The notes beneath the pieces were generated by a model that worked only from the letters and a program-made list of their open reading frames with translations, searched no databases and was not told where the DNA came from. From Reyranella sp. (GTDB taxonomy: Bacteria > Pseudomonadota > Alphaproteobacteria > Reyranellales > Reyranellaceae), in assembly GCF_004297405.1 (NCBI RefSeq), contig NZ_SCVC01000032.1, forward strand, positions 62,001-126,000: a stretch of DNA of 64,000 nt. The letters are read 5' to 3'. A program made the translations under genes and the position numbers. Positions within the stretch are counted from its first letter, which is position 1; each line of letters begins with the position of its first letter. Positions 1 through 64,000 of the stretch are shown here, piece by piece.

Positions 1-1181
1 ACGGCGCGCGAATCGGTCCACGGCCCGCCCATCCGCGGGAAGTAAGGCTGCAGGTCCTTCAGCGCATGTTCGGCCAGCCGCCGGTAGGTGGTGATCTTGC
101 CACCGAACACCGAGAGAAGCGGTGCCGTGCCGACCGCACCGTCGACCTCAAGATGGTAGTCGCGCGTCACCGCCGAGGGATTGTCGTCGCCATCATCAAA
201 CAATGGGCGCACGCCGGAATAGGTCCACACCACGTCTTCCGGCCGCACCGGCTTCTGCATGTAGCGGCTGGCAATGTCGCAGAGATAGGTGATTTCCTTG
301 GGTGAGCAGACAGGTGCCTCGCTCGAGTCGACGGCGATATCGGTGGTGCCGATCAAAGAGAAGGACCGCTCGTAGGGGATCACGAAGACAATGCGGCCAT
401 CGCTGTTCTGCAGGATGAAGGCGTGATCACCTTCATGCAGGCGCGGCACGATGATGTGGCTGCCCTTGATGAGGCGAACGCGCTTGTTCGTCTTCACCTC
501 GGTCTGTTCGTCGAGAAAATGCTTCACCCACGGGCCTGCCGCGTTCACCAGGCCGCGCGCCTGGAGTTGCACGGGAACGCCGCCGGGCCCTTCGAGTGTG
601 ATATTCCAGAGCTTTCCGTCGGCACTGCGCCGGGCGGAAACGCAACGATGGCGGGCGAAGATCCGGGCACCCATCTCGCGCGCCGATTTCAGGTTGCAGA
701 TGACCAGCCGCGCATCGTCGACCCAGGCATCGGAGTAGACGAAGCCTTTCTGGAAGGAGGGCTTCAGGCCAACGCCGAACTTGGAGGTCGGCAGGTCGAC
801 GGCGATCGACTTGGGCAGGGTCATGTGCCAGTCGAGATGGTCGTAGAGGAAGAGGCCGAGCCGCAGCATCCAGCGCGGCCGCAGATGCGGTTCGTGCGGC
901 AGCACGAAACGCAGTGGCCAGGAGAGGTGCGGCGCCTTGGCCAGCAGCACCTCGCGCTCCTGCAGCGCCTCGCGCACCAGCCGGAATTCGTACTGTTCCA
1001 GGTAGCGCAAGCCGCCATGGATGAGCTTGGTCGCCTTGGAAGAGGTGGCACTTGCGAAATCGTGCATTTCGCAAAGGCCAACTTTGAGCGCCCGTCCTGC
1101 TGCGTCGCAGGCGATACCCGCGCCGTTAATGCCGCCGCCGACCACGAACAGGTCGAGCGGACGGTCCCCCGTTTCATTCAT
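1..1181 (-). CDS. glpD: Glycerol-3-phosphate dehydrogenase, aerobic (C-terminus cut by window edge)
   Basis: FAD-dependent membrane-peripheral enzyme oxidising sn-glycerol-3-phosphate to dihydroxyacetone phosphate and passing electrons to quinone. About 393 residues are visible; the family is near 500, so the C-terminal helical domain lies outside the window. Seen: an N-terminal Rossmann FAD motif (VVGGGINGAGIACDAAGR), the GlpD signatures SSKATKLIHGGLRYLE and VNAAGPWVK, the RLIKGSHIIVPR stretch, GTTDIAV, and FGGKITTYRRLAEHAL near the edge. All match E. coli GlpD closely in order and spacing. The start is taken at the ATG at 1181; an in-frame ATG at 1190 adds three residues and neither has a strong ribosome site. 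It diverges from the zinc-ribbon gene at 1234. Confidence 0.95.
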   Translation of the reverse strand, partial: MNETGDRPLDLFVVGGGINGAGIACDAAGRALKVGLCEMHDFASATSSKATKLIHGGLRYLEQYEFRLVREALQEREVLLAKAPHLSWPLRFVLPHEPHLRPRWMLRLGLFLYDHLDWHMTLPKSIAVDLPTSKFGVGLKPSFQKGFVYSDAWVDDARLVICNLKSAREMGARIFARHRCVSARRSADGKLWNITLEGPGGVPVQLQARGLVNAAGPWVKHFLDEQTEVKTNKRVRLIKGSHIIVPRLHEGDHAFILQNSDGRIVFVIPYERSFSLIGTTDIAVDSSEAPVCSPKEITYLCDIASRYMQKPVRPEDVVWTYSGVRPLFDDGDDNPSAVTRDYHLEVDGAVGTAPLLSVFGGKITTYRRLAEHALKDLQPYFPRMGGPWTDSRA

Positions 1182-1233
1182 GGGATACATATAGCCCGCT
1201 TGACCGAGTTTCGCAGGAACCGCAAAAGGCCGC

Positions 1234-1512
1234 ATGGGTCTCCTGCTCAAGATCATCCTGTTCGGCGTCGCGCTGTACGGCCTGTGGAAGACATTCCGGC
1301 ACTGGAAAGGCCTGTTCGACCGCTTCGTCGGCAAGCCGGAAGTGCCGCCACAGCGGCCTCCCGCGCCGCCGCCAGCGGCGCCCAACCCTCCGGCTCCCGC
1401 AGTCCCGGCGCGGAAAGTGGTGGTGGAGGATACGGTCCAGTGCGCCGGCTGTGGTGCCTATATTTCGACCGCTGCTGAAAAATGCAGCCATTGTGGTCGT
1501 CCCCGGCCATAA
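1234..1512 (+). CDS. Small membrane-anchored zinc-ribbon protein
   Basis: 92 residues, function unknown. Seen: one hydrophobic N-terminal segment (about residues 3-18), a basic stretch, a long Pro/Ala-rich linker (about 38-60), then a C-terminal zinc ribbon with two CxxC pairs (CAGC and CSHC, about residues 70-88). This layout fits a cytoplasmic zinc ribbon tethered to the inner membrane through a flexible linker. Such proteins occur in alphaproteobacteria but I know no assigned function. It lies in the gap between divergent glpD and glyQ; codon use matches its neighbours, so I treat it as a real gene. Confidence 0.72.
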   Translation: MGLLLKIILFGVALYGLWKTFRHWKGLFDRFVGKPEVPPQRPPAPPPAAPNPPAPAVPARKVVVEDTVQCAGCGAYISTAAEKCSHCGRPRP

Positions 1513-1569
1513 GGCCGCATCACGGCTCCAGTCCGGGGCCATGCTTGACCGGGGTAGGGGGCGCTCCTA

Positions 1570-1616
1570 TTTTGCCGCACCGCAAAAACGGCCTTAAGTC
1601 GCGGAAAGACAAGGCC
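1570..1616 (+). repeat. Two consecutive inverted repeats in the glyQ leader
   Basis: TTTTGC (1570-1575) is mirrored by GCAAAA (1582-1587) across a 6-base loop. Directly after it, GGCCTT (1590-1595) is mirrored by AAGGCC (1611-1616) across 15 bases. The pair lies between the zinc-ribbon stop and the glyQ start. The first could end the zinc-ribbon transcript; either could be a leader structure of the tRNA synthetase operon. No T-box consensus was recognised. Confidence 0.35.
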
Positions 1617-1637
1617 TTCTGAGCTTCGGGGAATACT

Positions 1638-2537
1638 GTGTCGGACCCCTCGTCAGCGCGTGCCAAGCCGACGTGCTTCCAGGAACTGATCCTGACTCTG
1701 CAGGAGTATTGGGCCCGCCAAGGCTGCCTGATCCTGCAGCCCTTCGACATGGAGATGGGCGCCGGTACCTTCCATACCGCGACCACCTTGCGCGCGCTGG
1801 GGCCGAAACCCTGGTACGCCGCCTATGTGCAGCCGTCGCGCCGGCCCGGGGATGGCCGCTACGGCGAGAACCCCATGCGGCTGCAGCACTACTACCAGTT
1901 CCAGGCGATCCTGAAGCCGTCGCCGCCCGACATTCTCGAGCGCTACCTCGGCTCGCTGGAAGCGATCGGCATCGATACCTCCCTGCACGACATCCGTTTC
2001 GTCGAGGATGACTGGGAGAGCCCGACCTTGGGCGCCTGGGGCCTGGGCTGGGAGGTCTGGTGCGACGGCATGGAGGTCACCCAGTTCACCTATTTCCAGC
2101 AGGTGGGCGGCATCGAGGTCGACCTGGTGGCCGGCGAGATCACCTACGGGCTCGAACGGCTGGCCATGTACCTGTTCGACAAGAAGACCGTCTACGAGCT
2201 GCCCTACAATCGCGCCGACTCCGACGTGCCGCTGACCTATGGCGACGTGTTCCTGCAGAACGAACAGGAGCAGTCGGCCTACAATTTCGAGTACGCCGAC
2301 ACCGAGATGCTGTTCCGCCACTTCGTCGATGCGGAAAAGGAATGTGGCAGGCTGATCGAGAAGAAACTGCCGCTGCCGGCCTATGAGCAGTGCATCAAGG
2401 CCTCGCACAGCTTCAACCTGCTCGACGCGCGCGGTGTGATCAGCGTCGCCGAACGGCAGAGCTACATTCTGCGCGTGCGTGATCTCGCCAAGGTCTGCTG
2501 CGAAGCGTGGCTGGCGACGCAGAAGAAAGCTGCCTGA
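1638..2537 (+). CDS. glyQ: Glycyl-tRNA synthetase alpha subunit
   Basis: Catalytic subunit of the bacterial alpha2beta2 glycyl-tRNA synthetase, a class II enzyme that charges tRNA-Gly in the cytoplasm. 299 residues, the usual length. Seen: [18 protein letters not shown] at the N-terminus, GAGTFHPAT-like [16 protein letters not shown], the class II motif region [31 protein letters not shown], and [10 protein letters not shown] as motif 3. The start is a GTG at 1638 preceded by a GGGGA ribosome site. The stop is two bases from the glyS ATG, so the subunits are translationally coupled. Confidence 0.97.
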
Positions 2538-2539
2538 AG

Positions 2540-4591
2540 ATGGCCGAGCTTCTTCTCGAATTGCTCTCCGAAGAGATTCCGGCGCGCATGCAGACGCGCG
2601 CTGCTGACGATCTCAAGCGTCTGGTCTGCGATGGGCTGAAGGGCGCGGGCGTCGGCTTCGAGCAGGCGCGAGCCTTCGCGACGCCGCGGCGGCTGACCTT
2701 GGTCATCGATGGCATTCCGGCGTCACGCGACGACGTCAGCGAGGAAAAGCGCGGACCCCGTGTGGGCGCACCGGATCAGGCGGTACAGGGCTTCCTGAAG
2801 GGCGCGGGCCTTGCCTCGCTCGATCAGGCCGAGAAGCGTGACACCGGCAAGGGCGAGTTCTGGTTTGCCGTCGTCACCAAGAAGGGTGGCCTGACGGCGG
2901 ATGCCTTGCCGGGCGTGATCGACGCGGCGATGAAGGCGCTGCCCTGGCCCAAGTCGATGAAGTGGGGCAGCGGTACGATGCAGTGGGTGCGCCCGCTGCA
3001 ATCCATTATCGCGCTGTTCGACGGAAAGGGGTTGAAGGGCGAAGTGGCACCCGGCGGCCAGATGGCGCCCATCGCCTTCGGCGCCACGACGCGTGGCCAT
3101 CGCTTCCTGTCCAAGGGCGCGATCGAGGTCTCGAACTTCGCCGACTACACTACCAAGCTCCGCACTGCGCACGTGATCCTCGATCCTGCCGAGCGCAAGG
3201 CGATCATTCTCGACGGTGCTCGCAAGCTCTGCGCGGAGGCACAGGTCGGCCTGCACGAAGACGAGGGCCTGCTCGAGGAAGTGGCGGGCCTGGTCGAATG
3301 GCCGGTGCCCATGCTCGGCACCATCGACGCCCAGTTCATGGACGTACCGCCCGAGGTGCTGATCGTCTCGATGAAGGCGCACCTGCGTTACTTCTCGACG
3401 ACCAAAGCCGACGGCACGCTGGCCAATCGTTTCGTCGTGGTCGCCAACAATGTGGCGCGCGATGGCGGCAAGACGATCATCGAAGGCAACGAGCGTGTCC
3501 TGCGTGCGCGGCTCTCCGACGCCAAGTTCTTCTGGGACCAGGACCGCAAGCAGACCCTCGAAGCCCGCCTGCCGGCGCTAAGGCAGGTCGTGTTCCATGC
3601 CAAGCTCGGCACGCAGGCTGAACGCGTCGAACGCATCGCCAAGCTGGCGGGCGAGATCGCCAAGGCGCTGCCCGCCGTCGATGCCACGGAGGTCGAGCAG
3701 GCGGCACGTCTCTGCAAGGCCGACCTGGTGACCGGCATGGTGGGCGAGTTCCCCGAGTTGCAGGGTGTGATGGGCCGCTACTACGCGCTGGGCGAGAAAT
3801 TGCCGGCGGCCGTGGCCGATGCGATCGGCGATCACTATGCGCCGGTCGGTCCGAACGATCGCTGCCCCAGCGCCCCCGTCTCGATCGCGGTGGCGCTGGC
3901 CGACAAGCTCGATGCCTTGATTTCCTTCTGGTCGATCGGTGAGAAGCCTACGGGTTCACGCGATCCCTTCGCGCTTCGTCGCGCGGCACTGGGCGTCATC
4001 CGCATCGTGATCGAGAACAAGCTGCGCCTGCCGCTGCGGCCCTTTGTGAAAGCCGATGATCTGCTCGCGTTCTTCGCTGAGCGTCTCAAAGTGCAGATGC
4101 GCGAGAAGGGCGTGCGCCACGACATCGTGGACGCCGTGCTGGCTCTCGGCAGCGAAGACGATCTGGTTCGCCTGCTGGCCAGGGTCGAAGCATTGCAGTC
4201 TTTCCTCAGCACGGAGGCGGGCAAGAATTTGCTCACCGCCTACGGCCGCGCTGCCAACATCGTTCGCGCTGAAGAGAAGAAGGACAAAGGGCTCGCGGCG
4301 AAGATTGCTGGCGCGCCTGATGCCGCTCTGCTGGAACAAGCGGAAGAGAAAGACGTTGCTTCCGCCTTGGCCGAAGTCGAGCGAGTCGTTAAGCCCGCGC
4401 TGGCTGCCGAGGATTTCGCTGGCGCCATGAAGGCGTTTGCGGACTTGCGCGCACCGATCGACGCTTTGTTCGACAAGGTCACAGTCAACGTCACGGATAA
4501 GCCTGAATTGCGATTGAACAGGCTGAAACTGCTCAACCAGATTCGTGCCACCATGGACACGGTGGCCGATTTCTCGAAGATCGAGGGCTAA
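2540..4591 (+). CDS. glyS: Glycyl-tRNA synthetase beta subunit
   Basis: Beta subunit of the tetrameric glycyl-tRNA synthetase, needed for tRNA binding. 683 residues, normal for the family. Seen: the hallmark N-terminus [17 protein letters not shown], the [33 protein letters not shown] block characteristic of GlyS (HD-like core, about residues 455-490), and a C-terminal anticodon-binding helical region. The ATG at 2540 was chosen because it gives the conserved MAELLLEL start; upstream in-frame codons overlap glyQ. It is followed two bases later by ppdK. Confidence 0.97.
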
Positions 4592-4593
4592 GC

Positions 4594-7265
<2,672 letters not shown>

Positions 7266-7269
<4 letters not shown>

Positions 7270-8216
7270 CGCTCGACGCGCTCCGCAGCGCGGCCGGCAC
7301 GATGGGCGGCAAGCGAGCGCTGGCCGCCGCGCTGGCCGGCCTGGAGCGCGATCCCGACGGCGAGGCGGCACAGGCGCTGCTCGATGCGGCCTGGCGCGAG
7401 CCACGGGCGCACGTCGTGGGCGTTACGGGCCCACCGGGGGTCGGCAAATCCTCACTCTGCGCGGCATTGGTCGCCGCCTGGCGGCGTGACGGCAAGACCG
7501 TCGGCGTGATCGCCGTGGATCCCTCCTCGCGTGCCAGCGGCGGTGCGCTGTTGGGAGACAGGGTGCGGATCGTCCACGACAGCGCCGATGCCGGCAGCTT
7601 CGTGCGCTCGATGGCGGCGCGCGATCGGCTGGGCGGGCTCGCCGACCAGACCTTGGCGGCCATGGTGGTGATGCGCGCCCTGTTCGACCGCGTGCTGATC
7701 GAGACGGTGGGGGTCGGCCAGTCAGAAACCGACGTGGCTGGCGTTGCCGATACGGTCGTGTTCTGCGTCCAGCCCGGCTCGGGCGATTCGCTTCAGTTCA
7801 TGAAGGCGGGCATCGTCGAGATCCCGCACCTGATCGCCGTTACCAAGGCCGATCTCGGTGCCGCGGCGGAGCGGGCGCGGGCCGACGTGGCGGGCGCTCT
7901 GTCGCTTGCCGCTGGCGGCGAGGGGGACGACTGGCCGGTGAAGGCGCTGGCCGTTTCCTCCCGCAGCAGCGTGGGCATGACGGGCTTGATGGATGCGCTC
8001 GATGCCCATCGCGCCCACATGGCGGAGGACGGCAGGCTCGTCGTGGCCCGCCACCGCCAGAGCGAGGGTTGGGTCGTCGAATCGCTGCGCGATCGGTTTG
8101 GCCGCGACGGCATTGCAAGACTGGGGCGGCTGGGCTTCGATCTCGCCCTGGCGCCGGGAGTGCAGCCGTTCCAACGGCTGCGTGAGTTGGGCGCCGCACT
8201 GGAGGCTTCACGATGA
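7266..8216 (+). CDS. meaB: MeaB/ArgK-type G3E P-loop GTPase
   Basis: Family members are GTPase chaperones that load and protect adenosylcobalamin on methylmalonyl-CoA mutase and related mutases. 316 residues. Seen: Walker [14 protein letters not shown] (about residues 52-64), [17 protein letters not shown], a GVGQSE switch region and the base-specificity motif VTKAD. The ATG overlaps the ppdK stop (ATGA). No mutase gene is nearby, so its partner is presumably elsewhere. The family call is firm; the specific partner (MeaB against IcmF-type mutases) is inferred. Confidence 0.88.
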
Positions 8217-8638
8217 CTCATCCGACCGATGGAAGCTGCATCTTCTGCAAGATCGTCGCGGGGCAGATCCCGTGCTTCAAGCTGCTGGAGGATGAGACCA
8301 CCATCGCCTTCATGGATATCAACCCGGTCAATCCCGGCCACGCACTGAGCGTGGCGAAGGGGCATTGGCCGACTGTCGACGTCATCCCGCCCGACGTGTT
8401 GAGCGCGGTCGCGAAGACGGCGCAACGCGTGGCGAAGGCGGTGGTCAGCGAGCTGAAGCCGGTCGGCGTGAACCTGTTGCAGGCCAATGGTGCGGGAGCT
8501 GGTCAGAGCGTGCCGCACCTGCATATTCACATCATGCCGCGACGCCCCAACGACGGGGCGACGCTCAACTGGGACTACAAGCCCGGCGACAAGGCCGAGA
8601 TCGAGGCAGTCTACAAGCGCCTGAAGGCCGTTCTCTAG
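8213..8638 (+). CDS. HIT-family nucleotide hydrolase
   Basis: 141-residue histidine-triad protein, probably a purine nucleoside phosphoramidase or dinucleoside polyphosphate hydrolase acting in the cytoplasm. Seen: CIFCKIVAGQIPC at the N-terminus, AFMDINPVNPGHALSV, and the triad HLHIHIMPR with His at residues 102, 104 and 106, the middle positions forming the active site. Length is typical of the HINT branch. Its ATG overlaps the meaB stop, so it is the last gene of the glyQ-glyS-ppdK-meaB run. Its stop codon lies in the left arm of a hairpin shared with the converging LysR gene. Confidence 0.9.
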   Translation: MTHPTDGSCIFCKIVAGQIPCFKLLEDETTIAFMDINPVNPGHALSVAKGHWPTVDVIPPDVLSAVAKTAQRVAKAVVSELKPVGVNLLQANGAGAGQSVPHLHIHIMPRRPNDGATLNWDYKPGDKAEIEAVYKRLKAVL

Positions 8639-8653
8639 CTCCTCGGGAGCTAG
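8635..8653. terminator. Hairpin shared by two converging genes
   Basis: Perfect 8-bp inverted repeat CTAGCTCC / GGAGCTAG with a 3-base loop. The TAG stop of the plus-strand HIT gene lies in the left arm and the TAG stop of the minus-strand LysR gene in the right arm. There is no T-run, so an intrinsic bidirectional terminator is plausible but not proven. Confidence 0.5.
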
Positions 8654-9618
8654 GCGGCCGCCATGGAGCTACTGCTGCTGCTGCGCGGCGTCGTGGAGAA
8701 CCACTCGCGCTCGTCCTGACGGAACTGGTCGCGCACGTAGTCGATCACGGTGCGAATGCGTGCACCCTTGTTCGTCTCTTCATGGCTGACCAGCCAGATA
8801 TCGCGCACGATCTTGAGGTCGATCGGCGCGGCGATCAGGTTCGACGACTTGGCGATATAGTCGGGGAAAACCGAGATGCCGTAGCCGGTCGTCACTGCTT
8901 CCATGGCCGCGTAAGACGAGTTCGTGCGCAACACCACCGACGGCGTACGCTCGACCACCTCGCTCCACGGCTTCATGGCCGGCAGGGCGTGCAGGGTGGT
9001 GTGGTCGACGATGTGATGCTCCCGCAGGTCCTCGAACTTCTGCGGCAGGCCGTACAGCTCGACATAGGAGGGGGCCGCGAAGATCGACATGTTCACCTGG
9101 CCCACCCGCGCCGCGACGAGCTGGTTGGACGTCGGGCGGAAGAAGCGGATGGCCAGATCGGCCTGGCGGGTGGCGAGGTCGAGTACCTGATCGCCCGCGA
9201 TCACCTGGACAATGATGTCCGGATGCGAACGGCGAAGCAGACCGAGGCGTGGCACCAGCCAGTGGGCCGCAATACCCTCGGTTGCGGCGATGCGGACGAT
9301 GCCGGCCATTTCCCGGTCGAGGCCGGCGAGGTGCCGCTCGATCGCCGTGGCGTTCGACATCATCGATTCGGCCTGGACCAGCACGCCGCGCGCCGCTGGA
9401 GTCACCTCCATGCCATGGCGATGGCGGTCGAACAGCTTGGCGCCCAGCCGACGCTCGAGCGCCTGAATGCGCCGGCCGACCGTCGTCTGCTTCGTATTCA
9501 GTTGCGTCGCAGCAGCACTGAAACTGCCCGTCTTTGCAACCGCGAGGAAGAAACGAACGTCATCCCAATCGCCGAGAATATTCGGCACCTTGGTCTTGCG
9601 AGTAGGAGGAGTATTCAT
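8650..9618 (-). CDS. LysR-family transcriptional regulator
   Basis: 322 residues, typical LysR length. Seen: an N-terminal winged helix-turn-helix (DVRFFLAVAKTGSFSAAATQL through VGRRIQALERRLGAKLFDR, about residues 19-65), then a type-2 periplasmic-binding-like effector domain (about 95-300). A short C-terminal Ser/Ala tail is unusual. LysR proteins often control a divergent neighbour; here that is the fusion gene at 9858, across 239 bases. An AACAA-N15-TTGTT inverted repeat lies directly before its start. Effector unknown. Confidence 0.9.
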   Translation of the reverse strand: MNTPPTRKTKVPNILGDWDDVRFFLAVAKTGSFSAAATQLNTKQTTVGRRIQALERRLGAKLFDRHRHGMEVTPAARGVLVQAESMMSNATAIERHLAGLDREMAGIVRIAATEGIAAHWLVPRLGLLRRSHPDIIVQVIAGDQVLDLATRQADLAIRFFRPTSNQLVAARVGQVNMSIFAAPSYVELYGLPQKFEDLREHHIVDHTTLHALPAMKPWSEVVERTPSVVLRTNSSYAAMEAVTTGYGISVFPDYIAKSSNLIAAPIDLKIVRDIWLVSHEETNKGARIRTVIDYVRDQFRQDEREWFSTTPRSSSSSSMAAA

Positions 9619-9857
9619 CGTAACAATCGATACAATAAAGGTTGTTGGCCCAAAGTTTACTTGACGGAGGCCTCATGGTTTATCCTACACCATTATTGGT
9701 GAAATGTCGTTTTCTGTCTCTTTCTAGGGGAATAGACGGTTTCTTTCGTGAACCGCACAGGACCTGCATACCCTCTTTAGTGTATATATTCGTTAGTCAA
9801 TCTACCGGTTGTGCGTTTCGCGATTGACGCTTCGTAACGAGCCTAGGGGCTGCAGCC
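9619..9857. promoter_or_regulatory. AT-rich divergent intergenic region
   Basis: 239 bases clearly richer in A/T than their surroundings, between the LysR gene and the fusion gene at 9858. Seen: AACAA (9622-9626) mirrored by TTGTT (9642-9646), close to the LysR start and a possible autoregulatory site; a TATATT (9785-9790) that could be a -10 element for the plus-strand operon, without a clear -35; and a GGAGG (9667-9670 region) before an ATG at 9675 opening a 50-codon frame that I do not count as a gene. It probably holds both divergent promoters. Confidence 0.4.
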
Positions 9858-11141
9858 GTGACCGGCTCAGGCAGACAGACGACGCCGGCGCTTGCCGGCA
9901 AGATTCGCCGCTACGTGCGCAGTCCATCGACGCGCATGGCAGCGTTCGGCGGCCTATTGACATATCTCAGCTATGCATATGCGCACGGCAGTTGGACTAA
10001 CCCGACGCTGATCTGCGTGTCAGTCTTCGTCGGGGCGTTTCTGCCGAGCTACGCCAAGCTCAGTAACAAAGCTGAACTATGGGCCAACAATCAGTTCGGC
10101 TTTGTAACGGCTGGCCGGCTCGGGCGGTTTCTCCCGCAATTGGCGTTCAACTTGGTGATGTTCTGGTTGATGCTATGGGGAGGCGCGCTCAATCAACTGG
10201 GTATTTCGTCGGTCGGCGGCTTCGCTGGCGCGGCGCTCGTTACTACGCTCGCCTCACAGGGTACGCAGTTTCTCGGCGGCTACTTCGTCGCGCGCGGTGT
10301 GGGCGATGCCAACCGCAACACGCTGGTCGGGCTTCTGGTCAACGTCACCCTGGCTGCGTTGGGAACGGCGGGCGTGCCTTATGCCCGGGAGGCCTTCCTG
10401 ATCGTGGGCTTTGTCCTCGGCGGGCTCTTTTTCGGCATCGGTCTCCTCTCGGACATTCGCTCCAAGGTCGCGCCCAAGGGCGGGATCGGGATGTACTTCG
10501 GCACCTTCAATCCGTTCCACAACACGCATCTCGCGATGCTGGAGCGGGTCATCCGGGAGCGCAAGCTGGACAAGGTGATCATCCATCCCGTCTTGGTTCC
10601 CAAGCTGCATGTCGACGCCTTCCGCGATGGCCATCTCCGGGTCGGCCGGCTGGAAGGCGGGTTCCAGGTCTACGAGAAGACGGACAAGGCCGATTCCAAC
10701 GTCGATTACTTTCCGACCGGCAACAAGTTCCTGCCGCCCGAGACACGCAAGGCGCTGATCGAACTGGCGGTTGCCGAAGGTGGCCTCAGCGACAAGATCG
10801 AGGTGGCCTTCTATCCCGAGATCTACAACACCAAGGGCTTCCAGGGCGTCATCGCCGAGATCAAGCGGCGATATCCCGACACGCGACTGCATGCGCCGCA
10901 CGGCACCGACTTTGGTGGGATGCTGGTGCGCCAGATCGTCGACGAGTGTGGTTGGATTTATCCGTGGTGCATCCTGCGCCGCGACAATGTTTCCGCGACT
11001 GCCATCCGCAAGGGTGCCAAGGGCATGACGTCAGGTGTGGTGACCGACGTGCTCGAGCAGCTTTCGCAGAACCCTCCGGCGGTGACGGTTGGGGGCCGTC
11101 GCTTCCGGAACGACAACGGAGTTTTGACCGAGGGGGACTAA
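9858..11141 (+). CDS. Membrane protein fused to a cytidylyltransferase-like domain
   Basis: 427 residues, no named family recognised for the whole protein. Residues 1-200 carry about six hydrophobic segments (roughly 27-42, 49-64, 93-110, 118-145, 156-172, 179-197). The rest looks like a nucleotidyltransferase of the HxGH superfamily (NadD/CoaD/choline-phosphate type): MYFGTFNPFHNTHLAM at 212-227 with His 221 and His 224, and an ISSTxIR-like NVSATAIRKG at 377-386. The usual Gly of HxGH is Thr here. Such enzymes transfer a nucleotide to a phosphorylated or carboxyl substrate; the substrate cannot be read from sequence. The start is a GTG at 9858. Two bases separate its stop from the first of two GNAT genes, so the three probably act together, perhaps on a lipid or surface compound (inference). 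Confidence 0.75.
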   Translation: MTGSGRQTTPALAGKIRRYVRSPSTRMAAFGGLLTYLSYAYAHGSWTNPTLICVSVFVGAFLPSYAKLSNKAELWANNQFGFVTAGRLGRFLPQLAFNLVMFWLMLWGGALNQLGISSVGGFAGAALVTTLASQGTQFLGGYFVARGVGDANRNTLVGLLVNVTLAALGTAGVPYAREAFLIVGFVLGGLFFGIGLLSDIRSKVAPKGGIGMYFGTFNPFHNTHLAMLERVIRERKLDKVIIHPVLVPKLHVDAFRDGHLRVGRLEGGFQVYEKTDKADSNVDYFPTGNKFLPPETRKALIELAVAEGGLSDKIEVAFYPEIYNTKGFQGVIAEIKRRYPDTRLHAPHGTDFGGMLVRQIVDECGWIYPWCILRRDNVSATAIRKGAKGMTSGVVTDVLEQLSQNPPAVTVGGRRFRNDNGVLTEGD

Positions 11142-11142
11142 C

Positions 11143-11760
11143 ATGACTGTGCAAGCGACGACGGCTCCGAGCAACCGGCCCGTCATTACGATCAAGCTCG
11201 CGTCCACATCCGACGAGCTCATGCAATGCTATATGCTCCGTGCTGCCGTCTTCATGGGCGAACAAGCCTGCCCATACTGGGAAGAGTATGACGGCAACGA
11301 CTATTCGGCGAGCCATCTCATGCTCTACGTCGACGGCGAACCGGCGGCGTCGATGCGCGTACGCTGGTTCTCGGGCTTCGCCAAGCTGGAACGCGCTGTC
11401 ATCCTGAAGCGCTATCGCTCCTATGGCCTGTTCATTCCGTTCGTGCAGTGGGCCAAGGAATTCTGCCGCAAGAAGGGCTATCCCAAGGCCTACCTGCACG
11501 GCCAGCGGCGGCTGTGGGAGATTTTCGAGCGCGACGGCTTCCGTCGGGTCGGCGAAATCTTCCATTTCTCAGACCATGAGTACGGCGCCTTCGTCTGCGA
11601 CCTGGAGGTCGACGAGAAGACCCAGCCCACGGTGCTCACGGATCCCATGGTGCTGAACCGGCCAGAGGACCGGCTCGACATGAAGGGCATCCTTGAAGAA
11701 TCGATGGATCGGGGAGCGTCCAATCCGCATGCGGAATGGACCGAGCGTCGCGCGAGCTGA
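11143..11760 (+). CDS. GNAT-fold N-acyltransferase, paralogue 1
   Basis: 205 residues. Seen: an RAAVFMGEQACPYWEEYDGND region, a central strand LYVDGEPAASMRVRW that matches GNAT motif D/A architecture, an FERDGFRRVGE motif-B-like segment, and a C-terminal extension of about 40 residues absent from its neighbour. It is clearly homologous to the next gene (shared DGxDxxAxH and MRVRWFxxFA/VRVRWFxxFA positions), so the pair arose by tandem duplication. The canonical acetyl-CoA loop (Q/RxxGxG/A) is poor, RYRSYGL standing in its place, so activity or donor may differ. ATG at 11143, two bases after the previous stop, with an AGGGGGA ribosome site. Confidence 0.72.
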   Translation: MTVQATTAPSNRPVITIKLASTSDELMQCYMLRAAVFMGEQACPYWEEYDGNDYSASHLMLYVDGEPAASMRVRWFSGFAKLERAVILKRYRSYGLFIPFVQWAKEFCRKKGYPKAYLHGQRRLWEIFERDGFRRVGEIFHFSDHEYGAFVCDLEVDEKTQPTVLTDPMVLNRPEDRLDMKGILEESMDRGASNPHAEWTERRAS

Positions 11761-11773
11761 GGGAGAGATTATC

Positions 11774-12343
11774 ATGAGCACCACTTCACAATCGATCGGC
11801 GGCCTGGCCGTCACCACGAAGCTCGCGATGAAGATGGAGGACTCCCTGCAGGCCTTCGCCGTCCGGGCAGCCTGCTTCATCGGCGAACTGGACGTGCCGT
11901 ACTCCGAGGAGTTCGACGGCCACGATTTCGGCGCGACGCATATCATCGCCTATGTCGGGGACGAGCCGGTCGGCGCAGTGCGCGTACGCTGGTTCAAGTC
12001 CTTCGCCATGCCGGAACGTCTGGCCGTCATCCAGCGGTTCCGCGGCAACGGTGTCGCCCAGCTTCTGCTGGAGCGCTGCCGCAAGCTCGCCGAGACCCGG
12101 GGCGCCGAGAAGCTCTACGTCCAGGTCCTGCCGCAGGACGCGAAGCACTGGGAAAAGCAGGGCTGGCGTCGCCTCGAAGCCGAGGACGCTGGTTCGAGCC
12201 CGAAGCAGGTCGTCGCAATGATCCGCGCCGTCGACCCCAGCAAGCCGCTGCCCGAGGCCGACGATGCCCCGGAGTCGGTCGTGCTGCGCCGCGACCAGCA
12301 GGCCGATGGCTCGGTCGTGCCGATGAGGTCGGCGAGCCGCTGA
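11774..12343 (+). CDS. GNAT-fold N-acyltransferase, paralogue 2
   Basis: 189 residues counted from the ATG at 11774, which has a GGGAGAG ribosome site. Seen: the acetyl-CoA binding loop QRFRGNGVAQLLLE (R-x-x-G-x-G/A), the preceding strand VGAVRVRWFKSF, and a terminal HWEKQGWRRLEAE segment typical of GNAT motif B. Shares its N-terminal half with the gene before it but keeps a more canonical CoA loop, so it is the likelier active acyltransferase of the pair. Last gene of the unit that begins at 9858; a hairpin follows at once. Confidence 0.8.
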   Translation: MSTTSQSIGGLAVTTKLAMKMEDSLQAFAVRAACFIGELDVPYSEEFDGHDFGATHIIAYVGDEPVGAVRVRWFKSFAMPERLAVIQRFRGNGVAQLLLERCRKLAETRGAEKLYVQVLPQDAKHWEKQGWRRLEAEDAGSSPKQVVAMIRAVDPSKPLPEADDAPESVVLRRDQQADGSVVPMRSASR

Positions 12344-12362
12344 CGCCGCCGATCTGGTGGCG
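12344..12362. terminator. Hairpin between converging genes
   Basis: CGCCGCC (12344-12350) pairs with GGTGGCG (12356-12362) over a 5-base loop, seven pairs with one G-U. It fills the gap between the second GNAT stop and the stop of the minus-strand permease. No T-run follows; a two-way terminator is likely but not certain. Confidence 0.4.
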
Positions 12363-12366
12363 ATAC

Positions 12367-13254
12367 CTACTTGTGGCGGGGGTCCAGCGCGTCGCGCAGG
12401 CCGTCGCCCAGTAGGTTGAATGACAAGACGGCCAGGAAGATTGCGACGCCTGGCCAGAAGGCCATCCACGGCGCCTGCGCGATGAAGCGCTGCGCCGAAT
12501 TGAGCATGCTGCCCCAGGAGGGCGCCGGTGGCTGCTGGCCGAGGCCAAGGAACGAGAGAGCGGCCTCGGCGATGATGGCGCCGGCGATGGCGAGCGACGC
12601 CTGTACCAGGAGCGGCGGCACGATGTTGGGCAGCACATGGCGCAGGGCGATGCGCCAGTGCGGATTGCCGACTGCGCGCGCGGCTTCGACATAGTCCTCG
12701 ACCTTGGCAGCAATGGTCTGCCCGCGCGTCAGGCGGATGAAGACCGGCGTGGCGGTGACGCCGATGGCGATCATCGCATTGCTGAGGCTGGGGCCGAGGA
12801 AGGCCGCGAGGGCGATGGCCAGGATCAAGAAGGGGATGGCGAGCATGGCGTCGACGATGCGCGACAGCAGCGCATCGACCCAGCCACCGGCATAGCCCGC
12901 GAGCAGGCCGAGGGGGACGCCGAAGGCCAGCGCGATACCGACCGAAACCAGACCGGCGCTGAGTGACGCCCGAGCACCCCAGATGATGCGGGAGAGCACG
13001 TCCCGGCCGACCTCGTCGGTGCCCAGCCAATGCGCCCACGATGGTGCCTTGCGGACTGCGCTCCAGCTCGTGGCGATCGGGTCGTAGGGCGCGACCAGCG
13101 GTGCGGCCACGGCCAGCAGCACGAAGAGGAGCACGATGACCAGTCCGACCATGGCTCCCTTGCGTCGGCGCAGCCGCCGCCAGGCGCGCCCCCAGGGATT
13201 CTCCTCGCGGGCATCGGTGGCTGCGGTCGCAGGGGAGAGCGTGGTGGCGGTCAT
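12367..13254 (-). CDS. Oligopeptide-type ABC transporter permease (DppC-like)
   Basis: 295-residue inner-membrane permease of the peptide/nickel/opine ABC class. Seen: a cytoplasmic N-terminal stretch with RRRKGAMVGLVIVLLFV as the first transmembrane helix, the DppC-type N-terminal APYDPIA and GTDEVGRDVLSRIIWGAR region, and the EAA coupling loop (VEAARAVGNPHWRIALRHVLPN) that contacts the ATPases. The ATG at 13254 overlaps the stop of the partner permease (ATGA); translation upstream of it would run inside that gene. Last gene of the minus-strand transport operon. Confidence 0.92.
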   Translation of the reverse strand: MTATTLSPATAATDAREENPWGRAWRRLRRRKGAMVGLVIVLLFVLLAVAAPLVAPYDPIATSWSAVRKAPSWAHWLGTDEVGRDVLSRIIWGARASLSAGLVSVGIALAFGVPLGLLAGYAGGWVDALLSRIVDAMLAIPFLILAIALAAFLGPSLSNAMIAIGVTATPVFIRLTRGQTIAAKVEDYVEAARAVGNPHWRIALRHVLPNIVPPLLVQASLAIAGAIIAEAALSFLGLGQQPPAPSWGSMLNSAQRFIAQAPWMAFWPGVAIFLAVLSFNLLGDGLRDALDPRHK

Positions 13255-14192
13255 CCGCGCAGCCTCGGATTGACCAGCACATAGGCGATGTCGGCCAGCA
13301 GGTTGAGCGCAATGTAGGCGGTCGAGGTTACCAGCACGACACCCTGCACGACGGCATAGTCGCGGTTGAACACGGCATCGACGATCAGTTTGCCGAAACC
13401 CGGGATGGTGAAGATCTGCTCCGTGAGCACGGCGCCGGAGAGGAGGGTGCCGAATTCCAAGGCGCCCAGGGTGATAACTGGCGTCATGGCGTTGCGCAGG
13501 GCATGCTTCAGCACGACGCGGCGCTCGTAGAGGCCCTTGGCGCGGGCGGTCCGCACATAGTCGGCGCCCATCGCCTGCAGCATGGCGCTGCGGGTATGGC
13601 GCATCAGGATGGCGGCGATGGCATTGCCCAGCACGAAGGCCGGCATGATCGTCGTGGCAAGGCTCGCCTTCCAGTTCTCGCTCAGGCTCACATAGCCCGA
13701 GGCCGGCAACCAGCCGAGCGTCACCGAGAACAGGAAGATCATCAGGATGCCCAACCAGAAGTTGGGTGTGCTGATGCCCCACAGCGCGAAGATGTTGGCG
13801 CCGTAGTCGAGCGCGGTGTCCTTCTTTACCGCCGAGATGATGCCGGCCGGAATGCCGATGCCCAGCGCCACGACGATTGCCATGGAGGCGAGCTGAAGGG
13901 TGACCGGCAGCTTCTCCTGGACGAGCGACAGAACCGACGTCTTGAGCCGCATCGATTCGCCCAGGTTTCCGGAGAGCACGCCCTGGATCCAGTAGAAGTA
14001 CTGGACCCAGATCGGCTCGTTCAGGCGGTACTGCTGGCGGATCTGCTCCAGCACCTCCGGGTCACGCTCCTCGCCCGCCATGATCAGCGCCGGATCGCCC
14101 GGGAGGAGCTGCTGCAGGCCGAAGATCAGCACCGACACGAAGAACAGCGTCGGGATGAGCTGCAGCAGCCGCTGGGTCAGGAAGGCGAGCAT
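13251..14192 (-). CDS. Oligopeptide-type ABC transporter permease (DppB-like)
   Basis: 313 residues. Seen: the classic DppB start with LTQRLLQLIPTLFFVSVLIF as the first helix, LLPGDPALIMAGEERDPE, six predicted helices, and the EAA loop VRTARAKGLYERRVVLKHALRN. It forms a heterodimeric channel with the permease whose start overlaps its stop. It begins about a dozen bases after the binding-protein stop. Substrate class (peptide, glutathione, opine or nickel) cannot be fixed from the permease; neighbouring gamma-glutamyltransferase favours a peptide-like ligand. Confidence 0.93.
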   Translation of the reverse strand: MLAFLTQRLLQLIPTLFFVSVLIFGLQQLLPGDPALIMAGEERDPEVLEQIRQQYRLNEPIWVQYFYWIQGVLSGNLGESMRLKTSVLSLVQEKLPVTLQLASMAIVVALGIGIPAGIISAVKKDTALDYGANIFALWGISTPNFWLGILMIFLFSVTLGWLPASGYVSLSENWKASLATTIMPAFVLGNAIAAILMRHTRSAMLQAMGADYVRTARAKGLYERRVVLKHALRNAMTPVITLGALEFGTLLSGAVLTEQIFTIPGFGKLIVDAVFNRDYAVVQGVVLVTSTAYIALNLLADIAYVLVNPRLRG

Positions 14193-14205
14193 TTCGGCTG
14201 AATGC

Positions 14206-15723
14206 CTACTTGAGCTTGACGCCGATGACGCGGATCAGCCCGTCGGGGAGCTGCTTGTAGCCCTCGACCTTGTCGGTCAGCGCGACCAGCACGCGGCGGT
14301 GATAGAGATACTTGATCGAGCCTTCGGCCAGGTACTTCTTGGCGACGTTCTCGTAGATCTTCTTCCGCTCGGCCGGATCGCTCTTGATGCGCGCCTCCTT
14401 GTGCCAGGCGTCGACATCCTTGTCGCAATAGCCGGAGTTGTTCTGCGGCGCACCACAGGTCTGGAAGATGTAGGAGTTGCCGTCGGGATCGCTGCGGCCC
14501 GACCAGCCGATCAGGTAGAGCTGATAGTCGCCGTCCTCCGCCTGCTTCAGCGATGTCGCGAATTCGGTGACGCGCAGCTTCAGGTCGAAGCCGGTCTCGG
14601 CGACCATCGACTGCAACACCTCGGCGACCTGCCGCGTCTCGGGATTGTTGGGCACCATCAGGTCGAGCGACATGCGGCCGGTGACGCCCGCTTCCTTGAG
14701 CAGCGCCTTGGCCTTGGCGACGTCGCGCTTCGGCACCGGCAGGGACTGCTGATAATAGAAGTTGGTCGGGTTGATCCACTGGTTGCCGACCACGAACTCG
14801 CCGTTGAACACGACTTGGTTCAGCGCCTCGCGGTCCATGCTGAGCTCGAAGGCCTGGCGCACCCGGGCGTCCTTGGCCAGCGGTGTGTTGGCCTTGGGAC
14901 CGTTCGACAGGTTGATGGTGAGGCCCTGGTAGCCGAGTTCGACGGCCGTGATCAGCTTGAGCTTGGGGTTATCGCGCACCGTCTTGATGTCGGTTGCCAG
15001 CACGCGCTCGATCATGTCGAGGCCACCGGAGCGCAGGTTCGCCAGCCGCACCGTCGAATCGACGATCGGGAGGTAGGTGATCTTGTCGATGAAGATCTGA
15101 TCCTTGTTCCAGTAGTCGGCGAACTTCTCGACCACGATACGGTCCTGCTGGACCCTTTCGACGAACTTGTAGGGGCCGGCGCAGACGGGCTTGAGGCCGA
15201 ACTTGTCGCCGGCGGCTTCGGCGGCCTTGGGCGAGACCATCATGCCGGCGCGATCGGTGAGCTGGGCGAGCAGCGGCGAGAAGGGCGCCTTCAGCTTCAG
15301 CTTGATGGTCGTGGGGTCGGCGATCTCGATCGCCTCGACCGACGCCAGCTCGGGCTTGCGGAACGAGCCCTTCATGTTGAGGTGACGTTCGAGGCTGTAC
15401 TTCGCCGCGGCGGCGTCGAAAGCCTCGCCGTCATGGAACTTCACGCCGGGCCTGAGCTTGATGGTGACAGTGAGACCGTCGGCCGATGTCTCGTGGCTGG
15501 TGGCAAGCTGCGGCACGATGTTCAGCTTCTCGTCGATGTCGAAGAGCTTGTCGCAGATCGACGAGAAGACGATGCGGCCGACATAGGTGCGCGCCAGGGT
15601 CGGATCGAGCACGTCGGGGTCTTCGGCCAGCCCGATGCGCAGGTTGGACTGGGCGGCCGCCCCCGAGAGGGCGACGCCCGAAAAGGCTGCCGCCAGTATC
15701 AGGCGGCGGATTGTCTTGATCAT
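14206..15723 (-). CDS. ABC transporter periplasmic solute-binding protein, SBP_bac_5 family
   Basis: 505 residues from the ATG at 15723, which overlaps the preceding ATPase stop. Seen: a signal peptide ([20 protein letters not shown], cleavage likely after GAAA), then [20 protein letters not shown], the family start; [25 protein letters not shown], the diagnostic SBP_bac_5 block; and a long C-terminal lobe. It binds the ligand in the periplasm and delivers it to the two permeases. Homologues carry di/oligopeptides, glutathione, nickel or opines. Close linkage with gamma-glutamyltransferase makes glutathione or gamma-glutamyl peptides a reasonable guess. Confidence 0.93.
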
Positions 15724-16792
15724 GTTGCCTCCGTTTGAGCAGTGACGAAGGCCGCCTGCAGGCGGGCCAGTCGGATGCGGTCTTGGTCTTGGCTCGCTGC
15801 CTCGACGATCGAGGACGCGGGCGGGAACTCCAGCCACCAGGGGCAGGCCGTCGAATGTCCGCTGCCGTCGTCGGCCAACTCGGGCACGTCGCGACGACAG
15901 AACTCCTTTACGAAGCGGCAGCGCGTGTGGAAGCGGCAGCCAGCCGGCGGGTTCATGGCGCTCGGGATATCGCCTTCCAGCAAGGTCCGCTCGCGCGTCG
16001 CGGTAGGATCGGGCAATGGCACGGCTGCCAGCAGGGCGCGTGTATAGGGATGGCGCGGGCTGCGGAACAATTCGTCCGTCGTTGCCGTCTCCACGATCTT
16101 GCCGAGGTACATTACGGCGATCCGGTCGGCGATATGCTTCACGACCGCGAGATCGTGGCTGATGAAGACATAGGCGAGACCAAACCGGTCCTGCAGCGAC
16201 CGCATCAGGTTGATGACCTGTGCCTGGATCGAGACGTCGAGCGCCGACACCGGCTCGTCGGCCACGATCAGCTTGGGTTCGACGGCAAGGGCGCGGGCAA
16301 TCGCCAGGCGCTGGCGCTGGCCGCCGGAGAATTCATGCGGATAGCGCCGGGCATGGTCGGGGCGAAGCCCCACCAGGTCGAGCAATTCGCCCACGCGCGC
16401 ACGCCGCGCCGCCTCGGACTTGGCAAGCCCGTGCAGCATCAGCGGTTCGCCCAGCATGGCGCCCACCGTCATGCGCGGATTGAGCGAGGCGTAGGGGTCC
16501 TGAAAGATCACCTGCATGCGCTGACGGCGCGCCCGCATCTGCGATTCGGAAAGCGCCAGCAGATCCTCGCCCTCGAAGCGCACGCTGCCGGCTGTCGGTT
16601 CGAGCAGCCGCAGGACCAGGCGTCCGACCGTCGACTTGCCGCAGCCCGACTCGCCGACGATGGCCAGCGTCTCGCCGGCGTTCAGGTGGAAATCGATACC
16701 GTCGACGGCCTGGACGTGGCCTGAGACGAAGCCGAAGGCGCCGCGCTTCACTGGGAAGTGCTTGGCGAGACCTTGGACTTCGAGCAGGGCGC

Positions 16793-16796
<4 letters not shown>
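15720..16796 (-). CDS. ABC transporter ATP-binding protein (DppF-like)
   Basis: 358 residues starting at a GTG (16796) that overlaps the stop of the companion ATPase (GTGA). Seen: Walker [14 protein letters not shown]-loop [16 protein letters not shown], the signature [17 protein letters not shown], Walker [16 protein letters not shown], and the C-terminal oligopeptide/dipeptide extension with [11 protein letters not shown] and a Cys cluster. An [11 protein letters not shown] stretch is diagnostic for the DppF/OppF branch. Its own stop overlaps the binding-protein ATG. Confidence 0.94.
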
Positions 16797-17772
<976 letters not shown>

Positions 17773-17776
<4 letters not shown>

Positions 17777-18486
17777 CTGCGTTCGGCCGCCAGGCTCCTT
17801 GCGATACCGGCATCGATCTCGGCGCGGTCGAAAATGCCGGCTGGGTTCTCGCGCGTGGGCACGAAGGCGCGGAAGTGCGTCCAGCGCTCGCGGCTCACTT
17901 CTTCCAGCCTCTCCAGTTCCTGCAGCGGCTCGGTATGGTCGTCGACGCGGAGATCGAGTTCGGAATAGTCCTGGTTGCCGTAGATGACGAGTGCCGCCGA
18001 CTGCTTGCCGCGCTTGTCACCTCCGGCCGCCTCGCCGGCTTTCATGGCGGCGATCAAGCGACGCGGCAGCGGCAGGTCATGCCGCTCGCGCATCGTGCGC
18101 ACCGTTTCGGCGACCACCTGCGGGCCGGCCAGCATGTTGCCAGCGACCGACATGTTCTCCCCGATCCAGTGGCCGCACCACGGCACGCACTCGGCGCCGG
18201 TATGGGCGGCGAACTTGCCGTCGGCGCCCATGACGTGGAGCTGGCGATGGTCGCGGCCAGCGTCGGGCGTCGTGAGGATACGCACGATGTCGGCGGCGCC
18301 GACATTCTCGCGAATCAGCCGAAGGCCATGCGGCCCGTAGAGCGGATTGGTCAGCGCCTGAGTGCAGACCGCGCCCTTCTGGGGCGCGATGTTGGGCACG
18401 CGGGCGCCGACGGCGAAGAACTTGGTGGCCACCGCGATTGCGATGCGGCCGCTGTCCTTCTCGTGGAAAATGATCGACCAGGTCAT
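17773..18486 (-). CDS. DUF1028 family protein
   Basis: 237 residues. Seen: the DUF1028 opening (TWSIIFHEKDSGRIAIAVATKF, VGARVPNIAPQKGAVCTQA) and AGNMLAGPQVV in the middle, matching the Ntn-hydrolase-like DUF1028 fold. Family members are often encoded beside gamma-glutamyltransferases and peptide transporters; a hydrolase role on peptides or amides has been suspected but I know of no proof. Here it lies between gamma-glutamyltransferase and the transporter genes, with an ATGA overlap to the ATPase. The start at 18486 sits six bases from the upstream stop. Confidence 0.85.
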
Positions 18487-18492
18487 GTCGGA

Positions 18493-20298
18493 TCAGCGGC
18501 CTGCCGCGTAGCCCTGCATGCCGCGCGGGTTGGCCGCCGCCTTGCGCCACGGGTCCTCGCGGGTCGCGGCGGTGAGCCGGCCTTCCGACCATTCGTCGTT
18601 CACTTCGACCTCGTGGCCGCGCTTCTTCAGCTCGGCGACAGTCTCCTTCGGGATGCGGCCTTCCAGCACCAGCACGCCGGGCCGCGCAGTGCGTGGCCAG
18701 AAGGAGGAGGGGAAGTGCTCGCTGTGCCAGGCTGGCGCATCGATCGCCTCCTGCAGGTTCATGTCGCAATGGACATGGCGCAGGAACATCTGGGTGATCC
18801 ACTGATCCTGCTGGTCGCCACCCGGCGAACCCCAGACCATGTACGGCTTGCCGTCGCGATGAGCGAGGGTGGGCGTCAGCGTGCTGCGCGGCCGCTTGCC
18901 CGGCGCCAGCGAACCCGGCAGGCCTTCCTCGAGCCAGAACATCTGGCCACGCGTGCCCAGCGGGAAGCCGAGTTCGGGGATGACCGGCGAGCTCTGCAGC
19001 CAACCGCCCGACGGCGTGGCCGAGATCATGTTGCCGTCCTTGTCGATGATGTCGAAATGCACCGTATCGCCGGTGGTCTGGCCGATACGGCCGACGGTGG
19101 GTTCGCCGGCGCCGCTTGCTGCCACGCCCGCGCGGGAGCCGTCAGCACGGCGCAGCTTCACCACGCCGCCATAGCCGTCGACCTTGCCGGGCCGTTGCTC
19201 CAACGAGGCATGTGCCGGATCGACCAGCTTGCGGCGATCCTCGTTGTAGGCGTCCGAGAGCAGGGTCTGCATCGGCACGTCGACGAAGGCGGGATCGCCG
19301 TAGAATGCCTCGCGGTCGGCATAGGCGAGCTTCAGGCATTCGACTTGCAGATGAATGAAGTCCGGGCTGGTCGGATCCATGCCGTCGAGATCGAAGCCCT
19401 TGAGCAGGGCGAGCTGCTGCAGGACCACCGGGCCCTGCGTCCAGGACGCCGCCTTGCAAACCGTGTACCGACCGTAATCGTAGGTGAGCGGTGCCTCGAC
19501 CGTGGCCTGCCACTTGGCCATGTCCTGGCCCGTGAGCACGCCCTTGTTCGCTTTGCCGGAGACGTCCATCACCTCCTGGGTACGGCAGAACTTGTCGATC
19601 GCTTCGGCGACGAAACCCTGGTTCCACGCCTTGCGAGCGCGTTCGATCTCGGCTTCGCGACCGCCGCCCCCTGCTTCGGCTTCTTTGAGGATACGGGCAT
19701 AGCTGTTGCCCAGAGTGACGTTGCGGAAGAGCGAGGCCGGCGCCGGCACCTTGTCACCCGGCAGGAAGACGGCCGCCGACGTTTTCCAGTGATTGCGGAA
19801 CTGGTCGGCCACCGTGGCAATGGTGGCGCAGGCGCGTTCGACGATGGGATGGCCGTTCAGCCAATAGCCGATCGCGGGCGAGAGCACGTCGCTGAGCCGC
19901 ATGGTGCCGTAGTCGCGCAGGATCAGCATGTAGGCATCGAACGTGCCGGGAATGCAGGCGGGCAGCAGGCCCGTGCCGGGAATGAGGTCGAGCCCCAGGC
20001 TCTTATAGTGGGCGATGGTGGCACCAGCGGGCATCGGTCCCTGTCCGCAGACGACCTCGGTCTTGCCGCGCCGCACATCGTGCAGGATCAACGGGGCATC
20101 GCCACCGGGACCACAGAGATGCGGCTCGACGACCTGCAGCGTGAAGGCCGTCGCGACCGCAGCGTCGAAGGCGTTGCCGCCCTTCTCGAGAATGCCCATC
20201 CCGACCGCGGTCGCAATCCAATGCGTCGACGTGACGACGCCGAAGGTGCCGACGATCTCCGGCCGCGTGGTGAACGGATTGGGATTGATGAGTTTCAC
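18493..20298 (-). CDS. Gamma-glutamyltransferase family protein
   Basis: 601 residues. Ntn hydrolase that cleaves gamma-glutamyl amide bonds (glutathione, other gamma-glutamyl compounds) after self-cleavage at a Thr. Seen: the N-terminal ATSTHWIATAVGMGILEKGGNAFDAAVA-type region, the small-subunit start GDTVHFDIIDKDGN with the candidate nucleophile Thr at residue 412, RPRSTLTPTLAHRDG and GSPGGDQQDQWI in the small subunit. No signal peptide is visible, so a cytoplasmic location is more likely than the periplasmic one of E. coli Ggt. Many relatives in such clusters act on substrates other than glutathione. It heads the coupled transporter genes. Confidence 0.9.
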   Translation of the reverse strand: MKLINPNPFTTRPEIVGTFGVVTSTHWIATAVGMGILEKGGNAFDAAVATAFTLQVVEPHLCGPGGDAPLILHDVRRGKTEVVCGQGPMPAGATIAHYKSLGLDLIPGTGLLPACIPGTFDAYMLILRDYGTMRLSDVLSPAIGYWLNGHPIVERACATIATVADQFRNHWKTSAAVFLPGDKVPAPASLFRNVTLGNSYARILKEAEAGGGGREAEIERARKAWNQGFVAEAIDKFCRTQEVMDVSGKANKGVLTGQDMAKWQATVEAPLTYDYGRYTVCKAASWTQGPVVLQQLALLKGFDLDGMDPTSPDFIHLQVECLKLAYADREAFYGDPAFVDVPMQTLLSDAYNEDRRKLVDPAHASLEQRPGKVDGYGGVVKLRRADGSRAGVAASGAGEPTVGRIGQTTGDTVHFDIIDKDGNMISATPSGGWLQSSPVIPELGFPLGTRGQMFWLEEGLPGSLAPGKRPRSTLTPTLAHRDGKPYMVWGSPGGDQQDQWITQMFLRHVHCDMNLQEAIDAPAWHSEHFPSSFWPRTARPGVLVLEGRIPKETVAELKKRGHEVEVNDEWSEGRLTAATREDPWRKAAANPRGMQGYAAGR

Positions 20299-20350
20299 GG
20301 GGCGATCTCCTAACGCGCAAACGCGGGGGAGACCTTAGGCCCCGTGACGC

Positions 20351-21238
20351 TCAACCGCTAGGGGCGGCCGGTTCAGGCAAGCGCATCCAGGGCGGGATTT
20401 CGGGCGTCACGCGGGCATCGCCGACCGTTAAAGCGCCACCACCGCGTGCGGCTTCGACCTTGAGCAGCGCCAGAGCACGATCGCCGCTGCCGGAGCGCAA
20501 CTCGCCCACTTCTTCGCCGTCGAGGAGGACAGGCGCGCCAGGCTCGGGCAGCGCGCCCTCGACCTTCACCGGAAACAGGCGCTTCCGGATCAGGGCGCGA
20601 TACTTGGTGCGGGCCGTCAGCTCCTGGCCCATGTAGCAGCCCTTTTTCCAGTCGACTCCGTTCAACTCGTCGAAGCCATTCTCCAGCAGGAGGGCCTTCT
20701 CGACGGTGAGGTCGCGGCTGCCGTCCGGCACGCCGAGAGCGAGCCGCAACGAGTCGTAGGCAGCCAGCGGCGCTTCGGCGAAGCCGCGTGCGGCGAGCAG
20801 AGCGGCCGCCTGCCCGGCCGGCGCAATCACGCGCACGCCCAGTCCCTCGAGTCGCGGATCGATGAAGGAGACGGCGCTACTGTCGAGGCCGAGCGCCTTC
20901 GACGCGTCGTCGCCAAATGCCACGGCGATCTCCATCGTCGCGCTACGGTCCTCAACGGTCGCCTTGGAGCGCAAAGTGTACATCTTGAGCTTCTTGGCCA
21001 GTGCCGCGGCACGCTCGCGCTCGGTCTCCAGCAGAAGCGTCGCGCCGCCTGCGTCGGCCACGAACATGTCGTTCAGGAAGCGGCCTTGCGGCGTGAGCAG
21101 GGCGGCCCAGATCGCTTGTCCGGGCGCCACCTTGGTCGTGTCGTTGGAGATCAACCCCTGCAGGAATTCGACCCGGTCGGCGCCGGAGACGGCGATGACG
21201 CTGCGATGCGGCAGGAGGCAAAAGGTTGAACCGGTCAT
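20351..21238 (-). CDS. ygfZ: YgfZ/GcvT-like folate-binding protein
   Basis: 295 residues. Folate-dependent protein that supports assembly or repair of certain iron-sulfur enzymes (the MiaB class in E. coli); mitochondrial counterpart IBA57. Seen: the family motif K-G-C-Y-x-G-Q-E with its essential Cys at residue 201, an N-terminal FLQGLISNDTTKV matching the YgfZ RVQGQVTxD region, and a C-terminal GELRSGSGDRALALLKVE barrel. It lies upstream of gamma-glutamyltransferase on the same strand, but 52 bases separate them and no functional link is evident. Confidence 0.88.
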   Translation of the reverse strand: MTGSTFCLLPHRSVIAVSGADRVEFLQGLISNDTTKVAPGQAIWAALLTPQGRFLNDMFVADAGGATLLLETERERAAALAKKLKMYTLRSKATVEDRSATMEIAVAFGDDASKALGLDSSAVSFIDPRLEGLGVRVIAPAGQAAALLAARGFAEAPLAAYDSLRLALGVPDGSRDLTVEKALLLENGFDELNGVDWKKGCYMGQELTARTKYRALIRKRLFPVKVEGALPEPGAPVLLDGEEVGELRSGSGDRALALLKVEAARGGGALTVGDARVTPEIPPWMRLPEPAAPSG

Positions 21239-21295
21239 GGGCTCAAGATGTGGGGCTCCACGACCGGCTTGGCAAGCTGGATCAAGCGGGCTGGG

Positions 21296-22144
21296 TCAAC
21301 CGGCTTGCGCGGCCCGATAAAACGGCTTGTCGCCACACACCGTGACGCGATGGCCATAACGGCGGTGGGGGAAGTAATCGAACATCGCGTGATGCTGCGT
21401 GCAGCGGTTGTCCCAGAACGCCACCGAGTTCGGCTGCCACTTGAAGCGGCAATGGAACTCCGGTGTCTCGACGTGGCGGTAGAGCATTTCGAGGAGCGCG
21501 TCGCTCTCGTGCTTCCTGAGCTGCGGAATGCGCAGGGTGAAGCCACGGCTGACGTAGAGGCCCTGCCGGCCGGTTACCGGATGGGTACGGACGATCGGAT
21601 GCTCGGCATTGGGGAACTGCATCTCGTCGCGGTCCGTCGCCTTGGCTCGATAGTAGTGTGCCTTGGTGCTGTCGTGCAGCGCCGTCAGGCCCTGCAGCAT
21701 CTTCTTCATCGGCTCGGAGAGCGTTTCGTAGGCGCGGTACATGTTGGCGAAGATCGTGTCGCCGGCGCCGTCGGGCGGCACCTCGGTGAGATAGAGGATC
21801 GAGCCCATCGGCGGCTCGGGGTCGCACGAAACGTCGGAATGCCATTCCTCGCCCGCCACGTGCCTGGATTTCTCGTCGGCCTTGATGACCAGGATCTCGG
21901 GGTGTTCCGCGAAGGTGATCGGTGCATTGGGATGAACATGCAGCGGCCCGAAGCGGCGGCCGAAATCCTTGTGCTGATCGATGCTGAGCTTCTGGTCGCG
22001 GAAGAAGATCACCAGATTGTCCATCAGTGCATCGTGCACTTCTTGGAACTGCTGATTGCCGAGCGGCTGGGAGAGGTCGACACCGTGGATCTCGGCGCCG
22101 ATGGTCGGCGTGATCTTGCGTACCTCGATCGTCTGATAGGCCAT
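21296..22144 (-). CDS. TauD/TfdA-family Fe(II)/2-oxoglutarate dioxygenase
   Basis: 282 residues from the ATG at 22144, which follows an AGGAGG ribosome site. Seen: MAYQTIEVRKITPTIGAEIHGVDL opening typical of TauD, the iron-binding HSD (His 102, Asp 104), NRCTQHHAMFDYFPHRRYGHRVTV with the distal His and the 2-oxoglutarate-binding Arg, and a TKAHYYRAKATDRDE insert. Relatives hydroxylate taurine, alkylsulfonates, 2,4-D or other small acids to release sulfite or an aldehyde. Substrate unknown here. It is divergent from an IclR regulator with a palindrome between them. Confidence 0.9.
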   Translation of the reverse strand: MAYQTIEVRKITPTIGAEIHGVDLSQPLGNQQFQEVHDALMDNLVIFFRDQKLSIDQHKDFGRRFGPLHVHPNAPITFAEHPEILVIKADEKSRHVAGEEWHSDVSCDPEPPMGSILYLTEVPPDGAGDTIFANMYRAYETLSEPMKKMLQGLTALHDSTKAHYYRAKATDRDEMQFPNAEHPIVRTHPVTGRQGLYVSRGFTLRIPQLRKHESDALLEMLYRHVETPEFHCRFKWQPNSVAFWDNRCTQHHAMFDYFPHRRYGHRVTVCGDKPFYRAAQAG

Positions 22145-22207
22145 TAGGGTTCCTCCTGACGGCAACGGTACGCCTCTCCGCGATCGGGGCGCGGGCAAAG
22201 TCGACGA

Positions 22208-22224
22208 AGTCCGCATTACGGACT
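22208..22224. promoter_or_regulatory. Candidate operator palindrome at the IclR/dioxygenase junction
   Basis: AGTCCG and CGGACT form a perfect 6-bp inverted repeat around CATTA, 11 bases before the IclR start and in the divergent gap to the dioxygenase. Position and spacing suit an IclR-type dimer and autoregulation. Inference only. Confidence 0.4.
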
Positions 22225-22235
22225 AGAGTCCCGCC

Positions 22236-22994
22236 ATGGCGTCTCCACCCGTCATCGAACCCGTTCGGCGCAGCTTCGTGCTGTTGGAGGCACTCAGCCG
22301 GCGCCGCACCTCGACAGTCTCGGTGCTGATCGAAGAGACCGGGTTGCCACGACCAACCGTGGTGCGCCTGCTGCACACGTTGATGGCAGTAGGTTATGCC
22401 GCCCGCGTGTCGCGCGAGCAGGGCTATCGCCTGACCGACAGAGTGCTGGGTCTTTCCGGCTCGATCCGCTTCATCGATCATCTGGTCGACGCCTCCATTC
22501 CGCATATGAGCCGCTTCACTGCCGATCATGGCTGGCCGCTCTATCTCGCGACAATGAGTTACGGCGCGATCACCATCCGCCATTCGACGGCGCCCGAGAG
22601 CCCGATGTCGTTCGAGAGCGCAGCGCTGAATTCACGCCGCTCGGTGCTGCAGAGCGCGGTCGGCCGTGTCTGGCTGGCCTTCTGCAGCGACGAGGAACGG
22701 CGGACCGTCCTGCGTGACCTCGGTGGTCTCGGGCCGCGCCGTCAGGCGGCGCTCGATGCCGCCCTCCTGCACATCCGAAGTGCCGGGCACGCTTTCACAC
22801 CGCTCAATCCACGGACCCGTTTGAATGGCATGGCGGTGCCCATTCGACATCGTCAACGCATGCTGGGCTGCCTCTCCATGCGCTTTCCCCATTCGGCAAT
22901 GAGCGAAGAAGAGGCCGCTGCCCGCTTCGGCAAACAGCTCCCGCTGCTTGCCCGATCGATCGCGGCCGATGTCGTCGGCCGGCGGCCCGATTAG
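22236..22994 (+). CDS. IclR-family transcriptional regulator
   Basis: 252 residues. Seen: an N-terminal helix-turn-helix (SFVLLEALSRRRTSTVSVLIEETG then RPTVVRLLHTLMAVGYAAR, about residues 11-55) and a C-terminal GAF-like effector domain ending with RHRQRMLGCLSMRFPHSAM. Divergent from the TauD-type dioxygenase with only about 90 bases between, so it likely controls that gene and itself. Effector unknown. Confidence 0.9.
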   Translation: MASPPVIEPVRRSFVLLEALSRRRTSTVSVLIEETGLPRPTVVRLLHTLMAVGYAARVSREQGYRLTDRVLGLSGSIRFIDHLVDASIPHMSRFTADHGWPLYLATMSYGAITIRHSTAPESPMSFESAALNSRRSVLQSAVGRVWLAFCSDEERRTVLRDLGGLGPRRQAALDAALLHIRSAGHAFTPLNPRTRLNGMAVPIRHRQRMLGCLSMRFPHSAMSEEEAAARFGKQLPLLARSIAADVVGRRPD

Positions 22995-23073
22995 TCGCGA
23001 GGCGAAACCGTCGGGGGTCGCGATACTGGCCGCAGCTTGCTAGAAGCCCTGCGTATCTTATGCAGGAGTTCCC

Positions 23074-24066
23074 ATGACATTCCGCGCGCTCGTCCTGAAC
23101 CAGGGTGCCGACCGCAAGGTGACTGGCGCCGTCGAGACCCTTCCCGAGGAGAAGTTGCCCGCGGGTGACGTCACGGTCGCGGTCGACTACTCGACATTGA
23201 ACTACAAGGACGGACTGGTCCTGACGACGGGTGGCGGGTTGGTGAAGACTTGGCCGCATGTCGGCGGCATCGACTTCGCGGGAACGGTCGAGGCGTCGGA
23301 CAATGCCGGCTTCAAGGCCGGCGACAAGGTTGTCCTCAACGGCTGGCGCGTCGGCGAGCTGCACTGGGGCGGCTATGCGACCAAGGCGCGCGTGAAAGGT
23401 GACTGGCTGGTCAAGTTGCCGGCCGCGATTTCGTCCAAGCGTGCCATGGCGATCGGCACGGCGGGCTATACCTCCATGCTCTGCGTGATGGCGCTCGAGA
23501 AGCACGGCATCAAGCCGGCGTCCGGCGAGATCCTGGTGACGGGCGCCGCTGGCGGTGTCGGCTCGGTCGCCGTCGCGATCCTGGCCAAGCTTGGCTACAA
23601 CGTGGTCGCCGCAACCGGCCGGCCGCAGGAAGGCGACTATCTGAAGTCGCTAGGCGCGACGACGATCCTGGACCGCAAGGAGCTCACCGAAGCGCCCGAC
23701 CGGCCGCTGCTGTCGGAGCGTTTCGCCGGTGTCGTCGACACGGTGTCGGGTGTGATGTTCGCCAAGGCGCTGGCCCAGGTGAAGTACGGCGGCGCGGCCG
23801 CGGTTTGCGGTCTGGCTGCTGGGCCGTCGTTCCCCGGCTCGATCCTGCCCTTCATCCTGCGCAGCGTCTCGGTCTATGGCATCGATTCGGTGATGCTGCC
23901 CAAGGGCCCGCGCGAGGAAGCGTGGAAGCGGCTCGGTGCCGATCTGCCGCTCGACAAGCTCGACAGCACGGTGAGCGAGGCGGGCCTCTCCGACCTGATG
24001 GCGCTGGGGCCGAAGATCCTCAAGGGCGAGGTCCGCGGCCGCGTGGTGGTCGACGTCAGCAAGTAG
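23074..24066 (+). CDS. AcuI/YhdH-type zinc-free medium-chain oxidoreductase
   Basis: 330 residues. The AcuI/YhdH group reduces acryloyl-CoA to propionyl-CoA with NADPH and protects against acrylate. Seen: DYSTLNYKDGLVLTTGGG, VGGIDFAGTVEAS, GDKVVLNGWRVGELHWGGYA (the YhdH-specific stretch), TAGYTSMLCVMALEKHG and the Rossmann loop GAAGGVGSVAVAIL. The catalytic-zinc Cys of alcohol dehydrogenases is absent, as in the family. Ribosome site CAGGAG before ATG 23074. A short remnant of a second copy of this C-terminus is found at 25139. Confidence 0.9.
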   Translation: MTFRALVLNQGADRKVTGAVETLPEEKLPAGDVTVAVDYSTLNYKDGLVLTTGGGLVKTWPHVGGIDFAGTVEASDNAGFKAGDKVVLNGWRVGELHWGGYATKARVKGDWLVKLPAAISSKRAMAIGTAGYTSMLCVMALEKHGIKPASGEILVTGAAGGVGSVAVAILAKLGYNVVAATGRPQEGDYLKSLGATTILDRKELTEAPDRPLLSERFAGVVDTVSGVMFAKALAQVKYGGAAAVCGLAAGPSFPGSILPFILRSVSVYGIDSVMLPKGPREEAWKRLGADLPLDKLDSTVSEAGLSDLMALGPKILKGEVRGRVVVDVSK

Positions 24067-24075
24067 CCGGCGTCG

Positions 24076-25068
24076 CTAGTCCAGCTTGAGATTGGCGGTG
24101 CGGATGATCTCTCGCCAATCCGCGGTCTCACGCTGGATCAGGGCCGCAAAGGCGGCCGGGTTGAGATCGGGCGCTTCGAAGCCCAGGGTCCGGTAGCGTT
24201 CCACTACTTCGGGCGCGGCGAGTGCCGTCGCAAGATCGGCGGCAATCTTGTCACTCAGCGCCGGCGACACGCTGCGCGGCGCGAACAGTCCGGCCCAGCC
24301 AGTGACCTCGTAACCGCGTGTGGTCGGCGATTCAGCAGTACACGGCACATTGGGGTAGAGCGGGTCGCGCGCCGGGGCGGCGAGGGCGATGAAGCGGATC
24401 TTGCCCGATTGCGCCATGCCCCCGGCACTTGCCGCGCTGCCCAGCGCCCAATGAACCTCCTTGGTCGCCACGGCATTGTAGAGCTGGCCGAAGTCGCGAT
24501 AGGGCACGTGGGTCATTTGTATGTCCATCATCGCCTGCAGGCGAAGCGCGCCGAGATGCCCCGGACTGCCGATGAACCACGATCCATAGTTGATCTTGCC
24601 TGGCGCTGCTTTCGCGGCCGCGACGATATCGTCGATGCTGTTGAACGGGCTGTCGGTTGCCACGGCGACGAAGAAGGGCGTGCGCAGCATCATGCGCAGC
24701 GGTGCGAAGTCGCTGGCCACATCGTAAGGCAGCTTGCCGAACGTCTGCGGGTGAGTCGTGACATGGGTATTGTCGAGCTGGATCAGGTCGTGGCCATCGC
24801 CGCCGCCCTGTTTGAAGGCAGCCACCGCAATGAAGCCGTTGCCGCCAGGTTTGTTGTCGATGACGACCGGCTGGGCCCAGGTCCTTGCCAGCCGGTCGGA
24901 CACCAGCCGAAGGGCCGCATCCGGCCCGGCACCGGGCGGGAAGGGTGTCACGATTCGGACTGATCGCGTTGGATAGGCTTGCGCCCGAACGCCGCTGGCA
25001 GTGGTACCGAAAAGCGCAGCTGAGCCCGCGCCGGCGAGAAGTCCCAAAGTGCGGCGTCGGCCGATCAT
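24076..25068 (-). CDS. Bug/TctC-family tripartite tricarboxylate transport solute-binding protein
   Basis: 330 residues. Periplasmic binding protein of the TTT class. Seen: an RRR-containing signal peptide (possible Tat type, RRRTLGLLAGAG) ending near GVRAQA, YPTRSVRIVTPFPPGAGPD as the diagnostic Bug start, VIDNKPGGNGFIA, and GWAGLFAPRSVS in the C-lobe. No TctA/TctB membrane partners are next to it, which is common for Bug proteins of beta- and alphaproteobacteria. Ligand unknown. It converges on the reductase gene with nine bases between. Confidence 0.9.
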   Translation of the reverse strand: MIGRRRTLGLLAGAGSAALFGTTASGVRAQAYPTRSVRIVTPFPPGAGPDAALRLVSDRLARTWAQPVVIDNKPGGNGFIAVAAFKQGGGDGHDLIQLDNTHVTTHPQTFGKLPYDVASDFAPLRMMLRTPFFVAVATDSPFNSIDDIVAAAKAAPGKINYGSWFIGSPGHLGALRLQAMMDIQMTHVPYRDFGQLYNAVATKEVHWALGSAASAGGMAQSGKIRFIALAAPARDPLYPNVPCTAESPTTRGYEVTGWAGLFAPRSVSPALSDKIAADLATALAAPEVVERYRTLGFEAPDLNPAAFAALIQRETADWREIIRTANLKLD

Positions 25069-25138
25069 CGTCGCCTCCCTGCTGCGCGCGGCAGTGAGAT
25101 TCGTACGCGGCTACACTCGTTGCAGGACGAAAGCTATC

Positions 25139-25201
25139 GCGGCCCCAAAAATCCTCAAAGGAGAATTAGCCGGCTGCGTAGTTGCCGGCCGGAACAAGTG
25201 A
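25139..25201 (+). pseudogene. Remnant of an AcuI/YhdH-type C-terminus
   Basis: In this frame the DNA encodes AAPKILKGELAGCVVAGRNK and then a stop. The intact oxidoreductase at 23074 ends GPKILKGEVRGRVVVDVSK and then a stop: PKILKGE is identical and G, VV and K also align. No upstream part of the gene is recognisable, since that DNA runs into the antisense start of the Bug gene. Third-base differences suggest an old duplication. It could be chance, but the match lies only about 1.1 kb from the intact gene and ends at the same point. Confidence 0.4.
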
Positions 25202-25246
25202 TAGGGTCGCTGCCATTCACTTTGCCGTCCAATCTACGCTGAAGGT

Positions 25247-26575
25247 ATGCCCATGACGCCGTCGAACACCGCGCCCGCCAACAATCTCGACGCCTTCTTC
25301 ATGCCGTTCACGGCGAATCGGCAGTTCAAGAAGAACCCGCGCATGCTGGCCAAGGCGAAGGGTGTTCACTACTGGACGCCCGAAGGCCGCAAGATCATCG
25401 ACGGCACGGCCGGCCTGTGGTGCGTGAACGCCGGTCACGGCCGCGAGGAGATCAAGGCAGCGATCGCCAAGCAGCTCGACGAGATGGATTACGCGCCCTC
25501 CTTCCAGATGGGCCATCCCAAGGCCTTCGAGCTGGCGGCGCGCCACGCCGCTCTGCTGCCGGGCGACCTGAACCACGCCTTCTATTGCAACTCCGGCTCC
25601 GAAGCCGTGGACTCCGCGCTCAAGATCGCGCTGGCCTTCCAGCGCGCCCGGGGTGAAGGCACCCGTACGCGCTTCGTAGGCCGCGAGCGCGGCTATCACG
25701 GCGTCGGCTTCGGCGGCATCTCGGTCGGCGGCATGGTCAACAACCGCAAATGGTTCGGCGCCATGCTGCCGGGTGTCGATCACCTGCCGCACACCCATCT
25801 GCCGCAGAACGCCTTTGCCAAGGGCCAGCCCGAGCACGGCGCGGAACTCGCCGACGAGCTCGAGAAGATTGTCGGCCTGCACGATGCTTCGAACATCGCC
25901 GCCGTCATCGTCGAGCCCTGCGCCGGTTCGACCGGCTACCTGCCGCCGCCCAAGGGCTATCTGCAGCGCCTGCGCCAGATCTGTGACAAGCACGGCATCC
26001 TGCTGATTTTCGACGAAGTCATCACGGGCTTCGGTCGTCTCGGCACCGGCTTCGCCGCCGAGAAGTTCGGCGTCATTCCCGATCTGATGACGGTGGCCAA
26101 GGGCATCTCCAACGCCACGGTGCCGATGGGCGGCGTGTTCGTGCGCAAGCACGTGTTCGACGGCCTGATGAACGGGCCGGAGAGCGCCATCGACCTGTTT
26201 CATGGCTATACCTACTCAGCCCACCCGCTGGCCTGCGCTGCTGCCTCGGCCGTTCTCGACATCTATCGTGACGAGAACCTGTTCGAGCGGTCGGCCGAAC
26301 TCTCGCCCTATTGGGAAGAGGGCGTGCACTCGCTCAAGGGCCTGCCGAATGTCACCGACATCCGCAATCTCGGTCTGGCGGCTGGCATCGATCTCGCGCC
26401 CAAGGGCGCGGTCGGGACCCGCGGCTACGAGGCTTTCGTCAAGGCCTTCGAGCTCGGCCTGATGGTGCGCCAGTCGGGCGACGCCATCGCCATGTCGCCG
26501 CCGCTGGTGATCGAGAAGGCTCAGATCGACGAGATCATCGACATCACGGCCAAGACCATCAAGGCGGTCGCCTAA
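25247..26575 (+). CDS. Omega-amino acid:pyruvate aminotransferase, class III
   Basis: 442 residues. PLP enzyme of the class III family, nearest to beta-alanine:pyruvate aminotransferases. Seen: the typical N-terminus NNLDAFFMPFTANRQFKKNPRM, GTAGLWCVNAGHGR, HAFYCNSGSEAVDSALK (phosphate-binding), the ERGYHGVGFGG motif, IFDEVITGFGRLG, and the Schiff-base Lys at residue 285 in MTVAKGIS. Likely converts beta-alanine or another omega-amine plus pyruvate to semialdehyde plus alanine. The neighbouring acryloyl-CoA-type reductase suggests C3 metabolism, but this is inference. Start at the ATG at 25247; a second ATG is two codons on. Confidence 0.92.
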   Translation: MPMTPSNTAPANNLDAFFMPFTANRQFKKNPRMLAKAKGVHYWTPEGRKIIDGTAGLWCVNAGHGREEIKAAIAKQLDEMDYAPSFQMGHPKAFELAARHAALLPGDLNHAFYCNSGSEAVDSALKIALAFQRARGEGTRTRFVGRERGYHGVGFGGISVGGMVNNRKWFGAMLPGVDHLPHTHLPQNAFAKGQPEHGAELADELEKIVGLHDASNIAAVIVEPCAGSTGYLPPPKGYLQRLRQICDKHGILLIFDEVITGFGRLGTGFAAEKFGVIPDLMTVAKGISNATVPMGGVFVRKHVFDGLMNGPESAIDLFHGYTYSAHPLACAAASAVLDIYRDENLFERSAELSPYWEEGVHSLKGLPNVTDIRNLGLAAGIDLAPKGAVGTRGYEAFVKAFELGLMVRQSGDAIAMSPPLVIEKAQIDEIIDITAKTIKAVA

Positions 26576-26599
26576 GACCGCCTCCCTCCGGAGGATGCA

Positions 26600-27235
26600 A
26601 TGGTCTCGCTGACGGCCCTGGCAGCATTCGGCGCGGTGGCGCTCGGCATGGTGCTGACGCCCGGACCGAACATGGCCTATCTCGTGTCACGTTCGATCTG
26701 CCAGGGACGAACCGCCGGCTTGATCTCGCTGGTGGGCGTCGCGCTGGGCTTCGTCACCTACATGCTGCTGGCGGCCTTCGGCATCACGGCGCTCGTCTTC
26801 GCGGTGCCCTATGCTTATGACGCACTGCGCCTGGCGGGCGCGGCCTACCTCGGCTGGCTCGCCTGGAATGCCCTGAAGCCGGGCGGTCGCTCGCCCTTCG
26901 AGGTGCGCGACCTGCCACCCGATTCGCCGCGCCGGCTGTTCGCGATGGGGCTGCTGACCAATCTCCTGAATCCGAAGATAGCAGCCCTTTACCTGTCGCT
27001 GCTGCCACAGTTCGTCGATGCGGGGCAGGGCGACGTGCTCGGTCAGACCCTGTTGCTGGGCACGACCCAGATAGCCATCAGCGTTACCGTGAATGCCTTG
27101 ATCGTACTGGCGGCCGGATCGGTGGCTGGTTTCCTCGCCGGCCGGCCGCTGTGGATGGCGGTGCAGCGCTGGCTGATGGGAACGGTTCTGGCCGTGCTCG
27201 CCGTGCGCATGGCATTCGACACGGGGCGCCGCTAA
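26600..27235 (+). CDS. LysE/RhtB-family amino-acid exporter
   Basis: 211 residues, about six predicted membrane helices. Seen: the LysE start FGAVALGMVLTPGPNMAYLVSRSI, the GRTAGLISLVGVALGF motif, and NLLNPKIAALYLSLLPQFV, diagnostic of the family. Exports amino acids or related compounds from the cytoplasm. It begins 24 bases after the aminotransferase with a GGAGG ribosome site, so it may export a product of that reaction (inference). Confidence 0.92.
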   Translation: MVSLTALAAFGAVALGMVLTPGPNMAYLVSRSICQGRTAGLISLVGVALGFVTYMLLAAFGITALVFAVPYAYDALRLAGAAYLGWLAWNALKPGGRSPFEVRDLPPDSPRRLFAMGLLTNLLNPKIAALYLSLLPQFVDAGQGDVLGQTLLLGTTQIAISVTVNALIVLAAGSVAGFLAGRPLWMAVQRWLMGTVLAVLAVRMAFDTGRR

Positions 27236-27290
27236 AACGCTTCCATGGGCCGCCGCCTGGGATGCCGGCCTGAAGGGCAGGGCAGGGCGC

Positions 27291-28703
27291 GTGACTCTTG
27301 ATGATGGGCTAGCGGCGTTGGTCGGAACGGCAGCGGTGGCGGCGCATATTGCCATCGCGGGTTCGGTCACGGTCCACGCGCTTCTCTACAAACGCAATGT
27401 CGGTGCGGCCGTCTCCTGGATCGGCATTGCCTGGCTGTCGCCATTCCTGGGCGGCCTGCTTTACGCGATCATGGGCGTGAACCGGGTCAAGCGGCGTGCC
27501 CAGCGGTTGCGGCGTGATCGCCTTCCGCCCACGGCGGGTAGTTCCGCAGCGGCTATGGCGGTCGATCCTCTATCGCCGCTCGAGTTCGCTGTCGGCCGCC
27601 TGACCGGGCTTCCCTCTGTGCCCGGCAATACGATCGAGATGCTGCGTAGCGGCGATGAAGCCTATCCGCGCATGTTGCAGGAGATCGCCCGGGCGCAGAG
27701 GAGTATCGGCCTCTGCAGTTATATCTTTCGGGCCGACGAAGCCGGCGAACAGTTCCATCAGGCGTTGATCGAGGCACGGCAGCGTGGAGTCGAAGTGCGC
27801 GTGCTGATCGATGGTGTCGGCGGCGGCTATTTCTGGTCAGGCACCTACCAGCACCTCAAGAAAGCCGGCGTGCCGGTCGCGCGATTCCTGCATTCGTACT
27901 TTCCTTGGCAGATGCCGTTCGTGAACCTGCGCAATCACCGCAAGGTGCTGGTGATCGACGGGTGTGTGGCCTTCACCGGTGGCCTCAACATCGGCGCCGA
28001 GAACGTCGAAGCGGGAAAGCCGTTACACCTGGTACGCGACACTCACTTTCGCATCGAAGGGCCCGTCGTCGAGCAGCTCACTGACACCTTTGCCGACGAC
28101 TGGTTGTTCACCACGGGCGAGCAGCTCGTCTCCAAGGCATGGTTCCCCAAACCGGAGGCCATAGGTGGCGTCACGGCGCGCGTGGTCAACTCCGGGCCCG
28201 ACGAGGACATGGAGCAGATCGAATTCGTGGCGCTGCATGCGATCTCCTGCGCGCGTCGATCGATCCGTGTGGTGACTCCCTACTTCTTGCCACCGGAACC
28301 TCTCACCATGGCTCTGGGGCTGGCCGCCATGCGCGGCATCGAGGTCGACATCCTGCTGCCGGAGAATTCCAATCACGCGATCCTCGACTGGGCCCGGCGC
28401 GTGCCGCTCAGGCCACTTGTCGAGGCGGGTTGCCGTGTCTGGCTGCTGCCTGCGCCGTTCGACCATTCCAAGCTGATGACGATCGACGAGTCCTGGTCGA
28501 TGATCGGCAGTGCCAACTGGGACACGCGCAGCTTCCGTCTGAACTTCGAGCTGAACGTCGAGCTGCACGATGCCGCCTTTGCGCGCCGCATCATCGAGGC
28601 GACGGTGCCGCAACGGCAGTTGACGATAGACGAGATCGACGGCGACCGGTTGTTCATTCGCCTGCGCAACAGCGCGGCGCGCCTGCTCCAGCCTTATCTG
28701 TAG
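27291..28703 (+). CDS. cls: Cardiolipin synthase-like phospholipase D protein
   Basis: 470 residues. Membrane enzyme condensing two phosphatidylglycerols to cardiolipin and glycerol. Seen: two N-terminal hydrophobic segments (about 8-30 and 38-58, with AVSWIGIAWLSPFLGGLLY matching ClsA), then two HKD motifs: HRKVLVIDG (His 216, Lys 218, Asp 223) and HSKLMTIDE (His 392, Lys 394, Asp 399), each followed by the GGLNIG and GSANWD stretches. The start is a GTG at 27291. The stop overlaps the converging phosphatase gene by ten bases. Confidence 0.9.
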   Translation: MTLDDGLAALVGTAAVAAHIAIAGSVTVHALLYKRNVGAAVSWIGIAWLSPFLGGLLYAIMGVNRVKRRAQRLRRDRLPPTAGSSAAAMAVDPLSPLEFAVGRLTGLPSVPGNTIEMLRSGDEAYPRMLQEIARAQRSIGLCSYIFRADEAGEQFHQALIEARQRGVEVRVLIDGVGGGYFWSGTYQHLKKAGVPVARFLHSYFPWQMPFVNLRNHRKVLVIDGCVAFTGGLNIGAENVEAGKPLHLVRDTHFRIEGPVVEQLTDTFADDWLFTTGEQLVSKAWFPKPEAIGGVTARVVNSGPDEDMEQIEFVALHAISCARRSIRVVTPYFLPPEPLTMALGLAAMRGIEVDILLPENSNHAILDWARRVPLRPLVEAGCRVWLLPAPFDHSKLMTIDESWSMIGSANWDTRSFRLNFELNVELHDAAFARRIIEATVPQRQLTIDEIDGDRLFIRLRNSAARLLQPYL

Positions 28704-29365
28704 AAGCGCCGCAGCCGATCCTTGCGTGGTTTGCGCGCCGCCGCCGTCGTGATGTTGCTGTCGGCGAGATCGAGTTCGAGCCGGATCGGGCGATGATCGG
28801 ACGGACCGAAGTCCAGCGCATAGGAGGAGCGGCAAACCAGACCATGCGCCAGGCAGCGGTCGAGTCGGAACGGCATCACGTTGCTGGCAAGGTGCGTGGG
28901 CTCGCGTGGGCCGACATCGGTGAAGCCCGGCAGGAGCACCGGGCCGACAGCATTGTAATCACCAATGATCGCCGAGGGGCGTCCCTGCAGGGCCGTTGCG
29001 ATGCGCGCAAGCTGACGTCGGTTCAGAAGCTGGCCGTGCGACAGGTGGACATTGGCAAAGGTGATCTCGCCCACCTGCACGATCTGCGCGCGTCGGCGCG
29101 GCAGGCGGCCGGGCAACCGCGACGCCGGCAGAGAGAGCGCCGTCGGTCGCGGGAAATGATGCGGGCTCCAGACGGCCAGCCCGTGGATGCGGCCCAGCCA
29201 GGAAAGCCTGTGGAAGTGACCACCCACCAAGCTGGGCAGCTCCTCGATGTGCTTGGTCGCCTCCTGCATAAGGAACAGGTCGGGCTTCTCCCGGCGCGCT
29301 AGTTCAGCAACGTCCTCGACTGCCGCGCCCGTCAGGCGCAGCAGGTTCCAGCTTATGACTTTCAC
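28694..29365 (-). CDS. Endonuclease/exonuclease/phosphatase family protein
   Basis: 223 residues. Metal-dependent EEP fold. Seen: MKVISWNLLR (Asn), DLFLMQEA (catalytic Glu), NVHLSHGQ (catalytic His region), IIGDYNAV (metal-binding Asp/Asn), and the terminal GPSDHRPI with the catalytic Asp-His. All core motifs are in order, so it should be active; substrate (nucleic acid, phosphoinositide-like or other phosphodiester) is unknown. It follows the cation antiporter on the same strand by seven bases and is probably cotranscribed with it. Confidence 0.85.
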   Translation of the reverse strand: MKVISWNLLRLTGAAVEDVAELARREKPDLFLMQEATKHIEELPSLVGGHFHRLSWLGRIHGLAVWSPHHFPRPTALSLPASRLPGRLPRRRAQIVQVGEITFANVHLSHGQLLNRRQLARIATALQGRPSAIIGDYNAVGPVLLPGFTDVGPREPTHLASNVMPFRLDRCLAHGLVCRSSYALDFGPSDHRPIRLELDLADSNITTAAARKPRKDRLRRFYR

Positions 29366-29372
29366 AGGCCGC

Positions 29373-31175
29373 TCACGGTTTGGCGGCCCTGTCGCGGCGG
29401 GCGCGGCGGATCTGCTCGGTCATCGAGGCGGTGCCGCCGGCCGCAGCCTGCAGCTCGTGCCTCACCAGTTCGCGGCGCTCGTGGATCGAAGCGATGACCA
29501 GCCCCATTGGCACGCCGAGGCCGACCAGGGCGGATTCTGCCAGTTGCAGGCTCGCTTCGATGGTCTCCGGCACCGTGTCGGTGACAGCGAGTGTGTAAAG
29601 ATGCCGGGCGTGCTGGGCGTCGTGAGCGCGGGCCACGATCATCACGTCGGGTCGACGGGAGCGCACTGCGCGAACCACGTCGTCGACTGCGGCGGTATCG
29701 ATCGTGACGATCACACCCACCGCCTCGTCGATGCCGCAACGCTGCAGGAAGAGCGGATTGGAGGCATCACCGAAATAGACCGGGCGGCCAAGCTTGCGCC
29801 AGCGCTCGACCCGCGGCGCGTCGCGATCGGCAGCGACATAGGCGATCTCATGCTTGTCGAGCATGTCGCAGACGAGCTGTCCGACCCGACCGTGGCCCAC
29901 GACGATCACCCGCTTGGCATGATCGTCTGGCGGCAGTGCAGTTGCTGGCGCTCCGTTGGCGATTTCGTCGGCGACACGCTGGGCGGCGCGCCGCGCGAAC
30001 AGGGAAACGAAGGGCAGGGTGCCCATGGTCAGTGATACGACGGCCAGCACGCCCGCCGAGACGCCACTATCGATCAGCCCGTAGGTCGTGGCGAGCCCGA
30101 TGCCGATGAAGGCGAACTCGCCGCCCGGGGCCAGCAGCAGGCTGGTTTCCACGCTTGCCGCCCAGGGCACGCCAAACAGCCGGCAGAGCGGCGCCAGCAG
30201 GAGCGACTTGGCTATCATCATCGTCACAAAGCCGCCCACCACGAGGAGCGGTTCGCGCCAGATGAAGCTCAGATCGATGTGCATGCCGACGGAAAAGAAG
30301 AAGACACCGAGCAGCAGGCCACGGAACGGGTCGATCATCGCCTCGACGGCGCGGCGATACTCCGTCTCGGCCAGGAGGAGGCCGGCGATAAAGGCGCCGA
30401 GCGCCATCGACAGGCCGGCATAGGCGGCGATGACCCCCGAGCCGACGGCGATCAGGAGGGTCGCCGCCATGAAGAATTCCGGATTGTCCGTCGAAGCGGC
30501 GAGGCGGAACAGCGGCTTCAGGATCACGCGCCCGACCAGGGCGATGATGCCAACGGCCACGACGGCCTCGAGCAGTGCGATGACGATGCCCTGGGCAACA
30601 TTGCCTTCCGAATGACCCCCCAATGCGCTGATCAGGAACAGGAGGGGCACGACCGCGAGGTCCTGCGCCAGCAGGATGGCGAAGCTCGTTCGGCCGGTGG
30701 TCGACATCATACGTCGTTGCCCGGACAGCAGCTCCATCACGATCGCCGTCGAGGAGAGCGCCAGGCAGGCGCCGATAATCAGCGCCGCATCCGGTGGTTG
30801 GCCGAGCCACAGAGCGACCAGGCTGATGGCCAGGGTCGAGATGAAGCATTGCAGACCGCCCAGGCCGAACACCAGTCGGCGCATGGTGATCAGGCGGCGC
30901 ATCGAGAGTTCGAGGCCGATGAAGAAGAGCAGGAAGACAATGCCTAGATCGGCGATGAAGGCGATCTGCCGTTCGCCGGTCACCGTCAGCCAGGCAATTG
31001 CCTGGGAATGTTCGGCCAGCCGGCCAAGTCCGAAAGGGCCTAGGGCCGCGCCGACGACAAGGAAACCGAGGACGGGGCTGATCTTGAGACGGTGAACGAC
31101 CGGTGCCACGACGGCTGCGGTGCCCAAGACGATGAGCGCATCCTTGAATGCGAAGATTTCACTGGGCCCTGCCAT
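29373..31175 (-). CDS. CPA2-family monovalent cation:proton antiporter with RCK domain (KefB/YbaL-like)
   Basis: 600 residues from the ATG at 31175. Seen: ten or more hydrophobic segments over about residues 1-390, including LGFLVVGAALGPFGLG, ALSSTAIVMELLSG and FFSVGMHIDLSFI (all CPA2 signatures), then a cytoplasmic TrkA-N/RCK Rossmann domain (about 420-540, RVIVVGHGRVGQLVCDML). A C-terminal tail of charged residues ends it. Such proteins exchange K+ or Na+ for H+ and are gated by nucleotides or glutathione adducts. No KefF/KefG-type partner is adjacent. It starts 76 bases from the divergent epimerase-type gene. Confidence 0.92.
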   Translation of the reverse strand: MAGPSEIFAFKDALIVLGTAAVVAPVVHRLKISPVLGFLVVGAALGPFGLGRLAEHSQAIAWLTVTGERQIAFIADLGIVFLLFFIGLELSMRRLITMRRLVFGLGGLQCFISTLAISLVALWLGQPPDAALIIGACLALSSTAIVMELLSGQRRMMSTTGRTSFAILLAQDLAVVPLLFLISALGGHSEGNVAQGIVIALLEAVVAVGIIALVGRVILKPLFRLAASTDNPEFFMAATLLIAVGSGVIAAYAGLSMALGAFIAGLLLAETEYRRAVEAMIDPFRGLLLGVFFFSVGMHIDLSFIWREPLLVVGGFVTMMIAKSLLLAPLCRLFGVPWAASVETSLLLAPGGEFAFIGIGLATTYGLIDSGVSAGVLAVVSLTMGTLPFVSLFARRAAQRVADEIANGAPATALPPDDHAKRVIVVGHGRVGQLVCDMLDKHEIAYVAADRDAPRVERWRKLGRPVYFGDASNPLFLQRCGIDEAVGVIVTIDTAAVDDVVRAVRSRRPDVMIVARAHDAQHARHLYTLAVTDTVPETIEASLQLAESALVGLGVPMGLVIASIHERRELVRHELQAAAGGTASMTEQIRRARRDRAAKP

Positions 31176-31251
31176 TGTCTGCAAACATAGACTGCGGGTG
31201 GCGATCTGTGCACACTTTCCTCGACGCAGATCGATATCGGGATGAAACGAC

Positions 31252-32253
31252 ATGAAGGTGGTAATCACCGGCGGCGCAGGCTTCCTCGGCAAGAAGCTGG
31301 CTCGGCGAATCCTGCAACAGGGAGAAATCGAAGGTCCCTCGGGGCGGCCCGAGAAGGTGAGCGAACTGCTGCTGTTCGACGTCGCCAAGGCAAGTGGACC
31401 CGGGCTCGACGATCCCCGCGTCAAGGCACTGGACGGCGACATTTCGAATTTCGCTACGGTGCAGTCGATCATGCAGGGCGCGGCCACCGTGTTCCATTTT
31501 GCCGCAGTCGTCAGCGCCGGTGCCGAAGCCGACTTCGACCTCGGCTATCGGGTCAATCTCGACGGCACGCGCAACGTGCTCGAAGCCTGCCGTGCACTCG
31601 GCACCAATCCGCGCGTCGTCTTCACGAGTTCGCTGGCGGCGTTTGGCGGCGACTTGCCGCCGGCGGTCACCGACGACACGCCACTGACACCGCAGACCTC
31701 CTACGGGGCGCAGAAGTCGATCGGCGAATTCCTCGTGCGCGACTACACCCGCAAGGGCTTCCTGCGCGGCACCGCGGTGCGGCTGCCGACCATCTGCGTA
31801 CGCACTGGCCTGCCCAATAAGGCGGCCTCGACCTGGGCCAGTTCGGTCGTGCGTGAGCCGCTGACCGGCGTCGACGTCGTCTGCCCGGTCACGCCGGAGA
31901 CGATCATGGTCGTGCTGAGCCCGCGCAAGACCGTGGATGCGTTCATGCGTCTGCACGATCTCTCGCCCGATGCCTTCGGTCCCGGTCGCACCCTGCTGCT
32001 GAATGGCATCAACGTCACGGCCAGGGATCTCGAACAGGCGGTCGGCCGTCATGCTGGCAATCGCAAGGTCGGCGAGGTGACGTGGCAGCACGATCCGGCG
32101 GTTCAGAAGATCTGCGACGGCTGGCCTCAAGGTATCGATTCGGCGCGTTCACGCAGGCTCGGCTTCGAAACCGACAAGGACCTCGACGAGGTCGTGCGCA
32201 ACTTCATCGCCGACGACCTCGAGGAGCAGATGAAGATTGCGAAGCCGGCGTAA
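31252..32253 (+). CDS. denD: D-erythronate dehydrogenase-like SDR protein (DenD family)
   Basis: 333 residues. Extended short-chain dehydrogenase. Seen: TGGAGFLG (NAD binding, residues 6-13), the DGDI and HFAAVVS strands, the catalytic Y-x-x-x-K (Tyr 151, Lys 155) preceded by TSSLAAFGG, and the DenD-type VVLSPRKTVDAFMRLHDL. DenD oxidises D-erythronate to 2-dehydro-D-erythronate in a four-carbon acid pathway; the usual partners (DenE/OtnK, OtnC) are not in this window. Family assignment is good, the exact substrate less so. Confidence 0.78.
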   Translation: MKVVITGGAGFLGKKLARRILQQGEIEGPSGRPEKVSELLLFDVAKASGPGLDDPRVKALDGDISNFATVQSIMQGAATVFHFAAVVSAGAEADFDLGYRVNLDGTRNVLEACRALGTNPRVVFTSSLAAFGGDLPPAVTDDTPLTPQTSYGAQKSIGEFLVRDYTRKGFLRGTAVRLPTICVRTGLPNKAASTWASSVVREPLTGVDVVCPVTPETIMVVLSPRKTVDAFMRLHDLSPDAFGPGRTLLLNGINVTARDLEQAVGRHAGNRKVGEVTWQHDPAVQKICDGWPQGIDSARSRRLGFETDKDLDEVVRNFIADDLEEQMKIAKPA

Positions 32254-32256
32254 CTC

Positions 32257-33063
32257 CTAGCCGCGCAGCATCCGCCACCCGTTCTGCAGGTGGCGCAGGG
32301 GCCCCCAGACATGGCGGGTCCGCATCATGTGCCAGCGTTGCGGCTCGTTGTCGGGGCCGGCGATGGCGCCGGCATCCTCGACATAGTCTGTGATGCCGAC
32401 CGCATCGGTGTCCCACGGTCCGGTCGTCTTGAAGATCGTCGTCTTGGCGCCGTAGCCGGAGAGGGTACGCGACATGCCCGACGCCATGAAATCCATGTAG
32501 CGCGGTAGGCTCTCGGGGCGGCAGAGATAGCCCTTGTTGAAGCCGACGGCGAGCAGGCGGAAATGGAAGGGATTCTTCTCGAGGTAGCGGATCACTTCCG
32601 TCGTGTTGGCCGGATAGCGCGGCGAGAAGAAGTCGTCGATCACCACGATACCGTCGGTGTTGACGATGCGGTTGGCGAACTCGAGTTCGCGGTAGACCGC
32701 CGTGCCGGTGTGCTCGCCGTCGATATGGAACCAGCGCACCGTCTGGTGCATCGCCTGCAGGTCGAGCTTGGCCGGCAGGTCGGCCGAGGGACCGGAGAGG
32801 GGCACGATATTCTCGGGCCTTGCTCCGACCGATTCGATCGAGCGGCGCACCGCCGGCTCGTCGAGCCTGAGGTCGCACAGATAGAGCTTCTCGTTGCCCT
32901 TGCGGTAGGCCGCCAGAACCGACGCCGAACGGCCGCGCCACACGCCGATCTCGAACAGATCGCCGGCGGTGCCGGCCTGTTGGTCGAGCAGGGCGCGCCA
33001 GACGCAGTAGGACTGGAACATGAACCAGCCCGGAATGGCGTCGATTTTCTCCCAATTGAGCAT
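32257..33063 (-). CDS. Class I SAM-dependent methyltransferase-like protein
   Basis: 268 residues from the ATG at 33063. Seen: DLFEIGVWRGRSASVLAAY (SAM-binding GxG-type loop, near residue 35), LYLCDLRLDE (motif II acid), WFHIDGEHTGTAVYRELEF and GIVVIDDFFSPRYP, all matching the Methyltransf_24/TylF-like group. Substrate unknown; relatives methylate sugars in glycan or macrolide synthesis. It diverges from a multi-span membrane protein across 107 bases. Confidence 0.75.
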   Translation of the reverse strand: MLNWEKIDAIPGWFMFQSYCVWRALLDQQAGTAGDLFEIGVWRGRSASVLAAYRKGNEKLYLCDLRLDEPAVRRSIESVGARPENIVPLSGPSADLPAKLDLQAMHQTVRWFHIDGEHTGTAVYRELEFANRIVNTDGIVVIDDFFSPRYPANTTEVIRYLEKNPFHFRLLAVGFNKGYLCRPESLPRYMDFMASGMSRTLSGYGAKTTIFKTTGPWDTDAVGITDYVEDAGAIAGPDNEPQRWHMMRTRHVWGPLRHLQNGWRMLRG

Positions 33064-33170
33064 CGTCGATCCTCGTTTGCGGCGCCTTGCTAACAGTGCC
33101 CCCTCGCTGCCGCAAGCCGTCAACGCTTGCACCCGTGGCAACCGTCCTGTAGAGCCCCGAACGCCGGAAA

Positions 33171-34520
33171 ATGCCAACAACTACAATCGCGTACAGGACC
33201 ACTGTCGGTCTGCTCTGGACTCTTGTGCTCTGGCATAGCTGGGAGTGCCGGGGGCTGTTCGTCGACGGATCGGCATTCCTCGTGCAGATTGCTCGCCGCG
33301 AGTGGTTCTTCGACTTCTACGGGCCGCGGCTCTACGCAATGGTTCTGGGGCAGCTCCCGGCCATCATCGCGCTCTTCCTGGGGGTCACCGACCTCCATCT
33401 CCTGGCCAAGCTCCTGTCGCTTGGGCTCCTGGCCCTGCCGACCGCTTTTTACCACATCGCCCTGACACGGGTGCGGCATGACCCGGTCCTGTTGGCTGCC
33501 GTCATGGCCGTGATCGGCGTTGTCTTCATGACGACGTCCTTCTTCATCGTCGGCGAATACAACACCGCTTTTGCCGTCGTGATCGCCGTCACCGTACGGC
33601 TGATGACGGCGGAGCGGCTGACGGTGACTGACGGCGCGTTTCTGTTCGCGGCCGGCGTGCTGAGCTTCCGTACTTATGAAGTGATGATCTATTGCGGCCC
33701 GCTGGTCGCCTTGATGATCGCCTGGTGTATTCGTCGCGCGCCGGAGCGGCCCCGATTCGCCACGACGCTGCACATCCTCGCGACCTTGCTGTTTCTCGGC
33801 GGTACCGTCGTCGCTGCCGACTCGCTCATTTACCCGTTTTCGCAGGATCATCTCAGCAAGACGGCCGCGACGGTGCTCAACGCCTGGCAGAACGTGCAGT
33901 TCGACCTGACCTTGCTCGCGGCACTCGTGATCGTCATCTGGGCAATCGTCCGGCCGGCCGATCTCTCAACACCTAAACCTTACCTATTTGCCGCCTTCTT
34001 CTTGGTGCTGCTGGTCTTCTCGCCGCTGCTGATGCTCACCGACACGTTGGTGCGGCCACATGCCAAGTCGCAGTACGTGGCGCGCAGCATGGCGGGCCTG
34101 GTGGTCGCTACGATCGCCGTGCTCATCTGGATCTATAAATCACCCCTGGCCGACAGGATCGCCGCGTTCCGGGAACTGCGGCGGCCGGAAGCGGCCCGCC
34201 GGCTGATGGGCTTCGGCTTGCTGATGGTTCTCGCCGTGGTGCCTACTGATGCGTTCTTGACCTTGGAGTGGCGCAACTACCTCCAGACGGTACGCACGAT
34301 CGTGCGGGAACAGAGCGGCGTCATTGCCTATGAGAACACGCCGCTTGCCAAGCCGCCGTTGGATCTTCTGGTCGAGCCCTGGATCCTGCCCAGCCAGAGC
34401 CTGGTGCTGCGCTCCAAGCGCGGCGACGGCATCATCGCGCCGCCGAACAATTTCGATAGCTGGCAACCCTTCCCGCCGGCCAAGCCCTATCCACTCGGCC
34501 CCTTCATCTGGCGGGATTGA
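33171..34520 (+). CDS. Multi-spanning membrane protein of unknown function
   Basis: 449 residues. About nine or ten hydrophobic segments cover residues 8-360; a soluble C-terminal tail of some 90 residues follows (about 360-449). Loops contain FDFYGPRLYAMVLGQLPA, and the segments between are rich in Leu/Val. It resembles the overall layout of polyprenyl-linked glycosyltransferases (GT-C/ArnT-like), but I see no clear family motif, so I leave it unnamed. Adjacent methyltransferase and a family-2 glycosyltransferase elsewhere make a surface-glycan role possible. Confidence 0.65.
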   Translation: MPTTTIAYRTTVGLLWTLVLWHSWECRGLFVDGSAFLVQIARREWFFDFYGPRLYAMVLGQLPAIIALFLGVTDLHLLAKLLSLGLLALPTAFYHIALTRVRHDPVLLAAVMAVIGVVFMTTSFFIVGEYNTAFAVVIAVTVRLMTAERLTVTDGAFLFAAGVLSFRTYEVMIYCGPLVALMIAWCIRRAPERPRFATTLHILATLLFLGGTVVAADSLIYPFSQDHLSKTAATVLNAWQNVQFDLTLLAALVIVIWAIVRPADLSTPKPYLFAAFFLVLLVFSPLLMLTDTLVRPHAKSQYVARSMAGLVVATIAVLIWIYKSPLADRIAAFRELRRPEAARRLMGFGLLMVLAVVPTDAFLTLEWRNYLQTVRTIVREQSGVIAYENTPLAKPPLDLLVEPWILPSQSLVLRSKRGDGIIAPPNNFDSWQPFPPAKPYPLGPFIWRD

Positions 34521-34542
34521 GGTGCGGCTCTAGGGCCGCATC
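34521..34542. terminator. Hairpin between converging genes
   Basis: TGCGGC (34523-34528) pairs with GCCGCA (34535-34540) over a 6-base loop, with an outer G-T and G-C extending it to eight pairs. The stop of the carboxyltransferase gene lies in the loop. It sits at the end of the membrane-protein gene. No T-run. Confidence 0.4.
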
Positions 34543-36080
34543 CACATCGACGAGCGGCCCGACCCGCGTACGGGAGCAGCCAGTTCGACGAACTCGCAGA
34601 GGACCTGGCGCGTGTCGCGCGGATCGATGATCTCCTCGATCCAGAAGCTCTCGGCGCTGCGGAACGGCGAACGCAGCTTGTTCAGCCGATCCTCGATCTC
34701 TTCCATCTTGGCCTTGCGGTCGGGCGCGGCGTCGAGATCGGCGCGATAGGCGGCTTCAATACCGCCTTCGAGCGGCAGCGAGCCCCAGCGGCCCGACGGC
34801 CAGGCATAGCGCCAGTTGAGACGCGAGCCGTTCTGGTGGGCAGCGCCTGCCACGCCGAAGGCGTTGCGGATGATGAAGGTGCACCAGGGCACGGTCGACT
34901 GGAACATCGCCGACATGGTGCGCACGCCCTGGCGGATGACGCCGCTCTTCTCGGCCTCGAGGCCGATCAGGAAGCCGGGGCAATCGCAGAAGTAGACGAC
35001 CGGCAAATGGAAGGTCTCGGCAAGGTCGACGAAGCGCGCGACCTTCTGGCAAGCGTCGGCCGTCCAGCCGCCGCCATAGAACATCGGGTCGCTCGCCATC
35101 ACGGCCACCGGCCAGCCATCGACACGCGCGAGGCCGGTGACGACCGAGCGGCCGTAGAGCTTGCCCATTTCGAAGAAGCTGCCCTTGTCGACGATCTTCT
35201 CGACGATTGGGCGGATGCGATAGACCTTGCGGATGTCGCGCGGGATGGCCTCGAACAGCGACTCCTCGCGACGCTTCGGATCGTCGGTCTGCGTCCCGCG
35301 TGCCGGGGCTTCGTCGACCGAGGAGGGCATGTAGGACAGGAAGCGTCGGGCACAGGCAAAGGCCTCGTCCTCGCTGTCGGCAGCTTCATCGATCGCGCCG
35401 GCGCGTAACTGGATTTCCCAACCACCGAGTTCCTGCTTGTCGAACTGCTTGGGGCTCAGCCGATTTACGACCGGCGGTCCGGCGACGAACATCGCCGACA
35501 CTTCCTTCACCATCACCGAAAAGTGCGTGGCGGCAAGCCGCGCGGCGCCGAGCCCGGCCACCGAGCCGAGGCCCAGACCGACCGTCGGCACCGTGCCCAT
35601 GTTCTGCACAACCCATTCCCAGCCGCGCACGCCCGGCACGTTGGCACGGCCCGTGGTCTCGATGGTCTTCACCGAACCGCCGCCGCCCGAGCCTTCGATC
35701 ATGCGCACCAGCGGCACACGATACTGGTTGGCGAAGCGCTCGATGAAGATGTCCTTTTCCTTGATCGTCGCGTCGGCCGAGCCGCCGCGCACGGTGAAGT
35801 CGTCGCCGGTGACGGCCACGGGACGGCCGTCGATGCGGGCCCGGCCCATGACGGCATTGGCGGGCGTGAGGTCGACGAGATCGTTGCGGCCGTCATATTC
35901 GGCCTTGCCGGCGACGCTGCCGATCTCCCGGAAGGAGCCGTCATCGACCAGCCGGTCGATGCGCTCGCGCACGGTCAGGCGGCCGCCGTCGTGCTGGCGC
36001 TTCACCTTGTCGGCGCCGCCCATGCGCTTCGTCATTTCCTGACGCCGCCGCAGCTCGTCCATTTCGGGTTGCCAGCTCAT
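34530..36080 (-). CDS. Acyl-CoA carboxylase carboxyltransferase (beta) subunit
   Basis: 516 residues from the ATG at 36080. Seen: two crotonase-fold halves typical of the biotin-dependent carboxyltransferases: GRLTVRERIDRLVDDGSF, MIEGSGGGGSVKTIET, GLGSVAGLGAARLA; then a second half with PVVYFCDCPGFLIGLEAEKSGV and the C-terminal WGSLPLEGGIEAAYR. Members act on propionyl-, methylcrotonyl- or geranyl-CoA. No biotin carboxylase/BCCP alpha subunit is adjacent, so it must borrow one or act in a decarboxylase. Start fixed by conserved MSWQPEMDELRRRQEMTKRM. Confidence 0.85.
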   Translation of the reverse strand: MSWQPEMDELRRRQEMTKRMGGADKVKRQHDGGRLTVRERIDRLVDDGSFREIGSVAGKAEYDGRNDLVDLTPANAVMGRARIDGRPVAVTGDDFTVRGGSADATIKEKDIFIERFANQYRVPLVRMIEGSGGGGSVKTIETTGRANVPGVRGWEWVVQNMGTVPTVGLGLGSVAGLGAARLAATHFSVMVKEVSAMFVAGPPVVNRLSPKQFDKQELGGWEIQLRAGAIDEAADSEDEAFACARRFLSYMPSSVDEAPARGTQTDDPKRREESLFEAIPRDIRKVYRIRPIVEKIVDKGSFFEMGKLYGRSVVTGLARVDGWPVAVMASDPMFYGGGWTADACQKVARFVDLAETFHLPVVYFCDCPGFLIGLEAEKSGVIRQGVRTMSAMFQSTVPWCTFIIRNAFGVAGAAHQNGSRLNWRYAWPSGRWGSLPLEGGIEAAYRADLDAAPDRKAKMEEIEDRLNKLRSPFRSAESFWIEEIIDPRDTRQVLCEFVELAAPVRGSGRSSMWMRP

Positions 36081-36213
36081 GTCCTGCGTTCCCTTCGTTC
36101 GTCGTTCCGATGTTCGTAGCAAACGGCACCGGTCGGTCGCTATGGTGAAAGGTGCTCTCGCGGGCCCGCCGGGTCGATGGACGAAACGCGCCGGCAAGAC
36201 CTGGATATGACTA

Positions 36214-36711
36214 ATGCCTGCTCAAGGACCAATCCTGCATATGATTTGCGGCAAGATCGCCGCCGGCAAATCCACGCTTGCCGCCAGGCTTGCCGACGCG
36301 CCGGCCACGGTGCTCGTGAGCGAGGACCATTGGCTGTCTCGCCTTTACGGCGAGGAGCTGAAGACCGTCGCCGATTATGCCCGCTATTCCGGCAGGCTGC
36401 GCAAGGCCATGAGCGGCCATATCGAGGCGCTGCTCAAGGCGGGCCTGTCGATCGTGCTCGACTTTCCTGCTAACACCGTCAGCAACAGAGAGTGGATGCG
36501 GACGATCTTCGAGGGCGCCGGCGCCGAGCATCGGCTTCATTTCCTCGATCTACCGGATGATGTCTGCAAAGCCCGGCTGCGGCAGCGAAATGCTGCCGGC
36601 ACCCACGAGTTCACCGCAAGCGATGCCGAGTTCAACACGATCACGAGTTACTTCCAACCACCCACGGAACAGGAAGGGTTTACGACGATCGTCTATCGCG
36701 AGGACATTTGA
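36214..36711 (+). CDS. P-loop kinase-like ATPase
   Basis: 165 residues. Seen: Walker A MICGKIAAGKSTLAARLAD (residues 10-28), SIVLDFPANTV as a likely Walker B/substrate strand, LDLPDDVCKARLRQRN as the lid arginine region, and a short C-terminus. It belongs to the zeta-toxin/AAA_33 kinase-like group of small P-loop proteins that phosphorylate sugars, nucleotides or antibiotics. No antitoxin-like gene is next to it, so I do not call it a toxin. Substrate unknown. Confidence 0.72.
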   Translation: MPAQGPILHMICGKIAAGKSTLAARLADAPATVLVSEDHWLSRLYGEELKTVADYARYSGRLRKAMSGHIEALLKAGLSIVLDFPANTVSNREWMRTIFEGAGAEHRLHFLDLPDDVCKARLRQRNAAGTHEFTASDAEFNTITSYFQPPTEQEGFTTIVYREDI

Positions 36712-36714
36712 GCA

Positions 36715-37098
36715 TCAGCGAACGCGTGGCAGTCCGGCCCCCATCGCGTGGTCGATGACGTAGAGCCAGCGGCCATCCGATTGTCGGCGCACGAGTTCGG
36801 CGGAGCTGCCGGAGACAATGATGGTTCCCTTGTCATCGACAAGCTCCCAATCGGCACGCAGCAAGGCAAGATTACCCTGCACGACGCAGAAGTTGTTCCT
36901 CGACGTCATCGTGCCGGGCATCTGCAGCAGTTGCTGAAGTTCACCCGCAATGGCGTCGGTTCCGATCAGGTCTTTGTCGCTGCCATCGACCCGGAGCACC
37001 GCGTCGGACTCGTAGAAGGCAAGCAGCCTGCCTATGTTGCGGTCGTTGAAGGTACGCGCGAATGCTTCGTTCATCTGGCGTGGATCGGTGACGGTCAT
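36715..37098 (-). CDS. SnoaL/NTF2-like protein
   Basis: 127 residues. Seen: a short cone fold with NEAFARTFNDRNIGRLLAFYESDAVLRVDGSDKDLIG, matching the SnoaL-like polyketide cyclase/ketosteroid isomerase superfamily, often written DUF4440-like. No conserved catalytic acid can be picked with certainty. The ATG at 37098 has a GAGGAAA ribosome site. It diverges from an HxlR regulator 74 bases away, which is the obvious candidate controller. Confidence 0.75.
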   Translation of the reverse strand: MTVTDPRQMNEAFARTFNDRNIGRLLAFYESDAVLRVDGSDKDLIGTDAIAGELQQLLQMPGTMTSRNNFCVVQGNLALLRADWELVDDKGTIIVSGSSAELVRRQSDGRWLYVIDHAMGAGLPRVR

Positions 37099-37172
37099 AA
37101 TGATTTCCTCGCTGGTCGAGCCATGAGTAACCACGTCCGGTCGAAGCTAACCAAACGGGAAGGACTGCACGC

Positions 37173-37544
37173 ATGGCGGCCAGCGCAGCGGTAAAGAGGA
37201 CGCCTCTCGATCAGCCTGCACGGCGCCGACCCGCCGAGTGTCCGGTGGAGGCGTGGCTTGGCTTTCTCGGTCACCGATGGAACGCGCTCATCCTCTGGCA
37301 TCTGCAGGGAGGCGCGAAGCGACATGGCGAGCTGGCGGCGCTCTTGCCCGGCATTGCGCCAAAGGTGCTGTCTGAGCGTTTGGATGGCCTGGAAGAGCGC
37401 GGCTTGATCCTGCGCTCGTCGATCGCGACTTTCCCTCGGGGCGTGACTTACGCCTTGTCACTCGCAGGCAAAGAGCTGGTCCGGATTCTCGATCAGCTCG
37501 AACTCTGGTCGCGCCAGAGTGGTCAGTCCGACAGCCGGTCGTAA
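37173..37544 (+). CDS. HxlR-family transcriptional regulator
   Basis: 123 residues. Seen: the HxlR winged-helix domain: CPVEAWLGFLGHRWNALILWHL, RHGELAALLPGIAPKVLSERLDGLEERGLILR, then YALSLAGKELVRILDQLELWS. These regulators respond to electrophiles or small molecules and often control a divergent neighbour, here the SnoaL-like gene. The 3' end overlaps the converging pxpC by 22 bases. Confidence 0.88.
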   Translation: MAASAAVKRTPLDQPARRRPAECPVEAWLGFLGHRWNALILWHLQGGAKRHGELAALLPGIAPKVLSERLDGLEERGLILRSSIATFPRGVTYALSLAGKELVRILDQLELWSRQSGQSDSRS

Positions 37545-38581
37545 ACCACGCCGTCGATCAGATTCTCTTCGTAGAGCTTCACGAGGTCGATGCCGCCGGC
37601 CGGCCGGGCGACGACGAAGCCCGCGATGGCACGCTGTAGGCGCGCTTCCTGGTCGCGCCGCAGCTTCTCGGCTTCCTCGACAGCGACGGCAGCGAAATGG
37701 ACTGCCTGCCCTGGCAGCAGACGGCCGAGCCGCGGCAGGTCGACCGAGGCCACGGTAGCGATCTTCGGGTAGCCGCCGACAGTCTGGCGGTCGGCCAGCA
37801 GCACGATCGGCAGGCCGGCGCCTGGCACCTGGATGGCGCCTGGGCCGATGCCATCGGAGATGATGTCGGCGCCGCCCTTGTCGACGGCGACGGCGTGCTC
37901 GATCACCGGACCCTCGAAGCGGATGCCCATGCGGTCCGCTTCCTTGGAGACGCGGTATTCGGCTTCGACGAACGTCCGCCGTCCGGCCTCGGAGAAGTAA
38001 TCCTCCTGCGGCCCCCACACGATGCGGATCGGGCCGCTGCCGTAGTCGAACGCCTGTCCGAGCTTGCGCTCATCGCCGCCTGGCGCCGTTTCGCGCGCGA
38101 GCGGCAAGGCATCGCCGGCCGCGAGCTTGCGGCCTTCGAAGCCACCGATGCCGGCACGCGAATAGGTCGACAGGCTGCCCATGAAAGGCGGCAGCGCGAA
38201 GCCACCGGCCACCGTGAGATAGGCAGTGCTCGCCCCCTCGATCATGCCGACACGCAGGATCTGGCCGCGCTTCAGGAGATGGCTGCGATCGCTTTCCAGC
38301 GGCTTCGGTGGCGCGTCGGGGCCTTCGATCAGGGAGGGCGACAGAGGCCCGACGAGCGCCACGCGCACGCTGTCGACTTCGACCAGCAGGTCGGGGCCCA
38401 TGACACCGATCTCCAACCCTGCCGTGGAGGCAGGATTGCCGGCCAGCGCATTGGCGAGCGTGAGCCCAATCCGGTCCATTGCGCCCGCCGTAGGCATGCC
38501 GAGCGCCATGAAGCCCATGCGGCCCAGGTCCTGCAAAGTGTCGAACAGGCCGGCGCGCACTACTTTAAGAGCGGCGGTCAT
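37523..38581 (-). CDS. pxpC: 5-oxoprolinase subunit C (biotin-dependent carboxyltransferase-like)
   Basis: 352 residues. Subunit of PxpABC, which hydrolyses 5-oxo-L-proline to glutamate with ATP. Seen: the KipA-type start LKVVRAGLFDTLQDLGRMGFMALGMPTAGAMDR, LEIGVMGP, TAYLTVAGGFALPPFMGS, and the diagnostic C-terminal GGYPKIATVASVDLPRLGRLLPG block. ATG overlaps the pxpB stop (ATGA), so the two are coupled. The name is firm for the family; the domain also occurs in urea carboxylase, which is not suggested here. Confidence 0.9.
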   Translation of the reverse strand: MTAALKVVRAGLFDTLQDLGRMGFMALGMPTAGAMDRIGLTLANALAGNPASTAGLEIGVMGPDLLVEVDSVRVALVGPLSPSLIEGPDAPPKPLESDRSHLLKRGQILRVGMIEGASTAYLTVAGGFALPPFMGSLSTYSRAGIGGFEGRKLAAGDALPLARETAPGGDERKLGQAFDYGSGPIRIVWGPQEDYFSEAGRRTFVEAEYRVSKEADRMGIRFEGPVIEHAVAVDKGGADIISDGIGPGAIQVPGAGLPIVLLADRQTVGGYPKIATVASVDLPRLGRLLPGQAVHFAAVAVEEAEKLRRDQEARLQRAIAGFVVARPAGGIDLVKLYEENLIDGVVYDRLSD

Positions 38582-39315
38582 TTGCTCTTCACCAAGGTCG
38601 ACCAGTCGAAGGAGCCGGCTTCGACCTCGCGCGCGATGCGATCGTAGGTCTTGCGGTCGATGCGCTGGAAGGAGAGCGAATCGCCTGGGGCCAGGAAGAC
38701 CGGCTGCTCGCGCCGCTGGTCGAACATCCAGAGCGGCGTACGGCCGATCAGATGCCAGCCGCCCGGGCTCTCGAAGGGATAGATGGTGGTCATGTCCATG
38801 GCGATGGCCACAGAGGAGCGCGGCACACGCACGCGCGGCTGCGACCGGCGCGGCAGGAAGAGGGAGGGATCGAGCCCGGCGACATAGGCGAGGCCGGGCA
38901 TGAACCCCAGCACATAGACCTTGAAGGACGAAGCGAGGTGATCGGCGATCACTTGGTCGGTCGTCTTTTTGGTGCGCTCCGCCACCTCCTCGAGGTCGGG
39001 CGCGAATTCGGGATCGTCGTAACAACAGGGGACGGTGACCTGGCGGCTCTTCATGCCGGCCGGCAGGCCGCGCGCAACCAGCGCGTCGACCTGCGGCTGC
39101 AGTTCGGCGCGCGAGATTGCCATCGGATCGTAGGTCACCATGAGCGACCGCATGGTGGGCACCGTCTCGACGATGCCGGGGATTTCGCCGGCGTCCCGCG
39201 CCTGCACAATGGCGGTATGCAACGCCATCACACGTCCGTTGATCTCTGGGGAGATCTCGTTGCCGAATTCGACAGTGAAGGCGGTGTCACCGCAGGATAA
39301 GTACCGTACGCTCAC
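38578..39315 (-). CDS. pxpB: 5-oxoprolinase subunit B (KipI-like)
   Basis: 245 residues. Seen: RYLSCGDTAFTVEFGNEISPEINGRV, VPTMRSLMVTYDP, VTVPCCYDDPEFAPDLEEVA, FKVYVLGFMPGLAYVAGLDP and VAIAMDMTTIYPFESPGGWHLIGRTP, all conserved in PxpB/KipI. It starts at a GTG (39315) only 38 bases from the divergent pxpA start, so the promoters must overlap one another or the coding regions. Confidence 0.92.
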   Translation of the reverse strand: MSVRYLSCGDTAFTVEFGNEISPEINGRVMALHTAIVQARDAGEIPGIVETVPTMRSLMVTYDPMAISRAELQPQVDALVARGLPAGMKSRQVTVPCCYDDPEFAPDLEEVAERTKKTTDQVIADHLASSFKVYVLGFMPGLAYVAGLDPSLFLPRRSQPRVRVPRSSVAIAMDMTTIYPFESPGGWHLIGRTPLWMFDQRREQPVFLAPGDSLSFQRIDRKTYDRIAREVEAGSFDWSTLVKSK

Positions 39316-39353
39316 ATCTGCTAGGATAACGGCTTCGATCTGAGGAGTCTCCC

Positions 39354-40148
39354 ATGGCCGCCACCAACGCCGGACACGTGAACATCAACTCCGACCTCGG
39401 CGAGAGCTTCGGTCCCTGGGTTATGGGCAACGACGTCGAGGTCCTGAAAATCGTTAAATCGGCCAACGTCGCCTGTGGCTTCCATGCCAGCGACCCCACT
39501 GTGATGATGGACACGGTGAAGCTCTGTGCGGCCAACGGCGTCTCGGTCGGTGCCCATCCCGGCTTCGCCGACCTGCAGGGGTTCGGGCGACGGGTGATCA
39601 ACCTTTCGGCCAAGGAGCTGGAGGCCAACATCGCCTACCAGCTGGGTGCCCTGCAGGCGATCTCGGCGCTGCACGGCATGAAGGTCACGCACATCAAGCC
39701 GCACGGCATGATGGGCAACATGTCGGCAGAGAGCGCCGAGATGTCGGAGGCCATCGCCCGCGCCACCAAGGCGGTCGACCGTGATCTTATTTTCCTTGCC
39801 CAGGCGAATACCGAGCAGGGCAAGGCGGCTCGCAAGCATGGGCTGCGTGTCGCCGAGGAGGTCTTCGCCGACCGGACCTACACCGACGCGGGCTTCCTGA
39901 CGCCGCGCAAGGAAGCCAATGCCATGATCAAGGACCCCGCCCAGGCGGTGGCCCATGTCCGTCGCATGGTCGACGAACAGGCGATCTACGCCACCTCCGG
40001 CAAGCGCATCCCCTGCCAGGTCGACTCGATCTGTGTGCATGGCGACGGCCCGACCGCCGTGACGGTCTCGAAGGCCGTCCGCGAAGGCCTGGAGGCCGCC
40101 GGCATCCGCATCGTGACCCTGCCGGAAATGCCCAGCCTGCGGCATTGA
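39354..40148 (+). CDS. pxpA: 5-oxoprolinase subunit A (LamB/YcsF family)
   Basis: 264 residues. Third component of the ATP-dependent 5-oxoprolinase. Seen: HVNINSDLGESFGPW, SANVACGFHASDPTVMMDTV, GVSVGAHPGFADLQGFGRR, THIKPHGMMGNMSA and CVHGDGPTAVTVSKAVREGL, the whole LamB/YcsF set. GAGGAG ribosome site before ATG 39354. Usually A, B and C form one operon; here A points away from B-C, sharing a very short divergent gap. Confidence 0.94.
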   Translation: MAATNAGHVNINSDLGESFGPWVMGNDVEVLKIVKSANVACGFHASDPTVMMDTVKLCAANGVSVGAHPGFADLQGFGRRVINLSAKELEANIAYQLGALQAISALHGMKVTHIKPHGMMGNMSAESAEMSEAIARATKAVDRDLIFLAQANTEQGKAARKHGLRVAEEVFADRTYTDAGFLTPRKEANAMIKDPAQAVAHVRRMVDEQAIYATSGKRIPCQVDSICVHGDGPTAVTVSKAVREGLEAAGIRIVTLPEMPSLRH

Positions 40149-40156
40149 TGCCGCGC

Positions 40157-40184
40157 TTGTCGGACGCAACCTCGCCGCTATAGT
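40157..40184 (+). promoter_or_regulatory. Candidate sigma-70-type promoter before the molybdopterin subunit gene
   Basis: TTGTCG (40157-40162), 16 bases, then TATAGT (40179-40184), in the gap between pxpA and the molybdopterin-binding subunit gene. Matches are partial and no start site is known. A perfect hairpin overlaps the last base. Confidence 0.3.
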
Positions 40185-40205
40185 CCGCCCCGACCCAGGG
40201 GCGGA
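40184..40205 (+). repeat. Perfect 8-bp hairpin in the leader of the molybdopterin subunit gene
   Basis: TCCGCCCC (40184-40191) is mirrored by GGGGCGGA (40198-40205) with loop GACCCA. It lies 18 bases before the ATG of the next gene. It could end the pxpA message or shape the leader of the next gene. No T-run follows. Confidence 0.45.
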
Positions 40206-40223
40206 GAGCGACAGGAGCGGCGT

Positions 40224-42521
40224 ATGGCGGTGTTCGGCAAGGCTCAGTACATCAAGCGTGTAGAAGACGACCGGCTTCTGACCGGCACCGGTGGTTTTAC
40301 CGACAATCTCACCCGCCCGAACCAGGCCCATGTGGTGCTGGTCCGTTCTCCGCATGCCCATGCAAAAATCACCCGGATCGACACGGCGGAGGCCAAGAAG
40401 GCGCCGGGTGTGGTCGCCGTCTTCACATGGGATGACATGGCCAAGGAGGGGGCGGGCGATTTCTCCTTCCCCGCGATGTTCCCCAATGCCGATGGCAGCA
40501 AGCCCGAGATGACACCGCGCCGGTCGCTGGCGCACGAAGTCGTGCGCTATGTCGGCGAAGCGGTGGTGGCGATCGTGGCCGAAACCCACGGCCAGGCGCA
40601 GGACGCCGTCGAATTGGTCGAAGTCGACTACGATCCTCTGCCCTCGGTCTCGACCATCGAGGATGCGCTGAAGCCCGGCGCGCCGCAGGTGTGGCAGGGC
40701 GCCCCCGGCAATCTGGTCGGTTTCAACCGCTTCGGCGATTCGGCTAAGGCCGACGAAGCCTTCAAGGCGGCGGCGCACGTTATCTCGCTCGATATCATGC
40801 ACCAGCGGCTGATCGTGAACGCGATGGAGCCGCGCGCCGTCATGGCGGAGTGGGAGGCCGACCGGCTGATCGTCCATATCGGCAGCCAGAATCCCTCGGT
40901 AACGCGCGACACGCTGGCCGATGTCATCCTCAAGATGCCGAAGGACAAGATCCGCGTGCTGGTCCGCGATATCGGCGGCGGCTTTGGCATGAAGGTCGGC
41001 ATCCAGCCCGACGAGTCCGTCGCAGTGTGGGTGGCCAAGGTGCTGAAGCGCCCTGTGAAGTGGCGGGCCGAGCGCAGCGAGGAGTTTGCCGCCACCACCG
41101 CCGGCCGTGACCAGCTCCACAAGGCTTCGCTGGCCCTGGACAAGGATGGCCGCATCCTGGCGCTCCGCATGGAAGCCTTCGCCAACATCGGCGCCTATCC
41201 GGCGCGCGCCGGCGTGGTGATCCCGTTGTTCGTCGGCCCCAAGGTGACGACCGGCACCTACGACATTCCCGTCGTCGACCTGAAACTCAATGCCGTGATC
41301 ACCAACTCGGCCACCATCGGCGCCTATCGCGGCGCTGGTCGCCCGGAGTGCATCCTGAACCTCGAGCGCCTGATGGACACGGCCGCACGGCAGATCGGCA
41401 TGGATCCGGCTGAACTGCGGCGGCGCAACTTCGTGAAGCCCTCCCAGATGCCCTACACGACGGCGATGGGTGAGAAGTACGATTCCGGCGACTTCGACCT
41501 GTTCCTGACCAAGACCTTGGAGGCCTCCGACTGGAAGGGCTTCGAAGCGCGCAAGGCCGAGGCCGAGAAGCGCGGCAAGCTCTATGGCCGCGGGCTCGCC
41601 TCTTACGTCGAATGGACCTCGGCCAACGTCATGAACGAGATGGCGCATTACGAGGTCAAGGAAGACGGCAAGGTCACGATCTGGATGGGCACCCAGGGCA
41701 TGGGGCAGGGACTGCAGACCAGCTTCACCCAACTCGCTTCGGAACTGCTGGGCATCGATCCGTCCAAGATCGAGATCGCCATGGGCGATTCCGATTGCGT
41801 CGGCGGTGTCGGCTCCATGGGCTCGCGCTCGGCCTATATTGGCGGCTCGGCCGTGCTGACGGGCAGCGAGAAGCTGGTCGACAAGGGCAAGGAGCTGGCG
41901 GCCGACGCGTTGGAGGCGGCCACGGCCGACATCGTCTATGCCGCGGGCCGCTTCACCATTGCCGGCACCGACCGCGCCATTGGCTTGGGTGATCTGGCAG
42001 CGCGCCAGCCCGACAAGCGCATCTTCATCGAGAACGTGAACACGGTCGACGGGATCGCCTGGCCGAACGGCGCGCATGTCGGTGAAGTCGAGATCGATCC
42101 CGATACTGGCCGGGTGGAGCTGAAGCGCTACACGACGGTCGACGACGTGGGCAAGCCGTTGCACCGCCCGATCGTCTTCGGTCAGATTCATGGCGGCTGC
42201 GCCCAGGGCATCGGTCAGGCGCTGCTCGAGGAGAACGTCTACGACCGTGAGACTGGTCAGCTCATCACCGGCTCGTTCATGGACTATGCCATGCCGCGCG
42301 CCGACACCTTCCCGACCTTCAACAACACGCTGGACGATACCGTGCCAGCCAAGACCAATCCAGTCGGCGCCAAGGGTGTCGGTGAGTCAGGGACAGTGGG
42401 TTCCACGCCCACGGTCATGAACGCGATCATGGATGCGCTGTGGCCGCTCGGCGTGCGCAGCATCGAGATGCCGGCAAGCCCGCATCGCGTCTGGCAGGCC
42501 ATCCAGAACGCCAAGAAGTGA
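40224..42521 (+). CDS. Xanthine dehydrogenase-family molybdopterin-binding large subunit
   Basis: 765 residues. Mo-hydroxylase large subunit (CoxL/XdhB/aldehyde oxidase group). Seen: the a/b hammerhead domain start RVEDDRLLTGTGGFTDN, YVGEAVVAIVAET, GGFGMKVGIQPDE, GAYRGAGRPE (residues 366-375), GTQGMGQGLQTSFTQL, and the terminal active-site Glu in KGVGESGTVG (Glu 721). The AYRGAGR loop is the type seen in form II CO dehydrogenase-like enzymes; true CO oxidisers carry AYxCSFR, so CO oxidation is not indicated. No medium FAD or small 2Fe-2S subunit flanks it. Confidence 0.88.
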   Translation: MAVFGKAQYIKRVEDDRLLTGTGGFTDNLTRPNQAHVVLVRSPHAHAKITRIDTAEAKKAPGVVAVFTWDDMAKEGAGDFSFPAMFPNADGSKPEMTPRRSLAHEVVRYVGEAVVAIVAETHGQAQDAVELVEVDYDPLPSVSTIEDALKPGAPQVWQGAPGNLVGFNRFGDSAKADEAFKAAAHVISLDIMHQRLIVNAMEPRAVMAEWEADRLIVHIGSQNPSVTRDTLADVILKMPKDKIRVLVRDIGGGFGMKVGIQPDESVAVWVAKVLKRPVKWRAERSEEFAATTAGRDQLHKASLALDKDGRILALRMEAFANIGAYPARAGVVIPLFVGPKVTTGTYDIPVVDLKLNAVITNSATIGAYRGAGRPECILNLERLMDTAARQIGMDPAELRRRNFVKPSQMPYTTAMGEKYDSGDFDLFLTKTLEASDWKGFEARKAEAEKRGKLYGRGLASYVEWTSANVMNEMAHYEVKEDGKVTIWMGTQGMGQGLQTSFTQLASELLGIDPSKIEIAMGDSDCVGGVGSMGSRSAYIGGSAVLTGSEKLVDKGKELAADALEAATADIVYAAGRFTIAGTDRAIGLGDLAARQPDKRIFIENVNTVDGIAWPNGAHVGEVEIDPDTGRVELKRYTTVDDVGKPLHRPIVFGQIHGGCAQGIGQALLEENVYDRETGQLITGSFMDYAMPRADTFPTFNNTLDDTVPAKTNPVGAKGVGESGTVGSTPTVMNAIMDALWPLGVRSIEMPASPHRVWQAIQNAKK

Positions 42522-42568
42522 CTGGCAAGACGTGACGGGGCAGTAATCTAGAAACCGACGGCAAGAGG

Positions 42569-43810
42569 ATGAAGCAGCGTATCTTTGGTTGGATAACCAC
42601 CCTCATCGGCATCGTCTTCGCGCTTGCCGTCCTCGAGGTCACGGCGATTGCATGGCTTTACGTCGAGGATGGTCGTTACACACCGGCGGCTGAGCTGTTC
42701 GAGCGCACGCAGAACACGTACGTGCGCGACGCCACCAAGGGTACGTCCTGCCGCTACGTCGATACGCTGTTTCCCCATCCCTATGTCGGGTTCGTCCATC
42801 ACGCCAACCCGCCCTGCGGCCAGCCTTGGGTCAACAATGTCGGCCTCTACGGTCCGGACTATCCCACGGTCAAACCCACCGACCGCTATGTCGTGATGCT
42901 GACCGGCGGGTCGGTGGCTTCGCAGCTCGGGCAGAACGGAGAACCGCCGGCGCCGCGCTATCTCGAGCAGGAGCTCAACAACAAGTACGTCAGCCCCAAC
43001 GGCAAACCGTTCATGGTGTTGAATGGCGGTGACGGCGCCTGGAAGGAGCCGCAGCCCTTCATCCTGTTCTCGCTCTATGCGTCGTCGGTCGATGCCGTGG
43101 CCGTGCTGGGTGGCTTCAACGAGCACTATTTCTTCTGGCCCGGCGCCGAGGAGCGGCTGGAGCGCCCGCTCAGCAACTTCATCGACGTCAATCCGTTCGT
43201 GGCCGACGAGAATTTCGGCGATGCGGCGATCGGCTGGGTGATGGGTCGCATTGCCGGATCGCTCGCCCTCAATCCGGTCCTCGGCCGTTCTCATGCCGCC
43301 TACATGGTCGTGCGCGGCATCGAGCAGGCGGCCAAGGGCAAGGACATCTTCAAGTCGAGCAAGAAAACGACGCTGAACAGCATCTTCCACATGCCCGACA
43401 ATATTCGCGCCGACCCGCCAAAGGCCTTTGCTGTCCAGCTCGAGCTGTTTCAGAAGTACTGGCGGGCGACCGACGCCGTGGCGCGCGACAACGGCGTGAA
43501 GTCGGCCTTTTTCCTCCAGCCGGCGCCGGCCATCGACAAGGTGCTGACCGAGGAGGAGAAGCGGGTGGTTGGTGACCTCGGCTACCGCGATCTCTACCGA
43601 CGGATGACGGCAGGCATGATGACGCTCCGCGAGCGTGGCCTGCCGATCTACAACCTGGCGGATGTGTTCGCCGACCAGAAAGGTACGATCTACGCCGACC
43701 ATATCCATGTCGTGCGGGCGCCCGATGGCGAGAGCCTCGGCAACCGGTTGCTCGCCGCCCGGATAGCAGAGTTGCTTGCCGAGACTTGGGGGCTCCAGAA
43801 GAAGCCTTAG
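42569..43810 (+). CDS. Membrane-anchored SGNH/GDSL-like hydrolase
   Basis: 413 residues, function unknown. Seen: one N-terminal transmembrane helix (about residues 6-28), a large soluble part, block I-like MLTGGSVASQ with Ser 115, an LGGFNEHYFFWPG segment, and block V-like DHIH (Asp 377, His 380) near the C-terminus, in keeping with an SGNH catalytic triad exposed to the periplasm. Family resemblance is by motifs and layout only. Such proteins often act on acyl groups of surface polysaccharides. It is followed by 189 bases and then the formate dehydrogenase operon. Confidence 0.6.
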   Translation: MKQRIFGWITTLIGIVFALAVLEVTAIAWLYVEDGRYTPAAELFERTQNTYVRDATKGTSCRYVDTLFPHPYVGFVHHANPPCGQPWVNNVGLYGPDYPTVKPTDRYVVMLTGGSVASQLGQNGEPPAPRYLEQELNNKYVSPNGKPFMVLNGGDGAWKEPQPFILFSLYASSVDAVAVLGGFNEHYFFWPGAEERLERPLSNFIDVNPFVADENFGDAAIGWVMGRIAGSLALNPVLGRSHAAYMVVRGIEQAAKGKDIFKSSKKTTLNSIFHMPDNIRADPPKAFAVQLELFQKYWRATDAVARDNGVKSAFFLQPAPAIDKVLTEEEKRVVGDLGYRDLYRRMTAGMMTLRERGLPIYNLADVFADQKGTIYADHIHVVRAPDGESLGNRLLAARIAELLAETWGLQKKP

Positions 43811-43879
43811 GAACTGGAGAAACCCTACGAACTATTGTGCAGTGCGAAGTCGGAGGGTCTTCCATCGGCTCGCCGAAAT

Positions 43880-43907
43880 TTGACAATTGCAAACGTATTT
43901 TTATTGA
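43880..43907 (+). promoter_or_regulatory. Candidate promoter of the formate dehydrogenase operon
   Basis: TTGACA (43880-43885, perfect -35) is followed 16 bases later by TATTGA (43902-43907). It lies in an AT-rich part of the 189-base gap before the fdh genes, about 90 bases from the alpha-subunit start. No FNR-type or sigma-54 site was convincing. Confidence 0.45.
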
Positions 43908-43956
43908 TTCCCTGGCACTGCAGCGTTTCACTATCCGGTACGGCGCATAACTAAAA

Positions 43957-43969
43957 GGCACTCAGTGCC
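43957..43969. promoter_or_regulatory. Palindrome before the formate dehydrogenase genes
   Basis: GGCACT-C-AGTGCC, perfect 6-1-6 palindrome 30 bases upstream of the alpha-subunit start and downstream of the candidate promoter. A second GGCACT lies at 43914-43919, 43 bases upstream, close to four helical turns. Suitable as an operator; regulator unknown. Confidence 0.4.
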
Positions 43970-43999
43970 AACAAGCGCCGATTAGGGATGGAGCTGCTC

Positions 44000-46900
44000 A
44001 TGGCCGTCACACGTCGGCAATTCATGAAGGTGAGCGCTGCCGGCCTCGCCGCATCTTCGGTCGGTGCACTTGGTTTCACGGGAGCAGGTGAGGCGCTTGC
44101 CGCTGGCGTCCGGCCCTTCAAGCTGGAACGGGCGACCGAGACCCGCAATGCCTGTCCCTACTGCGCCGTTGCCTGCGGCGTCCTGATCTACACGATGGGC
44201 GACCGCTCGAAGAACGCGCGCTCGGAGATCATCCATATCGAAGGCGACCCGGACCATCCGGTGAATCGCGGCACGCTCTGTCCGCGCGGTGCAGCAGCGC
44301 TCGACTTTGTGCGCAGCCCCAACCGCCTCAAGTATCCCATGGTGCGCAAGCCGGGCTCCGACAAGTTCGAGCGCATCTCCTGGGATGTCGCGATGGATCG
44401 CGTCGCCAAGCTGGTGAAAGAGGATCGCGACAAGAACTTCATCGCCAAGAACCGCGACGGTGTCACGGTCAATCGCTGGCTGACGACCGGCTTCTTCGGC
44501 ACTTCGTCGCAAAGCAACGAAGCGGGCTACCTCACCTACAAGCTGGTGCGGGCGACCGGGCTGCTGGGTTTGGAAGACCAAGCCCGAATATGACACGGAC
44601 CGACGGTGGCCAGTCTTGGCCCCACATTCGGACGTGGCGCGATGACGAACTCCTGGAACGATATCAAGAACACTGATCTCGTTCTGGTCATGGGCGGCAA
44701 CGCCGCCGAAGCCCATCCCTGCGGGTTCAAATGGGTGGTCGAAGCCAAGGCCAACAATGGCGCCAAGCTGATCGTGGTCGATCCGCGGTTCACGCGCACG
44801 GCGGCTGTAGCCGATGTCTATGCGCCGATCCGGCCGGGTACGGACATCGCGTTCCTCTCGGGCGTGATGCGCTACCTGCTGGGCAACAACAAGATCCAGC
44901 AGGAGTACACCAAGGCCTATACCAATGCCTCCTATCTCGTGAAGGCGGGCTACAAGTTCGAGGACGGGCTGTTCTCGGGCTTCGATGAAGGCCGCAAGGC
45001 CTATGTGGATCGTTCGGGCTGGGACTACGAGTTCGACGAGCAGGGAATGGCCAAGGTCGACGAGACCCTGCAGGACCCGCGTTGCGTCATCAACCTGCTG
45101 AAGGCCCATGTCGAGCGCTATACGCCCGAGATGGTCGAGCGCATCTGCGGTACGCCGAAGGACAAGTTCCTGAAGATCTGCGAGATGATCGGCACGACTT
45201 CGACACCCGATCGCACGATGACGTCGATGTATGCGCTGGGCTGGACGCAGCACACGACCGGCGCCCAGAACATCCGCTCTATGGCCATGATCCAGCTCCT
45301 GCTGGGCAACATGGGCATGCCGGGCGGCGGTGTGAACGCGCTGCGCGGGCACTCCAACGTGCAGGGCATCACCGACCTCGCCCTGCTTTCGACCTCGACG
45401 CCGGGCTATCTCGTGCTGCCGACGGAGAAGGAAACGACCTTCGCCGATTACATGAAGTCGCGTGCCTTCAAGCCGATCCGGCCGGGGCAGACGAGCTTCT
45501 GGCAGAACTACGGCAAGTTCTTCGTCAGCCAGCAGAAGAGTTTCTTCGGCGCGGCCGCGACCAAGGACAATGATTGGGCCTACGACTATCTGCCCAAGTT
45601 CGACACGGGCTACGACACGCTGAAGATCGTCGACTTGATGGCAGCGGGTCAGATGACCGGCCTGTTCTGCCAGGGCCTGAACCTGATGATGGCCGCGCCG
45701 GACAAGACCAAGGTGCAGGCAGGTCTCTCCAAGCTCAAATGGCTGGTCGTCATCGATCCGCTCGAGACCGAGACGGCGCGTTTCTGGGAGAACCACGGCG
45801 AATACAACAACGTCGATCCAAAGGCGATCCAGACCGAGGTCATCGTCCTGCCGACGACGACCTTCGCCGAAGACGAAGGCAGCGCCACCAATTCCAGCCG
45901 CGTGATCATGTGGCACTGGAAGGCGGCGGAAGGCCCAGGTGAGGTACGCAGCGACATCGAGATCATGTCCGATCTCTTCCATCGCCTGAAGACAGCCTAT
46001 GCCAAGGACGGTGGGGCGTTTCCCGATCCGATCCTGAACCTCACCTGGAACTACTCCAACCCGCGTAACCCTGATCCAGCGGAGGTATTGAAGGAGATCA
46101 ACGGCTACGCCGTCGAGGATGTGCCCGATCCGGCCGATCCCTCGAAGCTGCTATTGCGTGCCGGCCAGCTCCTGCCGAACTTCGGCGTCATGCGCGATGA
46201 CGGCAAGACGGCGAGCGGCTGCTGGATCTACACCGGCGTCTATACCGAGGCCGGCAACATGTCGATGCGCCGCGACGCGAGCGATCCGACCGGCAGGGGC
46301 GTGTTCTCCAACTGGGGCTTCGCCTGGCCGGCCAATCGCCGCGTTCTCTACAATCGCGCCTCGGCTGATCCCAATGGCAAGCCGTGGAGCGAGCGCAAGA
46401 AGTACGTATGGTGGAACGGCTCGCGCTGGACGGGACCCGACGTGCCCGACTACGCGCCCACCGTAGCGCCAGACAAGGCGGTCGGTCCGTTCATCATGAA
46501 CCCCGAAGGCACCGCCCGCCTGTTTGCGCGGACGGCCCTGCCGGACGGCCCGTTCCCTGAGCATTACGAGCCGATGGACGCCTACATCGCCAATCCGCTG
46601 CATCCCAAGGTGACGACCAATCCGGTCGTCCGGGTGTTTGCGGCTGACGCGAAGGCGTTCGGCAAACCCGACAAGTTCCCGATCGTGGCGACCAGCTACC
46701 GTCTCACCGAACACTTCCACTATTGGACCAAGAACGCGCATACCAACGCGGTCCTGCAGCCAGAGCTGTTCGTCGAGATGGGCGAGCGGCTGGCTAAGGC
46801 GAAGGGGGTCAAGGACGGCGACTGGGTCGAGGTCACGAGCCAGCGCGGTTCGATCAAGGCTAAGGCCTGCGTGACCAAACGGCTGCGGCCGATCATGGTC

Positions 46901-47092
46901 GACGGCAAGCCCTGCGACGTGCTGGGCATACCGATCCACTACGGCTTCGTCGGTCTCACCCGCAAGGCACACCCGATGAACGTGCTGACGCCGCCGGTCG
47001 GTGACGCCAGCGTCCAGACGCCGGAATACAAGGCGTTCCTGGTCGACGTGAAGAAAACCACGCCACCGGCGCAGTCGCCGGCGGTTGCCTAG
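44000..47092 (+). CDS. fdoG: Selenocysteine-containing formate dehydrogenase alpha subunit (FdnG/FdoG type)
   Basis: One gene read through an in-frame UGA at 44591-44593 as selenocysteine (residue 198 from this start; Sec196 in E. coli FdnG). Product 1030 residues (E. coli FdnG 1015). It oxidises formate to CO2 in the periplasm. Seen: Tat signal with RRQFMK at residues 5-10, a 4Fe-4S motif [10 protein letters not shown] plus TLCPRG, Sec followed by [59 protein letters not shown], and a C-terminal molybdopterin-guanine-dinucleotide domain. ATG 44000 has a GGAG six bases upstream; an ATG at 43988 has no good site. The beta and gamma genes follow. A reading as two broken genes is excluded by the homology across the UGA. 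Confidence 0.95.
44591..44636 (+). promoter_or_regulatory. Bacterial SECIS element inside the formate dehydrogenase gene
   Basis: mRNA hairpin directly 3' of the UGA (44591). Upper stem: GG (44605-44606) with CC (44622-44623), a bulged U (44607), GGCC (44608-44611) with GGCC (44618-44621), loop AGUCUU. Lower stems: CCGA (44600-44603) with TCGG (44628-44631) and CACG (44594-44597) with CGTG (44633-44636). Counting U of UGA as 1, the bulged base is U17 and the loop has G23-U24, the three nucleotides SelB contacts in E. coli fdhF. This predicts SelB recruitment. Confidence 0.92.
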
Positions 47093-47109
47093 GCGGAGGA
47101 GGGCAGAAA

Positions 47110-48012
47110 ATGGCTACCATGCAATCCCTCGACATCCGCCGCCGCTCCGCTTCGACCGAAGCGCCGCCGCAGGTCCGTCAGTCGGCAATCCAGGTCGCCA
47201 AGCTGATCGATGTCAGCAAGTGTATCGGCTGCAAGGCCTGCCAGGCCGCGTGCCTGGAGTGGAACGATCTCAAGGCGCCGATCGGTTACACCGACGGCAC
47301 CTACGACAATCCGACCGATCTGACACCGACCTCATGGACCGTGATGCGCTTCACGGAGTACGAGCGCGGTGACGACCTCGAGTGGCTGATCCGCAAGGAT
47401 GGCTGCATGCATTGCGATGATCCGGGTTGCCTCAAAGCCTGCCCGGCGCCCGGTGCGATCGTGCAATACACGAACGGCATCGTCGATTTCGTGTCGGAGA
47501 ACTGCATCGGTTGCGGTTATTGCGTGAAGGGTTGCCCCTTCAACGTACCGCGCATCTCCAAGGTCGATCGCAAGGCCTACAAGTGCACCCTCTGCGTCGA
47601 CCGTGTCTCGGTCGGCCAGGCGCCGGCCTGCGCCAAGGTCTGCCCGACACAGGCGATTTACTTCGGCTCCAAGGAGGACATGATCGTCCATGCCGAGCAT
47701 CGTATCGCCGACCTGAAGTCGCGCGGCTTCCAGAAGTCGGGCCTTTACAATCCGCCGGGCGTCGGTGGCACGCACGTCATGTACGTGTTGCACCACGCTG
47801 ATCAGCCGTCACTCTATGCCGGTTTGCCCGATGATCCCCGGATCAGCCCAATGGTCGGGTTCTGGAAGGGAGTCATGAAGCCGCTGTCGCTCGCCGCAAT
47901 CGCTTTCGCCGGCGTCTTCGGTTTCCTGCACTACATCACCAAGGGACCGAACGAAGTCTCCGACACCGATGAACGCAAGGCCGACGAGATGGCCAAAGGC
48001 AAGGGTGCATGA
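47110..48012 (+). CDS. fdoH: Formate dehydrogenase beta subunit, iron-sulfur
   Basis: 300 residues. Carries electrons from the alpha subunit to the gamma subunit. Seen: four ferredoxin-type Cys clusters ([42 protein letters not shown]...CAKVC), as in FdnH/FdoH, and a C-terminal membrane helix (about residues 257-278) that anchors it. GGAGGAGG ribosome site before ATG 47110. It overlaps the gamma-subunit gene by four bases. Confidence 0.94.
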
Positions 48013-48638
48013 GCGAGGACAAGAACGTCGTCGCGCGTTATACGACGGCCGCCCGCATCAACCACTGGATCACCGCTGTATCGTTGATCCTGCTGGCGTT
48101 GAGCGGGATGGCGCTGTTCCATCCGTCGCTGTTCTTCCTCACCAACCTGTTTGGCGGCGGGCAGGCGACTCGCGCTATCCATCCCTGGATCGGCGTGGTG
48201 CTGGCGATCAGCTTCCTCGGCCTGTTCTTTCGCTTCTTCACGCTCAACTTTTGGAAGCGTGAAGATACGGTCTGGATGAAGAACCTCGGCAAGGTGATTA
48301 ACAACAACGAAGAGGGACTCCCCGAACTCGGCAAGTACAATGCCGGCCAGAAGCTCGTCTTCTGGGGCCAGAGCATCCTGATCCTGCTGCTGTTCGGCAG
48401 CGGGATCGTGCTCTGGGATGTCTATTTCGAGGACTACACGACGATTGACCAGAAGCGGCTGGCGGCGGTGGTCCATGCGCTGTGCGCCATCGGCGCCATC
48501 CTGATCTGGATCGTCCATGTCTATGCGGCGATTTGGGTGAAGGGTACACTGCGCGCCATGACACGAGGTTCGGTGACGCGCGGCTGGAGCTGGAAGCATC
48601 ATCGCAAGTGGTTCCGCCAGGAGGTCAAGAAGTCCTGA
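48009..48638 (+). CDS. fdoI: Formate dehydrogenase gamma subunit, cytochrome b556
   Basis: 209 residues, inner-membrane diheme cytochrome b that passes electrons to quinone. Seen: four hydrophobic segments with His residues placed for heme ([52 protein letters not shown]) and a C-terminal [15 protein letters not shown] typical of FdoI. The ATG overlaps the beta stop (ATGA). Its stop is overlapped by the apparent CTG start of fdhE, which has an AGGAGG site inside this gene. Confidence 0.92.
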
Positions 48639-49582
48639 GTAAACCTCCGCGTACCCCTACGACGGCCTTCGGTGAAAGCACGCTGGGCGACATCGCCCAG
48701 AGCGATCCTGTTCGCCTGCCAGATCTCACTACGGTTTTTGTCCGACGTGCCGAGCGGCTTGCGGTGTTGGCCGAAGGGCATGAACTCGAAGGCTTCCTGC
48801 GCATGGTCGCCGCGCTCGTTACTGCCCAGGAGGCGGCGCTTCACGATCTGCCGCCGGGCTCTCTGCCGGGGGCAGCCGAGATCGCCAAGGCGAAACTGGT
48901 TGGCCGTGCACCGCTCGATCCAACGCTCTGGACCCGTGATGCGAGCTGGCGCGTCGCCCTCTCGCACATCCTCGCGGGCATTGATCGCGCGCTGTTGCCG
49001 GAAGCCGCCGAAGCGGCGCGGCGAGCCCTCGAAGGTGCCTCGGAAGCCGATCTCGAAGTGTTGGCCGGACGGTTCCTCGATGGCAGCGTGCGGCCACAGG
49101 AGGCCGCACAGGCGGTGTTCGTCGCGGCTGCCTTGCAAGTGGCCTGGACGCGTATGGCTGCACTGCTCGACGTGGCCGATCTCGGCGACGCCGAAGGCGA
49201 CAGCGGCGCCTGTCCGGCCTGCGGCTCGCCTCCCGTGGCAGGAATGATCTCGCCGGGCGGCACCAAGTTTGGACACCGCCATCTGCATTGCTCGCTCTGC
49301 GCAACGGCCTGGCGTTATGTCCGCGTGCGCTGCGTCCATTGCGGCTCTACGGACAAGATTTCCTTCCGCAATCTTGCTGGAACGAGCTTCCTCCGGGCGG
49401 AATGCTGCGAGACCTGCCAAGGCTACTCGAAGGTCTTTTATCTGGAGAGTGCAAAGGCTCTGGAGCCGTTGGCCGACGATCTCGGTTCGCTCGGTCTCGA
49501 CGTTCTGGTGGGTGAAGAGGGATTCGCCCGCGTGCCCAACCCCTTCGTACTGGGCGTGATGGACACGACCGACGCCGATTGA
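48635..49582 (+). CDS. fdhE: FdhE-like formate dehydrogenase accessory protein, apparent CTG start
   Basis: 315 residues counted from 48635. FdhE is a rubredoxin-like zinc/iron protein needed for formate dehydrogenase maturation. Seen: RLPDLTTVFVRRAERLAVLAEGHELEGFLR near the N-terminus, matching FdhE, and four Cys pairs (CPACGSPP, CSLCATAW, CVHCGST, CCETCQGY). No ATG, GTG or TTG lies in the right place: the conserved N-terminus is in frame from the CTG at 48635, which overlaps the gamma-subunit stop (CTGA) and has AGGAGG ten bases upstream. The next in-frame GTG would remove conserved sequence. A sequencing change at this spot is the alternative. Confidence 0.85.
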   Translation: MSKPPRTPTTAFGESTLGDIAQSDPVRLPDLTTVFVRRAERLAVLAEGHELEGFLRMVAALVTAQEAALHDLPPGSLPGAAEIAKAKLVGRAPLDPTLWTRDASWRVALSHILAGIDRALLPEAAEAARRALEGASEADLEVLAGRFLDGSVRPQEAAQAVFVAAALQVAWTRMAALLDVADLGDAEGDSGACPACGSPPVAGMISPGGTKFGHRHLHCSLCATAWRYVRVRCVHCGSTDKISFRNLAGTSFLRAECCETCQGYSKVFYLESAKALEPLADDLGSLGLDVLVGEEGFARVPNPFVLGVMDTTDAD

Positions 49583-49657
49583 TCGGCTGCTCTAGCTAGG
49601 TCATCTTCGGCGATGTCGGACGTCCGGTCCGGCCAAGCCAGACCAAGGAAGAATACC

Positions 49658-51043
49658 GTGTCGCGTGCCGACCGCGCCGAAGGCGCTCCCGAGAATCGTC
49701 CTCCATCGATTGACCGTATGGCTGGTTGGCCTGCCCTTGCGTCGCTGATCGAGCGAGCAGGCCGTCCCCTGGTGATCGAAGCGTTGCGCGCTTGGGTGGA
49801 GGCCGAACGCGGCACGCCTGATGTCGCTGATGAGATCGCCTGCGCGCGCTGGTGTGCGGCCCGCCTTGCCGGCCTGGTGCAGTCTTCGCAGCGTCGGGTG
49901 TTCAACCTCACGGGCACGGTGCTGCATACCAATCTTGGCCGCGCGGTGCTCGCCGAGGAGGCGATCGCGGCAGCGGTCGAGGCGATGCGTTCGCCGACCA
50001 CTCTGGAATACGACCTTGGCGGCGGTGCGCGCGGCGAGCGCGACCAGCACATCGCGCCCTGGCTCTGTCGGCTCACCGGCGCGGAGGCGGCGACCGCGGT
50101 GAACAACAACGCGGCCGCGGTGCTGCTGGCACTGGGCGCCCTGGCCGCCGGTCGTGAGGTCATCGTCTCGCGCGGCGAGCTGATCGAGATTGGCGGAGCT
50201 TTTCGTATTCCCGACATCATGGCGCATGCCGGGTGCCGCCTCGTCGAGGTCGGGACGACCAACCGCACGCATCTGAAGGATTACGCGGCGGCGATCGGTC
50301 CGGACACGGCCGCTATCATGAAGGTTCACCCGTCGAATTATGCGATCCAGGGCTTCACCAAGTCGGTCGCTGCGGCGGAGCTGGTGCCGCTGGCGCGCGA
50401 AAAGGGCCTGTCGCTGATCGAGGATCTCGGCAGCGGCACCTTGGCCGATCTCGAAACCTGGGGCCTGCCGCATGAGCCCACGGCCCGCGAGGCGATCGAG
50501 GCTGGCGTCGATGTCGTCACTTTCTCCGGCGACAAGCTGTTGGGTGGACCGCAGGCAGGGCTGTTGGTTGGCCGACGCCCTCTCATCGAACGCATCGCAC
50601 GGCATCCGCTGAAGCGCGCGTTGCGTCTCGACAAGGTACGGCTGGCGGCCCTTGAGGCGACGCTCCGGCTCTACGCCGATCCGACGCGGCTCGTCGAACG
50701 CTTGCCGACCATCCGTGCGCTGGCGCGTTCTGCCGACGAGATCAGGGCGCAGGCCGAGCGCCTGCTGCCCGCCTTCGCGCGTGCGCTCGCAGGTTTGCAG
50801 ACTTCAATCGAAGAGGTGCGCGGGCAGATCGGCTCCGGCGCACTGCCCGTCGACTTGCTGCCATCGTTTGCGCTCGCCGTCCGCGGCAAGGGCCTCGACA
50901 AGATTGCCAATGCCTTTCGGGCGCTGCCCATCCCGGTGATCGGTCGCATCGCCGACGGCACGCTCTTCTTCGATCTGCGCACTTTGGACGATGAAGCAGC
51001 TTTTGCCGCGCAACTGGACACGTTCGATGGCGTGGCTGGCTAA
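49658..51043 (+). CDS. selA: L-seryl-tRNA(Sec) selenium transferase
   Basis: 461 residues; E. coli SelA has 463. PLP enzyme converting Ser-tRNA-Sec to selenocysteinyl-tRNA with selenophosphate. Seen: an N-terminal domain, [45 protein letters not shown]-type core, [15 protein letters not shown], and the PLP Lys at 293 ([12 protein letters not shown]; K295 in E. coli). The GTG at 49658 with AAGGAAG was chosen over the ATG at 49613 for length and ribosome site. It is overlapped by the Sel1-repeat gene. Confidence 0.94.
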   Translation: [461 protein letters not shown]

Positions 51044-51800
51044 ACTCCTCGATCGCGCGCCGCCGCAGGAACGCCAGATGACCGATGCGCTCGCCGCTTG
51101 GAAGAGCGGTGACTATGGCATGGCGCTCGATCTCTGGGCGCCACTGGCACAGGCAGGTCATGCGCGCGCCCAAAGCAACATGGGCGCGGCCTTCCTCGAA
51201 GGCCGTGGTGTCGAACGCGATCCGGCCAAGGCGGCGGCGTGGCTGCGTCTCGCCGCCGAACAGGGTGACGTCGGCGGCCAGCGCAACCTGGCGCTTTGCT
51301 ACTACGAAGGCTGGGGTGTGCCGCAGGATCAGGTCGAGGCGGCCGCTTGGTACGAGAAAGCGGCCCGGCAGGACGATGCGGATGCGCAGGACATGCTGTC
51401 CTGGATGAAGCTGCTGGGCGGTGGCTGTCCTCAGGACTATCTCGGCGCTCGCCATTGGGCGGAAAGAGCCGCGGCCCATGGACGGGCTGCCGCGATGGCG
51501 CGTCTGGGCGACATTCACCACAACGCGCTGGGCGTCGAGCGCGATGCGGATGCCGCAGCGCGCTGGTGGGGCGACGCGGCTCGGCTGGGCCATGCCGAAG
51601 CACAGGCGATGCTGGGGGCGGCCTATCTCGCCGGCAAAGGCGTACCGCGCGATGTCGTGGAAGCCTTGCACTGGCTGCTGCGCGCAGAAGCCGGAGGTGC
51701 AGGGGAGTTGGCGGTGGGCTTCCTGCGGGAGGCGCGGAGCCACGCCCGTCCGGCACAACGTACCGAAGCCGAACGCCGCGCCGCGGAGAAGCTGCCATGA
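51027..51800 (+). CDS. Sel1-like repeat protein between selA and selB
   Basis: 257 residues. Seen: a short basic N-terminus and about five Sel1-like repeats of some 36 residues (AWLRLAAEQGDVGGQRNLAL; AAWYEKAARQDDADAQDMLS; ARHWAERAAAHGRAAAMARL; AARWWGDAARLGHAEAQAML; ALHWLLRAEAGGAGELAVGF), each with the A-x-x-W and A-x-x-G-x-A-x-A pattern. Such proteins act as scaffolds. The start overlaps selA (51027 against stop 51043) and its stop overlaps the selB ATG, so it is translated as part of the selenium operon. A role in Sec machinery is inferred from position only. Confidence 0.78.
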   Translation: MAWLAKLLDRAPPQERQMTDALAAWKSGDYGMALDLWAPLAQAGHARAQSNMGAAFLEGRGVERDPAKAAAWLRLAAEQGDVGGQRNLALCYYEGWGVPQDQVEAAAWYEKAARQDDADAQDMLSWMKLLGGGCPQDYLGARHWAERAAAHGRAAAMARLGDIHHNALGVERDADAAARWWGDAARLGHAEAQAMLGAAYLAGKGVPRDVVEALHWLLRAEAGGAGELAVGFLREARSHARPAQRTEAERRAAEKLP

Positions 51801-53725
51801 TCGTCGGGACTGCAGGCCATATCGATCACGGCAAGACGGCGCTGGTGAAGGCGTTGACCGGCGTGGATGCCGATCGCCTCAAGGAAGAGAAGGCGCGCGG
51901 CATCACCATCGATCTCGGCTACGCCTACAGCGATCTCGGCGGCGGCCATCAACTCGGCTTCGTCGACGTGCCGGGCCACGAGCGCTTCGTGCACAACATG
52001 CTGGCCGGTGCCACTGGTATCGATGCTGCCTTGCTGGTCGTGTCCGCGGTCGAAGGTATCAAGCCGCAGACTGTCGAACATCTGCAGATCGTCGACCTGC
52101 TCGGCCTCGATCGCGGCATCGTCGCCCTCACCAAGGCCGATCTCGCCGACGACGATCAGATCCTCGACCGTATGGCCGAGGTCGAGACATTGCTGTCATC
52201 GACGTCGCTGGCTGGCGCAGAGATCATCCCGGTTTCGGCGCTGACGGGGCAGGGCGTCGACGAACTGAAGGCAAAGCTCCTGGCCTTGGGCGAAAGCGGC
52301 AAGGGCGCCTCGGGCTTTGCGCGCCTGGCCGTCGATCGCTGCTTCGTGCTCTCGGGCGCGGGTGTCGTGGTGACGGGCACCGTCCATGCCGGCGAGATCA
52401 AGGTCGACGACCGCTTGCTGCTGACACCGTCGGGATTGGAGGCGCGCGTGCGCTCGCTGCATGCGCAGAACCGGCCTGCCGAGATCGGCCGGGCCGGCGA
52501 ACGCTGCGCCCTCAACCTCACGGGTGCGCGGCTGTCCAAGGAGGCGATCCGGCGCGGTGACTGGGTGGTGAGCCCCGACCTGCATGCGCCGACCGATCGA
52601 ATCGACGTGCGGCTCAGCCTGCTGGCTTCGGAGGCGCATCCGCTGAAGCATTGGTCGCCGGTCCATGTCCATATGGGTGCCGCCCATGTCATGGGGCGTG
52701 TTGCTCTGCTCGAAGGCGACAAGCTCGCGCCAGCCGATACGTCGCTTGCGCAGCTCGTTCTTGAGGAGAAGGTGGGCGCGCTGGCTGGCGATCGCGTGAT
52801 TCTGAGAGATCCCTCGGCCACGCGCACGATTGCCGGTGCGATGGTGATCGATCCTTTCGGCCCACCGCGCAACCGGCGTGCCGAGCGTCGTCTGGCCCAG
52901 CTTGGCGCTCTTGCCGAAGCCGATGGCGAAGCGCTTGCCCGGCTGCTGCGACTGGATACCGGCCATGTCGACCTCGCGCGCTTCGGCCAGTCGCGCAACC
53001 TGCGTCCAGCCGAGGTCGAGAAGCTGCTGCAGGCCGCCGAAGGTGTTGGCCTCGCGGGCTTCGGCTTTCTAGCCACGACGCTGGCCCAGGCCCGACAGGA
53101 TATCGTCGACACGTTGAAAGCCTTTCACGAAAGCAAGCCCGATGCGCCGGGCCTTCAGGCGGAGCGCTTGCGTGTCGGCCTGAAACAGCGTTGGCCAGCC
53201 CCGGTTTTTCAGGCTCTGCTCGACCAGGAAGTTCGCGCCAAGACGGTCGTGGTCGATGGTCCCTTCCTGCGGCTACCCGGCCACTCGCTGGTCCTGGGTG
53301 TGCGCGACGAGGCGCTTTGGAAAAAGATCTCGGCTGAGATGACGCGCGATCGCTTCAAGCCGCCTCGCGTGCGCGATTTCGCCCAGGCCTATGGGGCGTC
53401 GGAACCGGATGTCCGAAAGCTGCTGCAGCGACTGGGCAAGCTCGGCCGGGTCGTCGAACTGGCGCCGGATCATTATTTCCTGCGGCCGACCGTGGCCGAG
53501 ATGATCGGCATCGCAGCCGCCTTCGACCATGACTTCACCGCCGCGGAGTTTCGCGACAAGCTCGACAACGGCCGCAAGGTCGCGATCCAGATTCTCGAAT
53601 TCTTCGACCGCCAGGGCATCACTGTCCGCCGTGGCGATCTCAGGCGCACTGTGCCGCAGAAGCTCGGTCGCTACGGGCCAGTGACGACAGCTCCAGCGAC
53701 GACGGCCCCAGAGACGACTGCTTAG
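51797..53725 (+). CDS. selB: Selenocysteine-specific translation elongation factor
   Basis: 642 residues. GTPase that brings Sec-tRNA to UGA codons bound at SECIS hairpins. Seen: GTP-binding loop GTAGHIDHGKTALVKALTG (residues 4-22), DVPGHERFVHNMLAG, ALTKADLAD, then EF-Tu-like barrels, and winged-helix repeats in the C-terminal half (about residues 380-625) that bind the SECIS RNA. ATG overlaps the previous stop. A TTAPATTAPETTA-like tail ends it. It converges with a VOC gene, overlapping by four bases. Confidence 0.94.
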   Translation: MIVGTAGHIDHGKTALVKALTGVDADRLKEEKARGITIDLGYAYSDLGGGHQLGFVDVPGHERFVHNMLAGATGIDAALLVVSAVEGIKPQTVEHLQIVDLLGLDRGIVALTKADLADDDQILDRMAEVETLLSSTSLAGAEIIPVSALTGQGVDELKAKLLALGESGKGASGFARLAVDRCFVLSGAGVVVTGTVHAGEIKVDDRLLLTPSGLEARVRSLHAQNRPAEIGRAGERCALNLTGARLSKEAIRRGDWVVSPDLHAPTDRIDVRLSLLASEAHPLKHWSPVHVHMGAAHVMGRVALLEGDKLAPADTSLAQLVLEEKVGALAGDRVILRDPSATRTIAGAMVIDPFGPPRNRRAERRLAQLGALAEADGEALARLLRLDTGHVDLARFGQSRNLRPAEVEKLLQAAEGVGLAGFGFLATTLAQARQDIVDTLKAFHESKPDAPGLQAERLRVGLKQRWPAPVFQALLDQEVRAKTVVVDGPFLRLPGHSLVLGVRDEALWKKISAEMTRDRFKPPRVRDFAQAYGASEPDVRKLLQRLGKLGRVVELAPDHYFLRPTVAEMIGIAAAFDHDFTAAEFRDKLDNGRKVAIQILEFFDRQGITVRRGDLRRTVPQKLGRYGPVTTAPATTAPETTA

Positions 53726-54078
53726 GTCTGCGGCTTCAGCACGGGGCCACTGAGGCTGGCCTTGGCGCCGTCGGGCCCGGTGAACAGCGACAGGAGAAAC
53801 CCGTGCTCCTCGTGCGGCTCGGCGCCGATGTCGATGCCGTGCGCGGCGAGCTCGGCCCGTTTGGCAGCAAGGTCAGGCACGCGCAGGCCGGGCTGCCAGG
53901 TGCCGGCGGGATTGGCGGGGGAGGCGGGCTGCAGCGCCAATCGCGTCGTGCCGGTATCGAATTCCGCCCATTCAGGCGTCTGGAACTTGAGCTTCAAGCC
54001 GACAGTGTCGCGCCAGAAGGCGACCGCGGCGGCAAGATCGGACACGTTGGCAATGACGTACTTCAGTTCGATGGACAT
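53722..54078 (-). CDS. VOC/glyoxalase-fold protein
   Basis: 118 residues. Seen: a beta-alpha-beta-beta-beta repeat of the vicinal oxygen chelate type, with VSDLAAAVAFWRDTVGLKLKFQTPEWAEFDTG at the start and FLLSLFTGPDGAKASL at the end. Metal ligands cannot be assigned with certainty. The ATG at 54078 has a GGAAG site seven bases upstream, better than the GTG at 54084. Embedded between selB and tRNA-Sec but on the other strand; no link to selenium is evident. Confidence 0.75.
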   Translation of the reverse strand: MSIELKYVIANVSDLAAAVAFWRDTVGLKLKFQTPEWAEFDTGTTRLALQPASPANPAGTWQPGLRVPDLAAKRAELAAHGIDIGAEPHEEHGFLLSLFTGPDGAKASLSGPVLKPQT

Positions 54079-54115
54079 AAACACACTTCCTTCGGTCGAC
54101 GCGTGACAGTCCGCA

Positions 54116-54121
54116 TATTAT
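54116..54121 (+). promoter_or_regulatory. Candidate -10 element of the tRNA-Sec gene
   Basis: TATTAT, 17 bases upstream of the tRNA start. A matching -35 is poor (TTCGGT at 54091-54096, 19 bases away). A site of this kind would place the start of transcription within the ten bases before the tRNA. Confidence 0.3.
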
Positions 54122-54138
54122 GGGGAATTATCGGTCTT

Positions 54139-54234
54139 GGAGGAGAATCGCTCCCGGTGGGGCGGCTGGCCTTCAAAGCCAGAGAGGGCCGTTAGCCGGT
54201 CCTGGGTGGGTTCGACTCCCGCTCTCTTCCGCCA
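54139..54234 (+). tRNA. selC: tRNA-Sec (anticodon UCA)
   Basis: 96 bases, including the encoded CCA. Acceptor GGAGGAGA (54139-54146) pairs with TCTCTTCC (54223-54230) in eight base pairs with one G-U; discriminator G at 54231, then CCA at 54232-54234. Anticodon arm CTGGC / GCCAG around CTTCAAA, anticodon TCA at 54173-54175. T stem of five pairs (GTGGG / CCCGC) with TTCGACT loop, giving the 8+5 acceptor/T arrangement typical of bacterial tRNA-Sec. A long variable arm lies between anticodon and T arms. It sits 3' of selB. Confidence 0.95.
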
Positions 54235-54429
54235 ATTCTCATACGAAGTCGTCCAGACAACGACGTGTTGGCATTGAGACGGCGAAATGCCGCCGCTAGG
54301 TCCTTGCGCGCGACCAAGGCCGATACGCGATCCTGAAGCTTTTGATGGACCCGTTCCAAATGCCGCGAGGACGTTGCGTTGATTGCTGCCTTCAGCCTTC
54401 GCTCGTGCGAAGAGGGGGTTACGAAGGAG

Positions 54430-55029
54430 ATGCAATTGATCGAGCGAAGAGGTCCTTGGAGCGTCGCGTCGAAGCGCGAGGTGTATGACAACCGATGGAT
54501 AAAGGTCACACATCACGAGGTCACCACCCCTTCGGGCACGCCCGGCATCTATGGAACGGTCCAGTACAAGAACCTGGCGCTTGGGGTGCTGCCGATCGAC
54601 CGTGAGGGGAACACTTACCTGGTTGGCCAATACCGGTTCGCTCTCCAGGAATACAGTTGGGAAATTCCCGAAGGTGGTGGCTCGCTCGATGGCGATCCTC
54701 TGCAATCGATTGCACGCGAACTTCGGGAAGAAACCGGCCTTCGGGCTGAGCGCTGGCACAAGCTGTTGGAGTGCGATCTCTCCAATTCGGTGTCCGATGA
54801 ACGTGCGATGGTGTTCCTGGCCTGGGACCTGTCTCAAGGCGAGGCCTCGCCGGAGCCCTCGGAAGAACTGGTGGTCCGCAAGGTGCCGCTGAAGCAGGTG
54901 TTTCAGATGGCCGAGGCGGGAGAGATCAGAGACGCAATCAGTCTGCTTGCGCTGCAGGCAGTGGAGCGGCTGCTGTTGAAGGGAAAACTTCCAGGGCTTC
55001 TCGGGCCGAAAGCCTCTGATTGGATTTGA
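54430..55029 (+). CDS. Nudix hydrolase, ADP-ribose pyrophosphatase-like
   Basis: 199 residues from ATG 54430. Seen: an N-terminal beta-strand region with VYDNRWIKVTHHEVTTPSG, VLPIDREGNTYLVGQYR, WEIPEGGGS, and the Nudix box ending RELREETGL. The first Glu of the usual G-x5-E-x7-REUxEExGU is Gly here (GGSLDGDPLQSIARELREE), while the catalytic REUxEE part is intact. An AAGGAG site touches the ATG, but is ideally spaced (6 bases) from a TTG two codons later (54436), which may be the real start. Family: hydrolysis of ADP-ribose-like substrates. Confidence 0.85.
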   Translation: MQLIERRGPWSVASKREVYDNRWIKVTHHEVTTPSGTPGIYGTVQYKNLALGVLPIDREGNTYLVGQYRFALQEYSWEIPEGGGSLDGDPLQSIARELREETGLRAERWHKLLECDLSNSVSDERAMVFLAWDLSQGEASPEPSEELVVRKVPLKQVFQMAEAGEIRDAISLLALQAVERLLLKGKLPGLLGPKASDWI

Positions 55030-55043
55030 CGCGCAGTGCGTCA
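55027..55043 (+). terminator. Hairpin at the Nudix gene stop
   Basis: TGACGC (55027-55032) is mirrored by GCGTCA (55038-55043) across a 5-base loop; the first three bases are the stop codon. There is no T-run. The 218-base gap that follows holds only a 10-bp palindrome (55056-55065) and an AGCCCCC/GGGGGCT pair (55049 and 55101) of unknown meaning. Confidence 0.3.
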
Positions 55044-55247
55044 GTAGGAGCCCCCATGGCGCCATCGTACGACGCCGGCAGGATAACTTTGGGCGTAGGT
55101 GGGGGCTGCCCGCCATTCATCGGTCATGGGGATGGAGCAGCGCGCGTTAGGTGCTTGAGCTGGCTTGGGTGGACCGCGTAAAATCGGCTTGTGGCCGACG
55201 CTGTCCGGCGGCCTTGTTGCCTTATCCGTGCAGGAGCCGAGCCCGCG

Positions 55248-55583
55248 ATGCGTGCCCTGATTGCCATTATGTTGCTATCGCTCGCCGGCTGCGGGGCGTA
55301 CCCGAATTATTCGGATCCGCGCCTCGCCACCAAGATCAACGACCAGTATGCCCTTCGGGACGCGTGCCTGGCGAAGAACGCCGCGTCCAGCCTCAACAGC
55401 AGTTCGAGCGCGTCCGAGATCGCGCGCACGATAACGCTGACCTGCCAACCCGAAACCGATATGCTGATCGCGCTCAGCAATCCGAACAACGACCCGAGGA
55501 TCAGTGCGGCGATCGAGCGGGATACCCAGTTTCGTGCGACGGGCTTCGTATTGAGGGCGCGAAACGCCGGCACGACGGACTAG
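55248..55583 (+). CDS. Small lipoprotein
   Basis: 111 residues. Seen: a signal peptide ending in LSLAGCG, a lipobox (L-A-G-C) with lipidated Cys near residue 14, then a polar mature part with DQYALRDACLAKNAASSLNSSSSASEIARTI and two further Cys residues that could pair. The ATG at 55248 gives a proper signal peptide; a longer frame upstream does not. Function unknown. The reading frame continues after the TAG stop as coding-like sequence (see the small gene after it). Confidence 0.7.
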   Translation: MRALIAIMLLSLAGCGAYPNYSDPRLATKINDQYALRDACLAKNAASSLNSSSSASEIARTITLTCQPETDMLIALSNPNNDPRISAAIERDTQFRATGFVLRARNAGTTD

Positions 55584-55643
55584 CTCTCCGAGCATCCCGG
55601 TGGCGACGGCAACCCGTTTGAAGACCCCAGCGTAGAGGTAATT

Positions 55644-55808
55644 GTGCCCAACGAGGACGACGCGAAGATTGCGCTTGCCAATCTCATGATCCGGAAGGCG
55701 GGGCTGATCCGCACGATCCGGCATGAAATGCAAAAGCAAGGGGTCGTCTACTGGGCTGGCCTCACGGAAATCCTGGAAGCGATCGAGCGCGCGAAGAAAC
55801 AGGAATAG
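55644..55808 (+). CDS. Small helical protein, unnamed
   Basis: 54 residues, too short for an automated search to catch. From the GTG at 55644 the frame encodes VPNEDDAKIALANLMIRKAG, then a segment rich in charged residues ending ERAKKQE. A GAGG site lies five bases upstream. Codons are GC3-rich and helical, as in a real small protein. It is in the same frame as the preceding lipoprotein with only a TAG and about 20 codons between, so a larger gene split by a stop is an alternative. Confidence 0.45.
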   Translation: MPNEDDAKIALANLMIRKAGLIRTIRHEMQKQGVVYWAGLTEILEAIERAKKQE

Positions 55809-55833
55809 CGATTCACAACGCAAGGAGTTGAAC

Positions 55834-56346
55834 ATGGTCAGATCGATATGGGCGGCAGCCGGCGTGGCGGGATTGCTGGCCGGGACGGCGATGGTCACCC
55901 AGGCGCAGTCTCCGGCCGCGCCCGGTACGCCGAGCGCCGCTGGCAAGAGCGGCGCAAATGTCGGTTCACTGACCTGCAATGTGGCCGGCGGCATGGGCTT
56001 CATCTTCGGCTCGTCGAAGGACCTCAATTGCCTGTTTGCCCGCACCGACGGTGTCGGTGAGCGCTATACCGGCTCCATCAACCGCTACGGCGTCGATATC
56101 GGCTTCACCAAGGACTCGCAGATCGTCTGGCTGGTCTTCGCGCCGGGCAACATCGCCAAGGGCGCCCTGGCGGGCACCTATGCTGGCGCGACGGCGCAGG
56201 CTACCGCTGGCGTCGGCGTCGGCGCCAACGTTCTGCTAGGTGGCGGCAGCGGCCAGATCACCCTGCAGCCGGTCAGCGTCGAGGGCAGCACGGGTGTGAA
56301 CGTGGCGGCAGGTGTCGCCGAGGTCGTGCTGAAGGCCGCGAAGTAG
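55834..56346 (+). CDS. DUF992 family secreted protein
   Basis: 170 residues. Seen: a signal peptide (MVRSIWAAAGVAGLLAGTAM..., cleavage near TQAQ), then VGSLTCNVAGGMGFIFGSSKDLNCLF and RYTGSINRYGVDIGFTKDSQIVWLVFAPG, and GALAGTYAGATAQATAGVG, which together are the DUF992 pattern common in alphaproteobacteria. Role unknown; probably periplasmic. ATG 55834 has an AAGGAG ribosome site. Confidence 0.85.
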   Translation: MVRSIWAAAGVAGLLAGTAMVTQAQSPAAPGTPSAAGKSGANVGSLTCNVAGGMGFIFGSSKDLNCLFARTDGVGERYTGSINRYGVDIGFTKDSQIVWLVFAPGNIAKGALAGTYAGATAQATAGVGVGANVLLGGGSGQITLQPVSVEGSTGVNVAAGVAEVVLKAAK

Positions 56347-56401
56347 CGGTACCGCAAACCGCGCACTTGCCGGCTGCCCGAAGCTGGGCTCAACTTCAAG
56401 C

Positions 56402-56899
56402 ATGCCGAGTGCCGCCGATACTCTGATCGCCCGCCTTCAAGCGGAGTGCACCGCGGCCGAAACCGCGGAGCGCTCCGTGCGGGCCGCCGTCGAGGCCCAG
56501 ATCAAAGAGGTCGAGCAGGCCCGCGCCTTCGCGTGGCGCCGGTTGAGCGCACTTTCCGACATGGCGCGGATCGCCGCTCTCGAGCCTGATCGGGAAGCTG
56601 CGGTCGAGCGCCAGCTCGAAGCCTTGTTCCGCGATATCGGTTGGATCGAAGGGGGCCTGGCTGAACTGGGCGAGGGCGCACGGCCCTTGCTCGACTGGCT
56701 ACGCCCCATTGCCGAAGCCCTGCATGCGGCTGCGCATCCCGAGCCGTCCGAAAGTGGTGAACCAGCGGAGCCACCGGTCATCGCCGATCCCATTGCGGCA
56801 TTCCGCGCCTTTGAGGCCTGGTACGCCGCCGAGCGCGGGCAACCCTTCCTGCAGGTCTTCGAGCGCTACGTGCCACCTACGCCTGTGGTCGAGTTTTAG
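56402..56899 (+). CDS. Alpha-helical protein of unknown function
   Basis: 165 residues. Seen: a long N-terminal helical stretch rich in Ala, Glu and Arg (about residues 5-95) with heptad-like spacing, perhaps coiled coil, then a Pro/Glu linker and a short C-terminal region (AFRAFEAWYAAERGQPFLQVFERY). No family recognised. It lies directly before a second unknown gene and fdhD, in the same direction, so it may be part of the formate dehydrogenase maturation operon (inference). Confidence 0.6.
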   Translation: MPSAADTLIARLQAECTAAETAERSVRAAVEAQIKEVEQARAFAWRRLSALSDMARIAALEPDREAAVERQLEALFRDIGWIEGGLAELGEGARPLLDWLRPIAEALHAAAHPEPSESGEPAEPPVIADPIAAFRAFEAWYAAERGQPFLQVFERYVPPTPVVEF

Positions 56900-56914
56900 G
56901 TTCGGGAGCGGCTC

Positions 56915-57286
56915 ATGAAGACCGACTTCGAACATTGGCTGGCCGCTCAGTTCGGAGAGACCGGACCCTTCACCCTTTTCATCCTGTTGATGAAGATCGG
57001 CGCGGATGACGCCGTTCCGTTGAAGTCGAGTTATGCGCACCTGATCGGCGACGACATGACCTGGGCAGAGATGCGCCGCTTGCTCGACAGCGCGGGGACA
57101 GCCTGGGATGGCGTGGCCTTCTTCGTCGGATTGGGCCACGCCGGTGGGCCGTTGGTCGATGAGACCGCGCGGCGCAGGTTGCGCGACGTCGAAGCCGATG
57201 TGAAAGCCGATCCGCTCACGCTCAACCGCGGACGGTTCTTCGACCGCGAGGGGCGGCACCTCCAGATCGACGAGACCGCGGCATGA
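56915..57286 (+). CDS. Unknown protein coupled to fdhD
   Basis: 123 residues. Seen: MKTDFEHWLAAQFGETGPFTLFILL at the N-terminus, a compact alpha/beta-looking body with HLIGDDMTWAEMRRLLDSAG, and no transmembrane segment I trust. No family recognised. Its stop overlaps the fdhD ATG (ATGA), so it is translated with fdhD. A role in formate dehydrogenase assembly is a fair guess from coupling only. Confidence 0.65.
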   Translation: MKTDFEHWLAAQFGETGPFTLFILLMKIGADDAVPLKSSYAHLIGDDMTWAEMRRLLDSAGTAWDGVAFFVGLGHAGGPLVDETARRRLRDVEADVKADPLTLNRGRFFDREGRHLQIDETAA

Positions 57287-58122
57287 CGGCGGCCACTTCC
57301 AATCCGGGCTCGATCCATCGCCTGGCGCGCCGCCTCACCGCGACGGGTAGCGAAGCGCTGGACGAGATCGTGGCGGAAGAGGTTGCCGTGGCGCTGGTCT
57401 ACAACGGCATCAGCCATGCCGTGATGATGGCCACGCCCTGCGACCTCGAAGATTTCGCTCGCGGCTTCTCCTTCACCGAACGGATCATCGAGAAGGCATC
57501 GGAGATCTTCGACATCGATGTCGAGGACATGCGCGACGGCGCCGGTGCCCGCGGCATCGAGGTACGGCTGGAGATCGCTGCACAACGCATGGCGGGCCTC
57601 CAGGAGCGGCGGCGCAGCCTGGCCGGGCGCACCGGCTGTGGCCTGTGCGGCGTCGACAGCCTGGAGGCGGCGCTGCGGCCCGTGCCGGCCGTGCTGGCCC
57701 CCGCAACCGTGCGACGCCAGGCGATCGAGCAGGCCATGGCGGATCTGCCGGGCGAGCAGCGGCTCAACCGTTTGAACGGCGCGACCCACGCTGCCGGCTG
57801 GGCCAGCGCCACTGGCAAGCTGATCGCGGTGCGCGAGGATGTCGGCCGGCACAATGCCCTCGACAAGCTGGCGGGGGCGTTGATGGCCCGAGCTTCGGCT
57901 GGAGCTGCGCCGGAGCCGGGTGGCTTCGTCGTCGTCACCAGCCGCTGCTCCTACGAGATGGTGCAGAAGGCGGCGGCGCTCGGCGCGTCGGCAATCGCCG
58001 CGGTTTCAGCGCCAACCTCGCTCGCCATCGAGACGGCCGAGCAGGCGGGGATCGCGCTGGTCGCCTTCGTGCGCGAGGGCCGGCTCACTGCCTACGTCCA
58101 CGCCGACCGAATCGGCGCATGA
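57283..58122 (+). CDS. fdhD: FdhD sulfurtransferase for formate dehydrogenase
   Basis: 279 residues. FdhD passes sulfur from IscS to the molybdenum cofactor, needed for active formate dehydrogenase. Seen: the conserved C-G-L-C loop with Cys 119 and Cys 122 (TGCGLCGVDS), EEVAVALVYNGISHAVMMATPCDLEDFA, GFSFTERII and the C-terminal RYNALDK-like GRHNALDKLAGAL stretch. Start overlaps the upstream stop and its stop overlaps the mobB ATG, so three genes are coupled. Confidence 0.94.
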   Translation: MTAATSNPGSIHRLARRLTATGSEALDEIVAEEVAVALVYNGISHAVMMATPCDLEDFARGFSFTERIIEKASEIFDIDVEDMRDGAGARGIEVRLEIAAQRMAGLQERRRSLAGRTGCGLCGVDSLEAALRPVPAVLAPATVRRQAIEQAMADLPGEQRLNRLNGATHAAGWASATGKLIAVREDVGRHNALDKLAGALMARASAGAAPEPGGFVVVTSRCSYEMVQKAAALGASAIAAVSAPTSLAIETAEQAGIALVAFVREGRLTAYVHADRIGA

Positions 58123-58613
58123 CCGGCCATCCTGTCTTCGGCGTTACCGGATGGAAGAACGCCGGCAAGACGACACTGGTCGAACGGCTGGTCGCCGAAT
58201 TCGTGCGCCGGGGGTGGCGCATCGCCACCATCAAGCACGCCCATCACGACGTCGATATCGACCAGCGCGGCACCGATTCCTGGCGGCATCGCGCGGCCGG
58301 CGCCGCCGAAGTCGCTGTCGTCGGCGGCTTGCGCTACGCCATCATGCGCGAAACAGCAGAACCAACCCTCCAGGAAGTACTGGGGCGGCTCCAGCCCTGC
58401 GACCTCGTGATCATCGAAGGCTACAAGCGCGAGCCGCATCTCAAGATCGAGGTGCGCGCCGATCATACGAAGCCCATGGCGCCGGCCGATCCGAACATTG
58501 TGGCCATCGCTGCCGACAGCCAGCCATCGGATGGCACAGGCTTGCCCTGGTTCCGGCGCGACGACATTGCCGCCATCGCCGATTTCATTGCCGGCCGGAT
58601 ATCAGACCAATAG
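58119..58613 (+). CDS. mobB: Molybdopterin-guanine dinucleotide biosynthesis protein B
   Basis: 164 residues. GTP-binding partner of MobA in making the bis-MGD cofactor used by formate dehydrogenase. Seen: Walker A VTGWKNAGKTTLVERL (residues 9-24), IKHAHHDVDIDQRGTDSWRHRAAGA (the MobB region with Asp/His), EGYKREPHLKIEV. ATG overlaps the fdhD stop. The 3' end overlaps the converging glycosyltransferase gene by 12 bases. MobA is not in this window. Confidence 0.93.
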   Translation: MTGHPVFGVTGWKNAGKTTLVERLVAEFVRRGWRIATIKHAHHDVDIDQRGTDSWRHRAAGAAEVAVVGGLRYAIMRETAEPTLQEVLGRLQPCDLVIIEGYKREPHLKIEVRADHTKPMAPADPNIVAIAADSQPSDGTGLPWFRRDDIAAIADFIAGRISDQ

Positions 58614-59597
58614 GCTTCGCAGTAACAGGAGCCACGACATCGGCGCCTTGGCACGTGCCGCCTGCATGCGGAGCAGCATGCGCCGATACTGCCGGTCACC
58701 CAGCGCGGAGATGAAGCGCTCGCGGTCGCGCTCCATCGCGGCCAGCATGCGGTCGAGCATCACCGCATGGGTATTGCCCCAGTTGCGGCTCGACAGATGC
58801 AGGCGCCCGCCCAGCACGGGGTTGTCGGCCGCGCCGTTGCGGCCATGCAGACGATAGGAATAGAGCGGTTCATCGATCAGCAGCGAGCCCGCCACCATCT
58901 GGGCCATGACGACGATGTAGAAATCCATATGCAGGCGGAACGTTTCGTCGTCGTCGGGGAAGACCAGATCGATCAGCGAGCGCCGGAACATCATCGACGA
59001 CGTGCTAACCCATACCCAGTGCACGACACGCTTGGTGTATAGCCGGTAGGGCGTCTGCTTCTGCCAGTTGGCGGTTCCGTTCGCCGTGTCGATGCGCGGC
59101 ACCCGGGCAGGGTCGATCGGCGCAAAGGACTGGTCGCGATCAACCCAGGAACGCTCATGGCCGAACCAATAGACGCAGCCCGCGATCAGCGCCCCCTGTC
59201 CGTCGATCAGCCGCGCGTTGCAGGCTGTGAAACCGGTGGCAAAGGTCTCATTCAGATGCGCCGCGAGATGGCGTTCGAGGAAATCCTCGTTCCACAGATC
59301 GTCCGAGTCGAGAAAGCAGACGAAGGTCGCGCGGGTCTCTGCAAGCCCGCGCCGCGTAGCGCCGGTCTGGCCTACATTCTTCTCCAGGCGAACGAGCCGG
59401 AAGCGTGAATCGGCAAGCTCGTCGAGCGTCTGCTGCACGACCGCGGCGGAGTCGTCGGTCGAAGCATCGTCGACGATGACGCACTCGAAGTCGCGCAACG
59501 TCTGGCGCGCCACCGAACGGACAGCATCGCCGATATAGTCACGGCAGTTGTAGCAGGTGACGACGACGGAGATGCGGGGGAGCTTGACGTCGCTCAC
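58602..59597 (-). CDS. Family-2 glycosyltransferase
   Basis: 331 residues from the GTG at 59597. Seen: the GT-A start PRISVVVTCYNCRDYIGDAVRSVARQTLRDFECVIVDDASTDDS, the nucleotide-sugar metal motif FLDSDDLW (DxD), and a WVSTSSMMFRR acceptor region. Transfers a sugar to a glycan or other acceptor, likely at the cytoplasmic membrane. The ribosome site is weak, so the start could be slightly different. Unrelated in function to converging mobB. Confidence 0.85.
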   Translation of the reverse strand: MSDVKLPRISVVVTCYNCRDYIGDAVRSVARQTLRDFECVIVDDASTDDSAAVVQQTLDELADSRFRLVRLEKNVGQTGATRRGLAETRATFVCFLDSDDLWNEDFLERHLAAHLNETFATGFTACNARLIDGQGALIAGCVYWFGHERSWVDRDQSFAPIDPARVPRIDTANGTANWQKQTPYRLYTKRVVHWVWVSTSSMMFRRSLIDLVFPDDDETFRLHMDFYIVVMAQMVAGSLLIDEPLYSYRLHGRNGAADNPVLGGRLHLSSRNWGNTHAVMLDRMLAAMERDRERFISALGDRQYRRMLLRMQAARAKAPMSWLLLLRSLLV

Positions 59598-59607
59598 GTG
59601 AAACCGA

Positions 59608-61389
59608 TCACTTGGCTGCCGTGGAAGAGGGCGCTGGCCCGAGGAAGTCGAAATCGACGCCTTCGTCCGCCTGCAACACGGTCCTGTGGAACAGGCCGGT
59701 GTACCCGCGCTCACTGCCGGGATGCGGCGGGGGCGCCTTCCAGGTCCTGCGTCTTGCCGCCAGCTCCTTGGCGCTGACCAGCAACTCGATCTTGCGCTTC
59801 GGCACGTCGAGCGTGATGCGGTCACCGGTCTTCACCAGCGCCAGCGGACCACCGACGGCGGCCTCCGGCGCGATGTGCAGCACGATCGTGCCGAAAGCTG
59901 TGCCGCTCATGCGGGCATCGGAAATGCGGATCATGTCCTTCACGCCGGCGCGGGCGAGCTTCATCGGAATGGGGAAGGAGCCTGCCTCGGGCATGCCAGG
60001 GGCACCCTTCGGACCAGCATTGCGCAGGACCAAAATATCGTCGGCCTTTACGTCGAGCTTGGGATCGTCACCGCGAGCGGCGAGGTCTTCGAGCGAGTCG
60101 AACACGACGGCGCGGCCGGTATGGGTCATCAAAGCGGGCGAAGCTGCCGCGTGTTTGATGACGGCGCCGCGGGGCGCGAGGTTGCCACGCAGCACGGCCA
60201 TCCCGCCTGTCGGCTTGATCGGGTCCTTCGGAGTCCGGATCACGGTCTGACCAGGCACCATTTCGGCAGCGTCGATCACCTGCTTCAGCGTCTCGCTGGC
60301 GACCGTGCGGCACTTCTCGTCGAGATGCGTGCGAATCTCGCGCATCAGCCGCGAATTGCCGCCGGCCCAGTGAAAATGCTCCATGTAGTGATCGCCGGAG
60401 GGCTTCAGGTCGACCAGCACCGGCACCTTGCGGCCGATCGCGTCGAATTCCTCCAGCTCGATCTCGATGCCCAGCCGCCGCGCGACCGCGGTGAGGTGGA
60501 CGAGAGCATTGGTCGAACCGCCGATGGCCTGCAGCACGGTCAAGGCGTTGCGAAAAGCCCCCTTGGTCATGATCTCGCTGGGTTTGGGTCCCTGCTTGAT
60601 CGCCATTTCGGCAGCGAGCTTTCCGCTCGCTTCGGCGACCCTCAAACGGTCGGAGTGGGTGGCGGGGATCGAGCCGCTGCCCGGCAGACCCATGCCGAGG
60701 GTTTCGACGATGCAGCCCATGGTGCTGGCCGTGCCCATCACCATGCAGGTGCCTTTGGTCGGCGCCAGCCGCTCGCTTACCTGCTCGATATCCTGTTCGG
60801 AGAAGGTGCCCGCGCGGTACTGGCCCCACAGGCGGCGGCAGTCAGTACAGGCGCCTAGCACCTCGCCCTTGAAGTGGCCGACCAGCATCGGCCCGACCGG
60901 CAGCACGACGGCCGGCCGGTCGGCACTGGCGGCGGCCATGAGCTGGGCTGGCAAGGTCTTGTCGCAGCCGCCGATCAGCACCACCGAATCCATCGGCTGC
61001 GCGCGGATCATCTCCTCTGTGTCCATCGCCATGAGGTTGCGTAGAAACATGCTCGTCGGATGCGAGAAACTCTCGTGGATCGACACGGTCGGAAAGACCA
61101 TGGGCAGGGCGCCGGCCAGCATGACGCCGCGCTTCACCGCCTCGATCAGGTCGGGCACGTTGCCATGGCAGGGATTGTAGTCGCTGAACGTGTTGGTGAT
61201 GCCGACGATCGGCCGGTCCAGCGCATCGTCGGAATAGCCGCCTGCCTTGATGAAAGCCTTGCGCAGAAACAGCGAAAAGCCTGCATCGCCGTAGGTCGCC
61301 AAGCCTTGCCGCAACCCGGTCGGCTTCTTCGAGGCGGCGCGTGCGGAACCGTTTCCGCGCTTCGGCGCGCGTCGCTTGGCGGTGGCCAT
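59608..61389 (-). CDS. IlvD/Edd-family dehydratase (sugar-acid dehydratase-like)
   Basis: 593 residues. Fe-S dehydratase. Seen: Cys residues placed for the cluster at 74 (NPCHGN), 142 (GGCDKT) and 215 (TCMVMG), the ISVNTFSDYNPCHGNVPDL-like opening, DLKPSGDHYMEHFHWAGG and the C-terminal region. The length and the basic N-terminal tail fit sugar-acid dehydratases (xylonate, arabinonate) better than the branched-chain enzyme IlvD, but the substrate cannot be settled. It is followed by the glycosyltransferase and preceded by a DAO oxidase on the same strand. Confidence 0.85.
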   Translation of the reverse strand: MATAKRRAPKRGNGSARAASKKPTGLRQGLATYGDAGFSLFLRKAFIKAGGYSDDALDRPIVGITNTFSDYNPCHGNVPDLIEAVKRGVMLAGALPMVFPTVSIHESFSHPTSMFLRNLMAMDTEEMIRAQPMDSVVLIGGCDKTLPAQLMAAASADRPAVVLPVGPMLVGHFKGEVLGACTDCRRLWGQYRAGTFSEQDIEQVSERLAPTKGTCMVMGTASTMGCIVETLGMGLPGSGSIPATHSDRLRVAEASGKLAAEMAIKQGPKPSEIMTKGAFRNALTVLQAIGGSTNALVHLTAVARRLGIEIELEEFDAIGRKVPVLVDLKPSGDHYMEHFHWAGGNSRLMREIRTHLDEKCRTVASETLKQVIDAAEMVPGQTVIRTPKDPIKPTGGMAVLRGNLAPRGAVIKHAAASPALMTHTGRAVVFDSLEDLAARGDDPKLDVKADDILVLRNAGPKGAPGMPEAGSFPIPMKLARAGVKDMIRISDARMSGTAFGTIVLHIAPEAAVGGPLALVKTGDRITLDVPKRKIELLVSAKELAARRRTWKAPPPHPGSERGYTGLFHRTVLQADEGVDFDFLGPAPSSTAAK

Positions 61390-61421
61390 TTCGATCTGTC
61401 TCCCTCGTTCAGCCTATTTTG

Positions 61422-62543
61422 TCAGGTCGGCCCATCACCCACCAGACCGGCGGCCCATTTGGCATGCGCCGCGGCGTCGCGACCACCAGCAATCGTGCGG
61501 GCAAGTTCGAGGCCCATCACGGCGCCGAACTTGAAACCGTGGCCCGAGCAGGGCGACATCACCCAGCCGCGCGCGCCATGCTTCTCGACGACGAAGCGCT
61601 CGTCATCGGTGACGCTGTAGAAGCAGACCTTGAGCTGCTCGATGCGCCAGCGCTCGAAGCCCTTCAACAGACTGCGACAGCGCTCGAGCAGAGGCCGCAT
61701 CTCGCCTTCGCTGGCCTCCCGCGGCGCATCGGGATCGCCCGCGCGGCTGAACTCGTGATCGCCGATCTTCATGCCGCGGCCCTCGGCAGGGGGTACGAGA
61801 TAGAGGCCGACATCGCCGGTCTTCTCGATGACCATCGGTCCCTTGGCCCATGCGGCACGCTGGTCGTCCGGCAGGTCGAAATAGATCACGATCTGACGGG
61901 AGGGTACGACACGGCCAGCCAGGGTCGGCAGCAAACGCGGCAACCAGGCTCCAGCGGCGACCACGACGGTATCGGCCGTATGCTTGGCGCCTGTGGCCGT
62001 GGTCACGCTGCCGCGTTCGAGATCGACATCGCGCACTGCGGTGTTCGCATGGAGTCGCACACGGGGCTGGCCGCTGAGGTGGCGGACGAGGCCGGCCACG
62101 ATGTCCTGGGCGAACAGCACACCTCCGGTATCCAGCCAGAAGGCGCGTTCGACCCCTTTGGTATCGAGCAGGGGAAAGCGGCGCGGCAGATCGCCGACCG
62201 GTATCTCGGTCATCGACCTGCCAATACCGGCCAGCACCGTGGCAGAACGTTCGGCCCAGTTCGCGCCATTGCCGTTCAGCGCCAAGGTTCCGGTCGGTGC
62301 GTAGAAACGTTGGCCAAGGTCACCCCAGAGCAGATCCCAGGCCGCGAATGCCTCGTCGATCATGCGCGCGTAGCCGGCGTGATCGCCGTAGGGATGGCGG
62401 ATGAGCCGATGCTGATCCACCGACGATGCGAGTGGATTGGGTAACGGTCCCTGCTCGAACAGGTCGACTTCATGCCCTTCACGAGCCAGACCCCAGGCAG
62501 TGCTGAGGCCCATGATACCGCCGCCGACAATGATCGTTTTCAT
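61422..62543 (-). CDS. DAO-family FAD-dependent oxidoreductase (sarcosine oxidase-like)
   Basis: 373 residues. Seen: N-terminal FAD Rossmann motif IIVGGGIMGLSTAWGLAREGHEVDLFEQ, RVVVAAGAWLPRLLPTLAG in the middle and a C-terminal MSPCSGHGFKFGAVMGLELAR. The GHGFKFGP-type motif is diagnostic of monomeric sarcosine/N-methyl amino acid oxidases. No covalent-flavin Cys can be assigned with certainty. Oxidises an N-methyl or amino acid with release of H2O2; substrate unknown. Upstream of the dehydratase by 32 bases, probably one operon. Confidence 0.85.
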   Translation of the reverse strand: MKTIIVGGGIMGLSTAWGLAREGHEVDLFEQGPLPNPLASSVDQHRLIRHPYGDHAGYARMIDEAFAAWDLLWGDLGQRFYAPTGTLALNGNGANWAERSATVLAGIGRSMTEIPVGDLPRRFPLLDTKGVERAFWLDTGGVLFAQDIVAGLVRHLSGQPRVRLHANTAVRDVDLERGSVTTATGAKHTADTVVVAAGAWLPRLLPTLAGRVVPSRQIVIYFDLPDDQRAAWAKGPMVIEKTGDVGLYLVPPAEGRGMKIGDHEFSRAGDPDAPREASEGEMRPLLERCRSLLKGFERWRIEQLKVCFYSVTDDERFVVEKHGARGWVMSPCSGHGFKFGAVMGLELARTIAGGRDAAAHAKWAAGLVGDGPT

Positions 62544-62752
62544 AACGCCTGAACCAAATAGGATTGGGATGCGTATAGAGTCCTGTCGATCACCGTTAGC
62601 GGATAAGCTCGCCGACGACCTCTAGCATCCAACATTGGCCAAATTTGCACGAAATGACGTTCAGGTCTGCCTTCCCAATTTGAAAATTGTATTGCCTTAG
62701 GCGTTGATGTCGTCGAGGTTTACACAACCGTAGAGTAGTAGAGGGGGTAAAC
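62544..62752. promoter_or_regulatory. AT-rich gap with a perfect palindrome
   Basis: 209 bases between the divergent oxidase and hydrolase genes, richer in A/T than the genes around it. CAATTT-GA-AAATTG (62676-62689) is a perfect 6-2-6 inverted repeat, 63 bases before the hydrolase start, and overlaps a TTGAAA that may serve as a -35 element. No clear -10 follows. Candidate operator/promoter. Confidence 0.4.
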
Positions 62753-63343
62753 ATGGCAATGACCATGCTGCAAATGTCGGGTGTGCAACCTGCGCCGGCC
62801 ACGACGGCCGATGGCGTTCTGCTGATTATCGATGCGCAAAGAGAATATACGGACGGCCTACTGCCGCTCGCCGGTGTCCAGCCAGCCGTCGAGGCATTGG
62901 CCGTTCTATTGGAAAAGGCCCGAGCAGCAGGCACTCCGGTGGTCCATGTTCGTCACCAATCGAAGGGCAAGGCGTTCAACCCGTCGTCGACCGGCTACGA
63001 GATCGTGAAGGAACTGACACCGCGGACCGGAGAAACAATCATCGACAAGGGATTGCCCAATTCTTTCGCTGGCACCGATCTCGCCAAGCATCTGACGGCG
63101 CTCGGTCGCAAGAACCTGCTGGTGGGTGGCTTCATGACCCACATGTGCGTTTCCGCGACGGTACGGTCCGCGACTGACCATGGATACATGTGCACTATTG
63201 CCGCCGACACGGTCGCGACGCGCGACCTGCCCGATGCCATGGGCAACGGCACGGTGACGGCTGACGCGCTCAACAAGATCACGCTCGCGGCGCTGTCCGA
63301 CCGCTTTGCCTGGATCGTTCCGGCGGCCACGAAGATCGTCTGA
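62753..63343 (+). CDS. Isochorismatase-like cysteine hydrolase
   Basis: 196 residues. Seen: catalytic triad residues Asp 27 (LLIIDAQREY), Lys 99 (IIDKGLPNSFAGTDL) and Cys 132 (GGFMTHMCVSATVRSA). This set and the fold fit nicotinamidase/isochorismatase-type hydrolases, which cleave amides or vinyl ethers. The MTHMCV segment around the Cys resembles the amide-hydrolysing group. Substrate unknown. GGGGG ribosome site before ATG 62753. A tandem hairpin follows. Confidence 0.88.
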   Translation: MAMTMLQMSGVQPAPATTADGVLLIIDAQREYTDGLLPLAGVQPAVEALAVLLEKARAAGTPVVHVRHQSKGKAFNPSSTGYEIVKELTPRTGETIIDKGLPNSFAGTDLAKHLTALGRKNLLVGGFMTHMCVSATVRSATDHGYMCTIAADTVATRDLPDAMGNGTVTADALNKITLAALSDRFAWIVPAATKIV

Positions 63344-63353
63344 CGCGAAAGAG

Positions 63354-63407
63354 GCGGCGTCGGCAGGCTGCCGGCGCCGCAAGTCGATCAGGTCGCGCTG
63401 ATCGACT
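63354..63407. terminator. Two tandem hairpins between converging genes
   Basis: First: GCGGCGTCGGCA (63354-63365) pairs with TGCCGGCGCCGC (63369-63380), 12 pairs with one G-U, loop GGC. Second: AGTCGATCAG (63382-63391) pairs with CTGATCGACT (63398-63407), ten perfect pairs, loop GTCGCG; it overlaps the pilin stop. Between an isochorismatase-like gene and a pilin gene, which converge here. Strong two-way terminator candidate. Confidence 0.6.
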
Positions 63408-63573
63408 GAGGGATGGCTGTGGTCCTGGGCTGATCGACCTTGTTGCCGACGTGGCTCATGGCGACGATGGCGGCGACGGCAATCAGCGAGGCGATGAGCG
63501 TATATTCGACGGCGCTAACGCCCTCTTCGCTCTTCACCAGGCGGCTGAAAATGCGCAACAAGCGAATCTCCAC
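63388..63573 (-). CDS. Flp/Fap-type type IVb pilin
   Basis: 61 residues. Seen: a short basic leader (MEIRLLRIFSRLVKSEEG), prepilin cleavage expected after Gly 18, then VSAVEYTLIASLIAVAAIV with Glu 23 at mature position +5 and Tyr at +6, and a hydrophobic stretch; this is the Flp pilin pattern for Tad-type pili. No Tad or CpaA genes are in the window. The 3' end overlaps a hairpin. Upstream the gap to the UspA-like gene is about 200 bases. Confidence 0.88.
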   Translation of the reverse strand: MEIRLLRIFSRLVKSEEGVSAVEYTLIASLIAVAAIVAMSHVGNKVDQPRTTAIPQSISAT

Positions 63574-63721
63574 GGGAAGAAAGTTTTCTTTGTCCCGCGT
63601 CGGGCGCGATCGTGCCGAACGCGGGAAGGGCCGATATGCGCCCTACTTCGATGAATAGGCTGTCGACGACAGGATATTGACGCCAAACCCTGTTTCAACG
63701 CAGGAATTGTAACAACTTCAT

Positions 63722-63737
63722 CGCCGCGCGCGCGGCG
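63722..63737. repeat. Perfect 16-bp palindrome before the UspA-like gene
   Basis: CGCCGCGC is directly followed by its mirror GCGCGGCG. It lies about 40 bases upstream of the UspA-like ATG, within the divergent gap to the pilin. May be a protein-binding site or only a GC-rich coincidence. Confidence 0.3.
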
Positions 63738-63777
63738 GCGTAGCTCGTGCTATCGTTCCTCAACAGGGAGGCGTGTC

Positions 63778-64000
63778 ATGAAATCAATTCTGACAATGGC
63801 CTGGACGGCCGAAGATCCGTCCGCTTTTGATCTGGCTGCCAAGATTGCGCGTACCTTCGGGGCGCGTCTGATTGGTCTCGAACCGCCGTCCTATGGCGTG
63901 ATGAGTATGGCCTGGGCGGATGCAGGCATGGGGGCGCCGATCGGCGGTGGTCTCGCCGAAGACGCCGAGGAACGTCAGCGCGTCGCCGCGGTGAAACAGG
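63778..64000 (+). CDS. UspA-like protein, truncated by window end
   Basis: Only 74 codons are visible. Seen: MKSILTMAWTAEDPSAFDLAAKIARTFGARLIGLEPPS, fitting the N-terminal strand and helix of a universal stress protein-like Rossmann fold. The first strand and the helix rich in Ala match the superfamily, but the conserved G-x2-G-x9-GS nucleotide motif would lie beyond the edge. GGGAGG ribosome site before ATG 63778. A provisional assignment. Confidence 0.5.
   Translation, partial: MKSILTMAWTAEDPSAFDLAAKIARTFGARLIGLEPPSYGVMSMAWADAGMGAPIGGGLAEDAEERQRVAAVKQ

Follow-up and report, generated by a model that had tools for sequence, protein, structure and literature searches.

A membrane-fused HxT/SH nucleotidyltransferase is kept together with GNAT partners in Reyranella and in distant bacteria

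In the window, the whole 64,000-nucleotide stretch of Reyranella sp. DNA analysed here, a gene for a six-helix membrane domain fused to a nucleotidyltransferase is followed by two GNAT genes, and the fusion with one GNAT neighbour recurs in unrelated genomic settings. They represent a rare family of fused enzymes whose catalytic signature is altered (HxT/SH), whose membrane domain is unclassified and whose partner genes accompany it across phyla. Because the fusion is nearly universal in Reyranella (58 of 61 genomes, the three misses being 60%, 73% and 96% complete), it should matter to the cell. Tentatively, at a probability of about 40%, we favour a unit under LysR control in which an amphipathic substrate held at the membrane would be nucleotidylated and N-acylated at the inner membrane face. 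If a membrane-held substrate were nucleotidylated, this would be a chemistry new to the fold; we know of no such reaction assigned to a NadD/PPAT-type fold. The original prediction had seen membrane-coupled nucleotide chemistry and GNAT partners as one unit, an idea borne out by the unrelated settings in which they are kept, and had known of no named system with this set. None was found here either, nor was a description of such a gene set found in searches of open-licence literature.

The gene unit and its distribution

The fusion gene (9858..11141, + strand, 427 aa) encodes the membrane domain and an HxTH nucleotidyltransferase, as identified from its reading frame, an AlphaFold model and PF01467. 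It is followed after 1 base by GNAT1 (11143..11760, + strand, 205 aa) and after a further 13 bases by GNAT2 (11774..12343, + strand, 189 aa), identified from reading frames and profiles together with a GNAT alignment for the former and a tree for the latter. Two adjacent homologous GNATs had been predicted, with gaps of two and 13 bases; the homology and the second gap stand, and the first gap is corrected to one base. A LysR-type regulator (8650..9618, - strand; PF03466 113 bits, PF00126 75 bits) is divergent from the unit, as had been noticed before. Purifying selection was apparent on all four genes, with dN/dS between the window and eight chosen relatives of 0.09-0.22 for the fusion, 0.07-0.26 for GNAT1, 0.09-0.33 for GNAT2 and 0.01-0.15 for LysR.

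The order fusion-GNAT1-GNAT2 was found in 54 of the 60 loci carrying the fusion protein, and this arrangement is not chance. Of the six loci without the full trio, L008 and L055 lie on contigs that end early, L048 and L053 have no GNAT1 after the fusion, and those of Salinispora and Megamonas have one GNAT each. L048 keeps GNAT2 in the absence of GNAT1, and L053 looks alike, although its contig ends within about 200 bases. Seven distant loci were examined, those of Salinispora and Megamonas in other phyla and five more from alphaproteobacteria. Each has a GNAT adjacent to the fusion and flanks unlike those of the window, so the linkage on which the original prediction hung was found in every one of them. 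The three-gene unit stands as a linkage of fusion and GNAT and not as a basic trio, GNAT2 being seen only in the Reyranella lineage. Its slot is filled by an isochorismatase-family gene in four of the five other alphaproteobacterial loci; a search of the Reyranella, Salinispora and Megamonas loci found no such hydrolase. What travels is the fusion with a single GNAT, to which alphaproteobacteria add LysR. When window genes at 1.6-26 kb were compared with the distant loci, L138 shared, besides LysR, the fusion and the GNAT, a TauD-family gene (37%, E 1e-41) about 6.5 kb from its unit, and ABC-transporter ATPases matching window genes also occurred in L136, L137 and L138; as members of large families, both are taken as chance neighbours.

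In phylum scans that scored the best few candidates per genome, a match at E<=0.001 was present in 90 of 396 genomes of the Salinispora phylum and in 37 of 299 of the Megamonas phylum. It was full length in the seed genome alone in both, the remaining 89 and 36 being short and located at the nucleotidyltransferase motif. With a cut-off of E 1e-30, which misses weaker relatives, one of 150 and one of 151 genomes of the seed families had a match, as did 9 of 385 in a class sample, four of them Reyranella and one of the other five with the membrane domain only. At E 1e-6, which also misses weaker relatives, matches were found in four of ten genomes of a related order (G1735 with a fragment at a contig end) and, for the membrane domain, in two of 299 genomes of a phylum sample, both Reyranella. 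Scanning of genome contigs by peptide patterns covered close relatives. Plasmid or phage cargo was set aside since tblastn with the fusion gave no match at E<=1e-5 in plasmid and phage collections; in viral contigs the four matches were short and confined to the nucleotidyltransferase part, with none to the membrane domain. Phage protein families gave weak cytidyltransferase and acetyltransferase matches only. A defence role was set aside as well, PADLOC anti-phage defence profiles yielding 0 families for seven proteins at E<=0.001.

The fusion protein

AlphaFold modelled the fusion protein with a mean pLDDT of 85.0 and a pTM of 0.80, predicting six long helices within residues 23-203, two short ones (12-21 and 113-117) and an alpha/beta domain thereafter. 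Together with a score of 25.1 bits for PF01467 (HxGH nucleotidyltransferase superfamily, cut-off 21), this agrees with the architecture originally proposed, a six-helix membrane domain joined to an HxGH-type nucleotidyltransferase. The predicted fold of the nucleotidyltransferase domain (residues 206-405; 10473..11072, + strand) was aligned by VIA-align with M. tuberculosis NadD (6buv_B; Z 14.6, rmsd 2.5, 157 residues); archaeal NMNAT (Z 13.7) and PPAT (Z 13.2) come so close behind that NadD is not singled out by fold. Sequence and predicted fold together point to the NadD/NMNAT/PPAT adenylyltransferase branch, and not the cytidylyltransferases, as closest to the domain. The term cytidylyltransferase in the original prediction thus holds as a superfamily label and not for the nearest relatives, and the specificity for a nucleotide is a prediction. 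A cytidylyltransferase of a known pathway was set aside, adenylyltransferases being the nearest relatives.

Both catalytic histidines (HxxH) are kept in all 64 relatives read, every one of which has Thr or Ser in place of the HxGH Gly (59 and 5; L055 gave no complete reading frame and is not among the 64). At the level of sequence, this replacement is a hallmark of the fusion family. In the alignment of relatives, the window protein has HNTH at residues 221-224 (10518..10529, + strand), the Thr for Gly noticed originally, and the predicted second motif is VSATAIR at residues 378-384 (10989..11009, + strand), a counterpart of the ISSTxIR motif that retains TxxR; the pattern [IV]S[AG]TA[IV]RxG is present in 63 of the 64. 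The fusion is therefore like the NadD/NMNAT/PPAT superfamily in fold and in HxxH and TxxR, and unlike it in the Thr/Ser, in the membrane domain, in the linked GNAT genes and in three features of the putative pocket. These came from an uncertain alignment (24% identity) with the genome's own NadD: in six of six aligned family members YTxxT is replaced by GFxx[VI] (GFxxV, in L138 GFxxI) and the first Trp of DWxxW by Glu or Asp, the second Trp being retained, and an insert of about 37 columns occupies the pocket region. In NadD, YTxxT and a Trp bind NaMN (nicotinate mononucleotide). The NadD equivalog cut-off of NCBIfam was not reached by the fusion (best 26.5 bits vs 197). A housekeeping NadD identity was set aside, since the genome carries a separate NadD-like gene, with rsfS after it and an aldehyde-dehydrogenase-family gene (proA by reading) before it, and a CoaD-like gene and RibF elsewhere.

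The membrane domain (residues 13-203; 9894..10466, + strand), modelled alone with a pLDDT of 89.3 and a pTM of 0.84, could be assigned to no accepted family of Pfam, NCBIfam or PDB. Foldseek returned no match at E<=0.001, and a PDB sequence search returned 0 matches at E<=10. Across 39 membrane domains, Pfam matches were weak and scattered over 11 families at E<=10, among them a phage holin family (8 of 39, best E 0.021) and PAP2 (2 of 39, best E 0.0011). PAP2 catalysis requires His; PAP2 was set aside because no His is among the invariant columns of 13 membrane domains. GtrA was rejected at an hhalign probability of 0.1% (a GtrA profile of six related sequences). These comparisons cover the listed families, and others may still match. 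When the isolated domain was compared by VIA-align, its top match was dolichyl-phosphate-mannose synthase (9ep0; Z 6.3, rmsd 3.2, 104 residues), which lies in the chance range for helical models; the GtrA comparison, made to follow up this match, led no further. An alignment of 13 diverse membrane domains, including a free-standing one, has invariant columns that include S57, N58, R75, R78, Q82, N86, S121, Q122, Q125, N142, N150 and D187 (numbered by the 191-aa fragment). By the positive-inside rule, many of these residues would lie at or near the cytoplasmic side, beside the catalytic domain.

GNAT partners and the LysR regulator

GNAT1 and GNAT2 are homologous (35% identity, 122 residues, E 5e-24). 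PF00583 was matched by all 20 GNAT members at E<=0.01, GNAT2 scoring 37.9 bits (cut-off 20.7) and the window GNAT1 17.6 bits, under the cut-off. In a GNAT tree of 116 rows (119 reading frames less four of L050, with runs of N, and one of L047, missed by the trimming pattern, plus the two window proteins), the 55 GNAT2 rows were split from the rest with 100/100 support. This tree is rooted at its midpoint and has two long branches meeting (L135, L138). The weakened CoA loop predicted for one GNAT proved to be that of GNAT1, which reads RSYGLF in the window. Every Reyranella-lineage GNAT1 loop read (47 of 61 GNAT1-type rows by pattern, some of the remaining 14 separately) has lost the final Gly/Ala of RxxGxG/A, and Salinispora (RGRGYG), Megamonas (RNNGYG) and L138 (RGTGIG) have an intact loop. 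Because the loop is not intact in Reyranella and several relatives, GNAT1 may not acylate there. All 41 GNAT2 rows with the loop read (14 of 55 unread) retain RGxx[IV][GA], and 10 of them have the full motif. The C-terminal tail of GNAT1, DPMVLNRPEDRLD in the window (11641..11679, + strand), was recognised by pattern in 48 of 61 GNAT1-type rows and in 0 of 55 GNAT2 rows. Variants among the 13 missed rows are EPMVLNRPEDRLD, PPLVLNRPEGRLD and, in Megamonas, NPLKLNQPEGRL, and DPMxLxRPE is retained across phyla.

LysR was present in 52 of the 60 loci at E<=1e-20; the eight without it are six at contig edges plus Salinispora and Megamonas. All five other alphaproteobacterial loci have a LysR homologue, 39-50% identical. 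The divergent intergenic region between LysR and the operon (9619..9857), aligned for 51 sequences (the window and 50 loci, with L050 and L056 left out), contains several blocks in which 80-100% of rows equal the window. Its pairwise identity in 12 chosen loci was 0.53-0.84 vs 0.51-0.54 for shuffled sequences, with L048 at chance level. Just upstream of the LysR start lies ACAATCGATACAAT (9623..9636, + strand), a candidate regulator site in which all 14 columns are each equal in at least 90% of the 51 sequences. The window holds one exact copy, against a chance expectation of 1.4 matches with up to three mismatches, and 46 of 158 loci contain CAATCGATACAATA without a mismatch, a count in which some places occur repeatedly.

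Proposed function and alternative readings

Since the set stayed together in unrelated bacteria, it probably makes one compound. We infer the reactions, substrate, donor, step order and LysR control as follows. At the cytoplasmic leaflet, the six-helix domain would hold a substrate that is amphipathic and bears a phosphate, and the NadD/PPAT-type domain would transfer a nucleotide monophosphate to this substrate, most likely AMP from ATP. The GNAT partner would acylate an amine, on the substrate or on the product, using acyl-CoA as the donor or, where the CoA loop has decayed, perhaps another donor such as acyl-ACP. A further step might be carried out by the second GNAT in most Reyranella or by the isochorismatase-family enzyme in some other alphaproteobacteria, and LysR may sense a pathway metabolite. 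The amine acylation and the kind of product named in the original prediction we likewise infer. This reading is favoured by the GNAT beside the fusion in 7/7 distant loci, the LysR in the five alphaproteobacterial ones, the NadD-type fold with both histidines and TxxR, and the invariant polar membrane residues on their putative cytoplasmic side. It is weakened by the membrane domain having no recognised fold, with lipid binding putative, by the decayed CoA loop of GNAT1 in Reyranella and several relatives, and by the absence of LysR from Salinispora and Megamonas.

In one genome a free-standing relative of the membrane domain follows, after 6 bases, a virJ/acvB-like gene overlapping mprF, a lipid head-group system; the other 38 genomes of its family have no membrane domain at E<=1e-6 (1 of 39 overall). 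This resembles the LpiA/MprF-AcvB lysyl-phosphatidylglycerol operon (PMC13197417). Unlike in that operon, no MprF/AcvB relative was seen at the Reyranella unit, and the link, which favours a lipid-like substrate, was seen once. It is conceivable, if rather doubtful, that the six-helix domain is a new lipid-head-group-handling domain, used alone beside lysyl-phosphatidylglycerol genes and, in fused form, as the core of a pathway whose product, a lipid or lipid-like signal with a nucleotide cap and an N-acyl group, would be sensed by LysR.

PnuC and the NMN-adenylyltransferase NadR take up and trap nicotinamide riboside, and the unit likewise pairs a membrane protein with an NMNAT-type domain. 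The compact helical domain, with its conserved polar residues, might similarly transport a small metabolite for the fused enzyme to trap as a nucleotide adduct. We regard this as unlikely: PnuC was not matched in Pfam by the 39 membrane domains, the sole listed transporter family being ALMT (1 of 39, E 0.37), hhalign with a single E. coli PnuC sequence, a weak test, gave a probability of 0.2%, and the nucleotidyltransferase requires a phosphorylated acceptor while no kinase was seen in the unit. A pyridine-nucleotide side pathway, in which an unusual dinucleotide of the NAD type is made or salvaged by the NadD-like enzyme together with a hydrolase resembling nicotinamidase, would suit NadD as the nearest relative by sequence and fold, the retained second Trp of DWxxW and the hydrolase of four relatives (PF00857 in L137, a family including nicotinamidase), with Cys and Lys kept by reading. 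The replaced YTxxT and first Trp and the pocket insert, as far as the uncertain alignment goes, speak against it, as do the ordinary NadD, CoaD and RibF elsewhere, the lack of a hydrolase match in the Reyranella, Salinispora and Megamonas loci searched and its varying first catalytic acid (E, E, D, G), and we think it quite improbable.

The degenerate loops of many GNAT1 proteins, kept under low dN/dS with a tail retained across phyla, could also reflect a pseudoenzyme that controls the nucleotidyltransferase by docking through this tail, or a nucleotidyltransferase that modifies a protein, with no small product in either case. The chance of this seems small, as L048 has GNAT2 without GNAT1, and the common GNAT1 form can probably bind CoA, given the intact loops of Salinispora, Megamonas and L138. 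That the genes are mere neighbours by common descent, with no joint pathway, would fit the synteny of the whole region throughout Reyranella (near flanking genes in at least 40 of 60 loci) and is very improbable; for the fusion and GNAT it is largely refuted by seven loci with other flanks, two in other phyla, and for GNAT2 it may still hold.

Several known systems resemble parts of the unit. Archaeal inositol-1-phosphate cytidylyltransferase/CDP-alcohol transferase and PntC fusions also join a nucleotidyltransferase to a membrane domain, theirs acting on head groups. Their nucleotidyltransferase is different, being of the GT-A type, and their CDP-alcohol motif is rich in Asp; in contrast, the 13 membrane domains have a single invariant Asp, and the four-Asp motif of CDP-alcohol phosphotransferases was not found in them. 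The best NCBIfam match of GNAT2 was TIGR04045, the MSMEG_0567/Sll0786 nitrogen-starvation GNAT (E 5e-8), a comparison that covers the GNAT itself; its equivalog-domain cut-off of 68.45 was not reached by GNAT2 (32.6 bits) or GNAT1 (14.5 bits). FeeM N-acyl amino acid synthases are GNAT-like and use acyl-ACP. The cut-off of their family PF21926 was just reached by one of 20 members, the L135 GNAT (27.4 vs a cut-off of 27 bits), with four under it (L148, L137, P0008 and P0007; 22.7, 20.3, 17.2 and 16.9 bits) and 15, both window GNATs among them, without a match at E<=0.01; unlike FeeM, all matching members score higher with ordinary GNAT families. The best NCBIfam match of the window GNAT1 was PRK10314, presumably the ElaA type, at 22 bits, far under the cut-off of 171. 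The Salinispora GNAT1 homologue (P0007) is similar to solved ElaA/SACOL1063-type GNATs (SACOL1063 E 8e-18, 1q2y, ElaA 5e-9), and a SACOL1063-like enzyme of A. baumannii has Thr among the amino acids that it acetylates (PMC10267138). Unlike these GNATs, GNAT1 has a C-terminal tail past the aligned range, a degenerate CoA loop in Reyranella and a fixed fusion partner.

Linkage and genomic setting of the fusion-GNAT unit

The fusion gene (window 9858-11141, plus strand; 427 residues) is followed on the same strand by GNAT1 (11143-11760) and GNAT2 (11774-12343), and the LysR regulator gene lies on the minus strand (8650-9618). GNAT1 and GNAT2 are 13 bases apart as originally reported, but the gap between the fusion and GNAT1 is a single base, not two. 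No terminator-like sites were found in 9500-12500, and the genes may accordingly share a single transcript. The window's genome is 6.46 Mb, and the closest relatives found at this locus were an alphaproteobacterial MAG and Reyranella massiliensis 521 (fusion proteins 94% and 92% identical, respectively). Facing LysR in convergent orientation is a HIT-family gene (8213-8638, plus strand; PF01230, 85 bits). Members of this family cleave nucleotide adducts; since no homologue of this gene was found at E ≤ 1e-8 in seven distant loci, we claim no link to the unit.

Sixty loci were found with the fusion protein, and the fusion-GNAT1-GNAT2 order was observed in 54 of them. Two contigs (L008 and L055) end early, two loci (L048 and L053, the latter contig stopping shortly past GNAT2) have no GNAT1 after the fusion, and a single GNAT follows it in Salinispora vitiensis (L057) and Megamonas sp. 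UBA1796 (L058). The fusion is present in 58 of 61 Reyranella genomes; synteny around the unit is general within the genus, and co-occurrence inside Reyranella alone therefore proves little. A stronger test is offered by seven distant loci, namely L057 and L058 from two further phyla and five from other alphaproteobacteria (L135-L138 and L148), whose fusions are all 44-54% identical to the window's. In these loci the fusion always had an adjacent GNAT (7/7), and LysR was present in five. The only other window genes, among those lying between 1.6 and 26 kb, with matches there were a TauD-family gene (L138) and ABC-transporter ATPases. The unit is therefore retained in different genomic settings. 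The original observation is real and more than chance. Outside Reyranella, the full-length fusion is rare in the genome samples searched. It was not found (E ≤ 1e-30) in the other 149 genomes searched of the S. vitiensis family, and S. vitiensis itself possibly acquired the fusion-GNAT pair by transfer. About 2.5 kb past this pair are genes for a family-2 glycosyltransferase and a GntR/UTRA protein (L057, 12432-14079).

The two domains of the fusion protein

The AlphaFold model of the fusion (49 sequences; mean pLDDT 85.0, pTM 0.80) has six long membrane helices and an alpha/beta domain starting at about residue 206. By structure comparison, this domain is nearest NadD (Z 14.6, rmsd 2.5 over 157 residues), followed by an archaeal NMNAT (Z 13.7) and phosphopantetheine adenylyltransferase (Z 13.2). 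The top Foldseek matches were also NadD (E 9e-5), sequence searches pointed to the same NadD/PPAT side, and Pfam assigned the protein at superfamily level only (PF01467, 25.1 bits; cut-off 21). Given these sequence and fold matches, the enzyme domain is better read as a putative NadD/PPAT-type nucleotidyltransferase than as the cytidylyltransferase of the original prediction. The replacement of Gly by Thr in the HxGH loop was borne out, as HxTH or HxSH was present in 64/64 relatives read (59 by pattern and 5 further ones), and the second motif, [IV]S[AG]TA[IV]RxG, matched in 63 of 64. Aligned with the genome's own NadD at 24% identity, the fusion family has GFxx[VI] for YTxxT, Glu or Asp for the first Trp of DWxxW (the second is retained) and, where NadD has its loop, about 37 inserted columns that include a stretch conserved in the family, Txx[AS]DxxVxYFP[TA]G. 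In NadD, the residues lost here bind NaMN. Together with the CoaD-like, NadD-like and RibF genes present elsewhere in the same genome, these changes suggest a substrate that is probably not nicotinate mononucleotide.

Modelled alone, the membrane domain was predicted with confidence (pLDDT 89.3, pTM 0.84), and it had no clear relative in the collections searched. Foldseek gave nothing at E ≤ 0.001, the highest VIA-align Z was 6.3, the PDB sequences held no match at E ≤ 10, and Pfam matches across 39 copies were weak and scattered. If the positive-inside rule is applied, the loops rich in Arg would be cytoplasmic, as would the enzyme domain, and many of the invariant polar residues common to 13 diverse copies would lie at or near this face. 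A free-standing copy without the nucleotidyltransferase (L139; 204 aa, 42% identical to the window's membrane domain over 174 residues) shares these residues, so their role is probably in what the membrane domain itself does. This copy begins 6 bases after a virJ/acvB-like gene that itself overlaps mprF, the three forming one tight gene run (L139 4555-9206). Among 39 genomes from the family of the L139 genome, one carried the membrane domain.

GNAT1, regulation and a proposed pathway

The weakened CoA loop noted originally is that of GNAT1. In Reyranella this loop reads RSYGLF or a close variant, or else RGLGxH; elsewhere it is RGRGYG (Salinispora), RNNGYG (Megamonas), RGTGIG (L138), REGQVA (L135), RRMSII (L136 and L137) or RSMPII (L148); by these sequences the loop is decayed in several lineages. 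Purifying selection (dN/dS) argues against GNAT1 being a dying gene, and the DPMxLxRPE tail at its C terminus persists in different phyla but was not found in GNAT2 (0/55 rows). The FeeM (N-acyl amino acid synthase) profile scored 27.4 bits with the decayed-loop L135 protein, just at the cut-off of 27, and fell below it with L148 (22.7) and L137 (20.3); ordinary GNAT families outscored FeeM for all three, and the window GNATs did not match it. Possible roles for GNAT1 are acylation from some donor besides acyl-CoA and service as a partner subunit.

LysR was the slowest-evolving of the four proteins in 8/8 comparisons (dN/dS 0.01-0.15). The divergent region is conserved among 51 sequences, and the element ACAATCGATACAAT (window 9623-9636), just upstream of the LysR start, is near-invariant in Reyranella loci. 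Overall identity in L048 was at chance level, and the divergent regions of the five more distant alphaproteobacterial loci showed no copy of the element. The unit is likely under LysR control.

We propose, with a probability of about 0.4, a pathway at the membrane face in which the six-helix domain would hold an amphipathic phosphorylated substrate, the HxT/SH enzyme would carry out nucleotide transfer and the GNAT N-acylation, with optional further steps and LysR as feedback. The broad lines of the original interpretation are right, subject to the corrections described here. Uptake-trapping by the fusion seems unlikely. A pyridine-nucleotide side pathway, weighed with both the NadD-like fold and the altered NadD residues, is slightly harder to credit, and we give the same low standing to the fusion and GNAT1 acting as a regulatory pair. 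A literature search of open-licence papers found no published description of a fusion-GNAT system, and the whole unit, as originally stated, matches no named system found. We place the fusion in a new subfamily within a known enzyme superfamily, its membrane domain being unclassified.

The third gene position

The fusion and an adjacent GNAT hold as the core of the predicted three-gene unit, but the GNAT2 position does not: an isochorismatase-family gene follows the GNAT in 4/5 non-Reyranella alphaproteobacterial loci (L136, L137 and L148 from one family, L138 from another), the Pfam assignment being that of the L137 protein only, and none follows it in L135. GNAT2 occupies this slot in Reyranella. 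A tree of 116 GNATs separated the 55 GNAT2 rows, across a branch with 100/100 support, from all GNAT1-type proteins, and the GNATs of Salinispora, Megamonas and the other alphaproteobacteria fell with the latter. By reading, the four isochorismatase-type proteins keep the Cys and Lys, and the first acidic residue varies (Glu in two, Asp in one, Gly in one). Some 50 kb from the unit, window 62816-63253 (plus strand) weakly matches the L138 isochorismatase-type protein (25%, E 9e-8).
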